Assembly (NCBI RefSeq): GCF_022878925.1
Contig: NZ_CP084629.1
Coordinates: forward strand, 682,001 to 746,000
Origin: Caballeronia sp. TF1N1
GTDB taxonomy: Bacteria > Pseudomonadota > Gammaproteobacteria > Burkholderiales > Burkholderiaceae
Reading direction: 5' to 3'
DNA length: 64,000 nucleotides
Shown here piece by piece: positions 1-64,000 of the stretch; within the stretch, counting starts at the first letter, position 1; each line of letters opens with the position of its first letter. The notes beneath the pieces were generated by a model. The model was given only the letters and a program-made list of their open reading frames with translations, made no database searches and was not told the DNA's origin. Position numbers and translations under genes: made by a program.

Positions 1-668
1 GCGATGGCTTCGAGCGATACGTTGTCATCGGTTTTGGCGAGCAGCATCTCCTTGGCGCGCGCTTCCTGAATACTCGAAAGACGCGGCCCCGGCTTGAGCG
101 CTTTCGCGGTCGCGTCGCCGTATCGATCCACGAGATGCGTGCCGATGGTGACGCCGAGTTGTTCGAGGAAAAGCGCACTGGTCTCGGACGAACGATCCAG
201 CGTCAGCGCGAGCACCTGCGCGAGCTGGCCGAAGATGGCGTCCTCGCGTCCGGGCGGCGCCGAGAAGCCGGAAATGGTCGTGCCGTTTCGCTCATAGCCC
301 GTGTTCACGATGAACGACCGCGAAAATTCCATCAGCACGAAGTCGAACGCGCCGTGCAGATCGGCGCGGTAGTCGTCCTCGAAATTGCGGATATAGACCG
401 AGTCCTTCCTGAACTCGTGCAGCGCCGAACGGCTACCCGTGATGATGCGCCGGCGATGTCCCGCCGCGAGCGAGACACCGATGAGAAAGCCGCGATCGGA
501 CGCGGGCGTGACGACTTCGCTCGTCTTTTCCTCGCGCCTGCATTTGCGATAGAACGTGAAGTCGCCCGCGCGCAGTTCGAGGTCCTTGTGCAGCTGCGTC
601 GAAAGACAGCCGAGCGAGTCTTTCTGACGCGGCGCCGTGGTGCTGGAAATATCTGTCTGGTTGAACAT
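1..668 (-). CDS. AraC-family transcriptional regulator, 3' part cut by window edge
   Basis: Reading leftward from an ATG at 668 gives an open frame that leaves the window at base 1 with no stop (about 222 codons). It begins MFNQTDISSTTAPRQ. Residues ~20-170 look like the ligand-sensing domain of AraC regulators of the 'AraC-binding-like' type (beta-rich, ending in FSAPPGREDAIF). Near the edge the frame reads LSSIQEARAKEMLLAKTDDN, typical of the first helix of an AraC DNA-binding domain. The second helix-turn-helix lies outside the window. It is transcribed in the same direction as the adjacent catabolic operon and could regulate it, but that is inference. Two shorter open frames over the same bases are shadows. 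Confidence 0.8.
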   Translation of the reverse strand, partial: MFNQTDISSTTAPRQKDSLGCLSTQLHKDLELRAGDFTFYRKCRREEKTSEVVTPASDRGFLIGVSLAAGHRRRIITGSRSALHEFRKDSVYIRNFEDDYRADLHGAFDFVLMEFSRSFIVNTGYERNGTTISGFSAPPGREDAIFGQLAQVLALTLDRSSETSALFLEQLGVTIGTHLVDRYGDATAKALKPGPRLSSIQEARAKEMLLAKTDDNVSLEAI

Positions 669-820
669 GGTCCGTCACCCTTGCTCGTCACGCTGCACTC
701 ACGCATGCGGCGTTTGCGTTGCCATAATCAAGCGATGGTCATAACCGGCGGAATCCGTGGATTATCTTGGAAATTGTCCGCGACAAATATTAATTTTCGT
801 TCAGTCGCCGGGCGCCAATC

Positions 821-1924
821 TCATATCTTGAGCAATTGCGCCGCGTTGCCGCCGAGGATCAGGTTCTTCTGCTCGGGCGGCAGCTCGAGGCGGTCCAGAA
901 ACGTCACCGGCTGTTCATAACCCATATCGAAGCAGTAGTCGCTGCCGAGCACGAGCCTGTCTATGCCGATGTTCTTTATCAGGAAATCGAGCACCGGCCC
1001 GGAATGCGACACCGTGTCGTAATTGAAGCGGCGCAGGTAGCTGCTCGGCTTCTGCGCAAGCCTCCGCGTTTCGGGCCGCACGTTCCAGCCCGCATCGATA
1101 CGGCCCATGAGGATAGGCAACGCGCCGCCCGCGTGCGGCAAGGTGACGTTGAGTCGCGGATGCCTGTCCATGACGCCACCGAGAATCAAATGCGATCCGG
1201 CAATGGCGGTATCGAATGGATTGCCGAGCAGATTGCTCAGGTAGAAGTCGGTGAGCCGCGCGCCGCCGACCGTCTGTTGCGGATGCAGGAACACCGGCAA
1301 ATCGAGTTGTTCGATGCGCGCGAAGACCGGCTCGAACAACGGATCGTCGAGATCGCGGTTGTTGATGTTCGTGCCCATATAGACGCCGCTTACGCCCGGC
1401 AATTCGGACGCACGTTCGAGTTCGTCGATGGCGTCGTGCGCGTTCAGCATCGGCAGCGTCGCGAGGACGACGAAGCGCGTCGGATGCTGCACGTGCACCG
1501 CGGATGCTGCCGTGTTCCATGTCGTTGCCAGCTTCGCGTTGAAGGCGCGGTCGGCCCAATAGGCCATCGGCACGCTGAGCGAGAGCGCCTGTACGTCGAC
1601 GCCGGACGCGTCCATATCGGCAAGCCGTTCGTCGATACGGATGAATTTGAGCGGCAGCGGACCGAGGCCGCCAGCAGGCGTCTGAAAGCTGAAGGTGCTC
1701 GCATCGCAGGTGAACTTGCCGCCGAATTTATCGCCGTCGCTGCCGACGAGTTCGCAATAGCTTTCGGGGTAATAGTGCGCGTGAATGTCGATCGATTTGC
1801 CTTTGACTGTCGCATTGGCTCGGGCGGATGCGTTCGGAAGGCCCGAAGCGAAGCCGCCCGCGAGCGCGGCCATGGTTCCAAGCAGACGACGGCGCTTCGG
1901 CGAGATGCAGCAAGTGCAATCCAT
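821..1924 (-). CDS. Amidohydrolase-family (amidohydrolase_2/ACMSD-like) metal enzyme with Tat-like signal
   Basis: 367 aa. The N-terminus carries KRRRLLG followed by a small hydrophobic stretch ending near NASA, resembling a twin-arginine export signal. The metal motif HAH is at DIHAHYYP near residue 48. Further likely ligands are the His of FLHPQQ, the His of TLPHAGG and the Asp of LGSDYCFD. These fit the amidohydrolase_2 family, whose members include decarboxylases such as ACMSD and 5-carboxyvanillate decarboxylase as well as hydrolases. The start is supported by GGAG about 9 bases upstream. It is the last gene of the leftward VOC-monooxygenase-YjcH-ActP operon, 37 bp after actP. Substrate is unknown. 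An exported hydrolase feeding the ActP-like importer is one reading, but the Tat signal is weak and a cytoplasmic decarboxylase is possible. Confidence 0.8.
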   Translation of the reverse strand: MDCTCCISPKRRRLLGTMAALAGGFASGLPNASARANATVKGKSIDIHAHYYPESYCELVGSDGDKFGGKFTCDASTFSFQTPAGGLGPLPLKFIRIDERLADMDASGVDVQALSLSVPMAYWADRAFNAKLATTWNTAASAVHVQHPTRFVVLATLPMLNAHDAIDELERASELPGVSGVYMGTNINNRDLDDPLFEPVFARIEQLDLPVFLHPQQTVGGARLTDFYLSNLLGNPFDTAIAGSHLILGGVMDRHPRLNVTLPHAGGALPILMGRIDAGWNVRPETRRLAQKPSSYLRRFNYDTVSHSGPVLDFLIKNIGIDRLVLGSDYCFDMGYEQPVTFLDRLELPPEQKNLILGGNAAQLLKI

Positions 1925-1961
1925 GAGTCATGTCTCCGTGATGGATTTCGATCGGCCTGTC

Positions 1962-3605
1962 TCAGCCGTTTTTGATCATGCCGAGCTCGCAGTCCACGAG
2001 CTGATTGCCATAGAGCGCACGTTCGCGCACGGCGCGCGCCGAGTGATCGGTGATCGAGAAGAAGACCACGCTCACGAAGGCGACGAGCATGGAAAAGAGC
2101 GCGGGATATTCGTACGGATAGATGGCGTGCGCGTGACCAAGCACCTGGACCCAGACGGTCGGGCTCAGGATGGTGAGCGTGATGGCGGAGATCAGACCGA
2201 GCGAACCGCCTATCACCGCGCCGCGCGTGGTGAGGCCGCGCCAGTAGATCGACAGCAACAGCACCGGAAAATTGGAGCTTGCCGCGATCGAGAACGTGAG
2301 ACTCACGATAAACGCGATGTTCTGCTTCTCGAACGCAATGCCAAGCAAGATGGCCAGCACGCCGAGCACGAGCGTGGTGAGCCGCGACACGCGCATTTCC
2401 TCGCGGTCCGTCGCGCGTCCGCGGCGCAGCACGTTCGCATACAGGTCGTGCGATACCGCCGAGGAACCGGCGAGCGTCAGGCCCGCGACCACGGCCAGGA
2501 TCGTCGAGAACGCGACCGCGCACATGAAGCCGAGGAACACGTTGCCGCCCACCGCATGCGCCAGATGCAGGGCCACCATGTTCACGCCGCCGATCACGCC
2601 GCCGGATGCGCTGTGATAGAGCGGATCGGTCGCTACGAGCGCAATCGTGCCGAAGCCGATGACGATGATGAGCGCATAGCCGATTCCCACGATGCCCGTC
2701 GCGTACAGAATGCTCTTGCGCGCGGCGCGGGCGTCGCCGACCGTGAAGAAGCGCATCAGGATATGCGGCAGTCCGGCCGTGCCGAAGATCAGCGCGAGGC
2801 CGAGCGAAACGGCGGAGACGGGATCGGATACCAAACCGCCAGGGCTCATGATCGCGGCGTGTTTCGGATGCGCGAGGATCGCCTGTGCAAAGAGCGCGTT
2901 CATGCTGAAGCCGAAGCGGCTCAACACCATGAACGCCATGAAAGCCGCGCCCGCCAGCAGAAGCGCTGCCTTGATGATCTGAATCCATGTGGTGGCGAGC
3001 ATGCCGCCGAAGAACACGTACACCACCATCAGCACGCCGACCAGCACGACCGCCGCCGTGTAGTCGAAGCCGAACAGCAATTCGACGAGTTTGCCCGCGC
3101 CGACCATCTGCGAGACGAGGTATAGCAGCACGATCACGATGGAGCTCGACGCGGCGAACGCACGAATCGGCCGTTGTTGCAGGCGATAGGACACCACGTC
3201 GGCGAGCGTATAACGGCCGAGGTTGCGCAACGGTTCGGCGATCAGAAAGAGGATGATCGGCCAGCTCGCGAGAAAGCCGATGGAATAGATGAGGCCGTCG
3301 TAGCCGCTCGTGAAGACCAGCGCGGAGATGCCTAGCAGCGACGCGGCCGACATGTAATCGCCCGCTATCGCCCAGCCATTCTGGAACGCGGTGATCTTGC
3401 CGCCCGCAGCGTAGTGATCGGACACGCTGTGGTTCTTCCTTGCCGCCCAGCGCGTGATGAACAATGTCGATGCGACGAAAACGAGGAACATGCCGATCGC
3501 TATCGGATTATGCGAGCGCGACGCCGACGCGACTTCGGCGGCATCGGCAGAGATCGCAGTGACAGCGCACATCAACGCGCCGAGCGAAAGAGAGATACGT
3601 TTCAT
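1962..3605 (-). CDS. actP: Sodium:solute symporter (SSS family), ActP-type
   Basis: 547 aa, close to the length of E. coli ActP. An N-terminal signal-like segment ([16 protein letters not shown], ending in ADAAE) is followed by about 13 hydrophobic segments. Typical SSS stretches are visible: [20 protein letters not shown] and [17 protein letters not shown]. The ATG overlaps the stop of the upstream DUF485 gene (ATGA), the usual YjcH-ActP arrangement. ActP imports acetate, glycolate and similar monocarboxylates with sodium. Here it sits in an operon with a flavin monooxygenase and an amidohydrolase, so the true substrate may be the acid this operon degrades rather than acetate. Confidence 0.88.
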
Positions 3606-3967
3606 TGCCGTGCTCCTTGCCGGATTTCGTTCACGGCGCGGTCATGGAAAGTGTTGGCTCGCGCGACATACACCGCCACGATGCCGAACGTGAAGACGAA
3701 CATGCCGAAGCCGACTGGAATGCCCCACGTCGCGGGATAACCGGCGACAATCGGCCGGCCGAGCAACGCGGGCGCGAATGCCAGCGTGAGGATGAAGGCA
3801 AAGTACACCGTGAGCATGAGGAGCGTGAGCATCCACGAGAAGGCGCGGCGTTTTTGCACGAGCGCCTGAAAGCGCGGGTCGTCGAGCAATGGGTTCGCCA
3901 TGTGCGGCGGCGGTTCTTCGGCGATGACGTGCGCGTTCATCGCATAGGTTGGGGCGCTGTGGTCCAC
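3602..3967 (-). CDS. yjcH: DUF485 membrane protein, YjcH-like partner of ActP
   Basis: 121 aa from a GTG start at 3967. This start is chosen because AAAGGAG lies 5 bases upstream. A longer reading from 4024 would run into the preceding gene and lacks a ribosome site. Two hydrophobic helices (around [20 protein letters not shown] and [16 protein letters not shown]) match the DUF485 family, which is nearly always found upstream of ActP-type symporters. The stop overlaps the actP start by 4 bp, and the gene begins 16 bp after the monooxygenase stop, so the genes are likely co-transcribed and coupled. Its molecular role is not established; a helper subunit of the symporter is assumed. Confidence 0.85.
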
Positions 3968-3983
3968 GTCGTCTCCTTTGTCA

Positions 3984-5207
3984 TCAGAACCGCGCGGGAA
4001 CGGCGGTCTCGCGCATGACGGCATCGGGCGTGCGGTAGCGCTCGGCCATCTCGCGATCGACTTCCGTCTTCAACTGCGCCTGCATGTATGCGCCGAGATG
4101 GCGCGCGTGCTGCACGACAGCCGCGCCCACTTGCGTGCGTTCGAGGCTGTAGCCGGCAAGCGCGTCTTGCACATCGCCGTGCGTCTTCAGTGCCTTGACG
4201 AGTGTCATGGCGTCGCTGGCTGCCTTGGTCACGCCCATTCCGCAATGCGGACGCGCAACGAACGCGGCATCGCCCAGCAGCGCGATGCGGCCGATCGCCA
4301 TGCGCGGCACTTCGAGATCGAAGATAGGCTGAAAGAGCGGTTGCGTCGCGCGCGTCACGACTTCGCCGAATTGCGGTGCGAGCAGCGTGAGCGCGGCGTC
4401 TTCCATGTCGGCGAGCACGTCGGCGCGAATGAGCGTCGGCGGAATGCCGCCGGTCCAGCGCTTGCCCGATGCATCGGTCAGCAGATCGGGAAGCTGGACA
4501 TCTTCGCTCGTTGCGCGATACCACACGAAGTTGTAGCGGCGCTCGCCGGGCGTCGTGCTATTGCCTTGACCGGCCACGGGATAGCCGAGAATTTGCTCGC
4601 GCGGCGGCAGGCAAAACGCGAACTTGTCGAAGAGCGCGTCGCGAGTTTCACGCGACAGCGAGGCTTCATCGACAAGACCGCGCCACGCAATATAACCGGC
4701 ATATTGCAGCTTCACTTCGGGCATCAAGCGCTCGCGAATAGCCGATTTGAAGCCATCCGCCGCGATGACGAGATCGGCATGCAATACCGCCCCGTCGCCG
4801 AGCGTGACGGTTGCACGATCGCCGTCATCTTCCACCGATGCCACCGTTACTCCAGCGTGATAGTGCACGTCGGGAAGCGCAGCGCGCAGCACGTGATACA
4901 TCTTGCCCCACGCGGTCAGCGTTTGCGGCAGATCGCGTTCGGACAGCACCGCGCCGTCCTGCGCGAAGGTCACGCGTGAACGCACCTTCACGCCGATGCC
5001 ATCGTCGATTTGAATGCCGGCTGCGCCGAGTGCATCGAAAAGTTCGGGATGCGTCACGATGCCCGCGCCGCGTCCGGCGAGTTCATCCGGCACGCGCTCG
5101 AACACGTCTACATTCCAACCGTTACGCACCAGCAGGTTCGCTGCGAAAAGCCCGCCGAGCGAACCGCCGACGATGATCGCTCTGGATCGTTTGGAACTCT
5201 GGACCAT
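3984..5207 (-). CDS. FAD-dependent aromatic/heterocycle monooxygenase (2,6-dihydroxypyridine hydroxylase-like)
   Basis: About 407 aa. The N-terminal Rossmann motif (IIVGGSLGGLFAANLL) and the later LLGDAAFVARPHCGMG motif identify a single-component flavoprotein hydroxylase. The RPH-x-G-x-x-KA version of the GD motif is the one I associate with the 2,6-dihydroxypyridine 3-monooxygenase subgroup rather than p-hydroxybenzoate hydroxylase; this is from memory of the family. Two ATGs are possible (5213 and 5207). 5207 has AAGGAG at a 7-base spacing, while 5213 overlaps the VOC stop (ATGA) but stands too close to the site. The neighbours (VOC protein upstream, ActP/YjcH downstream) make it the ring-hydroxylating step of a small degradation operon. 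Substrate unproven. Confidence 0.85.
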   Translation of the reverse strand: MVQSSKRSRAIIVGGSLGGLFAANLLVRNGWNVDVFERVPDELAGRGAGIVTHPELFDALGAAGIQIDDGIGVKVRSRVTFAQDGAVLSERDLPQTLTAWGKMYHVLRAALPDVHYHAGVTVASVEDDGDRATVTLGDGAVLHADLVIAADGFKSAIRERLMPEVKLQYAGYIAWRGLVDEASLSRETRDALFDKFAFCLPPREQILGYPVAGQGNSTTPGERRYNFVWYRATSEDVQLPDLLTDASGKRWTGGIPPTLIRADVLADMEDAALTLLAPQFGEVVTRATQPLFQPIFDLEVPRMAIGRIALLGDAAFVARPHCGMGVTKAASDAMTLVKALKTHGDVQDALAGYSLERTQVGAAVVQHARHLGAYMQAQLKTEVDREMAERYRTPDAVMRETAVPARF

Positions 5208-5209
5208 GC

Positions 5210-5695
5210 TCATTCTCCTTCGCTGACGGGGTTTTGCTTGCTCGACGGTCGTGCATGCGTGAGGCGGCTCAGTTCTTCGGCGGGGAAGTTGAGTTCGATA
5301 GTCACGCCCGACGGATCTTCGATGAACACTTGATGCAAGCCGAGGCTTGGCACCGTGCGATCGCGCCACGCGATGCCTTCGCTTGTCAGCGTCTGCCACA
5401 TCTCTTCGACGCCCGTCGCGAGAAACGCAATGTGATCGACCGTGCCCGTTCCGCTCGCGGGCAAGGCCTTGTCGCCGAGATATGCGGTGAGTCCTTCGGG
5501 ATTGTTCGGATCCACGCCAATGATATGAACCGTGCCGAAGTCCACTTCGTCGCCGCCTTTGTAGAGCCACGCGCCGGGAAAGTCGAAGGGCGGACGATAG
5601 CCGCGCTTGAAGCCGAGGATGCGTTCATAGAAGTGGCACGACTGTTCGAGATCGGTCGTGCGGATCGAGTAGTGGGCAAGTTTCGTAACAGGCAT
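5210..5695 (-). CDS. VOC-superfamily (glyoxalase/dioxygenase fold) protein
   Basis: 161 aa, one VOC module. The N-terminal half has LAHYSIRTTDLEQSCHFYER, and the second half has TVDHIAFLATG and VFIEDPSGVTIELNF, giving His, His and Glu positions expected of metal-binding VOC enzymes such as lyases, isomerases and extradiol-type dioxygenases. It is the first gene of the leftward operon, with SD AGGAG 7 bases before the ATG. Its stop overlaps the next gene. In this setting it probably acts on the product of the FAD monooxygenase. Whether it cleaves a ring, isomerises or does something else cannot be told from sequence alone. Confidence 0.82.
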   Translation of the reverse strand: MPVTKLAHYSIRTTDLEQSCHFYERILGFKRGYRPPFDFPGAWLYKGGDEVDFGTVHIIGVDPNNPEGLTAYLGDKALPASGTGTVDHIAFLATGVEEMWQTLTSEGIAWRDRTVPSLGLHQVFIEDPSGVTIELNFPAEELSRLTHARPSSKQNPVSEGE

Positions 5696-5715
5696 CTTCG
5701 GCTCCTGACAAATTA

Positions 5716-5746
5716 TTTATCGATCGATTAGTGATCGTTTGATAAA
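5716..5746. promoter_or_regulatory. 31-bp palindrome upstream of the VOC operon, likely operator
   Basis: The half-sites TTTATCGATCGATTA and TGATCGTTTGATAAA flank a single central G at 5731. Comparing one arm with the reverse complement of the other, 12 of 15 positions agree. It lies 21 bp upstream of the VOC ATG and is AT-rich in a GC-rich setting, as expected of a repressor site over a promoter. The TetR gene lies immediately upstream on the same strand, so it or the AraC regulator at 1-668 is the natural candidate ligand. Confidence 0.65.
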
Positions 5747-5843
5747 TTGTAGGTGAAGCGGGGAGCGGGATAAAGCGGCGCATCGCCGGTGTTTACCCTG
5801 AAAAACCACGAGGCGGGAGTGATGCGATGGGAATGAGACGAAC

Positions 5844-5863
5844 GGCCGGCGCGTTTGCCGGCC
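5844..5863. terminator. GC-rich hairpin just past the TetR stop
   Basis: GGCCGGC, a 6-base loop (GCGTTT), then GCCGGCC form a perfect 7-bp stem 11 bases beyond the TetR stop codon. There is no T-run after it on the minus strand, so it is at best a weak or factor-assisted terminator. Confidence 0.35.
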
Positions 5864-5874
5864 TGGAAGCGGAC

Positions 5875-6594
5875 TCAGGCTTTGGCGCCCGGTTTGATGC
5901 GCGCGGGCTGCTTGGTTGCGTGTTTGAGCGCGGCGGGCACGCCGTTCAAGAAGGCGTCGACCTGACGCGCGATGTGATCTTCAACGTCGTCGGTGACGGG
6001 CAGACCGTAGATCCACTTACGCACGCCGAGATAGAAAATGCTGGCGTGCAGACTCCAGATCAGTTCGAGGTCGATCTCCCGCTGACGCGCGCTGGCGGGC
6101 GCGGACAGTCCATAAGCAAGACGAATCTCCGCCATCACCGGAAGAAACACGCGCTCACGCAGACGCGTCAGATATTTCGAGTTGATGCCTTCGCGCGTCA
6201 GTCCCGCGAAGATGAAGATGCGAATCCACTCGCGCCGCAGGATCACCACCGAATACGCCGAATAGAACCGCACCATGCGTTCCTGAATGGGCAGGTCGCG
6301 GTCCTTGATGAGGTTCTCCCAGCTCGTGTCCCACTGATAGACCTCTTCATACACGCGGTCGATCAACGCTTCCTTGCTCGGAAAGTAGCGGTACAGAAGC
6401 GGCTGCGTGATGTCGAGTTGACGCGCGAGTTCACGCGTGCTGCCGGAGAATCCATGCGTGGCGAAATGATCGACGGCCTTGAGCACGATCTGCCGTTCGC
6501 GGACCTCCGGCGCCAAGCGGCGCGTGACGAGCTTTTCCTGTTCGACGTCTTCGATCTTCGGCGGGGTTTCGCTGTTCCGCGCTTTTCTCGGCAT
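5875..6594 (-). CDS. TetR/AcrR-family transcriptional regulator
   Basis: 239 aa from the ATG at 6594 (MPRKARNSETPP); an in-frame ATG at 6633 would add 13 unlikely residues. The N-terminal DNA-binding domain is clear: ERQIVLKAVDHFATHGF, then the recognition helix region STRELARQLDITQPLLYRYF and PSKEALIDRVYEE. The C-terminal part is an all-helical ligand domain. It is divergent from the FUSC-NodT efflux operon (194 bp apart) and upstream of the catabolic operon on its own strand, so it could control either. The intergenic region on the efflux side holds two short palindromes, and the 31-bp palindrome is on the catabolic side. Confidence 0.85.
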   Translation of the reverse strand: MPRKARNSETPPKIEDVEQEKLVTRRLAPEVRERQIVLKAVDHFATHGFSGSTRELARQLDITQPLLYRYFPSKEALIDRVYEEVYQWDTSWENLIKDRDLPIQERMVRFYSAYSVVILRREWIRIFIFAGLTREGINSKYLTRLRERVFLPVMAEIRLAYGLSAPASARQREIDLELIWSLHASIFYLGVRKWIYGLPVTDDVEDHIARQVDAFLNGVPAALKHATKQPARIKPGAKA

Positions 6595-6687
6595 GGCTGG
6601 CTGGTACCTGTTGTGTTGGGACGCATCATACAAAGATTAGCCGGACCTGACTACGCGAGCACGTCTCAAAGCCGGTCATTTCATGCA

Positions 6688-6719
6688 GCGCATGCGCAAA
6701 AAGCGTGCGATTGTGCAAT
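6688..6719. promoter_or_regulatory. Two short palindromes between TetR and efflux operon
   Basis: GCGCATGCGC (6688-6697) and ATTGTGCAAT (6710-6719) are perfect 10-bp palindromes in the divergent intergenic region 6595-6788. They are candidate regulator sites. No strong sigma-70 boxes are evident around them. Confidence 0.35.
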
Positions 6720-6788
6720 TGCCTGGTCCGCGTTCGCAGCAGACTCCATACCACGCGAATATCCGCACGAACAAGCGACGAGCGCCCC

Positions 6789-8966
6789 ATGACCCTGCAA
6801 GCCGATACCGGCAGCGCGGCCCTGCCTCGATGGCGGGAAGAGCTGAAGACATACTGGAACGACGACGGACCCCGCTTCAGGCATATCGCGAAAGTGGCGC
6901 TTGCCATGTCGCTTGCAATGGGCGTGTGCATGCGGCTCGAACTGCGCACGCCGGCCACCGCCATGGTCTCGTGCATCATCGTGATGATGCATCAGCAAAG
7001 CGGCATGGTGATCGCGCGTGGCTTCTATCGCGGGCTCGGCATGGTGTGCGGCAGCTTTGCGGGGCTCGTGCTCATCGCGCTGTTTCCGCAGCAGCCGTGG
7101 CTTTTTTTGATCGCGCTCGCGGTGTGGATCGGCGTGTGCGTGTTCGGCGCGTCCTACTACCGCAATTTTCAGTCGTATGGTTTCGTGCTGACAGGATACG
7201 GCACCGCCATCACGGCCATACCGGCGTGGTCCAATCCTTATGGCGTGTACGACAACGTCGTATTCACCGTGAGCGAGGTGGTGATCGGCGTGGTCTGCGC
7301 GAGCGTGGTCAGCGCGGTGATCTTTCCGCGCTCTGTCACGCCCGCGCTCTATGCGGCCAGCCGCAAGAACTTCACGGACTTGCTCAACGCCATGCACGCG
7401 ATGCTCGACCGCACCGCGACGCTTACCGGTTTCGACACCTTCCTCGCGCTGATTCGCGAGCGTGTGGAAGTGGAAAGCCTGCGCAGCGGCGCCGTGTTCG
7501 AAGACCCGGCTATCCGTCTTCACAACCATGTCTATCTCGATCTCGACCGCGGTTTTCTCGATACCGTCGCGTGGATTCACGCGCTGCATCAACTGAAGTT
7601 ACGTGTCGCCGCCGAAGCTGACCCGCGCGCTCTCGCGGCCGTCTACGATCTCATCGACGCGTTGCTCGCCGTCGTGCCGAACGAGGCCGACGCGCAACTC
7701 GTCACGCTCGAAGCGGTGGAAACGCTGATGCGCGATCTCGATGCCTTCGAGGATGCCTTGCCCACGCGCCTCGGCAAGCTGTTACAGGCGCTCGCGGATC
7801 TGTCGGCGCATCAGCGTCAGTTCGTATCGACGACGGGCGCGGCACTGTTCTTTTCGATGGCCGATCTGCGCCTGATGTGCCGAAGCTATATCGACGCGCG
7901 CACCATCGGCCGCTTGCCGTGGTCGCAGTCGGTGCTGCAGGCAATCGGCCGCATCGGCAGGACTCGGGCCACGGCTAATCGCACGGCCGCGACCATCGCC
8001 GGTGCGCGCGCCGCCGTCGCCGTGCTCGCGGTCGGCGCGGCGTGGATCGCCTCGGGCTGGGTCGGAGGCGCAACCGCCATCGTCGCGGTGGCGATCACGA
8101 GCGCGTTGTTCGCGCTTGCACCGAACCCGACGGTCGCGAGCTGGCAAATTTTCGGCGGCTGTCTTGGAGGATGGCTTGCAGGCTTCGCGTTTAATTTCTT
8201 CGTGCTGCCGCGCATCGAGACGTTCGAGTTGCTGGCGGCGTCGATGGCGATCGTGGTGATGATCGGCAGCTATCTGAACACGTTCCCGAAGACGGCGATT
8301 CTCGGGCTCGGCTTCAGCTTGTACTTCTGCTTCATCGTCGGCATTACGAACCCGACGGTCTATAACCCGAGCGCTTATCTCGACACCGGCTTCGCGCTGC
8401 TAGGCGGAATCGCGGTGGCGGCGGTCGCGTTCTCGGTGCTCGTTCCGCGCGCGGGCGACTGGATCTCCGCGCAGTACATGAAGCAGATTCGCGGGTTGAT
8501 CGTGCATGACGCGCGCAATGGCGACCTCGCCGACCTGCTCTACACATTCGAACTGAGCTTGCGCGATTTCATCTTGCAGATTGCATCCGCGCCGGTCGAC
8601 GCCCGCGTGAATCGTGACCGTCTGATCGGCTGGGCTTTTGCGGCGCTCGAGATCGGCCGCTCGATGATTCAGATTCGTCTCGACACCGAGCAACTCGGCG
8701 CGACCTTGCCGGAAGGCTGGGCGGCGGAACAGGACGCATGGCTTGCGGCGCTGGCGAGTGTGTTCTCGAACACGACACCCGAAGCCGCGCAGAACGCGCT
8801 CATAGCGACGCGCCGGGCGCTCGACATGCTGCCGCTCGGAGACAACATCGCGACCGATACGGCGACGCTCAAGCGGTATCGCATGCGCGCGTTGCTGCAT
8901 TTCACCGAGCTGACCTTGCGCGATGACAGCCTCGCGTTATGGCAAACGAAGGAGACGCCGGCATGA
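6789..8966 (+). CDS. FUSC-family inner-membrane efflux protein (AaeB/YccS-like)
   Basis: 725 aa from the ATG at 6789 (MTLQADTGSAAL); the in-frame ATG at 6705 would add a non-homologous basic leader. Two blocks of about five to six hydrophobic segments (residues ~40-170 and ~390-560) flank cytoplasmic helical regions. This is the duplicated layout of the fusaric-acid-resistance/AaeB family. The stop overlaps the next gene's ATG (ATGA). Together with the NodT lipoprotein, a DUF1656 peptide and an HlyD adaptor it makes a complete tripartite efflux operon of the p-hydroxybenzoate/fusaric acid type. Substrates are likely aromatic acids, which fits the neighbouring aromatic degradation operon. Confidence 0.88.
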   Translation: MTLQADTGSAALPRWREELKTYWNDDGPRFRHIAKVALAMSLAMGVCMRLELRTPATAMVSCIIVMMHQQSGMVIARGFYRGLGMVCGSFAGLVLIALFPQQPWLFLIALAVWIGVCVFGASYYRNFQSYGFVLTGYGTAITAIPAWSNPYGVYDNVVFTVSEVVIGVVCASVVSAVIFPRSVTPALYAASRKNFTDLLNAMHAMLDRTATLTGFDTFLALIRERVEVESLRSGAVFEDPAIRLHNHVYLDLDRGFLDTVAWIHALHQLKLRVAAEADPRALAAVYDLIDALLAVVPNEADAQLVTLEAVETLMRDLDAFEDALPTRLGKLLQALADLSAHQRQFVSTTGAALFFSMADLRLMCRSYIDARTIGRLPWSQSVLQAIGRIGRTRATANRTAATIAGARAAVAVLAVGAAWIASGWVGGATAIVAVAITSALFALAPNPTVASWQIFGGCLGGWLAGFAFNFFVLPRIETFELLAASMAIVVMIGSYLNTFPKTAILGLGFSLYFCFIVGITNPTVYNPSAYLDTGFALLGGIAVAAVAFSVLVPRAGDWISAQYMKQIRGLIVHDARNGDLADLLYTFELSLRDFILQIASAPVDARVNRDRLIGWAFAALEIGRSMIQIRLDTEQLGATLPEGWAAEQDAWLAALASVFSNTTPEAAQNALIATRRALDMLPLGDNIATDTATLKRYRMRALLHFTELTLRDDSLALWQTKETPA

Positions 8967-10444
8967 ACACGCGCCGCCTGTCGTGGGTCTTGTCGTCGAG
9001 CGGCTGCGCGCTGCTTCTTTCCGCCTGCATCACGAGCGGCGGCATCCACCCACACGAGTCGATGATCGACCCCGCCACGCTCGACGCCGGTGCCGCTCTG
9101 CGCGCGACCCAAGCCGATGCGAAATGGCCCGCCGACGCCTGGTGGCGTCAATGGAACGACCCGCAGCTGGATACGCTGGTGCAGGACGCGACAGCAGGCA
9201 ATCCCGGGCTGCGCGCGGTGGCGGAGCGGATCGACGCGGCGCGTTTTCAGGCGCAGATCGCAGGCGCGGCCGAGTTGCCGCAAGTCAGCGCGAACGGCAG
9301 CTTCGAGCGCAGACGTTATGCCCGCTACACCACGCCCGCGCCGCCCGGCGGCACGACCGTGTGGAGCAACAATGTCGAGGCTGACCTTTCATACGATCTC
9401 GATCTGTGGGGCAAGAATCGCGCGATCCGCGAAGCCGCGCTCGACAACGTGCAAGCGGTGGCGGCCGACGCGCGCTTCGCCGAAGTCGAACTGCAGACGG
9501 CCGTGGTGCGCAGCTATGTGCAGTTGTCGCTGCAATACGCATTGCTCGATGTCTATCGCGACGTGCAGAACGAACAGCAGCGCACGCTCGATATCGCCAC
9601 GCGCCGCTGGCATGCGGGCGTCGGCAGCGGTCTCGAAGTCAGTCAGGCGCAGACGCAACTTGCCATGAGCACGACACGCGTGCAGGAAGCGCAGCAACAA
9701 CTCGCGCTTTCGCGCATCGGCATTGCGGGGCTGGCGGGCAAGGGGCCGGGTTATGCCGATGCCTTGCGCCGTCCCGGCCTCGCGCTGAGCGTGCCGGTCG
9801 ATTTGCCGGCGACGCTGCCGGCCGAGCTCGTCGGGCATCGCGCGGACGTGGTGGCCGGGCGCTGGCGCGTGTTGCAAGCGGACAAGGGCATCGACGCGGC
9901 GCATGCGGATTTCTATCCGGACATCAACTTGCTGGCGACGGCATCGCTGGGATCGGCGGCGACTTTCGGCGGCTTCTTCAACTTCGTCGATAGCAACGGC
10001 ATGGGCCACGGCGTGGGCGCGGCGATCTCGCTGCCGATCTTCGACGGCGGACGGCGGCGCGGCAACTACGGCGTCGCGGTGTCGTCGCGCGATGCCGCCG
10101 TCGACGCCTACAACCAGAGCGTGATCGGCGCAATGCAGCGCGTTGCCACGCAAGTCGTAACCTTGCGTTCGCTCGGCGAGCAGCAGGCGTCGATCGAGGA
10201 CACGCTCGATTCGGCGCGCAAGTCGTTTCAGCTTGCCGACACGGGGTATCGCAGCGGCATCACCGAGTTTTTGAACGTGCTGGCCGCGCAGAATGCGCAG
10301 TTGCAGCAGGAACAAAGCCTCGCGACGATTCGGGCGAAACGTCTCGATGCCTGGGCGTTATTGATGAAGGAACTGGGCGGCGGCTTTGCATCGTCCATGC
10401 CGCGGGAAGCAACCCAAGGAGTCGCCGATGCCACGCGAGATTGA
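8963..10444 (+). CDS. RND/MFS-type outer-membrane efflux lipoprotein, NodT family
   Basis: 493 aa. The N-terminus MNTRRLSWVL ... LLLSAC is a lipoprotein signal with the lipobox Cys at about residue 23. The body contains two repeats of the TolC-like outer-membrane-factor fold: WWRQWNDPQLDTLVQDA, then DLSYDLDLWGKNRA, and later ISLPIFDGGRRRGNY. These are hallmark NodT segments. The ATG overlaps the FUSC stop and its own end overlaps the DUF1656 gene by 17 bp, so the four genes are tightly coupled. Confidence 0.9.
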   Translation: MNTRRLSWVLSSSGCALLLSACITSGGIHPHESMIDPATLDAGAALRATQADAKWPADAWWRQWNDPQLDTLVQDATAGNPGLRAVAERIDAARFQAQIAGAAELPQVSANGSFERRRYARYTTPAPPGGTTVWSNNVEADLSYDLDLWGKNRAIREAALDNVQAVAADARFAEVELQTAVVRSYVQLSLQYALLDVYRDVQNEQQRTLDIATRRWHAGVGSGLEVSQAQTQLAMSTTRVQEAQQQLALSRIGIAGLAGKGPGYADALRRPGLALSVPVDLPATLPAELVGHRADVVAGRWRVLQADKGIDAAHADFYPDINLLATASLGSAATFGGFFNFVDSNGMGHGVGAAISLPIFDGGRRRGNYGVAVSSRDAAVDAYNQSVIGAMQRVATQVVTLRSLGEQQASIEDTLDSARKSFQLADTGYRSGITEFLNVLAAQNAQLQQEQSLATIRAKRLDAWALLMKELGGGFASSMPREATQGVADATRD

Positions 10445-10628
10445 CGTCTTCTCGCTTCTCATGCCCGGCTTGCTGCCGATACTTGCTGGCTGCGTGCTGC
10501 TGTTCGTCGTTCTCGATCTCGTGCTGGCGCGGCTCGGGTTTTATCGCTTTACGTGGCACGCGAGCCTCTTTCGCGTCGCGCTCTTCGCTGCGATGTTCAG
10601 CGGCGCTTCGCTGCTCTCATGGCGATGA
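10428..10628 (+). CDS. DUF1656 small membrane protein (AaeX-like)
   Basis: 66 aa from the ATG at 10428 with AAGGAG upstream. It begins MPREIDVFSLLMPGLLP and has two hydrophobic helices, the standard form of the DUF1656/AaeX peptide found between FUSC exporters and their HlyD adaptors. It overlaps the NodT gene by 17 bp and the adaptor gene by 4 bp. It is probably an accessory inner-membrane subunit; exact function is not known. Confidence 0.85.
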   Translation: MPREIDVFSLLMPGLLPILAGCVLLFVVLDLVLARLGFYRFTWHASLFRVALFAAMFSGASLLSWR

Positions 10629-11611
10629 AACCACCCAATGACATCAAGATGAAAACGCAATCCATCCTGCGCGCGGGGTTCACGCTCACGATACTGGTCG
10701 TGGCGATCGTGCTGGTTCGCATGCTGTGGCTCGACTACATGTACTCGCCTTGGACGCGCGACGGACGCGTGCGCGCGCAGGTCGTGCAAGTCGCGACGGA
10801 TGTTTCCGGCCTCGTCAGCGACGTACGCGTGAAGGACAACCAGCTCGTGCGCAAGGGCGACATTCTGTTCGTGCTCGATCCGGCTCGCTTCCATTACGCC
10901 GTGGCTCAGGCCGGTGCCGATCTCGCGCGTGCGCAGGCGCAAATGGCGCAGGCGAAGGCGCGCATGGCCGCGAGCGAATCCGGTTTTGCGATGAAACGCG
11001 CTCAGGCGGCGCGCCGCGCCAATCTTGCGGGCGACGTGATATCGGACGAAAGCCGGCTGGATTCGGCATCGCTCGCGAGGCAATCGGCGTCGGATCATGC
11101 CGCCGATGTCGCCGCCTACAACGCGGCCGAGGCGGCCGTAAAGGCAGCGGTAGTGGCGCAGGAGACGGCCGCGCTGAACCTGACGCGCAGCGAGGTGCGC
11201 GCGCCGTCCGATGGTTTCATCACGAACCTGAACCTTTATCCGGGTGATTTCGCCACGGCCGGGACCGCGCGCATGGCGCTGATCGACTCCCACTCGTTCT
11301 GGGTCTACGGCTACTTCGAGGAAACGAAGCTGCCGCACGTGCAAGTGGGCGATCGGGCGACGATCAGACTGCTATCGGGCGGTGAAGACATTCAAGGTCA
11401 CGTGGATAGTCTCGCAAGCGGGATCGCCGACCGTGACAATCCGACGAGCGGCGATTTGCTCGCCGACGTCAACCCGATTTTTACGTGGGTGCGGCTCGCG
11501 CAGCGAGTGCCGGTGCGGATTCATATCGATCGTGTTCCCGAGAGAATGAGGCTCGCGATGGGGATGACTTGCACGGTGACGTTGCAGCCGCATGGGAGCG
11601 GTCGTGGGTGA
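10625..11611 (+). CDS. HlyD/EmrA-type membrane fusion protein (AaeA-like)
   Basis: About 328 aa. One N-terminal transmembrane helix (FTLTILVVAIVLVRML) is followed by a biotinyl-lipoyl-like beta domain (YSPWTRDGRVRAQVVQVATD, VSGLVSDVRVKDNQLVRKGD), a helical hairpin rich in Ala/Gln (~100-190), and the second lipoyl half EVRAPSDGFITNLNLYPGDF. This links the FUSC pump to NodT. The start is placed at 10625, where the ATG overlaps the DUF1656 stop (ATGA). ATGs at 10619 and 10649 are alternatives and none has a strong ribosome site, consistent with translational coupling. Confidence 0.87.
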   Translation: MKPPNDIKMKTQSILRAGFTLTILVVAIVLVRMLWLDYMYSPWTRDGRVRAQVVQVATDVSGLVSDVRVKDNQLVRKGDILFVLDPARFHYAVAQAGADLARAQAQMAQAKARMAASESGFAMKRAQAARRANLAGDVISDESRLDSASLARQSASDHAADVAAYNAAEAAVKAAVVAQETAALNLTRSEVRAPSDGFITNLNLYPGDFATAGTARMALIDSHSFWVYGYFEETKLPHVQVGDRATIRLLSGGEDIQGHVDSLASGIADRDNPTSGDLLADVNPIFTWVRLAQRVPVRIHIDRVPERMRLAMGMTCTVTLQPHGSGRG

Positions 11612-11753
11612 GCGTCGCGGCGCCGCCTTTTGAACGATTAAGGAAAAATAAGTACCGTCGCGTGGATGGCCTCGCGCATCATCGCTTGGGAAGCACGCTT
11701 TTCCTGGAGCGCGTCACTTCGACCGCTCCTTCCAGCGCGCTTTCGGCGATGTA

Positions 11754-11775
11754 AAAGGCCGCGCGCCTTTGCATC
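11754..11775 (+). terminator. Possible terminator after the efflux operon
   Basis: AAAGGC, loop CGCGC, GCCTTT form a perfect 6-bp stem at 11754-11770, followed by the moderately T-rich GCATCTTCTTCT. It lies between the adaptor stop (11611) and the response regulator start. It could end the efflux transcript or be part of the next leader. Confidence 0.35.
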
Positions 11776-11805
11776 TTCTTCTGTCCGCTCACGAAGGGAG
11801 ATGTG

Positions 11806-12492
11806 ATGAGCAGTCATCCGCGCAGCGATGCGAGCGCTGACGCCAGCAACAACACCGCGAGCGCCATGGTGTACGTGGTGGACGACGACGAATCGATGCG
11901 CCAAGCCGTCAGCAATCTCCTGCGTTCGGTGGGCCTCAAGGTCGAAACCTTCGGCTCCGCGCAGGAGTTTCTGGCGTTCGACATGCCGGATGTGCCGAGT
12001 TGCCTGATCCTCGACGTGCGTCTCAAGGGACAAAGCGGACTTGCGGTGCAGGAGCAGATTGCATCGAGCGAACTGAGTCTGCCGATCATCTTCATGACGG
12101 GGCATGGCGATATCGCGATGACGGTCAAGGCGATGAAGGCCGGCGCGCAGGACTTCCTGGCCAAGCCGTTCCGCGATCAGGACATGCTCGATGCAGTGGA
12201 ACAGGCGCTGGCCAACGATGCGCAGCGTCGCGCGACGAACCGTTCGGTAGCGGATTTGCGGCATTGCTACGACACGTTGACGGCACGTGAGCGTGAGGTC
12301 ATGGCATTCGTCGCCTCGGGCCTCATGAACAAGCAGATCGCGGCGGAGATGGGCCTGAGCGAGATCACCGTGAAAATCTATCGCGGGCAGGCCATGCGGA
12401 AGATGGGGGCGCGCTCGCTTGCGGATTTCGTGAGGAAGGCGGAGGCGTTGGGAGTCGCATTGCCGGTGAGGCGCGCGCGGGGTGGGGTTTGA
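11806..12492 (+). CDS. FixJ/NarL-type response regulator (orphan)
   Basis: 228 aa. An N-terminal receiver domain has acidic pocket residues DDD at 26-28, likely phospho-acceptor Asp70 in LILDVRL, and the KPF switch Lys near residue 122. A C-terminal LuxR-type helix-turn-helix follows (YDTLTAREREVMAFVASGLM, then NKQIAAEMGLSEITVKIYRG). The ATG at 11806 is preceded by AAGGGAG at a 5-base spacing. No sensor kinase gene is in the window, so its partner must be elsewhere. The first ~20 residues are a Ser/Ala/Asn-rich extension outside the receiver. Confidence 0.88.
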   Translation: MSSHPRSDASADASNNTASAMVYVVDDDESMRQAVSNLLRSVGLKVETFGSAQEFLAFDMPDVPSCLILDVRLKGQSGLAVQEQIASSELSLPIIFMTGHGDIAMTVKAMKAGAQDFLAKPFRDQDMLDAVEQALANDAQRRATNRSVADLRHCYDTLTAREREVMAFVASGLMNKQIAAEMGLSEITVKIYRGQAMRKMGARSLADFVRKAEALGVALPVRRARGGV

Positions 12493-12802
12493 GATGGTTG
12501 GCCTTGGGCGAGGGCGATTGGCACTGCGCAGTGTGCTTATTGAATCACGCGACGACGAACCGCTCACACCCTATACGCACGTATAACTCACCTGCCGCCT
12601 CCGTCTGAACAACCGCACCGCGTTAGACCTCGCGCTAGTCAACCCGCCCGCGCCGCATCGAACCCCGACTAAACCTCCGTATGATCTGAACCAACCATCG
12701 GTCATTCAAGCCACCCCAACGTACGACTGGCTGTACGAATTGCCGTGCGATACCGTGGAGTCCATGCAAAGTCGCTCAAACAACTTCACTGGATGACCGG
12801 TC
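12493..12802. other. 310-bp intergenic region with a 14-bp palindrome
   Basis: No convincing gene. TATACG-CA-CGTATA at 12572-12585 is a perfect inverted repeat, and GTACGA occurs twice at 12721-12738. The region presumably holds the promoter of the downstream AraC gene. No clear sigma-70 boxes were picked. Confidence 0.4.
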
Positions 12803-13759
12803 ATGACCATTTCGTCGATGTCGTATCCCGAACCCGTAGTCGAGGTCGCGCAGAAGAGCCGGGCGAACGGAATCGGAATGGAACATGCATGGCGCACACC
12901 TCCCGACGACGCTGCCAGCAGCCGTCCGCGCGGCGGCATTCTCCTCTCGCGATGGACCTGCAACGACAAGTCGCCGGTGGAAGTCGCAAGTGTCGAGAGC
13001 GCGACGCATCATTGCATCGCACTGAGTCTCAAGTGCACGTCACTCACGTTTTCTCATGCAGGCAAGACGCTCGTGCGCGGACGCGTCGCCGCCGGGGCCG
13101 TGCAGATCACGGCGCCCGACGTGCGCTGCAGCGCCGTGTTCGAGTCGCCTGCCGACGTGCTGCATCTTTTCGTCGGGCAACAGGTCTTGAGCGAATGCTT
13201 CGAGGACATGTTCGGGCGGCCGCATGCAGGCGATATTCGTATCGACGATCCCAAGCTCGTGCGCGACCCCGCGCTGGAACGGCTCGGACAGGCGCTCGCG
13301 GTATCGCAATCGGAGGACGCGGCGGTGGGCAAGGTGTTCACCGATAGCGTCAGCTTCGCCATCGTGTCGCGCCTGGTTGCACGGCACTTCACGCTGGCCG
13401 ACCGGCAAAAGCGCGAGGCCAGCGCCTTGCCCGCGTGGCGGCTCAATCGCGCGATCGAATTTATCGATGCCCATCTCGCCGATTCGATCGGCCTCGCGGA
13501 TATCGCCGGCAGCACAGGGCTCACGCGCATGCATTTCGCCTCGCAGTTTCGCCGCGCGACGGGCATGCCGCCGCACGAGTTTCTCCTGCGCCGCCGCGTG
13601 GAATACGCGCAGCGCCTGCTGCGCGAGTCGAAGCAAAACATGCTCGATGTCGCCCTGAGTTGCGGCTTCCGCTCGCAGGCTCACTTCACGACCGTATTCA
13701 AGCGAATGGTCGGCGATACCCCGTACTGCTGGAAGACGAAGACGAACGTCGCCGGGTAA
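12803..13759 (+). CDS. AraC-family transcriptional regulator
   Basis: 318 aa. The C-terminal ~100 residues hold the paired helix-turn-helix of the AraC/XylS family: LNRAIEFIDAHLADSIGLAD, IAGSTGLTRMHFASQFRRAT, then VALSCGFRSQAHFTTVFKRM. The N-terminal ~200 residues form a sensing domain that I cannot assign to a ligand. Its gene stands alone on its strand with regulators on both sides. A second in-frame ATG five codons downstream (12818) is also possible as start. Confidence 0.87.
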   Translation: MTISSMSYPEPVVEVAQKSRANGIGMEHAWRTPPDDAASSRPRGGILLSRWTCNDKSPVEVASVESATHHCIALSLKCTSLTFSHAGKTLVRGRVAAGAVQITAPDVRCSAVFESPADVLHLFVGQQVLSECFEDMFGRPHAGDIRIDDPKLVRDPALERLGQALAVSQSEDAAVGKVFTDSVSFAIVSRLVARHFTLADRQKREASALPAWRLNRAIEFIDAHLADSIGLADIAGSTGLTRMHFASQFRRATGMPPHEFLLRRRVEYAQRLLRESKQNMLDVALSCGFRSQAHFTTVFKRMVGDTPYCWKTKTNVAG

Positions 13760-13820
13760 TGAGTGTTGTTCGATAAAGGCCGCGTCGTTACGCGCGGAAG
13801 TCCGCCAAGGAACCACTGTC

Positions 13821-14240
13821 ATGCGCTATCTCGACGATCCAGTCTCCTCACGACGAGCCAGTTCTGCCGATACGGTCTTGAGCGGCCGCATCGCGCTTGG
13901 GGCGTGGACGCGCCGCTTGATTCTCGCGACCGGTCTATGGGCGCTCGTCGAGTTGCCGTTCGAGTTATGGATCAGTCTCTCGGCGCGCGATGCGCTTGCA
14001 TGCATCGTCGGCAAACTCTTGTGGCTGGCGCTCGTTGGGTTCGTGCTGACCGGCAGCCGCGTCGCGCGCATCGTCTATGCGTTGCTCTGCACGATCGGTC
14101 TGATGGCAATGTCATTCGGGCTGCCGGTCGAGTTCCGCGTGTCGCCGCTGCTGTTTCTGCTGTCTTCGGTGGAATGCGTGCTGAAGGCGAGCGCCTTCGT
14201 GTGTCTCGTATCCGCGGATGCTCGTCCGTACGAGGACTGA
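13821..14240 (+). CDS. Small polytopic membrane protein, unknown function
   Basis: 139 aa. After a ~28-residue polar N-terminus there are about four hydrophobic segments: LILATGLWALVELPFELWI, LLWLALVGFVLTGS, IVYALLCTIGLMAMSF and SPLLFLLSSVECVLKASAF. SD AAGGAA lies ~9 bases before the ATG. I do not recognise the family. It lies between an AraC regulator and a winged-helix/ATPase regulator on the same strand, with no sign of which it serves. The base composition matches its neighbours, so it is not an obvious import. Confidence 0.7.
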   Translation: MRYLDDPVSSRRASSADTVLSGRIALGAWTRRLILATGLWALVELPFELWISLSARDALACIVGKLLWLALVGFVLTGSRVARIVYALLCTIGLMAMSFGLPVEFRVSPLLFLLSSVECVLKASAFVCLVSADARPYED

Positions 14241-14294
14241 TTGCGCATGCGCGCAACGTGGCGGTTCCGTTAATCAACCAGGCGTGAGTGCGGC

Positions 14295-15758
14295 ATGATC
14301 AAGATCGGTCGAATCGTAGTGTCGCTGGAAATGCGCGAGGCGCGTCTGGATGGGCGACTGCTCGAGGTCGGCTCGCGCGCGTTCGACATCCTCGAATTGC
14401 TGATTCGCGCAAATGGCAAAACGGTCACGAAGGATGAGATTCTGCGCCACGTGTGGCCGAAATCGGTGGTCGGCGAGAACAACATCCATGTGCAGCTTTC
14501 GACGCTCAGGCGTGTCCTCGGCGCTGACGGTCAGGCTATCCATACCGTGTCCGGTCGAGGTTATCGGCTGGCGAATGCGGTCGACGTGTCCGCGCCTGCC
14601 GATTCAATTGATCCGAAAGCGACGCACCTCGACGCCCTGCCGCATCATCGCGCGGCTTTGATCGGACGCGAGAGCGCGCTTGCGGAGATCGTCGGTGCGT
14701 TGCAGGAAGCGCATCTCGTCACGTTGCTGGGCTCGGGCGGTATTGGCAAGACGCAGCTTGGCATCGCGGCGGCGCGTTCGATTGCGGCTAACGCACAGAT
14801 CGATGTGTGCTTCGTTTCGCTCGCGGCCGTGAACGATGCGCGCATGGTCGCGGACACCATCGCCGAAGCACTTGGCATCGAGCGTTCCATGAGCGATGGT
14901 TCGATCAAAGCGCTCATCACGGTTCTTCAGAGCCGCAAGATACTGCTGTTGCTGGACAACTGCGAGCATGTAATCGAGGCAGCCGCGTCGCTCGCCCAAC
15001 AACTCGTGGAAGCATGCGCGGAGCTGCGAATTTTGGCGACGAGCCGTGAGCCACTGCGCACGCACGACGAAAAGTGCTACCGGGTCGCGCCGCTCGACAT
15101 GCCCGATGTCGAGGCCACCTCGCAAGCGATTCTCGCCAGCGCCTCGGTGCGGATGTTTCTCGCGCAGATGAGCGCGTTGAATGTGTCGGTCGAACGGGAC
15201 CGCGGCAGTCTCGACATGCTCGCGACGATCTGCCGCCGGCTCGACGGCATTCCGTTGGCACTCGAACTCGCCGCAGCGCGGGCGGCTGTGTTCGGCATAC
15301 GCAGGCTGGCCGCGGAACTCGATGATCGGTTCCATTCGCTGACGGGCGGGCTCAGGACTGCGCCGCCTCGGCAGCAGACCTTGGCCGCTTCGCTCGACTG
15401 GAGCTACAAACTGCTCGGCGCGGCCGAGCGCGTAGTGCTGCAACGGCTCGCCGTATTCCCCGACCGCTTTTCGCTGGATGAGGCTTGCACGGTCGCCGCG
15501 TGCGAATGGTTATCGCGAAACGAGGTCATGGAGGCGATCGTCGGCCTCGCCTCGAAGTGTCTTCTGATGACTTCGTTCGACAGCACGACTCGTGACTATT
15601 TCCTGCTGGAGACGACGCGCGACTATGCGTTGCGCAAGTCGGGCGAGTCCGACGACGCTGGTGTCGTGACGTCTACACGCACTGAGCCGCGCATGCGAAC
15701 GCTAGGTGCTGCGGCGCGCGGCGGCAGGCTCGTGTTGGTATCGGCCGCTTCCCGATGA
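14295..15758 (+). CDS. Winged-helix (OmpR-type) DNA-binding domain fused to an NB-ARC-like ATPase; shortened C-terminus
   Basis: 487 aa. Residues ~1-95 are an OmpR/PhoB-type winged helix (FDILELLIRANGKTVTKDEI ... VSGRGYRLAN). Residues ~125-440 are a STAND-type ATPase with Walker A GSGGIGKTQL, Walker B ILLLLDNCEH, the sensor stretch ILATSREPL and the GIPLALELAAAR motif. Related bacterial regulators usually continue for several hundred residues as a helical-repeat sensor. Here the conserved segment LLETTRDYALRK is followed by only ~40 atypical residues. Either this is a short natural form or the 3' half has been lost. The receiver gene follows after 37 bp and may share its transcript. Confidence 0.8.
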   Translation: MIKIGRIVVSLEMREARLDGRLLEVGSRAFDILELLIRANGKTVTKDEILRHVWPKSVVGENNIHVQLSTLRRVLGADGQAIHTVSGRGYRLANAVDVSAPADSIDPKATHLDALPHHRAALIGRESALAEIVGALQEAHLVTLLGSGGIGKTQLGIAAARSIAANAQIDVCFVSLAAVNDARMVADTIAEALGIERSMSDGSIKALITVLQSRKILLLLDNCEHVIEAAASLAQQLVEACAELRILATSREPLRTHDEKCYRVAPLDMPDVEATSQAILASASVRMFLAQMSALNVSVERDRGSLDMLATICRRLDGIPLALELAAARAAVFGIRRLAAELDDRFHSLTGGLRTAPPRQQTLAASLDWSYKLLGAAERVVLQRLAVFPDRFSLDEACTVAACEWLSRNEVMEAIVGLASKCLLMTSFDSTTRDYFLLETTRDYALRKSGESDDAGVVTSTRTEPRMRTLGAAARGGRLVLVSAASR

Positions 15759-15795
15759 ATCTGCCGCGACGCGAGCCACGGGAGCATTGGCATAC

Positions 15796-16179
15796 ATGAG
15801 CTTTGTCTGCATCGTCGATGACGACGCCTCGGTAAGACGCGGCGTCGGCAATTTGCTCAAGGCCGTTGGCTACGCGACCGCGATGTTTTCGTCGGGCGAG
15901 GAGTTTCTTGCATCGTCGGCCGTCGACGATGCCATGTGCGTTCTGCTCGATATCAAAATGCGAGGGATGCAGGGGCTCGATGTGCAACGTCGATTGAACG
16001 CCGAGCATCGGGGCATTCCGGTGGTGTTCATGTCCGCGCACGGTGACGACGATACGGTTCAGCGAGCCATGCAGCGTGGCGCGGTGGGTTTTCTGCGCAA
16101 GCCTTTCGATGAAGAGGGGTTGCTGGTTTCGATCGAGCTTGCGATTGCTGCGGGAAGACGGGGTGCGGCAGGGGCTTAG
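15796..16179 (+). CDS. Single-domain response regulator (receiver only)
   Basis: 127 aa, one receiver domain: acidic residues at 8-10, likely phospho-acceptor Asp52 in LLDIKM, SAHGDDDTV in the Thr/Ser switch region and KPF near the end. The sequence resembles the receiver of FixJ-type proteins but has no output domain. The ATG at 15796 is preferred over an upstream in-frame start at 15706 because homology begins there. It lies directly after the winged-helix/ATPase gene. No kinase is nearby, so it is an orphan receiver. Confidence 0.82.
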   Translation: MSFVCIVDDDASVRRGVGNLLKAVGYATAMFSSGEEFLASSAVDDAMCVLLDIKMRGMQGLDVQRRLNAEHRGIPVVFMSAHGDDDTVQRAMQRGAVGFLRKPFDEEGLLVSIELAIAAGRRGAAGA

Positions 16180-16233
16180 GCCTTTCGGTCGAAGGCGGGT
16201 CAGTTTCTTGAAATCTGGCTCGCACGCGACTTT

Positions 16234-16277
16234 TGCATGCAGTCGACCGTATGCATTTGCGTGGTATTCAATCGACC
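16234..16277. repeat. Copy 1 of a 44-bp imperfect direct repeat
   Basis: Starts TGCATGCAGTCGACCG and ends GGTATTCAATCGACC. It agrees with the copy at 16361-16404 at 37 of 44 positions by eye. It contains the palindromic core GCAGTCGACCGTATGC. Confidence 0.7.
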
Positions 16278-16360
16278 AAATGCGATTTTGTTCAAACCTG
16301 ATGGCGTCTGGTGGCTTGGCGAAATTCAGGTTCCTTGGAGCTTCGTTTGGCCGGTGGCAT

Positions 16361-16404
16361 TGCATGCGGTCGACCGCATACATTCGTCTGGTATTCAATC
16401 TACC
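16361..16404. repeat. Copy 2 of a 44-bp imperfect direct repeat
   Basis: Starts TGCATGCGGTCGACCG and ends GGTATTCAATCTACC. The core ATGCGGTCGACCGCAT is a perfect 16-bp palindrome. Its last bases overlap the stop codon of alkA at 16400-16402. Confidence 0.7.
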
Positions 16405-17323
16405 CGCCTCGCGCTGCCCCAGTCTCCATCGCCACTCCATTCCACAGATGTACTGCGGCATAAGCGCGCCAAGGCCGCCAACGCTCGATATGCGCCCGTT
16501 GCTGCGCGGGCTTGAGCAGGGCCGGATTGCGCCGCGCGATGGCCTGCATCAACACGAGATCGGCATCGGGCCATGCGTCTGGATCGCGCAGGGCGCGCAT
16601 CGCGATATAACCGACTGTCCATGGACCGATACCCGGCAGCGCCAGCAGATCGCGCTTCAACGCTTCGGCATCAGCGTCCGGTTCGTCGAGCGGCAACGCG
16701 CCTGTTGACACCGCATTCGCAAACCGCTGCACGGCTTCGACACGTTTCGTGGGCATGCCGATCTTATCCAGGTCCGCGGCGGCAAGCTCGGCGGGCGTCG
16801 GGAACCGCCAGGCAGTGGCCTCGTGCGAATGCCCATCGATCATTCGTCCCGCGCGCTGCACGATTCGTCCCATGATCGTCGAAGCGCCTTTCACGCTCAC
16901 TTGCTGGCCCACGATGGTTCTGACCACCAACTCGAACCCGGACCATGCGCCCGGCACGCGTAGCCCCGGCGAGGCATCGACTAGCGGCGCCAACAACGGG
17001 TCGCGTGACAACACGCTTGCAATCCGGCGGGGATCGGCATGCAGATCGAACATACGAGCGAGCGGTTCGGCAAGTTCATCGGCATGCCGCTGCGCATCGC
17101 CGTCGACGGTCACGACAAGGCGATGTTTGCGCTCATGCGGCCTGACTTCGACGGTGCCTTCATCGCCATGCCATTCGATCGCGCGTCGATAAACGCCGCC
17201 TTCCACCGACTCGACGCCCGCCGCCGCCCGGCCGCCTATGAAGGCGAGCAGGCGAGTCCAGTCGAAGGGCCGCTTGAAGGGCAACTCGATCGTCGTCGAA
17301 TTGCCGTGAGATGTGGATTGCAT
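16400..17323 (-). CDS. alkA: DNA-3-methyladenine glycosylase II (AlkA-like)
   Basis: About 307 aa from the ATG at 17323 (MQSTSHGNST); ATGs at 17344 and 17359 are upstream alternatives without better ribosome sites. Residues ~1-110 form the AlkA_N-type beta domain. The helix-hairpin-helix glycosylase domain shows IVGQQVSVKGASTIMGRIV, then LPGIGPWTVGYIAMRAL with the catalytic-type Asp in WPDADLVLMQA. The enzyme removes alkylated bases such as 3-methyladenine in the base-excision pathway. No Ada partner gene is adjacent. The start region carries GCATGC and GGCATTC words that resemble the recurrent intergenic motif of this window. Confidence 0.88.
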   Translation of the reverse strand: MQSTSHGNSTTIELPFKRPFDWTRLLAFIGGRAAAGVESVEGGVYRRAIEWHGDEGTVEVRPHERKHRLVVTVDGDAQRHADELAEPLARMFDLHADPRRIASVLSRDPLLAPLVDASPGLRVPGAWSGFELVVRTIVGQQVSVKGASTIMGRIVQRAGRMIDGHSHEATAWRFPTPAELAAADLDKIGMPTKRVEAVQRFANAVSTGALPLDEPDADAEALKRDLLALPGIGPWTVGYIAMRALRDPDAWPDADLVLMQAIARRNPALLKPAQQRAHIERWRPWRAYAAVHLWNGVAMETGAARGG

Positions 17324-17431
17324 TCTGAATGCCGAATGATGCATGCGATTGCCGCGCAATGGATGCCGATGTTACTCCATCGCCTGGCGGCCTTTGTCGT
17401 TCGACCAACGTCGTGCTTCGAGAAGGCGATG

Positions 17432-17800
17432 TCAGGGTCGCTGTGCAATGCGCATCGTGCTTTCGCTGAGCATGCGCCGGAACTCGGTATCGTAGGCGAG
17501 AGTTTGACGCGCGCTCGCGACGAGTTGCGAGCGCCGGTCCCACTGATCGGCGCGTAGTACGCAGCGCGACAGAACATCGGTGTAGACGCGACGCATGTTC
17601 GCGTTATCGTGATCGACGGTCAGGCGGGCAATGCTGACCTTCTCATCATGCGTGAGTTGCTGCGTGAGGCAATCGACCGTTGCGCGGTCCGTATCGGCTT
17701 GCGCGACGCTCACGTCCTGATCGTCGTAATAGAGCGTGAAGCCGCCAACGACGAGCGCCGCCCCAAGCGCCAGGCATGTACCTCTTATTGTGTTCAACAT
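17432..17800 (-). CDS. Small exported or membrane-anchored protein, unknown
   Basis: 122 aa. The N-terminus MLNTIRGTCLALGAALVVGG is a signal peptide or anchor; the mature part is short, charged and mostly helical, with two Cys (VDCLTQQ and LSRCVLR) that could pair in the periplasm. SD GGGGGA lies 2-3 bases before the ATG. I do not recognise the family. It lies 108 bp upstream of alkA on the same strand and is followed by no shared-function gene. Confidence 0.65.
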   Translation of the reverse strand: MLNTIRGTCLALGAALVVGGFTLYYDDQDVSVAQADTDRATVDCLTQQLTHDEKVSIARLTVDHDNANMRRVYTDVLSRCVLRADQWDRRSQLVASARQTLAYDTEFRRMLSESTMRIAQRP

Positions 17801-17919
17801 GTCCCCCGATGTCAGGCTCTTCGGCCATTGGCGCGAATCGTAGCGAAGCTTGCGAGGATTCGGCCGATCGAACTGTGCGCGGGGGAACGCAGCGTTCGAT
17901 GCGCTTGAGTATGGCGTTT

Positions 17920-18666
17920 TCAGCCAGCGTCGCCGGTGTGCGTCCGCTTCCTGGCAACCGGCGCCTTCACCGTGGTCAACGTGCGCTCGGCGAGAACGGC
18001 ATCGCGTTTGCCGAGCAGGTGATGACGAAGAATGGTCGACATGCGCCTGCCATCGCGCGTTTCCAGCGCTTCGATCATCTCTTCGTGCTCTCGTATCGCG
18101 CTATCCCACTTGGGCGTCTGGAAGTTCGATCGAAAGCGCATGGCCTGCAAGCGCCGGTTGATCGACACGTAGGTTTGCCGTAGCGCCGTGTTGCGCGCGG
18201 CTTCATTGATCTTGTCGTGAATAGCCTGATTCCGGCTGTAATAGCCCGACAAATCATTGCGCGCGCGGCATTCCAGCATGACCGCGTGAAGCGCCTTGAT
18301 GTCCGCGATCTCCTGCGGCGTGATTCGCTCGCAAGCCAGTTCGCCGGAGAACGCCTCCAGTCCGCTCATCAGTTCGAACATCTCGCGGATTTCGAGTTCG
18401 CTCATCTGCGAGACCGATGCACCCCTGTTCGGCGATATCTCGATCAACCCTTCCGCGGCCAGCACCTTCAGCGCTTCACGCAAGGGCGTGCGCGAAATGC
18501 CGAGCGTCTCGCAGAGCTTGCGCTCGTTTAGCTTCACGCCCGGCGCAAGCAGGCCTTCCACGATGAATTCACGCAAGTGATCCACCACCGTGTCGTGCAA
18601 ACGCATGCGCTCGACCTTCTGTAGGAGCGGCGAAAGACTGGCGTCGGGCAAGTCGCGATTTTGCAT
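17920..18666 (-). CDS. GntR-family regulator, FadR/VanR-type (FCD domain)
   Basis: 248 aa. An N-terminal winged helix (VDHLREFIVEGLLAPGVKLN, KLCETLGISRTPLREALKVL) is followed by an all-helical FCD ligand domain whose metal-binding residues are probably in YYSRNQAIHDKI (Asp/His) and the later EHEEMIEAL and LRHHLLGKR His residues. It is divergent from the class V aminotransferase operon, 163 bp away. That gap contains a perfect 16-bp palindrome right in front of the aminotransferase. FCD regulators usually sense small organic acids, which suits a glyoxylate or hydroxy-acid gene set. Confidence 0.87.
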   Translation of the reverse strand: MQNRDLPDASLSPLLQKVERMRLHDTVVDHLREFIVEGLLAPGVKLNERKLCETLGISRTPLREALKVLAAEGLIEISPNRGASVSQMSELEIREMFELMSGLEAFSGELACERITPQEIADIKALHAVMLECRARNDLSGYYSRNQAIHDKINEAARNTALRQTYVSINRRLQAMRFRSNFQTPKWDSAIREHEEMIEALETRDGRRMSTILRHHLLGKRDAVLAERTLTTVKAPVARKRTHTGDAG

Positions 18667-18790
18667 TCAATACCTCGAATTCGTTTGCGGCAATTTTAAC
18701 CCTAGCTCGCCGGAAAAAACCTCCAGCGGGTTATCCCTAGGCCATTTAGCCTATTTAAACCTTTCCGCGGCCGCATCGCTGCGCTACAGT

Positions 18791-18806
18791 ATTTTGCATG
18801 CAAAAT
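18791..18806. promoter_or_regulatory. Perfect palindrome ATTTTGCATGCAAAAT, likely GntR operator
   Basis: The 16-bp palindrome directly follows a -10-like TACAGT (18786-18791) and ends 23 bp before the aminotransferase ATG, so a bound regulator would block transcription. A second, looser inverted repeat (TAACCC at 18697-18702 with GGGTTA at 18728-18733) lies closer to the GntR gene. The divergent FCD-type GntR regulator is the likely binder. Confidence 0.6.
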
Positions 18807-18829
18807 TCAATTTAAGAGGATGTGCATCC

Positions 18830-20050
18830 ATGCTGAAGCTCGATTACCACCCCGCTGGCCGTCACTTCCTGCAGATTCCGGGACCCAGCCCGGTGCCCGA
18901 TCGCATTTTGCGTGCGATGAGTTATCCGACCATCGACCATCGCGGGCCGGAGTTCGGTGCACTCGGCCTGAAGGTGCTCGATGGCATCAAGAAAATCTTC
19001 AAGACGAGCCAGCCGGTGGTGATTTATCCGGCTTCCGGCACCGGTGCATGGGAAGCGGCGCTCGCCAATACGCTCAGCCCCGGCGACACGGTCCTCATGT
19101 ACGAAACCGGCCACTTCGCGACCCTATGGCAAAAGATGGCGGTCAATCTCGGACTGAAGCCGGAGTTCCTGGGCTTGCCCGGCATCGAGGGCTGGCGCCG
19201 CGGCGTGCAGGCCGACATGATCGAAGCGCGCCTTGCCGAAGACAAGCAGCGCACGATCAAGGCGGTATGCGTCGTTCACAACGAGACGTCCACGGGCGTG
19301 ACCTCGGACATCGCGGCGGTGCGGCGCGCCATCGACGCGGCTGGCCACCCGGCGCTTCTGATGGTCGACACGATCTCCGGTCTCGCATCCGCCGACTATC
19401 GTCATGACGAATGGGGCGTGGACGTGACCGTGTCCGGCTCGCAGAAGGGCTTGATGCTGCCGCCGGGAATCAGCTTCAACGCGGTGTCGCAGAAGGCGAT
19501 CGAGGCATCGAAAGAGGCGAAGCTGCCGCGTGCTTTCTGGGACTGGAAAGAGATCATCGAAATGAACAAACAGGGCTACTGGCCCTACACGCCGAACACC
19601 AACTTGCTGTACGGCCTGTCCGAAGCGCTCGACATGATTCTCGGCGAAGGGCTCGACAACGTGTTCGCCCGCCATCAGCGGCTCGCGGCCGCCTGTCGCG
19701 CGGCAGTCACCGCGTGGGGGCTCGAAATCCAGTGCGCGGATTCGTCCGTGTATTCGCCGGTGCTGACCGGTGTGATGACGCCCGAAGGTGTCGATGCGGA
19801 TGCGGTACGCAAGCTCATCTACGAGCACTTCGATATGTCGCTGGGCACGGGTCTCGGCAAGGTGAAGGGCCGCATGTTCCGCATCGGGCATCTGGGCGAT
19901 TGCAACGATCTCACGTTGATGGCCGCGCTCACCGGCTGCGAGATGGGACTGAAGCTCGCGGGCATCAAACTCGAAGGGAGCGGCGTGGCCGCGGCGATGG
20001 ACTATCTGACGAGCCACGTCGCGAAACCCGAACTCAAGGCGGCGGCATGA
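18830..20050 (+). CDS. Class V aminotransferase, serine-glyoxylate / aspartate-glyoxylate type
   Basis: 406 aa from the ATG at 18830. GPSPVPDRILRAMSYPTIDH near the start and the PLP-Lys segment VSGSQKGLMLPPG around residue 205 are typical of alanine/serine-glyoxylate aminotransferases. FRIGHLGDCN is the usual C-terminal active-site element. The enzyme would convert glyoxylate to glycine using an amino donor such as serine, alanine or aspartate. A longer reading from 18590 has no support. Its stop overlaps the hydratase start (ATGA). With the downstream D-threonine-aldolase-like protein it resembles two of the enzymes of the beta-hydroxyaspartate route, though the dehydratase and imine reductase of that route are not here. 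Confidence 0.88.
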   Translation: MLKLDYHPAGRHFLQIPGPSPVPDRILRAMSYPTIDHRGPEFGALGLKVLDGIKKIFKTSQPVVIYPASGTGAWEAALANTLSPGDTVLMYETGHFATLWQKMAVNLGLKPEFLGLPGIEGWRRGVQADMIEARLAEDKQRTIKAVCVVHNETSTGVTSDIAAVRRAIDAAGHPALLMVDTISGLASADYRHDEWGVDVTVSGSQKGLMLPPGISFNAVSQKAIEASKEAKLPRAFWDWKEIIEMNKQGYWPYTPNTNLLYGLSEALDMILGEGLDNVFARHQRLAAACRAAVTAWGLEIQCADSSVYSPVLTGVMTPEGVDADAVRKLIYEHFDMSLGTGLGKVKGRMFRIGHLGDCNDLTLMAALTGCEMGLKLAGIKLEGSGVAAAMDYLTSHVAKPELKAAA

Positions 20051-20811
20051 GCGCGGCCTTCGACGCCGACGCGCTCGCGCGGCTCTTCGTGGAAGCGCGT
20101 GCGCATCGCGCGAAGCTCGAAGCATTGCCGGAAGACGCGCGGCCATCGAACGCGGAAGAAGCCTACGCCGCGCAAAAGGCGACTTTGCATGCACTCGGCG
20201 CGAGCGTCGGCGGGTGGAAGGTCGGCGCGAAGACGCCCGATGGTCCGATCCAGGCTGCGTTGCTCCCGGCCGATGGCGTGCATGCCTCGGGCGCGCGGCT
20301 ATCGATGTCGGCTTTCGGACGAGCAGGGCTCGAACTCGAAGTGGCTTTTGTATTCAATCGCGCATTCGAGGCAGGCAGCGGACCGTATAGCGATACCGAC
20401 ATCATCGACGCGATCGGTTCCGTGCATGCGGCGATCGAAGTGGTGGCGAGTCGCTTCGCTGCGTGGCCCGACGTCGAGAAGCCGTGGCAACTCGCGGATC
20501 TGCAGAATCACGGCGCGCTACTCGTCGGCGCGGGCGTGCCTTACGACGAAGCGTTCCCGTTCGTCGCCCCGGCGATGAGCTTCGAATTCGACGGCAAGCC
20601 GCTGTTCGAAGGCCCACCGGCGAACCCGGCGGGCGATCCGCGTCGTCTGCTTGCGTGGACGGTCAATCACGCGGTCTCGCATGGCGTCGCGTTCGCCGCG
20701 GGCACGGTGATCACGGCGGGCTCTTACACCGGACTTGCCTTCCCGGATGGGGCGGGCCACGCCGTGGGCTCGATCGACGGCCTGCCTACCGTCGAATTGC
20801 ATTTCGAATAA
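20047..20811 (+). CDS. 2-keto-4-pentenoate hydratase / FAH-superfamily protein
   Basis: 254 aa. ARPSNAEEAYAAQKATLHAL, VGGWKVGAKTPDG, LELEVAFVFN and HAAIEVVASRF are typical of the MhpD/HpaH hydratase branch, with acidic metal ligands in ELEVAF and IEVV. Members hydrate 2-oxopent-4-enoates or decarboxylate oxo-acids. The ATG overlaps the aminotransferase stop, so it is translated with it. Its link to glyoxylate metabolism is unclear. It may act on a vinyl or oxo-acid made from the substrate of this gene set. A long open frame upstream in the same phase is only a shadow of the aminotransferase. Confidence 0.82.
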   Translation: MSAAFDADALARLFVEARAHRAKLEALPEDARPSNAEEAYAAQKATLHALGASVGGWKVGAKTPDGPIQAALLPADGVHASGARLSMSAFGRAGLELEVAFVFNRAFEAGSGPYSDTDIIDAIGSVHAAIEVVASRFAAWPDVEKPWQLADLQNHGALLVGAGVPYDEAFPFVAPAMSFEFDGKPLFEGPPANPAGDPRRLLAWTVNHAVSHGVAFAAGTVITAGSYTGLAFPDGAGHAVGSIDGLPTVELHFE

Positions 20812-20887
20812 TGCATGCGGTGTGCCGGCATAAAGCATTCAGCATGCAAAAGCCCAAGCAGGCCTCCCGCACTAACCGATAGCGACG

Positions 20888-23800
20888 ATGCTCAATACAC
20901 CCACAGACCGACTCGTCAAGCCGATCCATCTGATGCCAGCGTCGGCGCGCGCCGGTCGCGCAGCGGCGCCGACCCCTTTGCAGATGCGTCTGCAACGCGA
21001 GCTGAAGGGTGATGTGTTGTTCGATCGCGCGTCGCGCGGACGCTATGCAACCGACGCGTCGATCTATCAGATCATGCCGCAAGGTGTGGTCGTGCCGAGG
21101 GATCAGGAAGACTTGCGGCTTGCTTTGGAGATCGCGCGCGAGGCAAAGGCAAGCGTGCTCGCGCGCGGCGCCGGGACGAGTCAGTGCGGTCAGACGATAG
21201 GCGAGGCGCTCGTCATCGACACGAGCAAGTGGCTCAACAACATCGTGCACTTCGACAAGGACGCTCGAACGGTGACAGTCGAGCCGGGCGTCGTGCTCGA
21301 TCACCTGAATGCATGGCTCAAGCCGCATGGCTTGTGGTTTCCTGTCGATGTCTCGACGAGCGCGCAATGCACGATCGGTGGCATGGCGGGCAATAACTCG
21401 TGCGGTTCGCGCTCCATGGCATACGGCATCATGGTGCATAACGTGCTCTCCATCGACGCGATTCTTGCTGACGGATACGAGGGCAGCTTCGGTAAGCTCT
21501 CGGCAATGAAGCTCGATGCCCGCATGCGTGAGCTCGTAGAAAGCGTGCGCGACGTTGCATTGCGCGAACGCGATGAGATGCGTGAACGCATACCCAAGGT
21601 TCTGCGCCGCGTGGCTGGTTATAACCTCGATCTGTTCGATTGCCAAAGCCCGTTGCCCTTCAGCGAAGACGGCGAGCCGAATCTGGCGAACCTGCTGGTG
21701 GGATCGGAAGGCACGCTTGCCTTTAGCCGGCAACTTACGTTGAAGCTCGCGCCTTTGCCCGAACACAAGACGCTTGGCGTGGTGAACTTTCCGAGCTTCT
21801 ACGATGCAATGGAGATGACGCAACACATCGTCAAGCTCGGACCTGTTGCCGTGGAACTGGTCGATCGCACCATGATCGATCTAGCAATGTCGAATCAGGC
21901 GTTTCGCCCTGTCATCGAAAAGGCGCTGGTGGGTGAGCCGGAAGCAGTCTTGCTGGTCGAGTTCGCGGGCGCCGATCGCGCTGAACAAGTGACGAAACTT
22001 GCAAGCCTTGTCGATCTGATGAGCGATCTCGGCCTGCCCGATTCGGTCGTGCAGATGCCCGACGCCGGCCCGCAGAAAGCGCTGTGGGAAGTGCGTAAGG
22101 CCGGCCTCAACATCATGATGAGCATGAAGGGCGATGGCAAGCCCGTGTCCTTTATCGAAGACTGCGCGGTGCCGCTCGAACATCTGGCGCAATACACGAG
22201 CCGTCTTACCGATGTCTTCAGAAAGCATGGCACCGAAGGCACTTGGTATGCCCACGCGAGCGTCGGCACGTTGCATGTGCGTCCGATCCTCGATATGCGT
22301 CGCGATGGCGGATCAAAGATGCGAGCTATCGCCGAAGAAGCCGCTGCGATGGTGCGCGAATACAAAGGCGCATTCTCGGGCGAGCACGGCGATGGACTAT
22401 GCCGTGGTGAATGGGTTGCGTGGCAATATGGGCCGCGCATCAACCAGGCGTTTCGCGAGATCAAGCAGCTCTTCGATCCGGACAATCGCCTGAGCCCGGA
22501 CCGAATCGTGGCGCCCCCGAAAATGGACGATACGGTGAATTTCCGCTTTCCGCCGTCGTATCGTGAACGTGCATTCGAGCCGCAACTCGACTGGTCGGCT
22601 TGGAACGTGACGCGTGATCCGTTGACAGGCCTGGAGGGTGCGCCGGGCTCTGGCAATGATCTTTCGAACGGACTGGCCAAGGCAGTCGAGATGTGCAATA
22701 ACAATGGCCATTGCCGCAAGTTCGATGCGGGAACCATGTGCCCGAGCTATCGCATTACGAAAGACGAGCAACATGTCACGCGTGGACGTGCCAACACTTT
22801 GCGTCTCGCGCTCTCGGGACAATTGGGTGAAGAGGGCCTTGCGAGTCAGGACGTGAAGGACGTGCTCGATCTGTGCGTGTCGTGCAAGGGCTGCAAACGC
22901 GATTGTCCGACAGGCGTCGATATGGCGCGCATCAAGATCGAAACGCGTGCTGCGCGCACCGCACGTCACGGTGTGAGCGTGCGTGAACGTCTTGTCGCTT
23001 ATCTGCCGCGTTATGCGCCTTATGCGAGCCGCTGGCCGTTCATGAGCGGCGCTATCGAAGCGCGTATGCCGGTCTTGGCGCGCTGGCTAAAGACAAAACT
23101 CGGCCTGGCGCCGGAACGCGCATTTCCCCGTTTTGAAAAAGCCTTTCTGTCGGATGCGTCGACGACAATAGTTGCAAATGCAACTAAGGAGGTTTTGCTC
23201 TTCGTCGATACCTTCAACAACTACATGGAGCCGGCCAATGCGCGTGCCGCACAGCGCGTGCTCGAGGCGGCGGGCTACACGGTTCATCTCAATACGAAAG
23301 CGGGAGAACGGCCGTTGTGTTGCGGACGGACGTTTCTTTCCGCCGGGCTCGTCGACGAAGCCAAGACTGAAGCACGGCGCACGCTCGATACGCTTCTGCC
23401 ATATGTCGAACGCGGCGTGGCAATTGTCGGCCTCGAGCCTTCGTGTCTTCTGTCGCTGCGCGACGAGTTCCTCGGCTACGGCTACGGCGATGCCGCGCGC
23501 AAGCTCGCGGAGGCATCCTTTCTCTTCGAGGAATTTTTGGTTCGCGAGCGCGTTGCGGGACGACTCGATATCGACCTCAAGCCGCTAGATCACAGTCGCG
23601 CGTTGCTGCATGGCCATTGCCATCAAAAGGCATTCGATGCCGTGCGTCCGGTCGAAACCGTGCTCAAGTGGATTCCCGGTCTGGAAGTGAAGACGATCGA
23701 ATCGTCATGCTGCGGCATGGCGGGCAGCTTCGGTTATGAAGCGGAGCATTACGAAGCCTCGCAGGCGATGGCGGAACTGTCGCTGCTGCCGGCGGTACGC

Positions 23801-23926
23801 AAGGCAAGAGATGCACGCGATGCCGTGATCGTCGCTGATGGCACGAGCTGCCGTCATCAGATCGCGGATGGCGCACAGACCGAAGCGTTGCACGTCGCGA
23901 GGGTGCTTGCCAATGCGCTTGCATGA
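20888..23926 (+). CDS. ydiJ: FAD-linked oxidase fused to Fe-S/CCG domains, YdiJ-like D-2-hydroxyacid dehydrogenase
   Basis: 1012 aa, the length of E. coli YdiJ (D-2-hydroxyglutarate dehydrogenase). The FAD-binding PCMH domain (LARGAGTSQCGQTIGEALVI, then CTIGGMAGNNSCGSRSMAYG) is followed by the FAD-oxidase C domain with FSGEHGDGL. An iron-sulfur part has CVSCKGCKRDCPTGVDM, and two CCG-type segments end in ESSCCGMAGSFGYEAEHYE. Such enzymes oxidise D-2-hydroxy acids and pass electrons to the respiratory chain. It follows the hydratase by 76 bp, with the GCATGCAAAA motif in the gap. A D-lactate, glycolate or D-2-hydroxyglutarate substrate is possible; context favours a hydroxy acid linked to glyoxylate. 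Confidence 0.87.
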   Translation: MLNTPTDRLVKPIHLMPASARAGRAAAPTPLQMRLQRELKGDVLFDRASRGRYATDASIYQIMPQGVVVPRDQEDLRLALEIAREAKASVLARGAGTSQCGQTIGEALVIDTSKWLNNIVHFDKDARTVTVEPGVVLDHLNAWLKPHGLWFPVDVSTSAQCTIGGMAGNNSCGSRSMAYGIMVHNVLSIDAILADGYEGSFGKLSAMKLDARMRELVESVRDVALRERDEMRERIPKVLRRVAGYNLDLFDCQSPLPFSEDGEPNLANLLVGSEGTLAFSRQLTLKLAPLPEHKTLGVVNFPSFYDAMEMTQHIVKLGPVAVELVDRTMIDLAMSNQAFRPVIEKALVGEPEAVLLVEFAGADRAEQVTKLASLVDLMSDLGLPDSVVQMPDAGPQKALWEVRKAGLNIMMSMKGDGKPVSFIEDCAVPLEHLAQYTSRLTDVFRKHGTEGTWYAHASVGTLHVRPILDMRRDGGSKMRAIAEEAAAMVREYKGAFSGEHGDGLCRGEWVAWQYGPRINQAFREIKQLFDPDNRLSPDRIVAPPKMDDTVNFRFPPSYRERAFEPQLDWSAWNVTRDPLTGLEGAPGSGNDLSNGLAKAVEMCNNNGHCRKFDAGTMCPSYRITKDEQHVTRGRANTLRLALSGQLGEEGLASQDVKDVLDLCVSCKGCKRDCPTGVDMARIKIETRAARTARHGVSVRERLVAYLPRYAPYASRWPFMSGAIEARMPVLARWLKTKLGLAPERAFPRFEKAFLSDASTTIVANATKEVLLFVDTFNNYMEPANARAAQRVLEAAGYTVHLNTKAGERPLCCGRTFLSAGLVDEAKTEARRTLDTLLPYVERGVAIVGLEPSCLLSLRDEFLGYGYGDAARKLAEASFLFEEFLVRERVAGRLDIDLKPLDHSRALLHGHCHQKAFDAVRPVETVLKWIPGLEVKTIESSCCGMAGSFGYEAEHYEASQAMAELSLLPAVRKARDARDAVIVADGTSCRHQIADGAQTEALHVARVLANALA

Positions 23927-24209
23927 GGTCGCCTGAGCCCGCAAAACGACGTGCATATGAGTTGAACCATCGACAACATGACAGCGGGCCATCGACGACC
24001 CGCGAAAGGAGACACGCAATGACAACGCCGCGCAAGCCACGCATCCGACGGTTCCATGACCGCACGGAATAACACGCTCATGGCATATCCGTTCGCCATC
24101 GATCGAAGCAGTTCATAGACGTACCGAGATCAGATTTGCAGGCCACGTTCACGGGCATCTGGCATCGCGCCACACGCCTCGGACACGCTCGCCACTACTC
24201 AAGGAGACG
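23927..24209. other. 283-bp leader region before the MFS gene
   Basis: No full gene. It contains a 17-codon frame with a strong ribosome site (24019-24072, listed separately) and a second short frame, 24057-24119. Both are too short to judge. The bases between are otherwise featureless to my eye. Confidence 0.4.
24019..24072 (+). CDS. Possible 17-aa leader peptide
   Basis: AAAGGAGACACGCA-ATG gives a near-ideal ribosome site for a 17-codon frame reading MTTPRKPRIRRFHDRTE. It is rich in Arg and Pro, which can slow ribosomes. It lies 137 bp before the MFS transporter. It may be a regulatory leader peptide, a decayed gene start, or chance. Confidence 0.3.
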   Translation: MTTPRKPRIRRFHDRTE

Positions 24210-25499
24210 ATGATGTTCCGTCGAGCCACCACACGCGTGCTGTTGCTGCTTTGCGCGATGTATTTCATCACCTATATCGACCGTGTCAATGTAAGCACCG
24301 CGGCAAGCCAGTTCGGCGCCGAACTGGGCTTGTCGCACACGCAGGTAGGCTTCGTGTTTTCGGCATTCGCCTATCCGTATCTCGTGTTTCAGATCATCGG
24401 CGGATGGGTGGGCGACCGCTTCGGTCCGCGCCGCACGCTCACGCTCTGCGCGATCATCTGGGCGGGAGCGACAGTGCTCACCGGCTTGTCCGGCGGCTTT
24501 CTTTCGCTGATCGTCGCGCGCGTGCTGCTCGGCCTCGGCGAAGGCGCGACCTTTCCTACCGCAACGCGTGCCATGTCCAACTGGATGCCGGCCGATCAGC
24601 GCGGGTTTGCACAAGGTATTACGCATGCAGCATCACGCATTGGTAATGCAGTCGCGCCGCCGTTGATCGTGTGGCTCATGGTCGCGACCAGCTGGCGTGG
24701 CGCGTTCATCATCACGGGGATCATCAGCTTCATCTGGGCGCTCGTGTGGGTCTTCTACTTCCGCGATAATCCGCGCGATCATCCGCGTATTACCGAAGGG
24801 GAGTGTGCGACGCTTTCGAGCTATTCCGGAGTGAAACAGCGCTCGCCGGTGCCGTGGCGCATCCTGCTCGGCCGCATGGCACCCGTGACCGCCGTCTACT
24901 TTTGCTATGGCTGGGTGCTCTGGCTCTTCCTTGGCTGGATTCCGCAATACTTCCTGCACAGCTATCACATGCAACTCGGCAAGTCGGCGCTATTCGCGTC
25001 AGGCGTGTTCTTCGCGGGCGTGCTGGGCGACTGGCTCGGCGGCTCTCTCACGGACCGTATCCTTCGCAAGAGCGGCAACGTGCGCATGGCTCGTAACGTG
25101 ATGGTCGGCGTCTGCATGCTGCTCACGCTTCTTTCGCTTGCGCCGATCATGCTTGTGTCCGACATCTCTATCACGCTTGCCGCGGTCTGCCTCTCGGCCG
25201 GCTTCTTCTTCAATGAGATGACGATCGGTCCAATGTGGTCCGTGCCGATGGACATCGCGCCGAAGCACTCGGGAACTGCATCCGGCATTATGAATTCAGG
25301 TTCGGCGCTCGCGGCGATCATCAGTCCAGTGGTCGGCGGCTGGCTGATCGACCGCACCGGCAACTGGAATCTGCCGTTCACCGTGTCGATGATTCTGATG
25401 GCGGCGGGCATCATCCTCTCGTTCACGATGCGTCCGGACCGAGCGCTCGAAGTCGACGAGGAGAAGCCGGACACAACACCGGCGCGAAAGTTCGTTTGA
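24210..25499 (+). CDS. MFS transporter, anion:cation symporter family (ACS)
   Basis: 429 aa, 12 hydrophobic segments. MYFITYIDRVNVSTAA is the helix-1 signature of the ACS family (tartrate, glucarate, phthalate and hydroxy-acid carriers), and GGWVGDRFGPRRTL is the MFS loop 2-3 motif. CAAGGAG precedes two adjacent ATGs (24210, 24213); spacing slightly favours the second. It lies between the YdiJ-like dehydrogenase and the aldolase on the same strand and so probably imports the hydroxy-acid substrate of this group. Confidence 0.87.
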   Translation: MMFRRATTRVLLLLCAMYFITYIDRVNVSTAASQFGAELGLSHTQVGFVFSAFAYPYLVFQIIGGWVGDRFGPRRTLTLCAIIWAGATVLTGLSGGFLSLIVARVLLGLGEGATFPTATRAMSNWMPADQRGFAQGITHAASRIGNAVAPPLIVWLMVATSWRGAFIITGIISFIWALVWVFYFRDNPRDHPRITEGECATLSSYSGVKQRSPVPWRILLGRMAPVTAVYFCYGWVLWLFLGWIPQYFLHSYHMQLGKSALFASGVFFAGVLGDWLGGSLTDRILRKSGNVRMARNVMVGVCMLLTLLSLAPIMLVSDISITLAAVCLSAGFFFNEMTIGPMWSVPMDIAPKHSGTASGIMNSGSALAAIISPVVGGWLIDRTGNWNLPFTVSMILMAAGIILSFTMRPDRALEVDEEKPDTTPARKFV

Positions 25500-25605
25500 G
25501 CGCGCCAGGCCGACCTTGTAAGTGAGACCTGCTGCCGTGTGCATTCACGGTAGCCGGGTTTCGCGTTTGCATGTTTCGAAGCGGCAGAAGGCGGGTGTGT
25601 ACTGC

Positions 25606-25615
25606 TTGCATGCAA
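25606..25615. promoter_or_regulatory. TTGCATGCAA palindrome upstream of the aldolase gene
   Basis: This perfect 10-bp palindrome equals the centre of the 16-bp site at 18791. A related word, GCATTTTGT, follows at 25644-25652. Both lie between the MFS stop and the aldolase start, consistent with control by the same GntR protein. Confidence 0.45.
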
Positions 25616-25675
25616 TATGCAAAGCACCGTCGGGCGCTATCATGCATTTTGTCTACCAATCCGACCGATCACCGC

Positions 25676-26821
25676 ATGACGTTCGCTCCTCCTCCCGCTG
25701 CCCGTCCGGGCGATACACTCGACGCCGTTGCCACGCCGTCGTTGCTTCTCGACCTGGATGCTTTCGACGTCAATCTCGCCACCATGGCGGCGTTTGCGAA
25801 ACAGAAGGGTGTCGCGCTCCGACCGCATGCGAAGGCGCATAAATCGAGCGTCATTGCCCGCAAGCAGATCGAGGCGGGTGCCGTTGGCGTATGCTGCCAG
25901 AAGCTCTCCGAGGCTTATCCCTTCGCGGCGGCGGGCGTTCGAAGCATTCATATCAGCAACGAATTCGCGGGCGCCGACAAACTGGCGATGGCAGTGGAAC
26001 TCGCCGCGCATGTACGGCTTTCCGTTTGCGTCGACGCGTTGCCGCAAGTCGCAGCGCTCGGCGATGCCGCCGCACGCGCGGGCGTCGAGATCGACGTGCT
26101 GCCGGAAGTCGATGCAGGCCAGCATCGGTGCGGCGTCACCAATGAAGATGCTCTTCTCGCGCTCGTCGACGCGATTCATGCGCAAGCCGCGCTGTGCTTC
26201 ACTGGCATTCAGGCATACCACGGCGGCGCTCAGCACATTGTGCAGTGGAGCGCCCGCAAGGAAGAAGCGCAGCGCGCCGCCGAGCGCACGGCAGCCTATG
26301 TTCATGCCATCGAAGCGCGCGGAATCGCATGCGGCATCGTGACCGGCGGAGGCACCGGTACAGTCGAGTTCGACGCGGCCAGCGGCGTCTATACCGAAGT
26401 GCAGCCCGGTTCCTACCTCTTCATCGACGGAGATTATGGGCGCCTCGCTTGGGACGGCGCACTTCGCTGGCGGCATGCATTATTCATTTTGTCGACCATC
26501 ATGAGCGCGACGCGGCCCGGCATGGCTGTCTGCGATGTCGGCCTGAAGGGGCTGGCGGTCGATTCCGGCTTACCGCGCAGCGTGCGTTGGTTGCATGCAT
26601 CGGACGATGCACCCGCTTTGGCATACATCTCGGCCAACGACGAGCACGGCATGCTGGAAGCCGGCACGACTGTGAACATGAGCGGTGCTATCGGCGCGCG
26701 TCTGCTTCTGCCGCCCGGCCATTGCGATCCCACCGTGAACCTCTACGATCAATACGTGTGCTATCGCGGTGATCGCGTCGTCGACCTGTGGCCGGTGGAT
26801 GCCCGCGGTCTTTCGCGCTAA
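25676..26821 (+). CDS. D-threonine aldolase / 3-hydroxy-D-aspartate aldolase-like PLP enzyme
   Basis: 381 aa from the ATG at 25676 (MTFAPPPAARPG). An alanine-racemase-type N-terminal barrel carries RPHAKAHK, whose first Lys (residue 53) is the expected PLP site. The C-terminal beta domain ends with PPGHCDPTVNLYDQYVC, whose His and Asp are the metal site of this family. Such enzymes split D-3-hydroxy-amino acids into glycine and an aldehyde: D-threonine to acetaldehyde, or 3-hydroxyaspartate to glyoxylate. Glyoxylate would feed the aminotransferase at 18830. An in-frame ATG at 25571 is rejected as it adds a Cys/Arg-rich tail. It overlaps the convergent FUSC gene by 4 bp. Confidence 0.85.
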   Translation: MTFAPPPAARPGDTLDAVATPSLLLDLDAFDVNLATMAAFAKQKGVALRPHAKAHKSSVIARKQIEAGAVGVCCQKLSEAYPFAAAGVRSIHISNEFAGADKLAMAVELAAHVRLSVCVDALPQVAALGDAAARAGVEIDVLPEVDAGQHRCGVTNEDALLALVDAIHAQAALCFTGIQAYHGGAQHIVQWSARKEEAQRAAERTAAYVHAIEARGIACGIVTGGGTGTVEFDAASGVYTEVQPGSYLFIDGDYGRLAWDGALRWRHALFILSTIMSATRPGMAVCDVGLKGLAVDSGLPRSVRWLHASDDAPALAYISANDEHGMLEAGTTVNMSGAIGARLLLPPGHCDPTVNLYDQYVCYRGDRVVDLWPVDARGLSR

Positions 26822-27867
26822 GCCGGCGCGGACGGCGCGGCGGGATAGATGGCCGAGATCAACGCATCGACATCCGACACGATCAGCTTGATGACGAACT
26901 GCGCGACATCGTGCGAGCCTTCGCTTCTCATGCACGCGTCCTTCAGCGATTCCAACGTTGCACGCACGTGGTCGAGTTCGGCGTCATCCCGATGCACGTT
27001 GCCGAGCACTTGCGCGAGCTTATCGAAGAGGGTCTGCAGCGCCGCAGCGCTTTCTTGCAGATGATCGCTTCGTGCCGCTTGCGGGTCACGCGAGACTGCC
27101 TTGGCGAGAAAGAGGGTGTCGCTGTGCAGTCGCCGCAGAAAGGGCGCGGCCTTGTCGATGGCATCCGCGCGGCGGCTTTGCAGGGGCACGATGATGTGCT
27201 CGCGCTCCGCTTCCTCGAGGGCATCGTCGAGCGATTGCTGCGCCTGAGCGCTCTTCTTTTCGAGCTGCGTCGCTCGGGCTTCATGGTCGTCTGCGTCGTC
27301 GGAAAGATGCAAGGCGACTAACTGGCCAAGACACTTCAGCGTGTCGGCTACGCAGCGATGCGCGGTCGTAAGCGAGCGGTTCGGCAAGATAGCCGCGACG
27401 ATGAACGCGGACGCCGCGCCGATGAGAATCTCCAGCACGCGATGCAGCGGCCGCTGAAACAAGGGCCCACCGCCTGTCGGAATCAGCACGACAATGACAA
27501 GCGTGATGCATGCAAGCCGCAACGCGGGCCGCGCCGCAGCAAGCGCGGCGAGCGGCACGAGTTCGATCGCGAATACGGCGAGCGGCGCGGCGCCATGCTC
27601 GATGGCGATGAGCCCGATCACCCCCGCCACCGCGCCGATGCAAGCGCCGACGATCTGATCGCGCGCGGCTCCCAGCGCCTGCGTGAGGCTGGGCTGAGTG
27701 ACCACGACGAGCGTGGTGATGAGCGCCCAATAACCTTCGGGAAGCGCGATCAGTTTTGCGGCGCCGTAACTAATCGCGCAGCCCAGGAGCGTACGTGCAA
27801 GCCGGCGCCCCTCGGGGACGCTGAACATGCCGCGAGGTCCGCGACGGATGAAGGTCAACGCGTTCAT
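26818..27867 (-). CDS. FUSC-family membrane protein (half-size)
   Basis: 349 aa from the ATG at 27867 (MNALTFIRRGPRG); a longer in-frame reading from 28029 overlaps the upstream gene and lacks support. Six hydrophobic segments in residues ~25-180 (e.g. LIALPEGYWALITTLVVVTQ) match the FUSC/ArAE module. The C-terminal ~160 residues are a soluble, helical, coiled-coil-like domain. Unlike the 725-aa protein at 6789 it has one FUSC module and no adaptor or outer-membrane gene beside it. The motif ATTTTGTATGCAT sits 20 bp upstream of the start. Probably an exporter of small aromatic or acidic compounds. Confidence 0.8.
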   Translation of the reverse strand: MNALTFIRRGPRGMFSVPEGRRLARTLLGCAISYGAAKLIALPEGYWALITTLVVVTQPSLTQALGAARDQIVGACIGAVAGVIGLIAIEHGAAPLAVFAIELVPLAALAAARPALRLACITLVIVVLIPTGGGPLFQRPLHRVLEILIGAASAFIVAAILPNRSLTTAHRCVADTLKCLGQLVALHLSDDADDHEARATQLEKKSAQAQQSLDDALEEAEREHIIVPLQSRRADAIDKAAPFLRRLHSDTLFLAKAVSRDPQAARSDHLQESAAALQTLFDKLAQVLGNVHRDDAELDHVRATLESLKDACMRSEGSHDVAQFVIKLIVSDVDALISAIYPAAPSAPA

Positions 27868-27886
27868 GCGGTCCCTGGACGACGAT

Positions 27887-27899
27887 ATTTTGTATGCAT
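27887..27899. promoter_or_regulatory. ATTTTGTATGCAT motif upstream of the FUSC gene
   Basis: One instance of the recurring intergenic word, 20 bp before the ATG at 27867 and inside the 85-bp gap after the diguanylate cyclase stop. Confidence 0.4.
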
Positions 27900-27952
27900 T
27901 ATGCCAATGGAGCGCGACTGGTCGATTGATCTCGAGAGAGGATTCGAGCGCG

Positions 27953-29530
27953 TCAGCCGCCGCCCGCTGCGCTATTTTCGTGGACAGCCCGGTTCCGGCC
28001 TGCGCGTTTCGCACGGTAGAGCGCCGCATCCGCGTTGTTCAGCAACTTGAGCGCGTCATCGCTATGACGCGGATGGGCCGTCGCGCAGCCAATGCTCACG
28101 GTAAGGAAGCCTCTCGGCGAACCGCTGTTCGGAATCTCGAGCGCTTCGACCATCATCCGAAGACGTTCAGCAAAAGTCACTGCGCCTTCCTCCGCCGCTG
28201 AAGGCAGCACGATCACGAATTCCTCACCGCCGTAGCGCGCGACGATATCGCCCGGTCGCTTGACTGAATGCTGTATGCAATCGGCCACGGCGACGAGCGC
28301 ATCGTCGCCCATCGCATGACCGTAGGTGTCGTTGTAGAGCTTGAAGTGGTCGACATCGACGAACAATGCGGAAAGCGGCTGATCCGCGCGCCGCGCACGT
28401 CGCCATTCCTCGTCGAGACGGCGATCCAACGCACGCCGGTTAGCGAGACCGGTGAGTGAATCGGTCCCTGCGAGCCTTTGCAACTTTTCCTGAGCGATGG
28501 CGCGCGAACGCAGCGAGATTGCAAGCAGCCACGACAGAACGATGAAGCCAGCGCCGAACATGAGAGTCAGGCCGCCGATCATCGTGCTGCGTTCGCGCCA
28601 GCCTTGAAGTACATCATCTTCCGCAGGCGCGACCGCTGCGATGAGTTGCGTGCCCGGCACATGCGCAAAGGTATAGATGCGGCGCACGCCGTCCAGGGGC
28701 GAAGTCGAAATATAAGAGCCGTTGAGTTGATCCGTCATCGACGAAAAGGTAGGCGAGCGAACCACGGTGCTGGAGGCGCCAGCGGGCAAGGGAGGCTTGC
28801 GGGCAAGCATCAGGCCGTCTGGCTGCACGATGAAAACGGAGCCCGCTCGGCCGACATTGACGCGCGAGAGTAATGCCTTGAGATAGTCGATATTGAGCGC
28901 GATCACCGCCACGCCCGCAAACGAGCCATCCGGTGCGTTAATGCGGCGGCTTAGCGCGAGCGAATATGCGCCGTTGCGCAAGCGCGATTGATACGGCTTT
29001 GAAATATAGAGCCCGACGTCGGCTCTTGCTGCGTGCGCCGTGAAATAGTCGCGGTCTTTAAAGCGCAATTCGTTAGGAACGGACGCATCGCGCTCGACTA
29101 CGATACGTCCTTGCCCGTCCATCACGAATGCGCCGCCTATGTAATTCGTTGCGGTTGCGCCATCGAATAGGACGAGCTTGCGCAAGTCGTCGGACAAGGC
29201 CATCACGGCCGGATTTTCCATTCCACTTACGATGGTGCGCAACGAAAGATCGATGGATTCGATATTGCGTGAAATATCGGCAGTGAGCGTCGCGACAACA
29301 TTGGCGGACGCCTCATGTGCGTTCTGCAACGCCTGCGCACGGCCTTGCCAAAGCGCGGCAAAGGAAAGCACCGCCATGGAAATAGCGATAGCCGTGCCGA
29401 TTAGGCCGGCAAGCAAGGGAAAGCGCGAGAAGGCATCTGCCACGCGCATCGTGGCGGTGCTATTGCGTCGGACTAGCCGACGCCGGACCACACGGCCCGT
29501 TTTGCGCACGACGTCGAATCTCGGGGACAT
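27953..29530 (-). CDS. Diguanylate cyclase with periplasmic Cache-type sensor
   Basis: 525 aa. A first transmembrane helix (~residues 38-62) and a second (~330-350) bracket a ~265-residue periplasmic domain with dCache-like features (RIVVERDASVPNELRFKDRD, SKPYQSRLRNGAYSLALSRR). The cytoplasmic GGDEF domain has the active-site RYGGEEF and, five residues before GGEEF, the RPGD inhibitory (I-site) sequence, so it should make cyclic di-GMP and be product-inhibited. LTGLANRRALDRRL is the typical GGDEF entry. No phosphodiesterase gene is nearby. The ligand is probably a small organic or amino acid. Confidence 0.92.
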   Translation of the reverse strand: MSPRFDVVRKTGRVVRRRLVRRNSTATMRVADAFSRFPLLAGLIGTAIAISMAVLSFAALWQGRAQALQNAHEASANVVATLTADISRNIESIDLSLRTIVSGMENPAVMALSDDLRKLVLFDGATATNYIGGAFVMDGQGRIVVERDASVPNELRFKDRDYFTAHAARADVGLYISKPYQSRLRNGAYSLALSRRINAPDGSFAGVAVIALNIDYLKALLSRVNVGRAGSVFIVQPDGLMLARKPPLPAGASSTVVRSPTFSSMTDQLNGSYISTSPLDGVRRIYTFAHVPGTQLIAAVAPAEDDVLQGWRERSTMIGGLTLMFGAGFIVLSWLLAISLRSRAIAQEKLQRLAGTDSLTGLANRRALDRRLDEEWRRARRADQPLSALFVDVDHFKLYNDTYGHAMGDDALVAVADCIQHSVKRPGDIVARYGGEEFVIVLPSAAEEGAVTFAERLRMMVEALEIPNSGSPRGFLTVSIGCATAHPRHSDDALKLLNNADAALYRAKRAGRNRAVHENSAAGGG

Positions 29531-29687
29531 TCATCTCTCCGCGTGAGACACGCTTCGCTTAGGCGACGCCATTAGCATGACGCTGCAAGCGTGAAACTTT
29601 CGAAAACCCCACAAAAACAGGGTTCAAATACGCGCTTGGAGAGCGGCGCGCTCGTCAACAGGATTGTAATCGGAAGAAGAAATTCGC

Positions 29688-30563
29688 TTAAGCTTTACCG
29701 CCGCGCTTAATGACGCGCTGGCGAATCTCTGAATCGAGTATGAGCCTGCCGCGAATTTTGCCCTTCATGCGTTTGACGTAGCGCGGCGCTTCCGTCATGT
29801 GTATCACCATCAGTTCGCGTACTTTTTCAACGTCGCGCGCACGTGCTGCTTCGGTGATGGCCTTGTGAATCTTGACGTTTGCACGGCCGAAACGTTCGTG
29901 CTCCGCTTGCGGTGTATCGTTTCGAAATTCGATCAGTTGTCGGATCATCTCGTTGATCAGCTCGCAGCTAAACCGCAAGAACGGATTGGGATTGGCCGCA
30001 GCGAGAATGTCGTGGAAATTCACGTCTTCCTGACGTTGCCTGACAATATCCCGGCTCTCGTGCGCGCAAGCGGGTTCGTCGCAACTCGCTATATTTTCTT
30101 CGAGCGCGGCCAAATCCTCTTCCGTCAAATGCGGCACTGCCCCTGCAGCAAGTTCGGGTTCGAGCAACTGACGCACCGTATAGATGTCGTCGATGCTTAC
30201 GTCCTTAAAGAACAAATAATTTTGCAAGAGCTGAAGGGTTCTATCTAGCGGCACTTCAACGATGGTGCCGCCGCCCGAAGGACCGGTCGTGACCTTGATA
30301 AGCCCTTGCACTTCCAGAGACTTGAGCGCTTCGCGAATCGTGCTCTTGCTAACGGAAAACAACTGCTGCAACTCGACTTCGCGCGGCAGCTTGTCGCCCG
30401 GCTTGAGATCTTTTTCCGTAATGAGCCGTTTGATTTCCTCAGCGACGAGGTCTGCGCGCTTGGGCTGCTTGATGGGCTTGGCAAGCGGCTGCCTTGAGAC
30501 TTCCTGTTGAGTCGGGTCGACTCCGGCCGCCGCGCTGGCGCGCTTAGCACGGTCCATCACCAT
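29688..30563 (-). CDS. GntR-family regulator (FadR-type, FCD) of the adjacent ABC operon
   Basis: 291 aa from the ATG at 30563, which has AAGGAG 7 bases upstream; the open frame continues further but that part spans the promoter. After a ~35-residue basic leader comes the winged helix (LVAEEIKRLITEKDLKPGDK, STIREALKSLEVQGLIKVTT). The FCD domain follows with likely metal-binding Asp/His residues in EDVNFHDILAAA and the later NVKIHKAITEAA. It is divergent from the Liv-type transporter operon. A perfect 20-bp palindrome in the shared promoter region is its probable operator. Confidence 0.87.
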   Translation of the reverse strand: MVMDRAKRASAAAGVDPTQQEVSRQPLAKPIKQPKRADLVAEEIKRLITEKDLKPGDKLPREVELQQLFSVSKSTIREALKSLEVQGLIKVTTGPSGGGTIVEVPLDRTLQLLQNYLFFKDVSIDDIYTVRQLLEPELAAGAVPHLTEEDLAALEENIASCDEPACAHESRDIVRQRQEDVNFHDILAAANPNPFLRFSCELINEMIRQLIEFRNDTPQAEHERFGRANVKIHKAITEAARARDVEKVRELMVIHMTEAPRYVKRMKGKIRGRLILDSEIRQRVIKRGGKA

Positions 30564-30600
30564 ATCGATGCTCCTTAACACACCCCGGAATATTGCCTTA

Positions 30601-30629
30601 TTGACACCCGAATTTATTGTACCTAGCAT
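30601..30629 (+). promoter_or_regulatory. Sigma-70-like promoter of the Liv-type operon
   Basis: TTGACA (30601-30606) and TAGCAT (30624-30629) are separated by 17 bp. Transcription would start near 30636, just before the palindrome at 30640-30659. Confidence 0.55.
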
Positions 30630-30639
30630 CGGATTCGTT

Positions 30640-30659
30640 CTATTTATCATGATAAATAG
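30640..30659. promoter_or_regulatory. Perfect 20-bp palindrome, likely GntR operator
   Basis: CTATTTATCATGATAAATAG reads the same on both strands. It lies just downstream of the predicted -10 box of the transporter operon and upstream of the GntR start, so it could control both directions. AT-rich sites of this kind are usual for FadR-type repressors. Confidence 0.7.
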
Positions 30660-30742
30660 GATGAAGCTAAACCGACGCATGAACGTACCACGAAAAAAAC
30701 GCAAGGTGGCCGCGCAGGTCTTCTTCTCAAGGAGCGTCAATT

Positions 30743-31951
30743 TTGAATCGCCGAAATATGTTGAAGCTGGCCGCGCTGTCGGCCGTTCCCGGATCGTTTG
30801 AGGCGCTCATGTCGCGCAGCGCGCTCGCTCAAGGTTCGCCGATTCAGTTTGCCTGCCCGGTGCCGATGTCCGGACCCTTTGCGGCAAACGGCAAATACGC
30901 CGATCTCGGCATGAAGCTCGCGATCGAACAGTATGGCAAGGTGCTCGGTCAGCCGCTCGCATATACCACGCTCGATACCGAAGGCAAGCCCGCGACCGCG
31001 GTGCGTCGCGTTCAGGAAATAGCCCAACAGAAAAATGCGCGCTATTTTGCAGGCGGCATTCTTTCGTCCGAAGCGCTTGCAATGGGTAAGGAAGTGGAGA
31101 AGGCCGGCGGCATTTTCATTACTACGGCGGGCGCCGACGAGCTCACGGGGAAAGACTGCAATAGCGCGACGTTTCGGTGGTCGGTGCCGACCTTCGGCGC
31201 GATAGAGCAGACGGTTCGACCGCTCATTCAGACGTTCCCCAAGGCCAAGCGTTGGTACACCATCACGCCGCAATACGTCTTTGGCGATGGTCTTTTATCC
31301 GCTGCTAAAGCCATCTTCAAGGAAAAGGGCATCGAGCATGTGGGCAACAGCTATCACTCGCTAAACGAAAAAGAATTCAGCGGATATCTGACCAACGCTG
31401 TCGCGGCCAAGCCGGACGTCCTGCTTATTCTGAACTTTGGCTCACAGTCGTCGGATACGTTGCGACAAGCCGTGAGCTTCGGCATGAAGAACAACTGCAC
31501 GATTCTCATGGCCTGGGCGTCCGGTCTGGAGCAGTTCGAAGCGCTCGGTCCGGACATCTGCGAAGGGGTGTATTTCGGCGCGCAGTACTGGCACGCAATT
31601 GATTCCCCGCTCAATCAGGATCTCGTCAAGCGCGCCAATGCGGCCTTTAAAGCGAACCCGAACTACAGTCTTGCGGGATCGTATATCTGTACCAAGATTT
31701 TGCTGGACGGCATCGTGAAGGCAGGTACGGCAGACCCCAAGAAAGTCATCGCGACGCTGGAAGGAATGAAGTATTCAGGTCTGACGGGCCCTGAGGAAAT
31801 CCGCGCAGGCGACCATCAGGTGCTCAAGAATTATTATTTGCTCAAGGGTAAGCCCAAGAGCAAGATGAAAGACAAGGACGACTACGCCGATATCGTCAGT
31901 TCAGGACAATCGTTCCTTCCGCTCGACAAGACGCAATGCAAGATGGCTTGA
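30743..31951 (+). CDS. ABC transporter substrate-binding protein, Liv/urea type
   Basis: 402 aa from a TTG start with AAGGAG about 8 bases upstream. The N-terminus NRRNMLKLAALSAVPGS is a twin-arginine-type export signal, cleaved near ALAQ. The body is a type I periplasmic binding protein of the Leu/Ile/Val-amide-urea branch (FACPVPMSGPFAANGKYADL, GGILSSEALAMGKEVEKAGG, YVFGDGLLSAAKAIFKEKG). It is the first gene of an operon with two permeases, two ATPases and two amide-bond-related hydrolases, which suggests uptake of a substituted amide, carbamoyl amino acid or peptide-like compound rather than free branched-chain amino acids. Confidence 0.88.
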   Translation: MNRRNMLKLAALSAVPGSFEALMSRSALAQGSPIQFACPVPMSGPFAANGKYADLGMKLAIEQYGKVLGQPLAYTTLDTEGKPATAVRRVQEIAQQKNARYFAGGILSSEALAMGKEVEKAGGIFITTAGADELTGKDCNSATFRWSVPTFGAIEQTVRPLIQTFPKAKRWYTITPQYVFGDGLLSAAKAIFKEKGIEHVGNSYHSLNEKEFSGYLTNAVAAKPDVLLILNFGSQSSDTLRQAVSFGMKNNCTILMAWASGLEQFEALGPDICEGVYFGAQYWHAIDSPLNQDLVKRANAAFKANPNYSLAGSYICTKILLDGIVKAGTADPKKVIATLEGMKYSGLTGPEEIRAGDHQVLKNYYLLKGKPKSKMKDKDDYADIVSSGQSFLPLDKTQCKMA

Positions 31952-32024
31952 CAATGCTTAGGCACAAGCTGGAAGCGAATGCGCTTGAAGCGCGTTCGCG
32001 CCGTTTCTCTTTTGAGCCAAGGCC

Positions 32025-32885
32025 ATGAACGTTTATCTGTTGCAGGTCGTGAACGGCATCGGCGTGGGGATGCTGTATTTTCTGCTCGCGGTCGGCTTGT
32101 CGATCGTATTCGGGCTCCTGCGCTTCGTGAATTTCGCGCACGGCGCGTTCTACCTTCTTGGTGCGTATTTCTGTTATCAGGCGATGCAGTGGTCAATGAG
32201 CTTCTGGATGGCGCTCATCGTCGTGCCGGTTGTAGTAGGCGTGCTTGCGTGGATAGTAGAAAAGATCGTACTGCGGCACGTCTATGCGCAGCAGCACGAG
32301 TTTCATATTCTCGCGACAGTGGGCCTCGCACTCGTGCTGCAGGAGTGCGCAATCATCCTATGGGGACCGCTCGGCGACAACGTAGCGGTGCCGGATGTGC
32401 TGAATGGCGTCGTGATCTGGGGCAGCTTCGTCTATCCGAAATACCGCCTTTTCGTGATCGGATTCACGGCAGTGCTCGCGGCCATTCTCTGGTGGGTACT
32501 CGAAGGCACGCGGCTCGGTAGCGCCGTTCGCGCGGGCAGTGAATCCAGTGAGATGGTGTCCTTGCTCGGTATCAATGTGACGCGGGTCTTCAGTCTCGTG
32601 TTCGCGCTCGGCGCGGGCACGGCAGCGCTTGCAGGCGTCCTTGCCGCACCCATACGCGGCGTCGATCCATTCATGGGTATCGAAGCTTTGGGCGTGGCCT
32701 TCGTGGTTGTCGTGGTGGGCGGCATGGGTAATTTCCTTGGCGCGCTTGTTGGCGGCTTGTTGGTCGGTATTGTTCAGAGCGTGATGAGCACGTTATGGCC
32801 CGAAGGCGCGCGGCTCATGATCTATGTCGCGATGGCCGCTGTCCTATTGCTGCGTCCGAATGGATTGCTCGGGAGGGCAGTGTGA
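32025..32885 (+). CDS. livH: ABC permease, LivH type
   Basis: 286 aa, about eight hydrophobic segments. GIGVGMLYFLLAVGLSIVFG and LRFVNFAHGAFYLLGAYF are the characteristic start of LivH permeases, and the EAA-like stretch GALVGGLLVGIVQSVMSTLW is near the end. 73 bp follow the binding-protein gene, and its stop overlaps the LivM GTG start. It forms the inner-membrane channel together with LivM. Confidence 0.9.
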   Translation: MNVYLLQVVNGIGVGMLYFLLAVGLSIVFGLLRFVNFAHGAFYLLGAYFCYQAMQWSMSFWMALIVVPVVVGVLAWIVEKIVLRHVYAQQHEFHILATVGLALVLQECAIILWGPLGDNVAVPDVLNGVVIWGSFVYPKYRLFVIGFTAVLAAILWWVLEGTRLGSAVRAGSESSEMVSLLGINVTRVFSLVFALGAGTAALAGVLAAPIRGVDPFMGIEALGVAFVVVVVGGMGNFLGALVGGLLVGIVQSVMSTLWPEGARLMIYVAMAAVLLLRPNGLLGRAV

Positions 32886-33907
32886 TTTCCAAACAGGATT
32901 CGAACGCGCTGGACGTCGACGCGCCGCAAAGCTCGTCGCCCCGGCAAGCGCTTCATCGCTATCGCTTCTTGCTGCTTGCCTTATTGGTCGTTTGCATATT
33001 GCCCATGACGATACGTTCGGGTTCGCTTGCGACCGAAGTACTTGTCTACGCGCTTGCGGCCTTGGGGTGCAATCTGCTCCTGGGACACACAGGGTTGCTC
33101 TCTTTTGGACAAGGCATTTTCTTTGGACTAGGCAGCTATAGCGCGGGTCTCATTCTAACGAAATTCGGTCTACAGGCTCCCGTCGCCTTATTAGGGGCGG
33201 TGCTTGCCGGAGCGGTTGCCGCAGCCATCGTCGGATGGTTTTCCATCCGTCAGCGCGGTGCCTATTTCGTGATGTTGACGCTCGCATTCGGCCAGATGTT
33301 TTACTTTCTCGCCTACACGACGCCCGATCTAACCGGCGGTGACAACGGTCTTCTCGATATCCCCCGTCCCGCTTTGTCCATCTTGGGCAAGACACTCTTT
33401 TCGATAACCTCACCCTGGCAGTATTACGCGTTCGTGGCGGTGCTTTTCTTGCTCGCATTCTGGCTGATGATGCGTGTCTCGCATTCGATATTCGGTCGCA
33501 CATTGCTGGCTATTCGCGACAACGAAGCCCGAGCGGCCGCGGTTGGGTACGACGTCAGGCGCTTCAAGCTCGCGGCCTTTGTCATCTCCGGTGCGGTCAC
33601 GGGCTTGGCGGGCGCGCTGCACGCCATGATGACCGGTATCGCGCCGCTGTCTAACATCGACTATCACACGAGCGAGATGATTCTCATGATGACGGTGATT
33701 GGCGGTACGGGCAATCTGTTTTCATCGGTCCTCGGTGCGGCCTTCTATGTGCTGTTCGCTGATTGGTTAAGCACGCTTTGGCCGCGCTGGCTGCTCCTGC
33801 TTGGGCTCGTGTTGATCGCTGTAAGCCTTTTCATGCAGCGTGGCTTGTGGGGCCTTGGCGAACGCGTCTGGCGCGCGGTCAGGCGCAATCAGGGAGAGGC
33901 AACATGA
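32882..33907 (+). CDS. livM: ABC permease, LivM type
   Basis: 341 aa from a GTG at 32882 (GTGA overlap with livH), with GGGAGG upstream. About ten hydrophobic segments; LGHTGLLSFGQGIFFGLGSY is the LivM signature. An ATG-started longer frame from 32795 lies inside livH and is rejected. The stop overlaps livG (ATGA). Pairs with LivH. Confidence 0.9.
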   Translation: MISKQDSNALDVDAPQSSSPRQALHRYRFLLLALLVVCILPMTIRSGSLATEVLVYALAALGCNLLLGHTGLLSFGQGIFFGLGSYSAGLILTKFGLQAPVALLGAVLAGAVAAAIVGWFSIRQRGAYFVMLTLAFGQMFYFLAYTTPDLTGGDNGLLDIPRPALSILGKTLFSITSPWQYYAFVAVLFLLAFWLMMRVSHSIFGRTLLAIRDNEARAAAVGYDVRRFKLAAFVISGAVTGLAGALHAMMTGIAPLSNIDYHTSEMILMMTVIGGTGNLFSSVLGAAFYVLFADWLSTLWPRWLLLLGLVLIAVSLFMQRGLWGLGERVWRAVRRNQGEAT

Positions 33908-34671
33908 GCACGGCCCTTCTCGAAGCAAGGAATGTCGTCAAGCGCTATGGGAAATTCGCCGCCTTGACCGAGGTGAACTTGCGTATAGCGAGCCGTACGG
34001 TCCATTCGGTCATCGGTCCGAATGGCGCGGGCAAGACAACGCTGTTCCACGTGCTCACGGGCACCGTGCCCATCACGGCAGGCAATATCACGTTCGACGG
34101 ACACGATGTCACACATGAGCCCGATCATCGGCGCGTGAAGCGTGGCATCGCGCGATCGTTCCAGGTAACGAGTCTCTTCGCCAATCTGACCGTGCGCGAG
34201 AATCTTCGCCTCGCGGCGCAAGGTGTGGACGCAAAGCGCGCGCTCAATGCGTGGACGCCGCCGCGTGGTGCGCTTGAGCATCGCGAGACAGTGGATGCCG
34301 TGCTTGAACGCCTTTCTTTGCAACGTTTCGCGTCGACGTTCGCAAGCGCGCTTTCGCATGGTCAGCAGCGGCGACTTGAAGTAGGCATGGCGCTCGCGGC
34401 TCGTCCTAAGGCAATTTTCCTCGATGAGCCGACTTCCGGGATGGGAATCGACGATCTCGACGACATGAAGCAACTGATCCGCAGTTTGCGCGACGACTAT
34501 ACCGTCGTTCTCATAGAGCACAACATGGATATCGTGATGGATATCTCCGACACGATCACGGTCATGCAGCAGGGGCGGGTACTGGTCGAAGGCAAGCCTG
34601 GCGATATTCGCGGCGACGAGCGCGTGCGTACCGCATATCTCGGCAACATGATTACCGGAGGCCGTGCCTGA
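33904..34671 (+). CDS. livG: ABC transporter ATPase, LivG type
   Basis: 255 aa. Walker A GPNGAGKTT, LivG-type FQVTSLFANLTVRENLRLA, the signature region ALSHGQQRRLEVGMALA (here SHGQQ in place of SGGQQ), Walker B AIFLDEPTSGM and the switch His in LIEHNMD are all present. The His for Gly change in the signature loop is common among Liv ATPases. Translation is coupled to livM and livF. Confidence 0.9.
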   Translation: MSTALLEARNVVKRYGKFAALTEVNLRIASRTVHSVIGPNGAGKTTLFHVLTGTVPITAGNITFDGHDVTHEPDHRRVKRGIARSFQVTSLFANLTVRENLRLAAQGVDAKRALNAWTPPRGALEHRETVDAVLERLSLQRFASTFASALSHGQQRRLEVGMALAARPKAIFLDEPTSGMGIDDLDDMKQLIRSLRDDYTVVLIEHNMDIVMDISDTITVMQQGRVLVEGKPGDIRGDERVRTAYLGNMITGGRA

Positions 34672-35369
34672 TGCTCGAAGCACAGAATATCCACGGATAC
34701 TATGGGAAAAGTCACGTCTTGCAAGGCGTGACGCTTAGCGTTCGGGACGGCGAGACTGTCACTTTGCTTGGCCGCAATGGCGCGGGAAAGTCGACGACGT
34801 TAAAGAGTATTGCCGGCGTCGTAACCCCGCAACAGGGCAGTGTGAAATTCAAAGGCATTGAAGTAGCGAAAATGCAGCCGCACAAGATTGCCGCGCGCGG
34901 GATATGTTTTGTTCCGGAGCATCGCGGTATCTTCAAGCTGCTTTCAGTGGAAGAGAATCTTCGTCTTGGCGCCCGTAAGCAATCGCCTTGGCAGTTGACG
35001 GACATCTATCGCATCTTTCCTCGTCTGAAGGAACGCCGCACGAATGGCGGTGGTCAACTGTCGGGTGGTGAGCAGCAGATGCTGGCAATCGGCCGTGCGC
35101 TCATGAATCATCCGCGGCTTCTGATGCTCGATGAACCCGTGGAAGGCCTTGCCCCCGTGATCGTCGAAGAGATCGTGGCGCAACTCAAGCTGATTCGGGA
35201 AGCGGGCGTGGCAATCCTGCTGGTCGAACAGAATCTCGAGGTCTGTACTCAGCTTGCGGATCGACATTACATCATCGAGCAAGGCCGTATCGTGTACGAA
35301 GCCAGCAACGACGTCTTCATTACCGACGACTCCGTTAAAGACCGGTATCTAGGAGTAGGCGTCGTTTGA
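34671..35369 (+). CDS. livF: ABC transporter ATPase, LivF type
   Basis: 232 aa. Walker A GRNGAGKSTT, ARGICFVPEHRGIFKLLSVE typical of LivF, signature LSGGEQQMLAIGRAL, Walker B LLMLDEPVEGLAP and switch LLVEQNLEV. Its ATG overlaps the livG stop by one base (TGATG). It completes the five-gene importer. Confidence 0.9.
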   Translation: MLEAQNIHGYYGKSHVLQGVTLSVRDGETVTLLGRNGAGKSTTLKSIAGVVTPQQGSVKFKGIEVAKMQPHKIAARGICFVPEHRGIFKLLSVEENLRLGARKQSPWQLTDIYRIFPRLKERRTNGGGQLSGGEQQMLAIGRALMNHPRLLMLDEPVEGLAPVIVEEIVAQLKLIREAGVAILLVEQNLEVCTQLADRHYIIEQGRIVYEASNDVFITDDSVKDRYLGVGVV

Positions 35370-35418
35370 GTGCATCGAAGGCTGAAAATTTTCATCTGCA
35401 ACTATCGAAGGAATTCCG

Positions 35419-36678
35419 ATGCAAGTGCTCGATCTGCCAGCGCATGCTGGCTTGCGCGTCGACGGCGCGCGACTTTGGAACAGCCTGATGGAACTCGCGC
35501 GCATCGGCGCGACGCATAAAGGTGGCGTGTGTCGTCTGGCGCTAACCGAACTCGACAAGAAAGGGCGCGATCTCTTCGTCGCTTGGGCGAAGGGAGTTGG
35601 ATGTACGGTGCGCATCGATGCAATAGGAAACATCTTCGCGCGTCGTGCGGGCTTGCGTGACGACCTGCCTCCCGTTATGACCGGCAGTCATATCGACACA
35701 CAACCGACAGGCGGAAAGTTCGATGGCAACTATGGCGTACTCGCCGGCCTCGAAGTCCTGCGCACCTTGAACGACAACGATGTACGCACTGTCGCGCCGC
35801 TCGAAGTCGCGGTCTGGACCAATGAGGAAGGGTCGCGCTTCGTTCCAGTCATGATGGGTTCAGGCGTCTTTGCTGGCGCGTTCACACTCGATTACGCGCT
35901 GATGCAAAAGGATCGCGAAGGCATCTCCGTGCGCGATGCGCTCGCGTCGATCGGTTATGAGGGTGAACACGTCGCGGCGCATCGCGTCGGTGCTTATTTC
36001 GAAGCGCATATCGAGCAAGGGCCAGTGCTCGAAGCGAATGACAAAGTGATCGGCGTGGTGCAGGGAGCGCTCGGTCAACGATGGTACGACGTGACCATTG
36101 AGGGGATGGAGGCGCATGCAGGACCCACGCCGATGGAACTGCGCCGTGACGCGTTGCTCGTGGCAGCCGATCTTATCCGCGAGGTCAATCGCATTGCGAT
36201 CTCGCATGCTCCGCATGGACGCGGTACGGTCGGTTGGGTGGACGTACATCCGAATTCGCGCAATGTGATCCCGGGCCGTGTGAAGCTAACCGTCGACTTC
36301 CGCGCTGCCGACGACGCCACGCTCGATGAGATGGATGCCGCCCTGCGTGACATGTGCGCCAAGTCGTCGTTGCCTGTAGCGGTAGACGAAGTGGTCTACT
36401 TTGCACCGCAACCGTTCGATTCATCGCTGGTCGATTCGGTGCGTGACAGCGCCAATGCACTAGCTTATACGTCGATGGATGCGATAAGCGGCGCGGGTCA
36501 CGATGCGGTGTACCTTGCGCGCGTTGCGCCCGCTGCCATGATCTTCGTGCCGTGCAAGGATGGCATTAGCCACAATGAAATAGAGGATGCGCAGGCCGAT
36601 CATCTCGAAGCAGGCTGTAACGTGCTGCTTCAAGTCATGCTGCGTGCCGCAAATGCACCGGCTCAAGAAGGAGCGTAA
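35419..36678 (+). CDS. M20-family amidohydrolase (N-carbamoyl-amino-acid hydrolase / allantoate amidohydrolase type)
   Basis: 419 aa. Metal ligands and surroundings are clear: GSHIDTQPTGGKFDGNYG, VWTNEEGSRF, AHIEQGPVL, and SGAGHDAVYLAR near the C-terminus; the dimerisation domain has EAHAGPTPMELRRDAL. These mark the hydantoinase/carbamoylase branch, which releases free amino acids from N-carbamoyl compounds or opens ureido groups. It lies 49 bp after livF and 2 bp before the M81 gene, so it should act on the imported compound. No hydantoinase (cyclic amidase) gene is in the window. Confidence 0.88.
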   Translation: MQVLDLPAHAGLRVDGARLWNSLMELARIGATHKGGVCRLALTELDKKGRDLFVAWAKGVGCTVRIDAIGNIFARRAGLRDDLPPVMTGSHIDTQPTGGKFDGNYGVLAGLEVLRTLNDNDVRTVAPLEVAVWTNEEGSRFVPVMMGSGVFAGAFTLDYALMQKDREGISVRDALASIGYEGEHVAAHRVGAYFEAHIEQGPVLEANDKVIGVVQGALGQRWYDVTIEGMEAHAGPTPMELRRDALLVAADLIREVNRIAISHAPHGRGTVGWVDVHPNSRNVIPGRVKLTVDFRAADDATLDEMDAALRDMCAKSSLPVAVDEVVYFAPQPFDSSLVDSVRDSANALAYTSMDAISGAGHDAVYLARVAPAAMIFVPCKDGISHNEIEDAQADHLEAGCNVLLQVMLRAANAPAQEGA

Positions 36679-36680
36679 GC

Positions 36681-38168
36681 ATGAAAATTCTGATCGCCCG
36701 GATGAATCATGAGACCAATACTTTCTCGCCTGTGGCGACATCGCTCGAAGCATTCGGTCGCGACGGCCCTTGCTATAACGAAGCCGCATATCAGGAAAAC
36801 GCGGGTATGCGCACCGCGATGTCTGCTTTCATCGACGCCGCTGAAAGCGTAAAGGCGGAGATCGTCACGCCTATCTCCGCATCGGCGAATCCTAGCGGCC
36901 CGGTCGCCGCAGCAGCCTACGACGCGATATGCGCATCTATCGTCCAAGCCGCGCAAGGATGCGACGCAGTGATGCTCGACCTGCACGGCGCCATGGTTGC
37001 GGAAAATTCGCCGGACGGCGAAGGCGATTTGCTCGAACGTGTACGCAAGGCATTGCCGCACGCGCCCATTGCAGTCTCGCTCGATCTGCACGCGAACGTC
37101 ACGCAGAAGATCATCGACAATGCAAATGTGATCGTGAGTTTCAAGACCTATCCGCACGTGGATATGTATGAAAGCGGCGAGCACGCGGCCCGCCTGCTTT
37201 TCAATCTCATCGATGAAAAGGTGACCCCTGTCATCGCGTGGGCCCAACCGCCGCTCCTCACGCATACGTTGAGAAGCGCGACGGCAAGCGGTGCGATGAA
37301 GCGCGCCATCGAAGCGGCACGCGCAGCGGAGGGAGAGGAAGGAGTGCTCGCAGTCTCGGTGCTGTCGGGCTTTTCTCTCGCGGATATCGCGTCGCCTTGC
37401 ATTAGCGTAGTCGTGGTTGCAAATGGCGACATCGACAAAGCGCAAAAAGTCGCGAACCAGATCGCGCAGCAGATCTGGAATGAACGCGAGGCCTTCGTTT
37501 ATCGCAGCGCACCGCTTGCAGCATCTATCGCGGAAGGCGTGAAGCTGGCGCAAGAAGCCGACAAGCCCGTCTTGCTGCTCGATCACGGCGACAACTGCAT
37601 GTCGGGCGGCACGTGCGACACCACCGACGCATTCGAAGAAGCCCTTGTACAAGGGCTCGATGGCATCGTCGTCGGCCCGCTATGCGACCCGCAAGCAGTG
37701 GCAACGTTATTCGATGCTGGCATCGGCGCGACGGTCACAGTCGGCATAGGCAACAAGCTCCCGAGCGTCGCATCGCGCGGCAAGCCTCCGCTCGAGGTGA
37801 CAGGCGTGGTGCGTGCCCTGACAAGTGGCGAGTACATCATCAGCGGTCCGACTTATACCGGCCAGCGCGCTTATATGGGCCGCGCCGCCGTCATCGAGAC
37901 ACCGGCCGCGCGGATTCTTGTCACCGAACGCACGCATGAGCCTTGGGATCTCGGTGTATTCGAGAGCGTCGGTATCGATCCACGCGGCGCGCGCTTTCTT
38001 ATCCTCAAGTCGCGCATGTATTGCCGGCCGGTGTTCGTGCCGATTGCCGGTGGTCTGGTGGAGTGCGACAGCCGGGGCGTCACGAGCTCGGACTATGAGC
38101 TCTTCTCGTTCAGCAATCTCAAGCGGCCGGTTTATCCATTGGATTCGAACGCGACGTTCGACGCTTGA
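36681..38168 (+). CDS. M81-family metallopeptidase, MlrC-like
   Basis: 495 aa. RMNHETNTFSPVAT at the N-terminus, MLDLHGAMVAENSPDGEGD and VSLDLHANVTQKI give the His/Asp pattern of the M81 family, named for MlrC, which degrades linearised microcystin. The C-terminal domain (DFxx-type VTERTHEPWDLGVFESVGID, then GARFLILKSRMY) is also complete. Most M81 proteins in soil bacteria sit beside transporters and have no known substrate. Here the M20 carbamoylase and Liv-type importer suggest breakdown of an unusual amide or small peptide. Confidence 0.86.
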   Translation: MKILIARMNHETNTFSPVATSLEAFGRDGPCYNEAAYQENAGMRTAMSAFIDAAESVKAEIVTPISASANPSGPVAAAAYDAICASIVQAAQGCDAVMLDLHGAMVAENSPDGEGDLLERVRKALPHAPIAVSLDLHANVTQKIIDNANVIVSFKTYPHVDMYESGEHAARLLFNLIDEKVTPVIAWAQPPLLTHTLRSATASGAMKRAIEAARAAEGEEGVLAVSVLSGFSLADIASPCISVVVVANGDIDKAQKVANQIAQQIWNEREAFVYRSAPLAASIAEGVKLAQEADKPVLLLDHGDNCMSGGTCDTTDAFEEALVQGLDGIVVGPLCDPQAVATLFDAGIGATVTVGIGNKLPSVASRGKPPLEVTGVVRALTSGEYIISGPTYTGQRAYMGRAAVIETPAARILVTERTHEPWDLGVFESVGIDPRGARFLILKSRMYCRPVFVPIAGGLVECDSRGVTSSDYELFSFSNLKRPVYPLDSNATFDA

Positions 38169-38171
38169 GCG

Positions 38172-39023
38172 TCATTTCACGAGATTGAGCCGCTTGGTGA
38201 CGATGGTTCCCGTCTTGCGATCGATGAGCCAGACGGCGTCGACGCGACCATGCAGCGTGGATGTCCTACGCGTGATGTCGGTCGGCTCTTCATCCGTGGG
38301 GTCGTTATGTTCGACGCGGTCGATGAGATATGGCGGCTCTAGCGTGCAGATCAGCAGAATCGCAAAGTCGCCGTCGCCGTGCGTCTTATCGAAATCGGCC
38401 AGGATTGCACCGCCGCGCACGTTCGTTCTTGCGCGGCCTTCAACGCCAAGCTGTATCACGTCGAAAGTCTGGACGAAGCCTTTAGCCTTGGCCTCGGGCG
38501 CCACGACCAGTTTGCGACCGCTCTGGCCCTTCACCGTCTCCTTGAGCAGGATGGCGTCCGGTTGCGTGGGCGCGGCAAGGGAGACGTTCACACTAAGCAG
38601 CTTCTTTTTCGTCTGGTATCGGACGCCGTAAGACGCTGGAATAACGAATGCAAAAGTGGGATCGGCTTGCGCATTTGCCTGTGCTTGCGCCGCTGTCTGC
38701 GTCGCGGATGCGGATGCGGATGCGGATTGCGTGGACTTGCGCAAGCGTTGCAGCGGACGGTCCAGAAAGCCGCGCAGGCGGCTAGTAATGGAAGGCGGCT
38801 GGCTGGGCGACGGCTTGCCGCTAAGCGCGTCTCTGACGTGTTGAGGATCGTCGCCGGTGAAGTCGGCAGGGAGCGCGTCCGCCGACAAAATGCCCGCGCC
38901 GCTCGCAACGCCTGCATCGGCCGAAGCACTCCACGCGCAAGGTGCATGCAAAATAATGAATACACTTAGCAGCATGCCAGCCGCGCCGATAGCCGTCTTA
39001 CTCTTTCTCTTCGATAAAAGCAC
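38172..39023 (-). CDS. Exported protein of unknown function with a Ser-Ala repeat linker
   Basis: 283 aa. An N-terminal hydrophobic signal (GAAGMLLSVFIILHAPCAWS) is followed by a polar region, a low-complexity linker of Ser-Ala then Gln-Ala pairs (~residues 98-118) and a C-terminal domain beginning TFAFVIPASYGVRYQTKKKL. I do not recognise the family. The Ser-Ala part is encoded by four perfect tandem hexamers (38704-38727), so its length may vary between strains. It is convergent with the M81 gene with only 3 bp between stops. Confidence 0.7.
   Translation of the reverse strand: MLLSKRKSKTAIGAAGMLLSVFIILHAPCAWSASADAGVASGAGILSADALPADFTGDDPQHVRDALSGKPSPSQPPSITSRLRGFLDRPLQRLRKSTQSASASASATQTAAQAQANAQADPTFAFVIPASYGVRYQTKKKLLSVNVSLAAPTQPDAILLKETVKGQSGRKLVVAPEAKAKGFVQTFDVIQLGVEGRARTNVRGGAILADFDKTHGDGDFAILLICTLEPPYLIDRVEHNDPTDEEPTDITRRTSTLHGRVDAVWLIDRKTGTIVTKRLNLVK
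38704..38727. repeat. Tandem hexanucleotide repeat, GCGGAT x4
   Basis: Four exact copies of GCGGAT inside the unknown exported gene. Because the unit is six bases, gain or loss of a unit keeps the frame and changes the Ser-Ala linker. Confidence 0.75.
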
Positions 39024-39090
39024 TTCGCTTCCTCTGGCGCACGCGCTGAGTCTGATGAAGCGGCTATCTTAAAATAAAAGCCGCGCAGCT

Positions 39091-40410
39091 TCACATTCGC
39101 GCGGCCGCCGCATGCTCCCGCTCGCTCTTCGCCTTGCGGCTCAACATTAGCGTGATGACCGCCGACATGGCGAGCGTCGCGCCCACGACGTACAGGCCCG
39201 CGGCATAGCTACCGGTTGAATTCTTTAGCCAGCCGATGGCGAACGGTCCCACGAAGCCACCCAGGTTGCCGATGGAGTTGATCATCGCAATGCCTGCCGC
39301 CGCGCCTGCACCGGAGAGGAACATGCTTGGCATGGCCCAGAGCGGAGCCTTGGCGGCGCTGATGCCCACGTTGACAACGATGAGCGCGAGTACGATAAAG
39401 AGCGCCGTCGTCGCCTGACCTGCAAAGAAGAAGCCGACGCAAGCCAGCGCACACGGAATGACCACGTGCCACGTGCGTTCCTGCATGCGGTCCGAATGCC
39501 GGGCCCACAAGATCATCGCAATGACGGCGATCACGCTCGGAATGCCGTTGATGAGCCCCGTCTCCAGCGCGCTGAAACCGTACTGACGGATGATGAGCGG
39601 CGCCCACAATCCGAGCGTATAAAGACCCGCCGACGTGCCGAAATAAATGAGCGCTAGCGCCAGCACACGCGGATCGCGTAATGCATTCAAAGCGCCTTCC
39701 GTATGCCCCGCATTCGCTTGCTTCGCGTCGGCTTCGCTTTTCAGCCTTGCAATGAGCCATTCGCGCTCTTCGCTCGCGAGCCAATGTGCCTGGGCGGGCG
39801 TGTCGGTCAGGTACCTGAGGACGACGAAGCCGAGCACGATGGCCGGAATCGCTTCGATGATGTAGAGCAACTGCCAGTCTGCGAGCCCGAAGATCGGCGG
39901 CATCTGCATGATCGCGCCAGACAACGGCGAGCCGATGGCGGTCGAGATCGGCGCGGCTGCCATAAACCATGCGGCGGCCACGGCGCGCTGCTTGGCCGGA
40001 AACCAGAGGCTGAGATAAAGAATCACGCCGGGGAAGAATCCGGCCTCCGCGACGCCGAGCAGGAAGCGCAGGAGGTAGAAGCTCGTCGGACCTGCCACGA
40101 ATGCGGATGCAACGGAGACTATGCCCCACGTGACCATCACGCGTGCAATCCAGATGCGCGCGCCGACTTTATGCAAAATTAGATTCGACGGAACTTCGAA
40201 CAGAAAGTAGCCGATGAAAAACAATCCGCCGCCCAGTCCGAAGGCGGTGGGCGAGAGGCCGATGGCCTTGTTCATCGTCATGGCGGCAAAACCGACGTTG
40301 ACGCGGTCGAGAAAGCTGATGAAGTAAAGCAGCATGACGAACGGAATGATGCGTAATGCCAGCTTGCGATTGACGCGGGCTTCCACGCCGGACTCGGATG
40401 GGGTATGCAT
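39091..40410 (-). CDS. MFS transporter, ACS family (tartrate carrier TtuB-like)
   Basis: 439 aa, 12 hydrophobic segments. FVMLLYFISFLDRVNVGFAA, the following EVPSNLILHKVGARIWIARV and GVAEAGFFPGVILYLSLWFP are typical of the ACS tartrate/phthalate carriers. It lies downstream of tartrate dehydrogenase on the same strand, separated by 155 bp that hold two hairpins and a motif. Together with the dehydrogenase it most likely imports tartrate or D-malate. Confidence 0.85.
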   Translation of the reverse strand: MHTPSESGVEARVNRKLALRIIPFVMLLYFISFLDRVNVGFAAMTMNKAIGLSPTAFGLGGGLFFIGYFLFEVPSNLILHKVGARIWIARVMVTWGIVSVASAFVAGPTSFYLLRFLLGVAEAGFFPGVILYLSLWFPAKQRAVAAAWFMAAAPISTAIGSPLSGAIMQMPPIFGLADWQLLYIIEAIPAIVLGFVVLRYLTDTPAQAHWLASEEREWLIARLKSEADAKQANAGHTEGALNALRDPRVLALALIYFGTSAGLYTLGLWAPLIIRQYGFSALETGLINGIPSVIAVIAMILWARHSDRMQERTWHVVIPCALACVGFFFAGQATTALFIVLALIVVNVGISAAKAPLWAMPSMFLSGAGAAAGIAMINSIGNLGGFVGPFAIGWLKNSTGSYAAGLYVVGATLAMSAVITLMLSRKAKSEREHAAAARM

Positions 40411-40493
40411 GTGTCTCCTCCTTGGGAGGCGAGCGGTGCTCTTCTAAGGAACGGTGCGGAAAGACTCAGGCGTTAGGCGCGAGCGTCCTGTTG

Positions 40494-40542
40494 CCGCGAT
40501 GTGCGTTGCATCGCGGTCAAGCGCCCCGGCACGCGGCCGGGG
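40494..40542. other. Two adjacent stem-loops between the dehydrogenase and carrier genes
   Basis: CCGCGATG with CATCGCGG (40494-40501/40509-40516, 7-base loop) and CCCCGGC with GCCGGGG (40524-40530/40536-40542, 5-base loop) are both perfect. No T-run follows on the minus strand, so they are more likely processing, stability or partial termination elements than a simple terminator. Confidence 0.5.
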
Positions 40543-40547
40543 TCCAT

Positions 40548-40562
40548 CGCATACAAAATGCG
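40548..40562. promoter_or_regulatory. CGCATACAAAATGCG inverted motif
   Basis: Perfect 5-bp arms (CGCAT/ATGCG) around ACAAA. On the minus strand it reads CGCATTTTGTATGCG, a version of the recurrent intergenic motif, just after the dehydrogenase stop and upstream of the carrier gene. Confidence 0.45.
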
Positions 40563-40565
40563 GAT

Positions 40566-41651
40566 TCAGGCGGCTGCGGCTTCCACGCGTTCGACAAACG
40601 CGCACACGGCAGCCGTCACTTGCGCTGTCGTCGCCTTGCCGCCGAGATCGCCGGTATGCAGCGATTCATCGGCTGTCACGGCTTCGACGGCATCCATCAC
40701 ACGCTTGGCGGCTTCCGTTTCGCCCAGGTGTTCGAGCAACATGACGAGCGACCAGAACGTGCCGATCGGGTTGGCAAGCCCCTTGCCCATGATGTCGAAA
40801 GCGGAACCGTGGATCGGCTCGAACATCGACGGATAACGGCGTTCCGGGTCGATGTTGCCGGTCGGCGCAATGCCGAGGCTGCCCGCGAGCGCGGCGGCCA
40901 GGTCGCTCAGGATGTCGGCATGCAGATTGGTCGCGACGATCGTATCGAGCGTGGCGGGACGGTTGACCATGCGCGCGGTGGCGGCATCGACCAGTTCCTT
41001 GTCCCACTTCACGTCCGGGAATTCTTTTGAAATCTGCAGCGCGATTTCGTCCCACATCACCATGGCATGGCGCTGCGCATTGCTCTTGGTGATGACCGTA
41101 AGCAGTTTGCGCGGACGCGACTGCGCGAGTTTGAATGCAAAACGCATAATGCGTTCGACACCGGCACGCGTGAGGATGGAGACGTCGGTTGCCGCCTCGA
41201 TCGGATGACCCTGATGCACGCGGCCACCCACACCCGCATATTCGCCCTCGGAGTTCTCGCGCACGATCACCCAATTGAGGTCCTCGGGCTTGCAACGCTT
41301 GAGCGGCCCGTCAATGCCGGGAAGAATGCGCGTCGGGCGCACGTTGGCGTATTGATCGAAGCCCTGGCAGATCTTCAGGCGCAGGCCCCACAGCGTGATG
41401 TGATCGGGCACGCCGGGGTCGCCTGCCGAACCGAAGAGAATTGCGTCCTTGTCGCGGATGGCATCGAGGCCATCGGCGGGCATCATCGAACCGTGCTGAC
41501 GGTAATAGTCCGCGCCCCAGTCGAAACTCTCGAATTCGAATGCAAAATTACGCGACGTCTTGGCAAGCGCTTCGAGCACTTGCTGGCCAGCGGGGATGAC
41601 TTCCTTGCCGATGCCGTCGCCGGGGATGGTTGCGATGCGATAAGTTTTCAT
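40566..41651 (-). CDS. ttuC: Tartrate dehydrogenase/decarboxylase or D-malate dehydrogenase
   Basis: 361 aa, the isocitrate/isopropylmalate dehydrogenase fold. IATIPGDGIGKEV, the TtuC-type segment ILFGSAGDPGVPDHITLWGL, WVIVRENSEGEYAGVGGRVH and AGSLGIAPTGNIDP are characteristic of the tartrate/D-malate branch rather than LeuB. It would convert tartrate to oxaloglycolate or glycerate, or D-malate to pyruvate, with NAD, Mn and K. It is divergent from a LysR regulator, 108 bp away, and followed by a carrier, the usual dmlA/ttuC layout. Confidence 0.9.
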   Translation of the reverse strand: MKTYRIATIPGDGIGKEVIPAGQQVLEALAKTSRNFAFEFESFDWGADYYRQHGSMMPADGLDAIRDKDAILFGSAGDPGVPDHITLWGLRLKICQGFDQYANVRPTRILPGIDGPLKRCKPEDLNWVIVRENSEGEYAGVGGRVHQGHPIEAATDVSILTRAGVERIMRFAFKLAQSRPRKLLTVITKSNAQRHAMVMWDEIALQISKEFPDVKWDKELVDAATARMVNRPATLDTIVATNLHADILSDLAAALAGSLGIAPTGNIDPERRYPSMFEPIHGSAFDIMGKGLANPIGTFWSLVMLLEHLGETEAAKRVMDAVEAVTADESLHTGDLGGKATTAQVTAAVCAFVERVEAAAA

Positions 41652-41721
41652 GTCTCCGTTCCTCGATGTGGGTGTGTGAGCTCACTCTACCCAACTTAAG
41701 GATAAGAAACCGGTGCTAAAC

Positions 41722-41742
41722 TCAAAGCATCTTTAACTTTGA
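41722..41742. promoter_or_regulatory. TCAAAG-N9-CTTTGA inverted repeat, likely LysR site
   Basis: Perfect 6-bp arms 17 bp before the LysR ATG, in the 108-bp divergent region. It fits a LysR-type autoregulatory and activator box. Confidence 0.55.
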
Positions 41743-41759
41743 TTCACAAGTGAGGGCGC

Positions 41760-42680
41760 ATGGCCGAGACCGTTCAGCCGGCCGATCTGAGCTTTTTCTC
41801 GACGCTCGCGACATCGGGCAGCCTGAGCGCAGCGGCGCGGGAACTGGGCCTCACGGCAGCGGCAGTAAGCAAGCGCCTGACACAAATGGAGGCGCGGGCA
41901 GGCGTGCCACTCGTCAATCGCACGACGCGCCGCATGATGCTCACGCCCGAGGGCGAGCTTTATCTGGAGCGCGCGCGGCGCATTCTCGACGAAATCGACG
42001 AACTTGCGGAGCTGCTTGGCAGCGCGAAGAAGAGTCCAAAGGGCCTGCTTCGCGTGAATGCGACGCTCGGCTTCGGGCGCAGTCATGTGGCGCCCGCCAT
42101 TTCTCGATTCGTTGCGCGGCACCGCCAAGTGTCGGTGCAATTGCAGTTGTCGGTCGCGCCGCCGCCGCTCACCGACGACACGTTCGATGTTTGCATTCGC
42201 TTTGGCGAGCCACCGGATACGCGTGTGGTCGCGCGGCGTCTCGCGTCGAATCGTCGGCTGCTATGCGCGGCGCCGGGCTATGTCGCCACGCACGGTTTGC
42301 CTGCGACGCCGCACGATCTCACGCGGCATAACTGCATCGGCATCCGGCAGGGCGACGAAGCGTACGGCGTTTGGCGGCTGACGAGCGGGCGGGGTGCTGC
42401 GCAGAAGACGGAGGCGGTGCGCATCAAGGGCAATCTCACGACCAACGATGGCGAAATCGCCGTCAAATGGGCGCTCGAAGGACACGGCATTCTGATGCGA
42501 GCTGAATGGGACATTGCAGACTATCTGGCGGATGGCCGGCTCGTCGCCGTATTGCCCGATTACGAGACGCCCAATGCGGACATCTACGCCGTGTACTCCG
42601 GACGGCATCAGATGTCCGCGCGCATAAGGGCTTTCGTCGATTTCATTGCGCTCGATCTCAAGCATGCGCGCGGCACTTGA
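41760..42680 (+). CDS. LysR-family regulator (DmlR-like)
   Basis: 306 aa. The N-terminal helix-turn-helix is typical (LSFFSTLATSGSLSAAAREL, AAAVSKRLTQMEARAGVPLV), followed by a periplasmic-binding-like sensor domain. Divergent from tartrate dehydrogenase, as in dmlR-dmlA. It probably activates the dehydrogenase and carrier genes in the presence of tartrate or malate. Confidence 0.88.
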   Translation: MAETVQPADLSFFSTLATSGSLSAAARELGLTAAAVSKRLTQMEARAGVPLVNRTTRRMMLTPEGELYLERARRILDEIDELAELLGSAKKSPKGLLRVNATLGFGRSHVAPAISRFVARHRQVSVQLQLSVAPPPLTDDTFDVCIRFGEPPDTRVVARRLASNRRLLCAAPGYVATHGLPATPHDLTRHNCIGIRQGDEAYGVWRLTSGRGAAQKTEAVRIKGNLTTNDGEIAVKWALEGHGILMRAEWDIADYLADGRLVAVLPDYETPNADIYAVYSGRHQMSARIRAFVDFIALDLKHARGT

Positions 42681-42706
42681 ACTTCCGACTATGCGTTAAA
42701 GGCATG

Positions 42707-42738
42707 GCATTTTGTAGTCGGCATACCGCATGCAAAAT
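42707..42738. promoter_or_regulatory. Paired inverted motif GCATTTTGTA ... GCATGCAAAAT
   Basis: GCATTTTGTA (42707-42716) and GCATGCAAAAT (42728-42738) face each other with an 11-bp gap, upstream of the ABC exporter operon. This is the only place where two oppositely oriented copies of the recurrent motif are this close. Confidence 0.45.
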
Positions 42739-42877
42739 TCCATCGACCCAGTAAAGGCAATGAAAGCGGGCGGCCTGCGGGCGCTATACTGGTTGCCTGT
42801 CCATTGCATGACGACCCACGACCGGATAGCCGTCCTCAAGCGGCTCCAAGGTCACCCGCGGCGCGACTCCAGACAAA

Positions 42878-44086
42878 TTGGCCGAACACGATTTAGACAA
42901 ACTCAAGATCGACCGCAGTCCCGCTGCCGTCGTCCCGCGACGCAGGCGTCCGTGGCTTCGCCATGTGCTCGTCGCTGCGATCATTCTCGTACTCGTGGGC
43001 CTCGGCTTGCGCTTTGCCGGGCTGCAAACGGTGGAGACCGCTACGGTCACGTCGGTTTATCCATCGCAAAGCTATACGCTTCTCAACGCGACCGGCTACG
43101 TCGTGCCGCAACGCAAGGCGGCGGTCGCATCGAAGGGACAGGGCCGCGTGGAATGGCTTGGTGTACTCGAGGGTACGCCTGTAAAGGAAGGCCAGGTGAT
43201 TGCGCGGCTCGAACGCGATGATGTGTCCGCTTCGCTTGCACAAGCCGAGGCGCAAGTTAAAGTCGCTCAAGCCAACCTCGAGTTGCAACGCGCCGAGTTG
43301 AGGGACGCAGAGATCAGTCTCAAGCGCTCCGATATCCTCGCTCCCCAAGGCGCGATTCCCGCGTCTCAGCACGACAGCGACCGCGCCCGCTTCGACAAGG
43401 CCAAGGCAGCCGTGAATAGCGACGCAGCCACGATCGTGTCGGCGCAAGCCAATGCGCTCGCGGCGCGCGTAGCCGTCGACCAGACCATCATTCGTGCGCC
43501 TTTCGATGGCGTCGTGCTCGAAAAGCATGCGAACGTGGGCGATAACATCACGCCGTTCTCGTCGGCATCGGACAGCAAGGGTGCGGTCGTGACGATTGCG
43601 GACATGAAGACGCTCGAAGTCGAGGCGGATGTCGCGGAGTCGAACATCGGCAAGATCATGGTCGATCAACCATGCGAAATGCAGCTCGACGCGCTGCCCG
43701 ATGTTCGCTTCTCGGGACGTGTATCGCGCATCGTGCCAACGGTCGACCGTTCGAAGGCCACGGTCCTCGTGAAAGTGCGCTTCGTCGAACACGATCCACG
43801 CGTGCTGCCCGACATGAGCGCGAAGGTCGCGTTCCTTTCGAAGCCCGTACCGCCTGAACAGAAGAAGGCGCTGGTGGCCGTTCAGCCCGCAGCAGTGGTC
43901 ACGCGCGATGGCAAGCAGGTCGTGTTCATCGTCGAGAACGACAAGGCGCTTCAGAGGCCCGTGACAACGGGTGAACATATCGGCGACCTGCTCGCGGTGC
44001 AAGGCGTCAAGCCAGGCGATACGCTGGTACTCGCGCCAAACGACAAGATCAAAGACGGCACCAGCGTTACGCTGGCGAAGAAGTAA
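42878..44086 (+). CDS. HlyD/MacA-type periplasmic adaptor of an ABC exporter
   Basis: 402 aa if begun at TTG 42878; the frame is open back to a stop at 42827 with no ATG or GTG, and no clear ribosome site precedes the TTG, so the start is uncertain. A transmembrane helix (HVLVAAIILVLVGLGLRFAG) is followed by lipoyl halves (VASKGQGRVEWLGVLEGTPV; IIRAPFDGVVLEKHANVGDN), a Gln/Ala-rich helical hairpin and a beta-barrel domain. It links the ABC exporter to an outer-membrane factor; no such factor is in this operon. One base separates its stop from the ATPase GTG. Confidence 0.83.
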   Translation: MAEHDLDKLKIDRSPAAVVPRRRRPWLRHVLVAAIILVLVGLGLRFAGLQTVETATVTSVYPSQSYTLLNATGYVVPQRKAAVASKGQGRVEWLGVLEGTPVKEGQVIARLERDDVSASLAQAEAQVKVAQANLELQRAELRDAEISLKRSDILAPQGAIPASQHDSDRARFDKAKAAVNSDAATIVSAQANALAARVAVDQTIIRAPFDGVVLEKHANVGDNITPFSSASDSKGAVVTIADMKTLEVEADVAESNIGKIMVDQPCEMQLDALPDVRFSGRVSRIVPTVDRSKATVLVKVRFVEHDPRVLPDMSAKVAFLSKPVPPEQKKALVAVQPAAVVTRDGKQVVFIVENDKALQRPVTTGEHIGDLLAVQGVKPGDTLVLAPNDKIKDGTSVTLAKK

Positions 44087-44087
44087 C

Positions 44088-44780
44088 GTGAGCACCGCAC
44101 CTCTGGTCCAGATCAGTCACGTCGTAAAGTCATACCGGCGCGGCGTGCAGACGGTGCCCGTGCTGACCGACATCTCGTTGTCCATCGCCGAAGGGGACTT
44201 CGTCGCGTTGATGGGACCGTCCGGCTCGGGCAAGAGCACGTTGCTCAATCTGATCGCGGGCATCGACCGGCCGGACAGCGGCGAGCTTCTTGTCGGCGGG
44301 CTCGATATCACGCGTTTGCCGGAGTCCGCGCTTGCCGACTGGCGCGCGGCTCATGTCGGCTTCATCTTCCAGTTCTATAACCTGATGCCGGTGCTCACCG
44401 CATTCGAGAACGTCGAATTGCCGTTGATGCTCACGCGCCTATCGCGCGCCGAACGGCGTGAACGTGTCGCGATGGTGCTGGACATGGTCAACATGAGCGA
44501 GCGCACGACTCACTATCCGTCGGAGCTATCCGGCGGCCAGCAGCAGCGCGTGGCGATTGCACGCGCCTTGATTACCGACCCGAAGCTGATCGTCGCCGAT
44601 GAACCCACGGGCGATCTCGACCGCACTTCTGCGGCCGAAGTCCTAACGATGCTGCAACGCCTGAATGAACGCGTTGGCAAGACCATCATCATGGTCACGC
44701 ACGACGCGCATGCCGCCAATGCCGCGAAGGCGCTGGTGCATCTTGAGAAGGGCGAGTTGATCGACGGCGCGGTGCGCTGA
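44088..44780 (+). CDS. ABC exporter ATPase, MacB/LolD type
   Basis: 230 aa from the GTG at 44088 (VSTAPLVQISHVVKSYRRG). Walker A GPSGSGKST, FIFQFYNLMPVLTAFENVEL typical of the MacB/LolD/FtsE group, signature LSGGQQQRVAIARAL, Walker B LIVADEPTGDLD and switch His in MVTHD. It energises the two FtsX-type permeases that follow. An ATG-started longer frame lies inside the adaptor gene and is rejected. Confidence 0.9.
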   Translation: MSTAPLVQISHVVKSYRRGVQTVPVLTDISLSIAEGDFVALMGPSGSGKSTLLNLIAGIDRPDSGELLVGGLDITRLPESALADWRAAHVGFIFQFYNLMPVLTAFENVELPLMLTRLSRAERRERVAMVLDMVNMSERTTHYPSELSGGQQQRVAIARALITDPKLIVADEPTGDLDRTSAAEVLTMLQRLNERVGKTIIMVTHDAHAANAAKALVHLEKGELIDGAVR

Positions 44781-44783
44781 ATC

Positions 44784-45938
44784 ATGTTCGTCTTTAAGCT
44801 CATTCTGCGCAATGCCACGCGTCACAAGCTCCGCACGGCGCTGACCGTGCTGGGCCTCACGATTGCGGTGCTTGCATACGGCCTGCTGCATACGGTCGTG
44901 GATGCGTGGTACGCGGGCGCGGCTGCGGCATCCAACGCGCGCCTGGTCACTCGCAATGCCATCTCGTTGGTGTTTCCTCTGCCTCTTGCATACGAGAATC
45001 GCATTCGCGGCGTGGATGGCGTGACGCTGGTTGCACGCTCGAACTGGTTCGGCGGCATCTATCGCGACCCCAAGAATTTTTTCGCGCAATTCGCGGTATC
45101 GGACAACTATCTGGATCTCTATCCCGAGTACATCGTCACGCCGCAAGCGCGCTCCGATTACCAGCGCGATCGCAAGGGCGTGCTCATCGGGCGACAGCTT
45201 GCGACGCAATACGGCTTCAAAGTGGGCGACGTCATTCCTCTCAAGGGGACGATCTATCCAGGAACGTGGGACTTCGTGGTGCGCGGCATCATGGAAGGGC
45301 GCGACGAATCGACCATCACGCGGCAACTCATCTTTCACTGGGAATATCTCAACGAGACGATTCGCAAGACCACCAAGCGTCAAGTGGATCAGGTCGGCGT
45401 GTATGTCGTGGGCATCGGAAATCCGGATCAGGCGGCCACCGTATCGCGCAATGTCGACAACGTCTTCAAGAACTCGCTTGCGGAGACGCTTACCGAAACC
45501 GAGCAAGCGTTTCAGCTGGGCTTCGTCGCGATGTCTAATCAGATCATTGCGGCCATACGTGTCGTCTCTTACGTGGTGATTCTCATCATCATGGCCGTGA
45601 TGGCCAATGCAATGGCCATGAGCGCACGCGAACGCACCGTCGAATACGCCACGCTCAAGGCGCTTGGATTCGGACCCACGTTTCTTAGCGTGCTCGTCTT
45701 CGGCGAGTCGCTGGCGATTTGCACGATGGGCGGTGCAATCGGCATACTCGCGACACCGCCGGTCGCCGATTTCTTCAAGAATGCGACAGGCGGCGTGTTT
45801 CCGGTCTTTCGCGTCTCGCACGAAACGATGATGCTGCAAGCTGCCTGCGCGTTCGTCATCGCGCTGGCGGCGGCGATCGTACCGGCGGTGCAGGCGAGCC
45901 GCGTGCGGATCGTCGAAGGCTTGCGAGCGATCGGATAA
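44784..45938 (+). CDS. ABC exporter permease 1, FtsX/MacB type
   Basis: 384 aa. One N-terminal transmembrane helix (ALTVLGLTIAVLAYGLL), a ~230-residue periplasmic MacB-like domain and three C-terminal helices (VVSYVVILIIMAVMANAMAM; ALKALGFGPTFLSVLVFGE; MMLQAACAFVIALAAAIVPA), the standard FtsX layout. 3 bp follow the ATPase. Two different permeases probably form a heterodimer. Confidence 0.88.
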   Translation: MFVFKLILRNATRHKLRTALTVLGLTIAVLAYGLLHTVVDAWYAGAAAASNARLVTRNAISLVFPLPLAYENRIRGVDGVTLVARSNWFGGIYRDPKNFFAQFAVSDNYLDLYPEYIVTPQARSDYQRDRKGVLIGRQLATQYGFKVGDVIPLKGTIYPGTWDFVVRGIMEGRDESTITRQLIFHWEYLNETIRKTTKRQVDQVGVYVVGIGNPDQAATVSRNVDNVFKNSLAETLTETEQAFQLGFVAMSNQIIAAIRVVSYVVILIIMAVMANAMAMSARERTVEYATLKALGFGPTFLSVLVFGESLAICTMGGAIGILATPPVADFFKNATGGVFPVFRVSHETMMLQAACAFVIALAAAIVPAVQASRVRIVEGLRAIG

Positions 45939-45947
45939 GGCGAGCAT

Positions 45948-47114
45948 ATGGCCATTCCCGTTTCATACATCGCGCGCAATCTATGGGCTCGCCGTCTCAC
46001 GACGATGTTGACCGCAGGCGGTCTCGCGCTCGTCGTCTTCGTGTTCTCGACCGTGCTCATGCTCGATGCGGGACTCAAGAAAACGCTCGTGTCCACGGGC
46101 GAACGCGATAACGTCGTGGTCATTCGCAAAGGCGCGGAAACGGAGATTCAAAGCTCGATCGACCGCAGTCAGGCGAACGTGATGGAGATGCATCCGTCTG
46201 TCGCGATGAATGGCGAGGGTGAGCCCTTCGCATCCAAAGAGACCGTGGTGCTCATCTCGCTCTATAAGCTCGGTTCGAATACGCCAGCGAATGTCGTGAT
46301 ACGCGGCGTATCGCCGACTGGCGTCGAACTGCGGCCGCAAGTGAGGCTTACGGCGGGGCGCATGTTCAGTCACGGGTCTTCGGAGATCATCGTCGGCAGC
46401 AGTATCGCCAAGGGCTTTGCGGGCACGCGCATTGGCGATCATTTGCGCTTCGCTCAGCGCGACTGGACCGTGGTGGGCCACTTCGATGCAGGCGGCAGCG
46501 GCTTCGATTCGGAGATATGGGGCGATGTCGATCAACTCATGCAGTCGTTTCGCCGCACGAGTTATTCGTCGATGGTCGTGAGGCTTGCCCGCAGCGATGC
46601 CTTCGACCGCTTTCGCGCGGATATCGACGTCGATCCTCGTCTTGCCGATGAAGCCAAGCGCGAGCAAGTGTTCTACGGCGATCAGTCGAAGGCGCTATCC
46701 ACGTTCATCAATATTCTCGGCATCACGCTTTCGATAATCTTTTCGATAGCAGCGATGATCGGCGCGATGATCACCATGTATGCCTCGGTCGCGAACCGGG
46801 TCGCGGAGATTGGAACGCTTCGCGCGTTAGGTTTCAAGCGCTTCGATGTGTTGATTGCGTTTCTGCTCGAAGCGCTGCTTTTGGGACTCGCCGGTGGACT
46901 CGTCGGCCTCGGCTGCGCGGCACTCATGCAGTTCGCTTCGTTTTCGACGACCAATTTTCAGACGTTCGCGGACCTGTCGTTCCGATTCGTGCTCACGCCA
47001 TCGGTCGTTATTCAAACGGTTTTATTCTCGATGATCATGGGGTTCGTCGGTGGCTTTCTGCCTGCCGTACGTGCTGCGAGGCTGAGCATCGTAGATGCGT
47101 TGCGAGCCCGATAA
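45948..47114 (+). CDS. ABC exporter permease 2, FtsX/MacB type
   Basis: 388 aa with the same topology as the preceding permease: one helix near residue 25 (LALVVFVFSTVLML), a periplasmic domain and three C-terminal helices (FINILGITLSIIFSIAAMIG; TLRALGFKRFDVLIAFLLEA; SVVIQTVLFSMIMGFVGGFL). Nine bp after permease 1. This adaptor-ATPase-two-permease set resembles DevBCA-like or lipid-related exporters. Cargo is unknown. Confidence 0.88.
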   Translation: MAIPVSYIARNLWARRLTTMLTAGGLALVVFVFSTVLMLDAGLKKTLVSTGERDNVVVIRKGAETEIQSSIDRSQANVMEMHPSVAMNGEGEPFASKETVVLISLYKLGSNTPANVVIRGVSPTGVELRPQVRLTAGRMFSHGSSEIIVGSSIAKGFAGTRIGDHLRFAQRDWTVVGHFDAGGSGFDSEIWGDVDQLMQSFRRTSYSSMVVRLARSDAFDRFRADIDVDPRLADEAKREQVFYGDQSKALSTFINILGITLSIIFSIAAMIGAMITMYASVANRVAEIGTLRALGFKRFDVLIAFLLEALLLGLAGGLVGLGCAALMQFASFSTTNFQTFADLSFRFVLTPSVVIQTVLFSMIMGFVGGFLPAVRAARLSIVDALRAR

Positions 47115-47126
47115 TCGCGAGACTGC

Positions 47127-49625
47127 TCAACCGCGATACACCGCACCTTTCGATCCATTGACCGCGAACACATCGCCTTCGGGCGCCGCGCGAACTTGTG
47201 CGCTTCGCGCGACGAGCGGCACGCGACGCGGCACGCCGGGCGCAAGATGGAACCAGTCGATGCTCGCGTAATAGTCCGGATCGACCACGTGCACCCATCG
47301 TGCAAGCTGTGTCGTTGCAATGTCGAGGAACCAGCCTTTGTCATCCTGACCGATGGTCGCGTTCAATCCGACATCACGTCGCTCGCCAATGGAAGGATCG
47401 GGAAAATGGAAAGCTTCTGACAATACCGCGCCGGTATCCTGATCGCGCAGAAGCACATGCGTGACATCGTGCGCGCGAGGACCGAAGCGATATGCATAGG
47501 CGATGTCGAAGAACGCGCCCAGCAGCGAAGCCGATTTGATACGCTGCACGCTGCGCGGAGATAGCACGACATTGCTCGCACCGCCTGCGACCTTCACCGC
47601 GCCATCGCGCAAGCACGACAGTTCGACGCGTGCGCGTATCTTGCGAGCCGTCTCGTTGACGAGATGCACATCGAGGCCGTCGAGGCCTTCATCGGTAATC
47701 AGCGCCTGAATAGGCTGAAGCACGCGCGCAAGCCCATGCAGCGCGCTTTTGGGCTTGTGACGCGCATCGATCACACCCCAGCCCGCGCCCGGACGCAGAT
47801 CCAGCAGATTCCATACGATGCCGCCCGCGCAGGTCGAACCTTCGCGACGCCATTCGGAAAACACAGCGCCGATCACATCGGCGACGACGGCGCGAGACAG
47901 TTCGAGATAGCGCTCGGGGTCTTCATAACGCAGACGCGCCACGTCGACGCGATACAGTTCGCGCAGATAGTGCTCGCGCACATCGTCGAAGTCCCATGCG
48001 GAACCGGGATCGCGCGGCACGCTTGTCTTCCAGCGTGGCTCATGCGCGCGCGCCGCATTCGGTACAGAGCGCAGCGTGACATCGTCGGGGACATTCGCGA
48101 ACGCAAGGCATTCGGAAGCGAAACGTACTTGCGCACGACGCGCGTCGTCGAACGGGCGCTGATATGCGCCGACGCCGTAGTAATGCGTGATGCCGCCGCG
48201 CGTGCCGAAGGGCATCGAGACGCTGTCGCCGGGCGCGGCGCTCGGTGAGTTCACGACATACGCCACATCGGCGCGATGCTTGGCGATGACTTCCGGAAGC
48301 AGTTGCGTGAAAAGGCCTTGTTGATAGGCATCGAATGGCAGACCCAGCATGGCCGCTTGCTGATGCACTTCGCTGCCGCCGCATAGCACTGCAAGCGATG
48401 CAAAACGCCGCGTGCGCGCAAGAAACTGTTCTGCTTCGAGTTGCACGCTCCGGTTGAATGCCTCGTCCGAGGGATAGTCGAAGTTGGCAAACGCAAAGTC
48501 TTGCCAGATCAGAATGCCGAATTCGTCCGCGAGTTCGTAAAAGGTATCGGATTCATAAAGCGTGATGCCGCTCACGCGAATGATGTTGAGCCCCGCATCG
48601 CGGCACAGGGTGAAGATGGCCGCGAGCTTGTCGCGCGATGCGTCGAGCGCGACGATATCGGCGGAAGTCCAGCATGCGCCGCGCGCGAACACCGGCACGC
48701 CGTTGACGATGATCTGAAAGCCCGTCTTGTCCGCACCGCGATCCACTTCGATATTTCGAAAACCAATCTGACCAAGCGCGATACGACCAAGCGTTTCGCT
48801 CGTCAAGGTCACGGCATAGAGCGATGGCGCGCCATGCGTATGCGGCCACCAGAGCCGCGCTTGCGGCACGCGCACTTGTCCCGTGAGCGTATGCGCGTCA
48901 CGCCATTGCAGCGGCGCCGTGGCCTCGCCATCGCCACATTCGACATGCATTTCCTCCGGCTCTTGCGGATGATAGAAATGTACAGTGACGTCGAGCAGAC
49001 CATCGGCACGATCGATTGAAGGCGCAAGCTCGATACGCTCGATGCCATTGCGCGCTTCGCCGATCAGTTCCACTGCGCGCCACGGACCCACTGGCTGAAT
49101 CGGCGGGCACCATCCGGGCATGTGTCCAAGCAAGGTCGTGCGTACGTTGCGCAGCGTCGCTGGCTGCGCGAGCTTCGGACGCCAGCGCGCACGGCCGCGT
49201 TTTGCGGCAAGTGCAGGCTGAATGGAACGAAAGCACAGATAAAGCGTCGCGTCGCCTTGCAGATTCAGATCGACATCGTGCGCGACGAACATAGAATCGG
49301 AGTCGAGCAGCTTGTCGTTATCGAGCCACACTTCGGCAATCGTCGCGAGGCCATTGAAGCGCACGCGCCGCTTGCCTTCACCCTGCAAGCGCACGCGATA
49401 CCAGTGATCCGACATCGCATAGGGCTGCGCGAGCGCATCTTCACCAACGCCGTTTGCACGGTGCGCCGATGCAATCGTGCCGGGCACGGGCGCATCGATC
49501 CAATGCGCGCTTTCATCGAGCGATGCAGGCGTCGCACAAGCGCCCGCAGCCGTGCTCGTGCACGTCCACCCTTCGGAGAGGCGTTGCGGCAGGCAAGCGT
49601 TGGACATATCGGACATGGAATGCAT
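47127..49625 (-). CDS. Glycoside hydrolase family 2 protein (beta-mannosidase-like)
   Basis: 832 aa from the ATG at 49625, with GAAGGAAGGA just upstream. No signal peptide is seen, so it is probably cytoplasmic. Residues ~20-180 are the GH2 sugar-binding domain, ~190-290 the immunoglobulin-like domain (ending WWPHTHGAPSLYAVTL), and ~300-640 the barrel (FQIIVNGVPVFARGACWTSA; LIWQDFAFANFDYP). The acid/base Glu is kept in an altered setting (LCGGSEVHQ where beta-mannosidases have GNNE), and the nucleophile-type Glu is in RFASECLAF. It is the last gene of the amino acid:carrier protein operon, 75 bp after DUF1839, behind a strong stem-loop. A transglycosylating or glycoside-cleaving role on the pathway product is conceivable. 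Confidence 0.83.
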   Translation of the reverse strand: MHSMSDMSNACLPQRLSEGWTCTSTAAGACATPASLDESAHWIDAPVPGTIASAHRANGVGEDALAQPYAMSDHWYRVRLQGEGKRRVRFNGLATIAEVWLDNDKLLDSDSMFVAHDVDLNLQGDATLYLCFRSIQPALAAKRGRARWRPKLAQPATLRNVRTTLLGHMPGWCPPIQPVGPWRAVELIGEARNGIERIELAPSIDRADGLLDVTVHFYHPQEPEEMHVECGDGEATAPLQWRDAHTLTGQVRVPQARLWWPHTHGAPSLYAVTLTSETLGRIALGQIGFRNIEVDRGADKTGFQIIVNGVPVFARGACWTSADIVALDASRDKLAAIFTLCRDAGLNIIRVSGITLYESDTFYELADEFGILIWQDFAFANFDYPSDEAFNRSVQLEAEQFLARTRRFASLAVLCGGSEVHQQAAMLGLPFDAYQQGLFTQLLPEVIAKHRADVAYVVNSPSAAPGDSVSMPFGTRGGITHYYGVGAYQRPFDDARRAQVRFASECLAFANVPDDVTLRSVPNAARAHEPRWKTSVPRDPGSAWDFDDVREHYLRELYRVDVARLRYEDPERYLELSRAVVADVIGAVFSEWRREGSTCAGGIVWNLLDLRPGAGWGVIDARHKPKSALHGLARVLQPIQALITDEGLDGLDVHLVNETARKIRARVELSCLRDGAVKVAGGASNVVLSPRSVQRIKSASLLGAFFDIAYAYRFGPRAHDVTHVLLRDQDTGAVLSEAFHFPDPSIGERRDVGLNATIGQDDKGWFLDIATTQLARWVHVVDPDYYASIDWFHLAPGVPRRVPLVARSAQVRAAPEGDVFAVNGSKGAVYRG

Positions 49626-49665
49626 GTTCCTTCCTTCTATGGGCGAAGATGAACATGATGAACGA

Positions 49666-49700
49666 AGCACGGGCCACGCGAGCAGCGTGGCCCCGGTGCT
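49666..49700 (-). other. Strong stem-loop between DUF1839 and GH2 genes
   Basis: AGCAC-GGGCCACGC, a 5-base loop (GAGCA), then GCGTGGCCC-CG-GTGCT: a 14-bp stem with a 2-base bulge. It begins right after the DUF1839 stop. No T-run follows on the minus strand. It could lower GH2 expression by partial termination, or protect the upstream mRNA end. Confidence 0.65.
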
Positions 49701-50714
49701 TCAAAGAAAACGCGCGGCGAGCGGTTCGATGACCTTCTCGTAAGATGCTTCGAGCGAATCGAGGCAGTCGGTACACGGGTCGAGCCGTGAACGCATGCGC
49801 GCCCGCGCAAGGCGGAACTGCATGACCATCGCTTCGTTCGCCATGGATTGCGCGCTCGTCTGGATTGCCTCAGGCACTTCGACGCCGTGCGCATTGAGCC
49901 ACACCAGATACTTCGACAGCAACTCGAAGTTCGAACCGAGCTGGCGCATCACGTTGAACGTGTAGAGATGGTAGTAAGACACATCCCGTTCGAGCAATGC
50001 ACGTAGATGCTCGGGAAACTCCGCGCGCCACTGCGAGACGGGGTTCGATGTCGGACGATCGAGCAAGCGCAGCTTGAGCAGATCGACCGAACGTTGCACC
50101 AGCGCCTGACCTTCGAGCGGCGCACGCGCGCGCTTGACGAACTCCACGTACGGAAAGAGCGCATGCACGTCGCTTGCAAGGTCTGGCATCAGGCGAAACA
50201 CGCCGTCATAGTCCTCGCCTGATAACGCGAAATAGCCCGCGTTATGGAAGTACGTGATGCGCTTTGCCGCTGCATCGATGGAGTCGACTGCAATGGTCGT
50301 CTTCGAATGCGACTGCTTGTACGCGGTTGCACGCGTGTCGGGCAGATAGAACGCATCCACTTCGGCGACCACTACGTGTCCGCGTTTGGTCTGCTCGCGC
50401 ACGTGAGCTTCGAGCGTGTCGAAAATCGCGAGCTCCTGGGCCTGCAGGCCGTAGAGCCGCGAGATGTCGTCGAGCGAGAACTTGGGGAACGTGAACTGAT
50501 CGCCTTCGAACGCCTGCGTCACGGTGAAGCTCAATGCGGCGTGCGGATCGCAGCCGTAGTGGTGCAAGAGCTCGATCCACAGATCGACGTAACAGTTGGT
50601 CTCCAGCCAGACGCGCTCGCCGCGATGCAACGCATGGCGGCTCGCTTCGTCTTGAGCGGCAGACTGTTCGTTGGACGCGCCAGTCACGGCGTGCTCGGGC
50701 GAGCGTGCGTTCAT
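49701..50714 (-). CDS. DUF1839 protein, candidate transferase of the carrier-protein pathway
   Basis: 337 aa; the ATG at 50714 overlaps the ligase stop (ATGA). An early segment ETNCYVDLWIELLHHYG and a later VAEVDAFYLPDTRATAYKQS followed by SHSKTTIAVD give a conserved-looking Cys, Asp and His. The layout reminds me of BtrH-like acyltransferases, papain-fold enzymes that move an acyl group from a carrier protein to an amine; this is a memory-based structural guess. DUF1839 genes commonly accompany amino acid:[carrier protein] ligases in proteobacteria. The C-terminal half is helical. Function is unproven; it is the best candidate for the step that offloads the aminoacyl group. Confidence 0.8.
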   Translation of the reverse strand: MNARSPEHAVTGASNEQSAAQDEASRHALHRGERVWLETNCYVDLWIELLHHYGCDPHAALSFTVTQAFEGDQFTFPKFSLDDISRLYGLQAQELAIFDTLEAHVREQTKRGHVVVAEVDAFYLPDTRATAYKQSHSKTTIAVDSIDAAAKRITYFHNAGYFALSGEDYDGVFRLMPDLASDVHALFPYVEFVKRARAPLEGQALVQRSVDLLKLRLLDRPTSNPVSQWRAEFPEHLRALLERDVSYYHLYTFNVMRQLGSNFELLSKYLVWLNAHGVEVPEAIQTSAQSMANEAMVMQFRLARARMRSRLDPCTDCLDSLEASYEKVIEPLAARFL

Positions 50715-51778
50715 GCGTCTTTGCCCAGTGTGCCGAGGCCATCGGCGACGAGCGGCGCCGCATTGCCCCACAGCAGTTCACGCACTGCGGCGGGCCACGC
50801 GTTCACATCGAGACCGTGATGACGGAAGAGCGCAAGCGTCGTACGTTCCATGCCGAAGCCCACGCATGCGGTATGCGCCACTTCGCCATTGCCCTGACGG
50901 ATGTTCCACAACTCGCCGAAGTGGTCCATGTGATAGTTGAACGACAAACATGCGGTCGGACGATCGGGCGTTGCAACCGGCACGAGCAGTTCGAATTTGA
51001 GTTCTTGCGCACGCTGGCTGTCGGCCACGATCTTGCCGCCGCGTCCGAAGAACGGGTCGTTAGCCAGATCGATTTCGAACGGCAGTTGCAGCAGATTCAC
51101 GAGCAGCGAGCCACGCTCGATCCACTTCTGACGGAACGCCATTACTTGCTCGGGGCTGCCCACGCGAATGTACTCGCGCATGCGGAACATCTGCATGCGG
51201 CCCGGATCGATGGACGGTTCGTGACGGAAGCAATACGAGAACGCATCGAAGATCGCGCCGTCTTCGGCGAGGTTGCCGCGCTTGGCAACGAGCGGATAGA
51301 TCGGATAACAGGCCGCGGGCGTGAGCACGAGACGCGTCGGCTTTTGCTGATCCATCCAGTCATCGGAACGCTCTTCTTCTTCGCCGATATGCACGATCTT
51401 GTCGAGCGCTTCGAGCAGACGATGATGTCCGCGATCATTGCCCTGGAACGAGTGAATCGTGCCGGCAAGGTTCGGGAAGCTCTTCAGGTACTCACTGTCT
51501 TCGAAGTCGCGGCGGCGCATGGCCGGCGGAAAGCGCAACGATTCCGCGTGCTGGTCGGCGCCGAGCAACGTGATCGCGTTGTTGAGACGGTCCACCACAT
51601 CCTCGAACACCGCGCTGCGGCCATAGAGGCCGTCTTCGCCCGTATCGATGAGAATGCCGGCGGCCATCAGCCGGTCGCGCAAGGTCAAATCCGATTTATC
51701 GTAGGGCACTTGACTGGTCTCGTTATGTGCTTGTTCTTCGGCCTGCATGAGCGCGGCCTGTTCGTTCGGCATGTTCAT
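50711..51778 (-). CDS. Amino acid:[carrier protein] ligase (truncated class II seryl-tRNA-synthetase homologue)
   Basis: 355 aa, only the catalytic core of an atypical SerRS with no tRNA-binding arm. Class II motif 2 is FRHEPSIDPGRMQMFRMRE (~184-202) and motif 3 GFGMERTTLALFRH (~307-320). Cys157, Glu202 and Cys305 match the zinc-ligand set of archaeal-type SerRS and of the Bradyrhizobium homologues shown (Mocibob and colleagues) to activate glycine or alanine and load it onto a dedicated carrier protein. The carrier protein gene lies two genes upstream. The specificity (Gly, Ala or other) cannot be read with confidence. Its ATG is 5 bp from the flavoprotein stop. Confidence 0.9.
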   Translation of the reverse strand: MNMPNEQAALMQAEEQAHNETSQVPYDKSDLTLRDRLMAAGILIDTGEDGLYGRSAVFEDVVDRLNNAITLLGADQHAESLRFPPAMRRRDFEDSEYLKSFPNLAGTIHSFQGNDRGHHRLLEALDKIVHIGEEEERSDDWMDQQKPTRLVLTPAACYPIYPLVAKRGNLAEDGAIFDAFSYCFRHEPSIDPGRMQMFRMREYIRVGSPEQVMAFRQKWIERGSLLVNLLQLPFEIDLANDPFFGRGGKIVADSQRAQELKFELLVPVATPDRPTACLSFNYHMDHFGELWNIRQGNGEVAHTACVGFGMERTTLALFRHHGLDVNAWPAAVRELLWGNAAPLVADGLGTLGKDA

Positions 51779-51783
51779 AATCG

Positions 51784-53049
51784 TTATAGGGTCCCGGTTG
51801 CGGAACGCTGCGCGAGCAGCAGATTCGCGGTGTTCAGTTCGATGCGGTCATTGCTGATCATGAGCGGCGCCGAGTGCAGATCGCGCAAGTGCCGCCCCAC
51901 GCTGAAGGGCGTATCGTTCTTGTAACCCGCCATGCCGCAGATCATCAGCGTCTCTTGCACGACGTGCACGGCCGATTGCGAAATGGCGAGCTTCAGCATG
52001 TTCAGATCGGAGGCAATGCCGATGGACGCGGTCAACGGTGCGTCGCTGTCGTCGGTCTGCAATGCCTGCCTTGCGAGCCGTTCCGCTTGCGCAGCCTCGA
52101 CCGAGGCGAGCGATTCGCGCAGACGCGCCTGCATCATGCGCACGAGCGTGACGGCTTGCGAAAGACGCGCGGCCGAAGGCGGCAATGCGCCCGGCTTGCC
52201 ACGCGCCTGATTACGGAAGAACTGATGCGCGCGATTCACGGCATCCGACGCAATACCGATCCACACCGCGGACCACAAGGTATGCGAAACCGGCAGCATG
52301 CTTTCATCGGCGATCTTCGAGAAAGGCGAGGGCAGAATCTGTTCGGCCTTGCCGCTTGCAGTGAGACGATGCCCCTGACTGCACGTGCCGCGCATGCCGA
52401 GCGTGTCCCACGTACCGCGCGATTCGAGCGTGCACGTCGAACGAGGCGCGACGATCAGCACCTGATCGGACGGCGGCGCGTCGGGATGACGGCGTGCGGT
52501 TACGAGAATGCAATCGGCATACGTGCCATACGAAATCGTCGGCGCGAGCTTTTCGATGTTGAAGGCGTCATCGGCAAGATCGACCGCACATGCGCTCGTG
52601 CGCATGTTGCCGCCGATATTTTCTTCCGATGTCGCCGATGCCAACAGCAGTTGCTCGTTCACCATGCGCGTGAGAAACGCGCGCTGCCAGGGCACATTCG
52701 CGCCGTGATCGACGATGCAGACGACCTGGCTCTGATGCATGGCGTAGATCATCGCGGCAGATGCGCAGCCTTGCGCGAGCGTTTCGCACAAGCGGGCCAC
52801 GCCCGTGAGCGAGAGCCCGTCGCCGCCGAAGCTTGCCGGCACCATTGCGGAGAAGAGACGCTCGGTACGCATTGCGGCCACGGCTTCAGCGGGGAAGCGT
52901 GCATCCTTGTCGACCGCTGCCGCATGCTTGCCGGCGATGGCCGAGACGCGACGCGCGGCTTCGAGCAACTCGCCTTCGCTGCGCGGCGCGATCACGCCGT
53001 CGCCTTTAACGTGTCCTGCTGCTTCGAGTTCTTGCGTGGCGGCGTTCAT
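51784..53049 (-). CDS. Acyl-CoA-dehydrogenase-like flavoprotein of the carrier-protein operon
   Basis: 421 aa, acyl-CoA dehydrogenase fold: N-terminal helical domain (FPAEAVAAMRTERLFSAMVP; FGGDGLSLTGVARLCETLAQ), middle beta domain (TISYGTYADCILVTARR; RGTWDTLGMRGTCSQGHRL) and C-terminal helical domain (RLSQAVTLVRMMQARLRES; ICGMAGYKNDTPFSVGRHLR). The ending resembles the DszC/hydroxylase-like branch as much as true fatty-acid dehydrogenases. No CoA-ligase or beta-oxidation gene is nearby. In operons with a carrier protein and aminoacyl ligase it most likely oxidises or hydroxylates the carrier-bound amino acid. Its ATG overlaps the carrier protein stop. Confidence 0.83.
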   Translation of the reverse strand: MNAATQELEAAGHVKGDGVIAPRSEGELLEAARRVSAIAGKHAAAVDKDARFPAEAVAAMRTERLFSAMVPASFGGDGLSLTGVARLCETLAQGCASAAMIYAMHQSQVVCIVDHGANVPWQRAFLTRMVNEQLLLASATSEENIGGNMRTSACAVDLADDAFNIEKLAPTISYGTYADCILVTARRHPDAPPSDQVLIVAPRSTCTLESRGTWDTLGMRGTCSQGHRLTASGKAEQILPSPFSKIADESMLPVSHTLWSAVWIGIASDAVNRAHQFFRNQARGKPGALPPSAARLSQAVTLVRMMQARLRESLASVEAAQAERLARQALQTDDSDAPLTASIGIASDLNMLKLAISQSAVHVVQETLMICGMAGYKNDTPFSVGRHLRDLHSAPLMISNDRIELNTANLLLAQRSATGTL

Positions 53050-53297
53050 GCGTCCGCCTGCGAACCTTGCAGCTCCTTGACGGCGGCCGCGAGCGAATCG
53101 ACGCTCGAGAACAGACGTCGCGTAAGCATTTGATCCGGAATTTCGATGCCGAACTCGTCTTCGATCGCGAGCATGACGTGCACGGTTGCAAGCGAGGAGA
53201 GGCCGGCTGCGTACAGGTCGTCGCTGTCGGAGAGAGTGTCGATCGACACGTCGAGGCGTGCGGACTCGGCAAGGATGCGGCGCAATTCAGTTTTCAT
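53046..53297 (-). CDS. Acyl/aminoacyl carrier protein
   Basis: 83 aa from the ATG at 53297 (MKTELRRILAES); a longer in-frame reading from 53414 runs through the promoter. The four-helix carrier pattern is clear: DDLYAAGLSSLATVHVMLAI then EDEFGIEIPDQ. The phosphopantetheine Ser should be Ser35 in GLSSL. The residue before it is Ser rather than the Asp of ordinary GxDSL carrier proteins, which may keep it from being used by fatty-acid enzymes. First gene of the operon with the flavoprotein, ligase and DUF1839. Confidence 0.88.
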   Translation of the reverse strand: MKTELRRILAESARLDVSIDTLSDSDDLYAAGLSSLATVHVMLAIEDEFGIEIPDQMLTRRLFSSVDSLAAAVKELQGSQADA

Positions 53298-53702
53298 TTT
53301 CTCTGGTTTCCCTTGAACCATGGCCAACGGTGCAAACGGACTGAAGCGGGTATCAAACGAATATTCGATTTTTTGGACCGTGCTCAGTCCCGTTGCTAAC
53401 GGGCGGTGGTGCACTCGGTGAATCGCTGGTCAAACGACTCAAGAGCACTCGCAACACCGTCGAATCTTGTTTGATCGTATTTAACGAATTACGGGGGGTG
53501 ATCGTCCGTGCGATGGCGCACGGTGAGGCCCGGAAGACAACGCGTCGCGTGTGCGATATCGACCACGCTTGATGTCACGCAAATCGTTCAGACTGATACT
53601 TGTCGCGGCGTTACGACGGTATTCCTACTGCATAACCTCGCCTTGCAAGTTTCATGCGCGTGATGCAAGGTATTTGAAACCTTAAAACGACGGGAAACGT
53701 AA
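53298..53702. other. 405-bp divergent promoter region
   Basis: No gene. On the carrier-protein side lie the 10-bp palindrome CGAATATTCG (53358-53367) and the hairpin CCCGTT-GCT-AACGGG (53389-53403), both possible control sites. On the YdcF side are interleaved inverted repeats CTTGCA/TGCAAG (53642-53669) and GTTTCA/TGAAAC (53649-53680). No strong sigma-70 pair is obvious on either strand. Confidence 0.5.
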
Positions 53703-54419
53703 TTGGATCTACTCTGCCTGCTGCTTGTCTTCGTCGCCTTGTTCATCGTGTGGCGCAAACGCCGCCTCGTGATCTTCCTCGTGGCCGGAACCGTGTTCTG
53801 GCTCTTCGGTAGCTGGCTTGCAGGGCCGATGATAAGCCTCGCGCAGATCGGCTATGGGTCGAAGCAGGCGCCCCGGCTCGCGGACCGTACGGCGATCATC
53901 GTGCTGGGCGGTGGGACCGAATACGATCGCAACAAACATCTCGTTCCACTGGCCGATTCCATCTATCGCGTCGACCTTGCTGCCGCCCTGTACAAAACCT
54001 GTGTCGAAACGGACAAGCAGTGTCAGGTCATCATGAGCGGCGGAAATCCGCAGCATCACGAACAAACCGAAGCGCAACTATACGGCGGTCTGCTCGTGGA
54101 TCGTGGCGTGAAGCCTGCGGATCTCATCCTCGAAGATCAGAGTCTCGACACTTACGAGAACGCGCGCAATACGTACAAAATCCTACGCTCGCGTCAATAC
54201 GACACGACCATCCTCATCACGTCCTCACTGCATATGCGTCGCGCGTTGCTCGCATTCGATGCTTTCGACCTACACCCGCAGCCTGCGGTTGCATTCGTGC
54301 GCAATCCGAAGTCATGGCTCGTGCCGCATCCGGAAGGATGGATCGATTCCGACAGCGGATTGCACGAGATGCTCGGCACGTTGAAGTTTCACGTGTGGCG
54401 CTGGCTAGGCTTGTATTGA
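53703..54419 (+). CDS. YdcF-like DUF218 membrane protein
   Basis: 238 aa from a TTG start (ACGGGA upstream). Two N-terminal hydrophobic helices (LLCLLLVFVALFIVW; LVIFLVAGTVFWLFG) precede a DUF218 domain with AIIVLGGGTEYDR, VIMSGG, EDQSLDTYENARNT and ILITSSLHMRRAL. The family includes SanA/ElyC-type proteins linked to the cell envelope. It is divergent from the carrier-protein operon and convergent with the UvrA gene, 4 bp between stops. Confidence 0.85.
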   Translation: MDLLCLLLVFVALFIVWRKRRLVIFLVAGTVFWLFGSWLAGPMISLAQIGYGSKQAPRLADRTAIIVLGGGTEYDRNKHLVPLADSIYRVDLAAALYKTCVETDKQCQVIMSGGNPQHHEQTEAQLYGGLLVDRGVKPADLILEDQSLDTYENARNTYKILRSRQYDTTILITSSLHMRRALLAFDAFDLHPQPAVAFVRNPKSWLVPHPEGWIDSDSGLHEMLGTLKFHVWRWLGLY

Positions 54420-54423
54420 TTGC

Positions 54424-57114
54424 TCAGGTCAATGCGTCTTGCAGATAAGGCGCCGTGCGGCTTGCGGCCAGCGTCGCCACACTCGCAGGCACGCCGGCCG
54501 CGACTATCTTGCCGCCATGTTCTCCCGCGCCCGGACCGATATCGATGACCCAGTCGCTCTGGGCCGCGACGCGCATGTCGTGTTCGACGACCACGACCGT
54601 ATTGCCTGCGTCGACGAGTCCTTGAAGTTGCGCCATCAGACGATCGACATCGGCAGGATGTAGTCCGGTTGTGGGCTCGTCGAGGATATAGAGCGTGTCG
54701 CCGCGATGCGCGCGCTGCAGTTCGGTTGCCAGCTTGATGCGCTGCGCTTCGCCGCCCGAGAGTTCGGTGGCAGGCTGACCGAGCCGCAGATAACCGAGGC
54801 CGATATCGCGCAGCACGGCAAGTGCGCGCATTACATTGGGCTCATCCGCGAAGAAGAGACAGGCGTCATCGACGCTCATCGCCAGCACCTCGGCGATGTT
54901 TTTGCCATTCCACGTGACTTCGAGTGTCTCGGCGTTATAACGCGAACCGTGACACGTCGAACATGACGTGTACACGCTCGGCAAAAATAACAGTTCGACG
55001 CTCACGAAGCCTTCGCCTTCGCAAGTCGGGCAACGCCCCTGCGCGACGTTGAAGGAAAATCGGCCGGCACTGTAATGGCGTTTGCGCGCGAGCGGCGTAT
55101 CGGCGTAGTGCTTGCGCACGTGATCGAAAAGTCCCGTGTAAGTCGCAAGATTCGAACGTGGGGTGCGGCCAATCGGCTTCTGATCGACGCGCACGAGGCG
55201 CCGTATGGTGTCCATGCCTTCGACGATGGAGCCTTCCGCAGGCGCTTCGACGACCGTGAAGAGCGGATCGGCTTCGTCTTCGTCGGGCTCATCGAGCGCT
55301 CTTCCCAGATGCTGCGCCACGAGTTCGGGCAATGCCTGACTGACGAGACTCGACTTGCCCGAGCCCGATATACCCGTCACCGCCGTGAAGCAACCGAGCG
55401 GAAACGCAGCGTCGATCTCATGCAGATTGTTTCGCGTGATGCCTGCGAGCTTCAGCCAGCCGCGCGGCGTGCGTGGCGCGCGGTCGGTGTTCGAATGGGA
55501 CGCGAACAGATGCAGACGCGTTTGTGACGCCTCCACCGATGCGAGACCCGCGGGCGGGCCGCTATAAAGCACATGTCCACCGGCTTCGCCCGCAGCGGGA
55601 CCGACATCGACGAGCCAGTCTGCGCGACGCATCGTCTCCATGTCATGCTCGATCACGAAGAGCGAATTGCCGGCAGCCTTGAGCCGTTGCAGCGCGTCAA
55701 AGAGCGCTTCGTTGTCAGCGGGATGCAAACCGGCGGAGGGTTCATCGAGCACATACACCACGCCGAAGAGTTGCGAGGCCAGTTGCGTGGCTAGCCGCAA
55801 GCGCTGCAATTCGCCTGACGACAAGGTGGGCGTCGCGCGATCCAAAGCAAGATAGCCGAGGCCGAGATCGATCAACGTGGCAAGACGTTCTTCGAGATCG
55901 GCTGCTATGCGCTCGGCGGCGGCGCGCTTCTCATTGGACAAGTTGGGCGTGCGCCGTACATCGGGCGATGCTTTATGCGCCGATCCACCCGCCGCGACAC
56001 GCTTCGCAATCGCCGCCTGCCGCACGTCCCTGGCAAGCACGTCTTGCTCGCGTGCTTCTTCATGATCGGGCCATTCGCCGCGCGCAATGGGCGCGAGCAT
56101 CTGCGCAAGCCGCGTAAGCGGCAGACGCGAGAACTCCGCGATATCCAGTCCCGCGAAGGTCACCGATAACGCTTCCTGCTTCAGTCGCTTGCCGTGACAC
56201 GACGAACAGTCGCTGCCGACCATATAGCGCGACACGCGCTTCTTCATGAGCGCGCTTTGCGTGTGGGCGAAGGTATGAAGCACATAACGGCGCGCGCCCG
56301 TAAAGGTGCCTTGATAACTCGGCTCCGCGCGACGCTTGAGTGCGGCACGTGTCTCGGCGGGTGTGAGGCCCGCGTAGACCGGCACGGTGGGCGTCTCGTC
56401 GGTGAAGAGAATCCAGTCCCGGTCTTTCTTCGGCAGATCGCGCCAGGGCGTGTCGACGTCGTAGCCCAGCGTGACGAGTATGTCGCGCAAATTCTGACCG
56501 TGCCACGCTGGCGGCCATGCGGCGATGGCGCGTTCGCGGATGGTGAGCGAGTCGTCGGGGACCATCGACTTCTCGGTCACTTCGTAGACGCGGCCAAGAC
56601 CATGGCAGACGGGGCACGCGCCCTGAACCGTGTTGGGAGAAAAGTCTTCCGCGTAGAGCATGGGCTGCTTCGGCGGATAGCTGCCCGTGCGTGAATACAG
56701 CATGCGAACGAGACTGGAAAGCGTGGTCACGCTTCCCACCGACGAACGTGCGTTGGGCGTGCCGCGCTGCTGCTGCAGGGCGACGGCGGGCGGCAATCCT
56801 TCGATGGAATCGACTTCCGGTACGCCGACCTGCTCGATCAGACGCCGCGCGTAGGGCGCGACGGATTCAAAATACCGCCGCTGCGCTTCTGCATACAAAG
56901 TTCCGAATGCAAGTGACGACTTTCCCGATCCGGACACGCCTGTGAACACGACTAGCGCATCGCGCGGGACGTCTACATCGACATTTTTGAGGTTATGCTC
57001 CCGCGCGCCGCGAACGCGCACGAAACCTGCTGAAGAGACAGTCGGCGTTTCGGCGCGAGCTTCCTTATTGCGCCGAGGCGACTTGGCTGGGCTTTTGATT
57101 TTGGGCGCATCCAT
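54424..57114 (-). CDS. uvrA: UvrA2-type excinuclease ATPase
   Basis: 896 aa with two ABC ATPase halves. First half: Walker [21 protein letters not shown], signature [15 protein letters not shown], Walker [17 protein letters not shown]. Second half: [15 protein letters not shown], zinc-type CPTCEGEGF and [40 protein letters not shown]. It also has an N-terminal [12 protein letters not shown] zinc motif. At 896 aa it is shorter than housekeeping UvrA (~940-950), which suits the class II (UvrA2/DrrC) group linked to tolerance of DNA-damaging drugs or to accessory repair. The N-terminal ~20 residues are Lys/Arg/Pro-rich. Confidence 0.87.
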
Positions 57115-57252
57115 CTTATGGCTTTTGGACTTTTGCAGGCGAATACGTCTGGCGAGCAGGTCTCATGCCAAGCCACTCGCCGAGTGCATTCGGCATTCAA
57201 AAGCCTGCACGGTGAATACACACTCGACTGACTCTACGCAAAAAGGAACGAC

Positions 57253-57498
57253 ATGAAGACGAATGGATCGGCAGCACTTATCGCCCTCACTGCGGGTTTG
57301 ATGCTGGGCGCGTCGGGCGCGGCGATGGCGCAAGGTGGCAACGGTAATGGCGGCGCTGGCGGCGGCAACGCGCACGGCGCAGCGACGGCCGCGCCGACGG
57401 CAGGCGGTGACAATACTTCGGCTGCCACTGGTACGAGCAAGGGTTTTCACTTCAAGCACAAGAAGAAAGCGAAGCCCGTGACCACACCAGCGCAGTAA
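57253..57498 (+). CDS. Small secreted Gly/Ala-rich protein
   Basis: 81 aa with AAAAAGGAA 5 bases upstream. The signal peptide [20 protein letters not shown] is cleaved near AMA-Q. The mature part is Gly/Asn/Ala-rich and ends in a basic stretch FKHKKKAKP. No family recognised. Possibly a periplasmic or secreted protein expressed under stress; it is divergent from the UvrA2 gene. Confidence 0.6.
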
Positions 57499-57512
57499 TC
57501 CAGCAGACGTTT

Positions 57513-57538
57513 ATTGCATACAAACGATTGAATGCAAT
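57513..57538. other. ATTGCAT-N12-ATGCAAT inverted repeat in a convergent gap
   Basis: Perfect 7-bp arms inside the 49-bp gap between two convergent genes. The first arm begins TTGCATACAAA, a form of the recurrent motif. It could serve as a bidirectional terminator stem, though it lacks a T-run. Confidence 0.4.
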
Positions 57539-57547
57539 CGCGGCGGG

Positions 57548-57952
57548 TCAGGCCGTCGCGACTTCCGCGTCGATATCATCAGTGCCCAGGCGCGAAAAGA
57601 TATCGCATACGGCGCGCATTTCGGCTTCGTCGCGAATGCTGACGAATACTCGGGTAATACCGTATGCAGCGGATTCGTCGTTATCGAAGCCAGGTAGGAT
57701 GTCGTCGCTGCCGGTCGATGCAATCCCATACCCGCCGTCGGTGGCGGCTAGATCGGCATAGCCTGCAAATTCGGCGATGATCCATTGCGTCGGTGAACTG
57801 GCGCTCAGTTCCATGCTGGCGGTGAAATCGGCGAACCCGGACATGTTCGCGACGCGAACTTGGTCGCTCGTGATGCCCTCCGCCTTGAGGTCTTCCAGTG
57901 CTTCGTCCAACTTGCGGGAGCCAAAAAAAGCTCCGGTCACTTCACGCATCAT
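57548..57952 (-). CDS. YflT-like general stress protein
   Basis: 134 aa from the ATG at 57952, with AAGGAG 7 bases upstream. VTGAFFGSRKLDEALEDLKA and the later AAYGITRVFVSIRDEAEMRA form two ferredoxin-like halves resembling the heat/general-stress YflT domain; assignment is tentative. The middle is acidic and lacks catalytic motifs. A longer reading to 58033 has no ribosome site. Confidence 0.55.
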   Translation of the reverse strand: MMREVTGAFFGSRKLDEALEDLKAEGITSDQVRVANMSGFADFTASMELSASSPTQWIIAEFAGYADLAATDGGYGIASTGSDDILPGFDNDESAAYGITRVFVSIRDEAEMRAVCDIFSRLGTDDIDAEVATA

Positions 57953-58438
57953 TGTTTGTCTCCTTGCTGCCCACGTGGTGCCGCGCTCCACGAAGGCGTT
58001 CGCACGAACGCAACTTGGAGGCTCTAAGCACACCGGTTTGCCGCGTAATCGGAGAGTGAGAGGCGCGACGCGGTAAGCCGGTGAACCGCTTCAGGGAGGC
58101 TCGCGAGTGCGCGAGGTGATGGCGAATCCAACGGATGCGGACGAGGATTCGCGAGCCTTCGATCGGAAGTCGACCTCTTGAAAGCGAGGCGCGCGCCTTG
58201 AATGCTTACATGCCTTGCAAAACATGACACACGCGCTTTGACTTCAAGCGGTACTTGAACTTTACGCTCGGTGAAATGGTTGATCAACAGTTTGTTACAT
58301 TTTTAGTTGCCTGAACCATAACGGTTTTTTGTGTTTTGCATTGAGGGCTTAAGGCATTTTGTATTCGATCAGGCATCAGTCGTCGTACAAGCAGGTCTGC
58401 GCCCCTATAATGGCTCGTCTACCTTTTTCAATCGCCCT
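57953..58438. other. 486-bp intergenic region
   Basis: No convincing gene; an 87-codon minus-strand frame looks like noise. GGCTCGCGA (58098-58106) and TCGCGAGCC (58149-58157) are perfect inverted arms 42 bp apart. GCATTTTGTAT (58354-58364) is another copy of the recurrent motif, and TATAAT at 58406-58411 is a likely -10 box for the GntR gene. Confidence 0.5.
58406..58411 (+). promoter_or_regulatory. Consensus -10 box of the GntR gene
   Basis: TATAAT 27 bp before the ATG at 58439. The -35 region (about 58383-58388) is poor, so the promoter may need an activator or be weak. Confidence 0.45.
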
Positions 58439-59191
58439 ATGTCACCAGCTCTCGCAGCCGGCGGTCTTCGCCGCTCTCGCAATCTGACCGAGGAAGTTGT
58501 CGCCGAACTTTCGGAACGGATTCGCAGCGGCGCGCTTCAGCCTGGCGACAAGCTTCCGACCGAATCGGAGATCATGGCGCAACTGGGCGTTAGCCGTACG
58601 GTCGTACGAGAATCGATATCGCGCCTTCAGGCGGGGCGCCTGGTTCAAACGCGTCATGGCATTGGCACTTTTGTACTCGAAGCGACCGATCACGATCGCT
58701 TCCAGATCGAAGCTGCGGGCGATCTCACCGTGCGCGACGTCATGGCCATCCTCGAACTACGCATCAGTCTCGAAGCCGAGGCCGCAGGTCTCGCGGCAAT
58801 GCGGCGAAGCGAAGAGAATCTGAAGCACATGCGTCATGCTCTGGACGAGTTCGAGCGGCACATTGCAGAAGGCACGGGCAACGCGGTTGCCGCAGACGTC
58901 GCATTTCACCTCGAGCTTGCCAAGGCTACGGGCAACCGTTATTTCCACAGCATCCTTAGCCAATTGGGCAACACGATCATTCCACGCACGCGTGTAAATT
59001 CCGCGGCGCTTGCGCATAACGATCCCGGCAGTTACCTCGATCGCGTGAACCGCGAACACGAGGATATCTACGACGCCATCGAGCGGCGTGATCCGGAAGC
59101 TGCCCGCGCAGCCATGCGCATGCATTTGTCGAACAGCCGCGAACGCTTGCGGCGGTCACAAGAAACAGCGGTTAAGCCTGCGGAGGCTTGA
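58439..59191 (+). CDS. GntR-family regulator, FadR-type (FCD)
   Basis: 250 aa from the ATG at 58439 (MSPALAAGGLRR), just behind TATAAT; the open frame extends to 58331 through the promoter. Winged helix: VVAELSERIRSGALQPGDKL, EIMAQLGVSRTVVRESISRL, LVQTRHGIGTFVLE. The FCD domain has the metal-ligand pattern in AADVAFHLELAKATGN and VNREHEDIYDAIERRDPEAA. The next gene is convergent, so its target is not evident here; the GCATTTTGTAT copy upstream may be its own operator. Confidence 0.87.
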   Translation: MSPALAAGGLRRSRNLTEEVVAELSERIRSGALQPGDKLPTESEIMAQLGVSRTVVRESISRLQAGRLVQTRHGIGTFVLEATDHDRFQIEAAGDLTVRDVMAILELRISLEAEAAGLAAMRRSEENLKHMRHALDEFERHIAEGTGNAVAADVAFHLELAKATGNRYFHSILSQLGNTIIPRTRVNSAALAHNDPGSYLDRVNREHEDIYDAIERRDPEAARAAMRMHLSNSRERLRRSQETAVKPAEA

Positions 59192-59407
59192 GCCGCATTT
59201 CGTCCTTCGGGCGAATTGTTTGTTCAAGCAGTCAGCCCCTAAGGGTTTGCTCGCTCGAGACGAACAACGTCGATTTAACCGCAATAAAAGATGCATTGGA
59301 CCGACTGCGATCATCTGCCCAAAACGCGCGGCACGGTCACTTAATCGCCGTGCGGGCTTGCACGATGGCATCATGGCGCAGACGGCCTTTCGGTTGATCG
59401 CTCGGCT

Positions 59408-60214
59408 TCACGGCAGAGATGAGCGGGTAACGAAATCTGCAATTGCATCATTGACCGCCTGAGTGGCATCCCTATGCGGTGAATGTCCGCAAGCCGCTAG
59501 CTTGACGAGATGAGTGTGGCTCACGGACGCCTTGATCTTGTCGATCTGAAGCATCGACGCGTATTCATCGTCGTGGCCTTGTATCGCGAGCAATGGCCGT
59601 TTGATCGAGCGAATTGCATCTGTGATGTCCCAACGCAGAAATTCCGGATTGAGCCATGCGTCGTTCCAGCCATAAAAGGCGGAGTCTGCGTCCTCATGGT
59701 AGCCAGCGAGCTTTGCTCGCAACGCACCGTGCTCATAGGCGCTTCGCACTTCCTTTATGGCTTTGACTGTGATCGCTTCCACGAACACATGTGGTGCAAG
59801 CACGATCAGTCCGGCAAGCGCTTTGGGAAAAGTGCTCGCGTAAAGCAGTGCGATTGTCCCGCCATCGCTATGGCCTACGAGCCACATGCGAGAACGTTCG
59901 AACGCATTTACCTTGAGCGCATCTAGAAGCGCAGGCAATATCTTCGTCGCCTGACGATGCATGAAGGTCACAGGCCACTTTTCATGCGGAGGGCGCGGCG
60001 TCGACCGTCCATAGCCAGGACGCGAATAGACGAGACCACGGCAGTTCATTCGGTCGCATAGCCGCTGCGGCCAGTCTTTCCACAATGCAACTGAACCCAG
60101 CCCCTCATGCAGAAATACCGCGATTGGAGCATCGATGCGCGAAGGATTGATCCACTTATATTCGATGCGCAACGGATAGGGTCCGCACTTCAGTTCGACG
60201 AAGGCTTCGTTCAT
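59408..60214 (-). CDS. Alpha/beta hydrolase
   Basis: 268 aa. IAVFLHEGLGSVALWKDWP gives the oxyanion-hole region, VGHSDGGTIALLYAS the nucleophile Ser, QGHDDEYA the acid and CGHSPHRDATQ the catalytic His. A complete esterase or C-C hydrolase of this fold. It is 52 bp downstream of the AraC gene on the same strand and may be its target. Substrate unknown. Confidence 0.88.
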   Translation of the reverse strand: MNEAFVELKCGPYPLRIEYKWINPSRIDAPIAVFLHEGLGSVALWKDWPQRLCDRMNCRGLVYSRPGYGRSTPRPPHEKWPVTFMHRQATKILPALLDALKVNAFERSRMWLVGHSDGGTIALLYASTFPKALAGLIVLAPHVFVEAITVKAIKEVRSAYEHGALRAKLAGYHEDADSAFYGWNDAWLNPEFLRWDITDAIRSIKRPLLAIQGHDDEYASMLQIDKIKASVSHTHLVKLAACGHSPHRDATQAVNDAIADFVTRSSLP

Positions 60215-60266
60215 GCGTTTCGTAGCAGGTTTGATCTGCGTGGAAGATTAACAGACGATCCACGCA

Positions 60267-61217
60267 TCAATGCGATGACACGTAGCCCGAACCCGGTCCG
60301 GGATCTGGCAGCGCGAAACTGTCTTTGAGACGCTGGGCTTCATCGACGGGACTGCGCCCAAACAAACGCTTGAATTCGCGGCTGAATTGCGAAGCACTTT
60401 CGTAGCCCACTTGCGCTGATGCGACGGCTGCCGTGACATCGTTCCGCACCATGAGCAGCCGCGCCTGATGCAGCCGGGTCGACTTCAAATATTGCATTGG
60501 TGACGTGTTGGTCACGGTCTTAAAATGCAAATGGAACGCGGGCACGCTCATGTTGGCTTCGCTTGCAAGCAGCGCAACATCGAGCGGCTCATCGAAACTT
60601 TGATGGATCTTGCGCAATGCTCGCGCGACTTTCCCGAACTGACCTTGCCGTGTCAAAGCCGCGCGCACCGAAGGACCTTGTTCGCCCGTCAACACTCGAA
60701 AATAAATCTCGCGCACGAGAGCCGGCCCAAGAACCGGACCTTCGAGCGGGTCACTCATGGTTTCGAGAAAGCGCAGAACCGTCGCGCCGAGTTGTTTGTC
60801 CAGCGGCGTTGAGATCATGCCGTGAGGTTCGGACGTTACGGTTGCGCCGTGTTCATCGAGTTGCATGATCAACTCTGCTGCAACGTTGAGATCGAGCCGG
60901 AAATAGATGGCAAGCAAAGGTTTTTGCGCGCTGGCATCCGTCTCCATGGAAAAGGGTACGGGCACCGACACGGCCAGGTAATGCTGCTCATCGTATAGAT
61001 AAACTTGCTCGCCGAAATAGCCACGCTTGCGGCCCTGACAGACGATAACGATGCCCGGGTCATAAAGTACCGGCGTGCGACGCAGTGGTCTGTTCGAACG
61101 CAGAAAACGCACGTCTGGCAATGCTGTGAGGTTATAGCCTTCCAAAGGGGCAAGCCGCATCAGCAGCTCGATCATGCGGCGTCTGGTTTCGGTGGCTAGC
61201 GTTCGGCGGGTGATCAC
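60267..61217 (-). CDS. AraC-family regulator with AraC_N sensor
   Basis: 316 aa. The N-terminal domain has the cupin-like PVLYDPGIVIVCQGRKRGYF and YLYDEQHYLAVSVPVPFSME typical of AraC_N. The C-terminal paired helix-turn-helix is clear (VALLASEANMSVPAFHLHFK; ASAQVGYESASQFSREFKRL; FGRSPVDEAQRL). It is divergent from an SDR gene (184 bp) and upstream of the alpha/beta hydrolase. This is the common AraC-SDR arrangement for detoxification of aldehydes or ketones. Confidence 0.88.
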   Translation of the reverse strand: MITRRTLATETRRRMIELLMRLAPLEGYNLTALPDVRFLRSNRPLRRTPVLYDPGIVIVCQGRKRGYFGEQVYLYDEQHYLAVSVPVPFSMETDASAQKPLLAIYFRLDLNVAAELIMQLDEHGATVTSEPHGMISTPLDKQLGATVLRFLETMSDPLEGPVLGPALVREIYFRVLTGEQGPSVRAALTRQGQFGKVARALRKIHQSFDEPLDVALLASEANMSVPAFHLHFKTVTNTSPMQYLKSTRLHQARLLMVRNDVTAAVASAQVGYESASQFSREFKRLFGRSPVDEAQRLKDSFALPDPGPGSGYVSSH

Positions 61218-61401
61218 GGTGGCTCCGGCAAGATGTGTCGACAGCCCTTAATTTGCCAGCTTTGCAGCCGCGAATCCATACGCCAATAGCTTTAGGCAAA
61301 CATGCGAGAAGAACCGGCGTATCAAGAACGATGCGCGCTCTCTAATATTGAACAGGTGTTGCGGCATGGTGCGCGCGACGAGTCGGATAGGAGAGATTCA
61401 C

Positions 61402-62244
61402 ATGGAAAACACAAACGGCAAGACGTTTATCATCACCGGCGTGAGTTCGGGTTTTGGACGCGCTTTCGCGCAAAGCGCGCTCGATGCAGGACATACGGTT
61501 ATCGGCACGGTTCGCAATGGTGACGCCCTCAAGGAATTCGAGGCTATCAAGCCCCGATCGGCACATGGAGTCGTGCTCGACGTGACGGCGTTCGACCGCA
61601 TAGGCCCTGTTGTCGAGGAAGTAATGCGCACATACGGCCCGATCGATGTGCTCGTCAATAACGCAGGCTATGGCCACGAAGGCACACTTGAAGAATCGCC
61701 GCTGGAGGAAATGCGCCGGCAGTTCGATGTCAACGTATTCGGTGCGGTCGCCATGATCAAAGCCGTATTGCCTTCCATGCGGGAGCGCCGTGCCGGCCAC
61801 ATCATCAACATCACGTCCATGGGCGGCTTCATCACGATGCCGGGCATTGCGTACTATTGCGGCAGCAAATTCGCGCTGGAAGGCATTTCAGAGACGTTGG
61901 CCAAAGAGGTCAAGGACTTCAACGTAAGAGTAACGGCCGTTGCGCCCGGATCGTTTCGTACCGATTGGGCTGGCCGCTCGATGGTCAGAACGGAGCGCAG
62001 CATCGCAGACTATGACGCGCTATTCGACCCGATCCGCGCGGCGCGTGAGGCCAAGAGCGGCAAGCAATTGGGCGATCCAGCCAAGGCCGGCCAAGCCTTG
62101 CTAAGCCTCATCGAAGCCCATGATGCACCTGCGCATCTTCTTCTTGGGAGCGATGCAATCTCTCTTGTCAAAACGAAGCTAGTGGCGCTCAACGAAGAAA
62201 TCGACAAGTGGGAGCATTTGTCGCGCTCGACCGATTTTTCTTGA
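61402..62244 (+). CDS. Short-chain dehydrogenase/reductase
   Basis: 280 aa from the ATG at 61402 with GGAGAG upstream. TGVSSGFG (12-19) is the cofactor loop, NNAGYG follows, and the active site has Ser (ITSM) and YYCGSK with Tyr/Lys. The classical SDR family with NAD(P)H. Divergent from the AraC regulator that probably controls it. Substrate cannot be told. Confidence 0.9.
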   Translation: MENTNGKTFIITGVSSGFGRAFAQSALDAGHTVIGTVRNGDALKEFEAIKPRSAHGVVLDVTAFDRIGPVVEEVMRTYGPIDVLVNNAGYGHEGTLEESPLEEMRRQFDVNVFGAVAMIKAVLPSMRERRAGHIINITSMGGFITMPGIAYYCGSKFALEGISETLAKEVKDFNVRVTAVAPGSFRTDWAGRSMVRTERSIADYDALFDPIRAAREAKSGKQLGDPAKAGQALLSLIEAHDAPAHLLLGSDAISLVKTKLVALNEEIDKWEHLSRSTDFS

Positions 62245-62406
62245 GCGTGTCTTAGCGTCGTCCAAGGAAAATCTCAAGAGAAATAAATAGCGAGGCGAAT
62301 TATTTTCTCTTGGACGGCGCTGAACTTTCTCGGCGAAAGTGATTCGTAAGGATTCGCTGCACTGCAACGCGGGTGCAATCCATCGAATGCTCGTCATGAG
62401 AACGCC

Positions 62407-63048
62407 ATGAATCGACCGAAACGCATGCTTCTGGAAAACATCGCCTGGGCTCGCGAAACCGCGCAGGCGGACACGCAATTTTTCCCACGCCTTGCAGAGG
62501 GGCAAAACCCCAAGGTGTTGTGGATCGGGTGTTCCGATAGTCGCGTGCCTGCCGAAACGATCACGAACGCTAACCCCGGCGATCTTTTCGTTCATCGCAA
62601 CATCGCGAACTTGTTCTCGCCGTCGGACGACAACACTGTGAGCGTCCTTGAATATGCGGTGCGAGTGCTGAAGGTCGATCATGTGATCGTATGCGGACAT
62701 TATGGATGCGGCGGTGTGCGAGCATCGTTGTTGCCGCTCTTGAATGAAATACCGCACGTCAATCGCCGTATTGCCCCGGTGTGCGCTTTAGGCGAGCGGC
62801 ATCGACGTGAACTCGACGACTTGGAAGAGTTCGATGCGCGCGCTGATCGCCTTGCGGAACTCAATGTGCTCGAACAAGTGCGGCTTCTGCGTCAGACGCG
62901 GATCGTAATCGATCGCGACGAGCCGCCGCTCGTGCACGGCTGGATTTTCGGCCTGCACGACGGGCTTATCAAAGTGCTTGCCTCCGGCTATGACGCGCCC
63001 CGTATGGTGCCGTTGTACGCGGAAGTCGTCGAAGCCGCCGGACGCTGA
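62407..63048 (+). CDS. can: Beta-class carbonic anhydrase
   Basis: 213 aa. Zinc and active-site residues are complete: Cys42 and Asp44 in GCSDSR, His98 and Cys101 in CGHYGCGGV. Interconverts CO2 and bicarbonate. It is 70 bp upstream of a SulP transporter on the same strand, a pairing often seen for bicarbonate supply. Confidence 0.92.
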   Translation: MNRPKRMLLENIAWARETAQADTQFFPRLAEGQNPKVLWIGCSDSRVPAETITNANPGDLFVHRNIANLFSPSDDNTVSVLEYAVRVLKVDHVIVCGHYGCGGVRASLLPLLNEIPHVNRRIAPVCALGERHRRELDDLEEFDARADRLAELNVLEQVRLLRQTRIVIDRDEPPLVHGWIFGLHDGLIKVLASGYDAPRMVPLYAEVVEAAGR

Positions 63049-63118
63049 TTCGATCGTCGCTCATTTCATGCTGCGTGAATTCGTTAAACGTAGCAGGCAC
63101 CCACATGGCTAAATCCTT

Positions 63119-64000
63119 ATGAACCTTAGCAATCGTCTAAGCCAGTTCCCGCGCGACCTGTTCGCCGGCACAGTCGTATTTCTCGTAGCGATGCCTCTGT
63201 GTCTTGGCATTGCCAATGCATCGGGCGTGGAGCCTTTTGCGGGGCTTTTGTCCGGAATCATAGGCGGCATTGTCGTGGCATTGCTTAGCGGCTCGCAATT
63301 GAGCGTAAGCGGACCGGCAGCGGGGCTTATCGTCATCGTGGTCGATGGCATCGCGGGACTAGGCAGTTTTTCTGCATTTCTACTAGCGGTGCTTTTGTCG
63401 GGCGCAATTCAATTCGGCTTTGGCTTGCTCAAGGCGGGACGTTTTGCAGCGTATGTGCCGTCGTCGGTGATCAAGGGCATGCTTGCGGCCATTGGCCTAT
63501 TGCTCGTCATCAAGCAGATACCCCTGGCCGCGGGCTTCGCCAATGCAGGCGCACCAGCCGCGAGCGGACCGGGCTTGCTCGATACGCCTTTCGGTCCGGT
63601 ATCTTTCGCTGCTTGTGCCGTAGCCGTGATGTCCCTTGCCATGCTCGCTGGCTGGGAAACGCGCGCCATGCGACGTTTTGCCGTGGTGCGCGCCGTGCCC
63701 GCGCCGCTTGCCGTGGTGGCGTTCGGTATTGGCGTAACGCTTTTACTCGACATGTTCGCGCCGGGCTTGGCGCCGCCCGCGCAACATCGCGTGGCATTGC
63801 CTTCGCTTGAAACGTTCGCAGCATTCACGAATGCGCTTGAATTGCCCAACTTCTCGCAATTCGTCAACCCGGATGTCTGGCGTCTCGCATTCACGCTTGC
63901 CATCGTCGCGAGCCTTGAAACTTTGTTGAGCCTGGAGGCGGTCGAGCAACTCGATCCCAAGAGACGTAGTGCACATCCCGATCGCGAATTGAAAGCGCAA
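63119..64000 (+). CDS. SulP-family anion transporter, 3' part cut by window edge
   Basis: Open from the ATG at 63119 to the window end, 294 codons, no stop seen. It begins MNLSNRLSQFPRDLFAGTVV. At least eight hydrophobic segments are visible, including FLVAMPLCLGIANASGVEPF and LSGSQLSVSGPAAGLIVIVV, the SulP anion-site region. The remaining helices and any STAS domain lie outside. It follows the carbonic anhydrase by 70 bp, so bicarbonate (or sulfate) uptake is the likely role. Confidence 0.88.
   Translation, partial: MNLSNRLSQFPRDLFAGTVVFLVAMPLCLGIANASGVEPFAGLLSGIIGGIVVALLSGSQLSVSGPAAGLIVIVVDGIAGLGSFSAFLLAVLLSGAIQFGFGLLKAGRFAAYVPSSVIKGMLAAIGLLLVIKQIPLAAGFANAGAPAASGPGLLDTPFGPVSFAACAVAVMSLAMLAGWETRAMRRFAVVRAVPAPLAVVAFGIGVTLLLDMFAPGLAPPAQHRVALPSLETFAAFTNALELPNFSQFVNPDVWRLAFTLAIVASLETLLSLEAVEQLDPKRRSAHPDRELKAQ

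Follow-up and report, generated by a model that had tools for sequence, protein, structure and literature searches.

The five leftward genes described here lie within a 64,000-nucleotide stretch of the Caballeronia sp. TF1N1 genome (the window) and most plausibly constitute a cytosolic cassette that would place an amino acid, possibly in oxidised form, on a precursor of an exopolysaccharide (EPS), a reading with predicted chemistry and a predicted acceptor to which we assign a probability of about 0.6. The same cassette is found inside biofilm polysaccharide clusters of relatives, and it is therefore most likely to decorate a sugar polymer rather than to yield a free small molecule. The features, from the first gene of the operon to the last, are:

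53046..53297, minus strand: carrier protein (CP), 83 amino acids (PF00550, NF005480)
51784..53049, minus strand: flavoprotein of the acyl-CoA dehydrogenase (ACAD) fold, 421 amino acids (PF02771/PF00441)
50711..51778, minus strand: SerRS-core amino acid:[carrier protein] ligase of the type A branch, 355 amino acids (NF005479, 515 bits; PDB 4h2w/3mey; tree)
49701..50714, minus strand: DUF1839 protein, a papain-like putative aminoacyl transferase, 337 amino acids (PF08893, 421 bits)
49664..49702, minus strand: strong RNA hairpin between the DUF1839 stop and the GH2 start, without a U-run (folding energy)
47127..49625, minus strand: GH2 beta-mannosidase-like protein, 832 amino acids (PF22666; PDB beta-mannosidases 5n6u, 150 bits, and 2vjx)

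Re-reading of the junctions confirmed the single leftward operon with ATGA overlaps or a 5-bp gap that a first-pass annotation of this DNA had reported. The CP and flavoprotein genes share an ATGA overlap, 5 nt separate flavoprotein from ligase, and a second ATGA overlap joins ligase and DUF1839, which places the DUF1839 start at 50714; a longer CP would be possible from a GTG start at 53414. GH2 begins 75 nt past the end of DUF1839, with the hairpin in between (minimum free energy -36.6 kcal/mol, z -4.35, for the 79-nt DUF1839-GH2 interval). Across all five genes dN/dS is 0.07-0.36 (against four relatives), hydropathy plots of the encoded proteins are free of long hydrophobic stretches, and no condensation or adenylation (NRPS) modules were found in the operon genes or in the tested flanks (42878-47114 and 53703-54419). 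The gene caller was home-made, and many labels of neighbouring genes were assigned by eye.

Conservation of the neighbourhood was judged on the best 80 of the 235 DUF1839 loci found, some of which end at contig ends, with partners sought by tblastn (E 1e-5). The ligase is encoded in 79 of these 80 loci, the flavoprotein in 78, the CP in 75 and GH2 in 74; all five genes occur together in 71, and the order and strand of the genes found are identical in 80/80. The linkage is not chance, and these counts go against the refuting case named in the first-pass annotation, in which homologues would rarely have the flavoprotein and DUF1839 alongside. GH2, previously described as following the operon, is indeed adjacent, but it is more than a follower, since its recurrence makes it part of the cassette. 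A double alpha/beta hydrolase is the sixth frequent partner, present in 44 of the same 80 loci and in 40 of the 51 outside the Caballeronia set, and beyond these six no gene cluster occurs in more than 12 of those 51. Locus and genome counts are not independent, because close relatives abound among the genomes and certain genomes belong to the same strains as named loci. The single 630-aa frame of L070 looked like a ligase-DUF1839 fusion, a reading that was rejected because the frame of the ligase part is lost ahead of the DUF1839 start.

The pairing of ligase and carrier protein is supported. The ligase clears the cut-off of 357 bits for NF005479, 'amino acid--[acyl-carrier-protein] ligase', and scores 308 bits against PDB 4h2w, with residues 42-345 of its 355 aligning to 4h2w/3mey; it has the catalytic core of a SerRS-like enzyme and no tRNA-binding arm, and Cys157, Glu187 and Cys305, which we take to be its zinc ligands, are present in 75/75 sequences. 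A dedicated CP gene stands in the same operon, and Ser35 of its GLSSL motif, the probable phosphopantetheine site, is conserved in 61/61 aligned sequences. The ligase probably loads an amino acid onto the CP; it would adenylate a small amino acid and thioesterify it to the carrier, an activity that others have shown for relatives.

The enzyme core is common to Bradyrhizobium Bll0957 (PDB 3mey, 4h2w), an amino acid:[carrier protein] ligase reportedly described by Mocibob in 2010 and 2013 (work cited in PMC9437257), and in the six Bll0957-like loci that were read the flavoprotein adjoins the ligase in all six, with a carrier in five. However, the earlier label 'Bradyrhizobium-type' does not fit the window ligase, which falls in the type A branch (tree support 92/91) with DUF1839 adjacent, the Bll0957 ligases forming a separate branch, type B; at two Bll0957-like loci (L156 and L157) the ligase has as its neighbour a 291-aa protein that matches no Pfam family. 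Outside the family DUF1839 accompanies 11/11 ligases of 55-64% identity, whereas it is found in 0/12 genomes with a 45-49% identical ligase and in 0/16 with more distant ones. A rule equating the presence of DUF1839 with a ligase identity of at least 55% holds outside the family in the sample taken (11/11 versus 0/28) and was rejected, given its failure in four family genomes (G015, G052, G048 and G072) that carry a type A ligase without DUF1839.

Nor is the system undescribed, as had been suggested: a note added in proof in 2010 reported this ligase neighbourhood and proposed sugar aminoacylation (PMC2922099). Its Agrobacterium Atu2573/Atu2574 neighbourhood comprises a SerRS-like ligase, an ACP, a redox enzyme, a glycosidase and saccharide genes, as in the cassette and its relatives, and the conserved uncharacterised protein Atu2574 is equated here with DUF1839 from its position. 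That note is a prediction only and proposes an amide to an amino sugar, while the Bep repeat considered below is without one, and the section concerned makes no bep/bec link. Beyond it, no link between the ligase and EPS was found in openly licensed papers, the literature covered as opposed to subscription papers.

The first-pass annotation had the flavoprotein oxidise the bound amino acid. A redox enzyme does stand beside the ligase and CP and oxidation is plausible, but the catalytic Glu of acyl-CoA dehydrogenases is absent. Position 398, the YEGT catalytic Glu site, is Ile398 (Ile or Val in 75/75 aligned sequences), and position 255, presumably the alternative catalytic Glu position of other ACADs, is Ser255 (Ser, Thr or Ala in 75/75), so that neither is ever Glu. 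The nearest solved structures are short-chain/butyryl ACADs and the nitrososynthase DnmZ. The flavoprotein would oxidise the CP-bound residue, more likely through flavin oxygenation or another reaction independent of the ACAD Glu. That it is a true dehydrogenase, whose imino- or dehydro-aminoacyl product hydrolyses so that an oxo-acyl group (e.g. glyoxylyl or pyruvyl) rather than an aminoacyl group is delivered, appears unlikely given the residues at 398 and 255, even though, among solved profiles, short-chain ACADs come as near as oxygenases do.

DUF1839, a Cys-Thr-His protein of papain-like type, would then transfer the acyl group from the CP to the acceptor. The portion of a 2023 paper on which we draw puts DUF1839 in the papain-like fold with a C(T/S)H site, and describes BtrH (ACP:aminoglycoside acyltransferase) as a papain-like enzyme that transfers a carrier-borne acyl group onto a sugar (PMC10318531). 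The site residues are Cys41, Thr139/140 and His157 in the 337-aa form, equivalent to Cys37, Thr135/136 and His153 in 333-aa numbering; among the best 80 of 235 loci the Cys is conserved in 78/80, Thr/Ser135 in 80/80 and His153 in 79/80. BtrH_N matches weakly in 10/27 DUF1839 members (best E 0.0067), the window protein being without a match, and profile alignment by hhalign pairs Cys with Cys at P 0.0057 and a probability of just 6.5%; against solved structures the DUF1839 profile gave no convincing match (best E 1.8). The aligned BtrH_N proteins conserve C-H-D, whereas DUF1839 has C-T-H, and no other Btr genes were seen. The offloading role suggested earlier for DUF1839 is plausible, the papain-like fold and the weak matches of relatives, though not of the window protein, pointing that way.

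The two Cys-less DUF1839 proteins among the best 80 of 235 loci (L058 and L049) are both without an intact operon. In Caballeronia the Cys is lost in 25/25 orthologues of one paralogue (L143) and kept in 5/5 inspected single-copy genomes; for three of the 25 (G179, G167 and G598) the genome shows no further full-length DUF1839 match, G179 and G167 also being without the ligase, and EPS context among the 25 was read for two (L143 and L216). In two further genera (g3/g24), 9/9 inspected operon copies, which leave out seven others of the group, are Cys-less, and 17/17 second copies keep the Cys, 16 of them with KTT and L220 with KTS. The two DUF1839 copies of G123 both lie away from the ligase, and one of the two retains the Cys without KTT. 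As judged from these alignments, the Cys tracks function, being lost in extra or orphan copies and retained where a single copy remains. This pattern is new, as are the lack of the ACAD Glu in the flavoprotein and that of DUF1839 in the Bradyrhizobium ligase type.

Glu419 and Glu505 of GH2 align with the Glu pair of 2vjx (acid/base and nucleophile) and are both kept in 70/70 sequences, and hydropathy shows no hydrophobic leader; GH2 is probably a cytosolic enzyme of the beta-mannosidase type. Its PADLOC match (CARF/beta-galactosidase) was dismissed as a glycosidase match. The double alpha/beta hydrolase, which in the window genome is encoded elsewhere and not at the operon, is a fusion with similarity to each of the exosortase-A-associated hydrolases 1 and 2 (TIGR03100/03101), with all scores under the curated cut-offs, and the elbow Cys of its C-domain GxCxG is present in 42/42 aligned sequences. 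The hydrolase motifs rest on 42 sequences because alignment A2 has an out-of-frame row (L062); in this and like motif alignments sequences outside 0.8-1.25 of the median length were dropped, and some rows of alignment A5 are trimmed matches. GH2 and the hydrolase might well trim or edit the glycan or an acyl intermediate.

Could DUF1839 instead be an editing thioesterase or de-aminoacylase, with the double hydrolase or a membrane acyltransferase as the true transferase? We regard this as very doubtful. Loci with CP, flavoprotein, ligase and hydrolase but without DUF1839 (L125 and L126) would suit it, as would the invariant elbow Cys, the likeness, below cut-off, to EPS-linked TIGR03100, and Acyl_transf_3 genes that occur nearby. 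However, DUF1839 is the tightest partner of the ligase outside the family, and the hydrolase is absent from 36 of the best 80 of 235 loci as fetched.

It is the genomic context in relatives that ties the cassette to EPS synthesis. No more than 15 kb separates the ligase from an EPS-initiating sugar transferase in at least 53 of 63 genomes of other genera of the family (about 0.75 expected by chance), a lower bound counted by genome and not by lineage over those tested of 65 genomes with a ligase match, G036 and G112 with weak or broken matches being left out. Within the genus, 7 of 10 regions, picked rather than drawn from 38 genomes with a match (nine for a diverged DUF1839 type and G598 for its Cys-less copy), have the entire operon beside GNAT and Crp genes, with GT4, Wzy or Wza farther out. 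Relatives with the operon inside an EPS cluster include L112-L114 and L208-L210 (L208 and L210 by Pfam), some Caballeronia species have it in their EPS locus, and Rhizobium-type loci encode a GT4 together with a flippase to which the hydrolase is fused; for Azospirillum loci the cluster view revealed no evident EPS genes nearby. Both the proximity to the sugar transferase and the operon within the EPS locus of some Caballeronia are new observations.

No EPS genes flank the operon in the 64-kb window, the three Bac_transf genes of this genome are on other contigs, and in the nearest Caballeronia loci the operon is likewise apart from EPS genes. Such separation would favour a free small-molecule pathway without an NRPS, the product originally proposed, with the EPS linkage reflecting merely co-regulation under c-di-GMP, as would the varied contexts of type B operons and the case of one genome (G489), where a BtrH_N protein and a distant, partial match to the ligase (32%) stand about 1.4 kb apart in what by eye resembles a ketosynthase/condensation-type cluster. 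The EPS context of relatives and own-genus loci argues against a free product, as do the lack of a further recurrent cluster outside the Caballeronia set and GH2 with an intact Glu pair in 74 of the best 80 of 235 loci; we consider such a pathway distinctly unlikely. In the favoured aminoacylation of an EPS precursor, the acceptor would most likely be a sugar on the cytoplasmic side, linked as ester or amide. In this strain the operon sits apart from the EPS locus, which still holds a DUF1839 lacking the Cys.

The closest published parallels are the Bep (B. cenocepacia) and Bec biofilm clusters, for which we draw on parts of four papers (PMC3584217, PMC5552954, PMC9684580 and PMC5507470). One relative (L112) has the order beta-helix (by eye), ManC, GNAT (by eye), sigma54 activator, GH2, DUF1839, ligase, flavoprotein, CP, Crp, Crp, sugar transferase, which agrees with the published Bcam1339-1342 and 1349. 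This gene order is that of BCAM1339-1350, and the orthologues should therefore lie between the biofilm regulators berB and berA. In the parts drawn on, the genes that surround the operon orthologues follow a like order, regulators of the Crp and sigma54 types are present as around the cassette in relatives, and a TIGR03100 hydrolase (Bcam1334) is comparable to the double hydrolase; no ligase, carrier or DUF1839 is named there. In the homologous bec cluster, a mutant with an insertion in becG ('acyl-CoA dehydrogenase domain') had an OD600 of 0.84 versus 1.25 and smooth colonies; of the seven bec mutants tabulated it shows the weakest effect, one third under wild type in Table 1, the figure legend stating at least 40% for all. 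The primary screen hit 15/18 bec genes, and becF, the carrier gene by order, was in the library and not identified. Polar effects of the becG insertion are possible. The gene-order match and the predicted place of the orthologues, together with the link to this published biofilm-lowering insertion in a flavoprotein gene, are new.

As described in the same parts of these papers, the Bep structure has four neutral sugars, without an aminoacyl group, and was measured in NaOD, which would strip esters. It is a tentative possibility that Bep/Bec-type EPS bear an oxidised aminoacyl group as an alkali-labile ester, installed by the ligase, CP, Glu-less flavoprotein and C-T-H transferase; if so, the ester would have escaped notice owing to the use of NaOD in analysing the polymer. 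To our knowledge the role of amino acid:[carrier protein] ligases has been open since 2010, and such an ester would supply their missing function. The tie between the DUF1839 branch and c-di-GMP-controlled biofilm polysaccharide clusters with known mutants raises a direct question, namely whether the matrix is aminoacylated and by which amino acid; it would also assign a role to DUF1839 and account for a biofilm mutant that was published with no annotation beyond acyl-CoA dehydrogenase.

The window operon itself lies outside any Bep/Bec-type EPS cluster, and c-di-GMP control of this copy is not claimed, the BerB-like regulators of the genome sitting in stretches that by eye are without EPS polymerisation genes. 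Beside one of these regulators lies, by eye, an Acyl_transf_3-like gene.

The first-pass annotation placed five genes on the minus strand of the window (G000:C4:682001-746000, in a genome of 7.07 Mb), and the positions hold, with profile matches bearing out the gene identities. The closest loci that carry a name are from Caballeronia spp.

53046-53297, minus strand: carrier protein
51784-53049, minus strand: ACAD-fold flavoprotein
50711-51778, minus strand: amino acid:[carrier protein] ligase
49701-50714, minus strand: DUF1839 protein
49664-49702: GC hairpin between DUF1839 and GH2, interval z -4.35, without a U-run
47127-49625, minus strand: GH2 protein
L143:6122-7162 (G000:C1:1688122-1689162): Cys-less DUF1839, a paralogue outside the operon

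ATGA overlaps or a 5-nt gap join the first four genes, while the DUF1839-GH2 interval of 75 nt contains the strong hairpin. All five genes look to be under purifying selection, with dN/dS of 0.07-0.36 against loci L031, L040, L052 and L059, and none of their proteins has a long hydrophobic segment. Genes of a MacB/HlyD-type ABC exporter (42878-47114) lie convergent with the operon, and in certain other Caballeronia loci, L031 among them, they are near it too. A DUF218 gene (53703-54419) is divergent from the carrier gene.

Conservation of the neighbourhood, which the first-pass reading set as a check, is borne out in the best 80 of 235 DUF1839 loci from a species-level genome set. Apart from a single Gemmatimonadetes MAG, these loci belong to Beta-, Alpha- and Gammaproteobacteria, with Caballeronia or near relatives contributing 29. 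DUF1839 is accompanied by the ligase in 79, the flavoprotein in 78, the carrier in 75 and GH2 in 74 of these; the set is complete in 71, and the order and strand of the genes found are unchanged in all 80. A DUF218-like gene lies upstream in 20 of the 80 loci, every one in the Caballeronia set. A sixth gene, present in 44/80, encodes a double alpha/beta hydrolase that is similar to exosortase-A hydrolases 2 and 1, with scores below the cut-offs; in Rhizobium-type loci (L108:14814-18143, L150, L151) it is fused to a polysaccharide flippase.

Across the phylum, 44 of 398 genomes have a ligase match, 39 of them outside the family. DUF1839 directly adjoins the ligase in 11 of these 39 (ligase identity 55-64%) and is absent from the other 28 (12 at 45-49% identity, 16 more distant). 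In six loci from the 45-49% class (L156-L161) the flavoprotein is present throughout and a carrier in five, with neither DUF1839 nor GH2 found. A tree of 36 ligases separates the DUF1839 type (type A) from the Bll0957-like type on branches with support of 92/91 and 83/90. Flavoprotein and carrier in both types, and DUF1839 and GH2 in one, point to a shared core that would 'load and oxidise', to which DUF1839-GH2 looks like a branch-specific offloading option. Next to the Bradyrhizobium-type ligases of L156 (9021-9896) and L157 (10540-11415) lies a protein of 291 aa, a candidate alternative offloading enzyme, whose L156 copy gave no Pfam match. Within the family, four genomes carry a type A ligase without DUF1839. 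In L116-L119, type A ligases adjoin glycosyltransferases and the double alpha/beta hydrolase, with carrier, flavoprotein and DUF1839 not recognised alongside. In genome G489, roughly 1.4 kb separates a SerRS-like ligase match, both distant and partial, from a BtrH_N protein (L177:7215-8186 and 9588-10523); by gene labels assigned by eye, their surroundings resemble a ketosynthase/condensation-type cluster.

The residues of the flavoprotein bear on its chemistry. Ile398 aligns with the YEGT Glu of solved ACADs, and this position is Ile or Val in 75/75 sequences; position 255, which we take to be the alternative catalytic Glu position, is Ser, Thr or Ala in the same number. The lack of Glu at both argues against a classical dehydrogenase. 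GH2 retains both beta-mannosidase Glu residues.

DUF1839 has been classed as papain-like, its site being C(T/S)H (PMC10318531). Among the best 80 of 235 sequences, 78 retain Cys37, all 80 have Thr or Ser at position 135 and 79 retain His153; neither Cys-less locus (L058, L049) has an intact operon. BtrH_N matches 10 of 27 members weakly, the window protein being among those without a match; profile alignment sets Cys37 over the BtrH_N Cys (P 0.0057, at a probability of only 6.5%). In Caballeronia, the Cys is absent from 25/25 inspected orthologues of the L143 paralogue and present in 5/5 inspected single-copy genomes. In genera g3 and g24, Cys and the KTT motif are gone from 9/9 inspected operon copies, whereas 17/17 second copies have the Cys, 16 of them with KTT and one with KTS. 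Cys and KTT are present in each of the two single-copy genomes. The exception is G123, whose extra copy has the Cys without KTT. The Cys-less form, mostly full-length, is retained in many Caballeronia (L143, L178-L202), within an exopolysaccharide (EPS) locus in both contexts inspected (L143, L216), and is possibly a pseudoenzyme or regulator.

Bac_transf (PF02397) lies within 15 kb of the ligase in at least 53 of 63 ligase-bearing genomes from other genera of the family (about 0.75 expected; two of 65 were left out for weak or broken matches). Pfam labels in inspected loci include ManC, glycosyltransferases, Acyl_transf_3, Crp and a sigma54 activator with a VpsR domain, further EPS genes being labelled by eye. 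Among ten hand-picked regions of the genus itself, seven have the whole operon adjoining genes for GNAT and Crp proteins; GT4, Wzy or Wza lie farther out where in view (L208 and L210 by Pfam). Of the remaining three regions, two are decayed and the third has a solitary Cys-less DUF1839. The equivalent place in G000, L143, retains only the Cys-less DUF1839, flanked by GNAT-like and Crp-like/sugar-transferase genes, and the window operon therefore seems to have moved out of the EPS locus. Its ligase falls near that of L208, an EPS-locus copy, in the tree. Of the 11 type A loci outside the family, five or more (L148, L150, L151, L152, L154) have glycosyltransferase, flippase or Wzz genes nearby, L151 by likeness to L108.

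The first-pass view of an undescribed system is not supported, since a 2010 note added in proof had proposed cell-surface sugar aminoacylation by this neighbourhood, guessing oxygenation as the redox step (PMC2922099); the flavoprotein residues fit that guess. As far as our searches go, the EPS-cluster link, ligase split, DUF1839 Cys bookkeeping and missing flavoprotein Glu are not together in print.

Locus L112 shares its gene order with the Bep biofilm cluster, Bcam1339-1342 (beta-helix, ManC, COG2153 protein, berB) and Bcam1349 (berA, Crp), as published (PMC3584217, PMC9684580, PMC5507470), so that BCAM1343-1347 would be, by gene order, GH2, DUF1839, ligase, flavoprotein and carrier. The Bep repeat is given as Gal, Glc and Man only, which weighs against an amino-sugar amide as a main substituent; it was recorded in NaOD, where an ester would have been lost (PMC7084887). 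In the study of the homologous bec cluster (PMC5507470), the primary biofilm screen reached 15/18 genes, becF, the carrier gene by order, not being identified. The mutant of becG, annotated as an acyl-CoA dehydrogenase domain protein, formed smooth colonies and a biofilm of OD600 0.84 +/- 0.08 against 1.25 +/- 0.03, polar effects being possible; of the seven bec mutants tabulated there (Table 1) it was the mildest, the rest giving 0.43-0.66.
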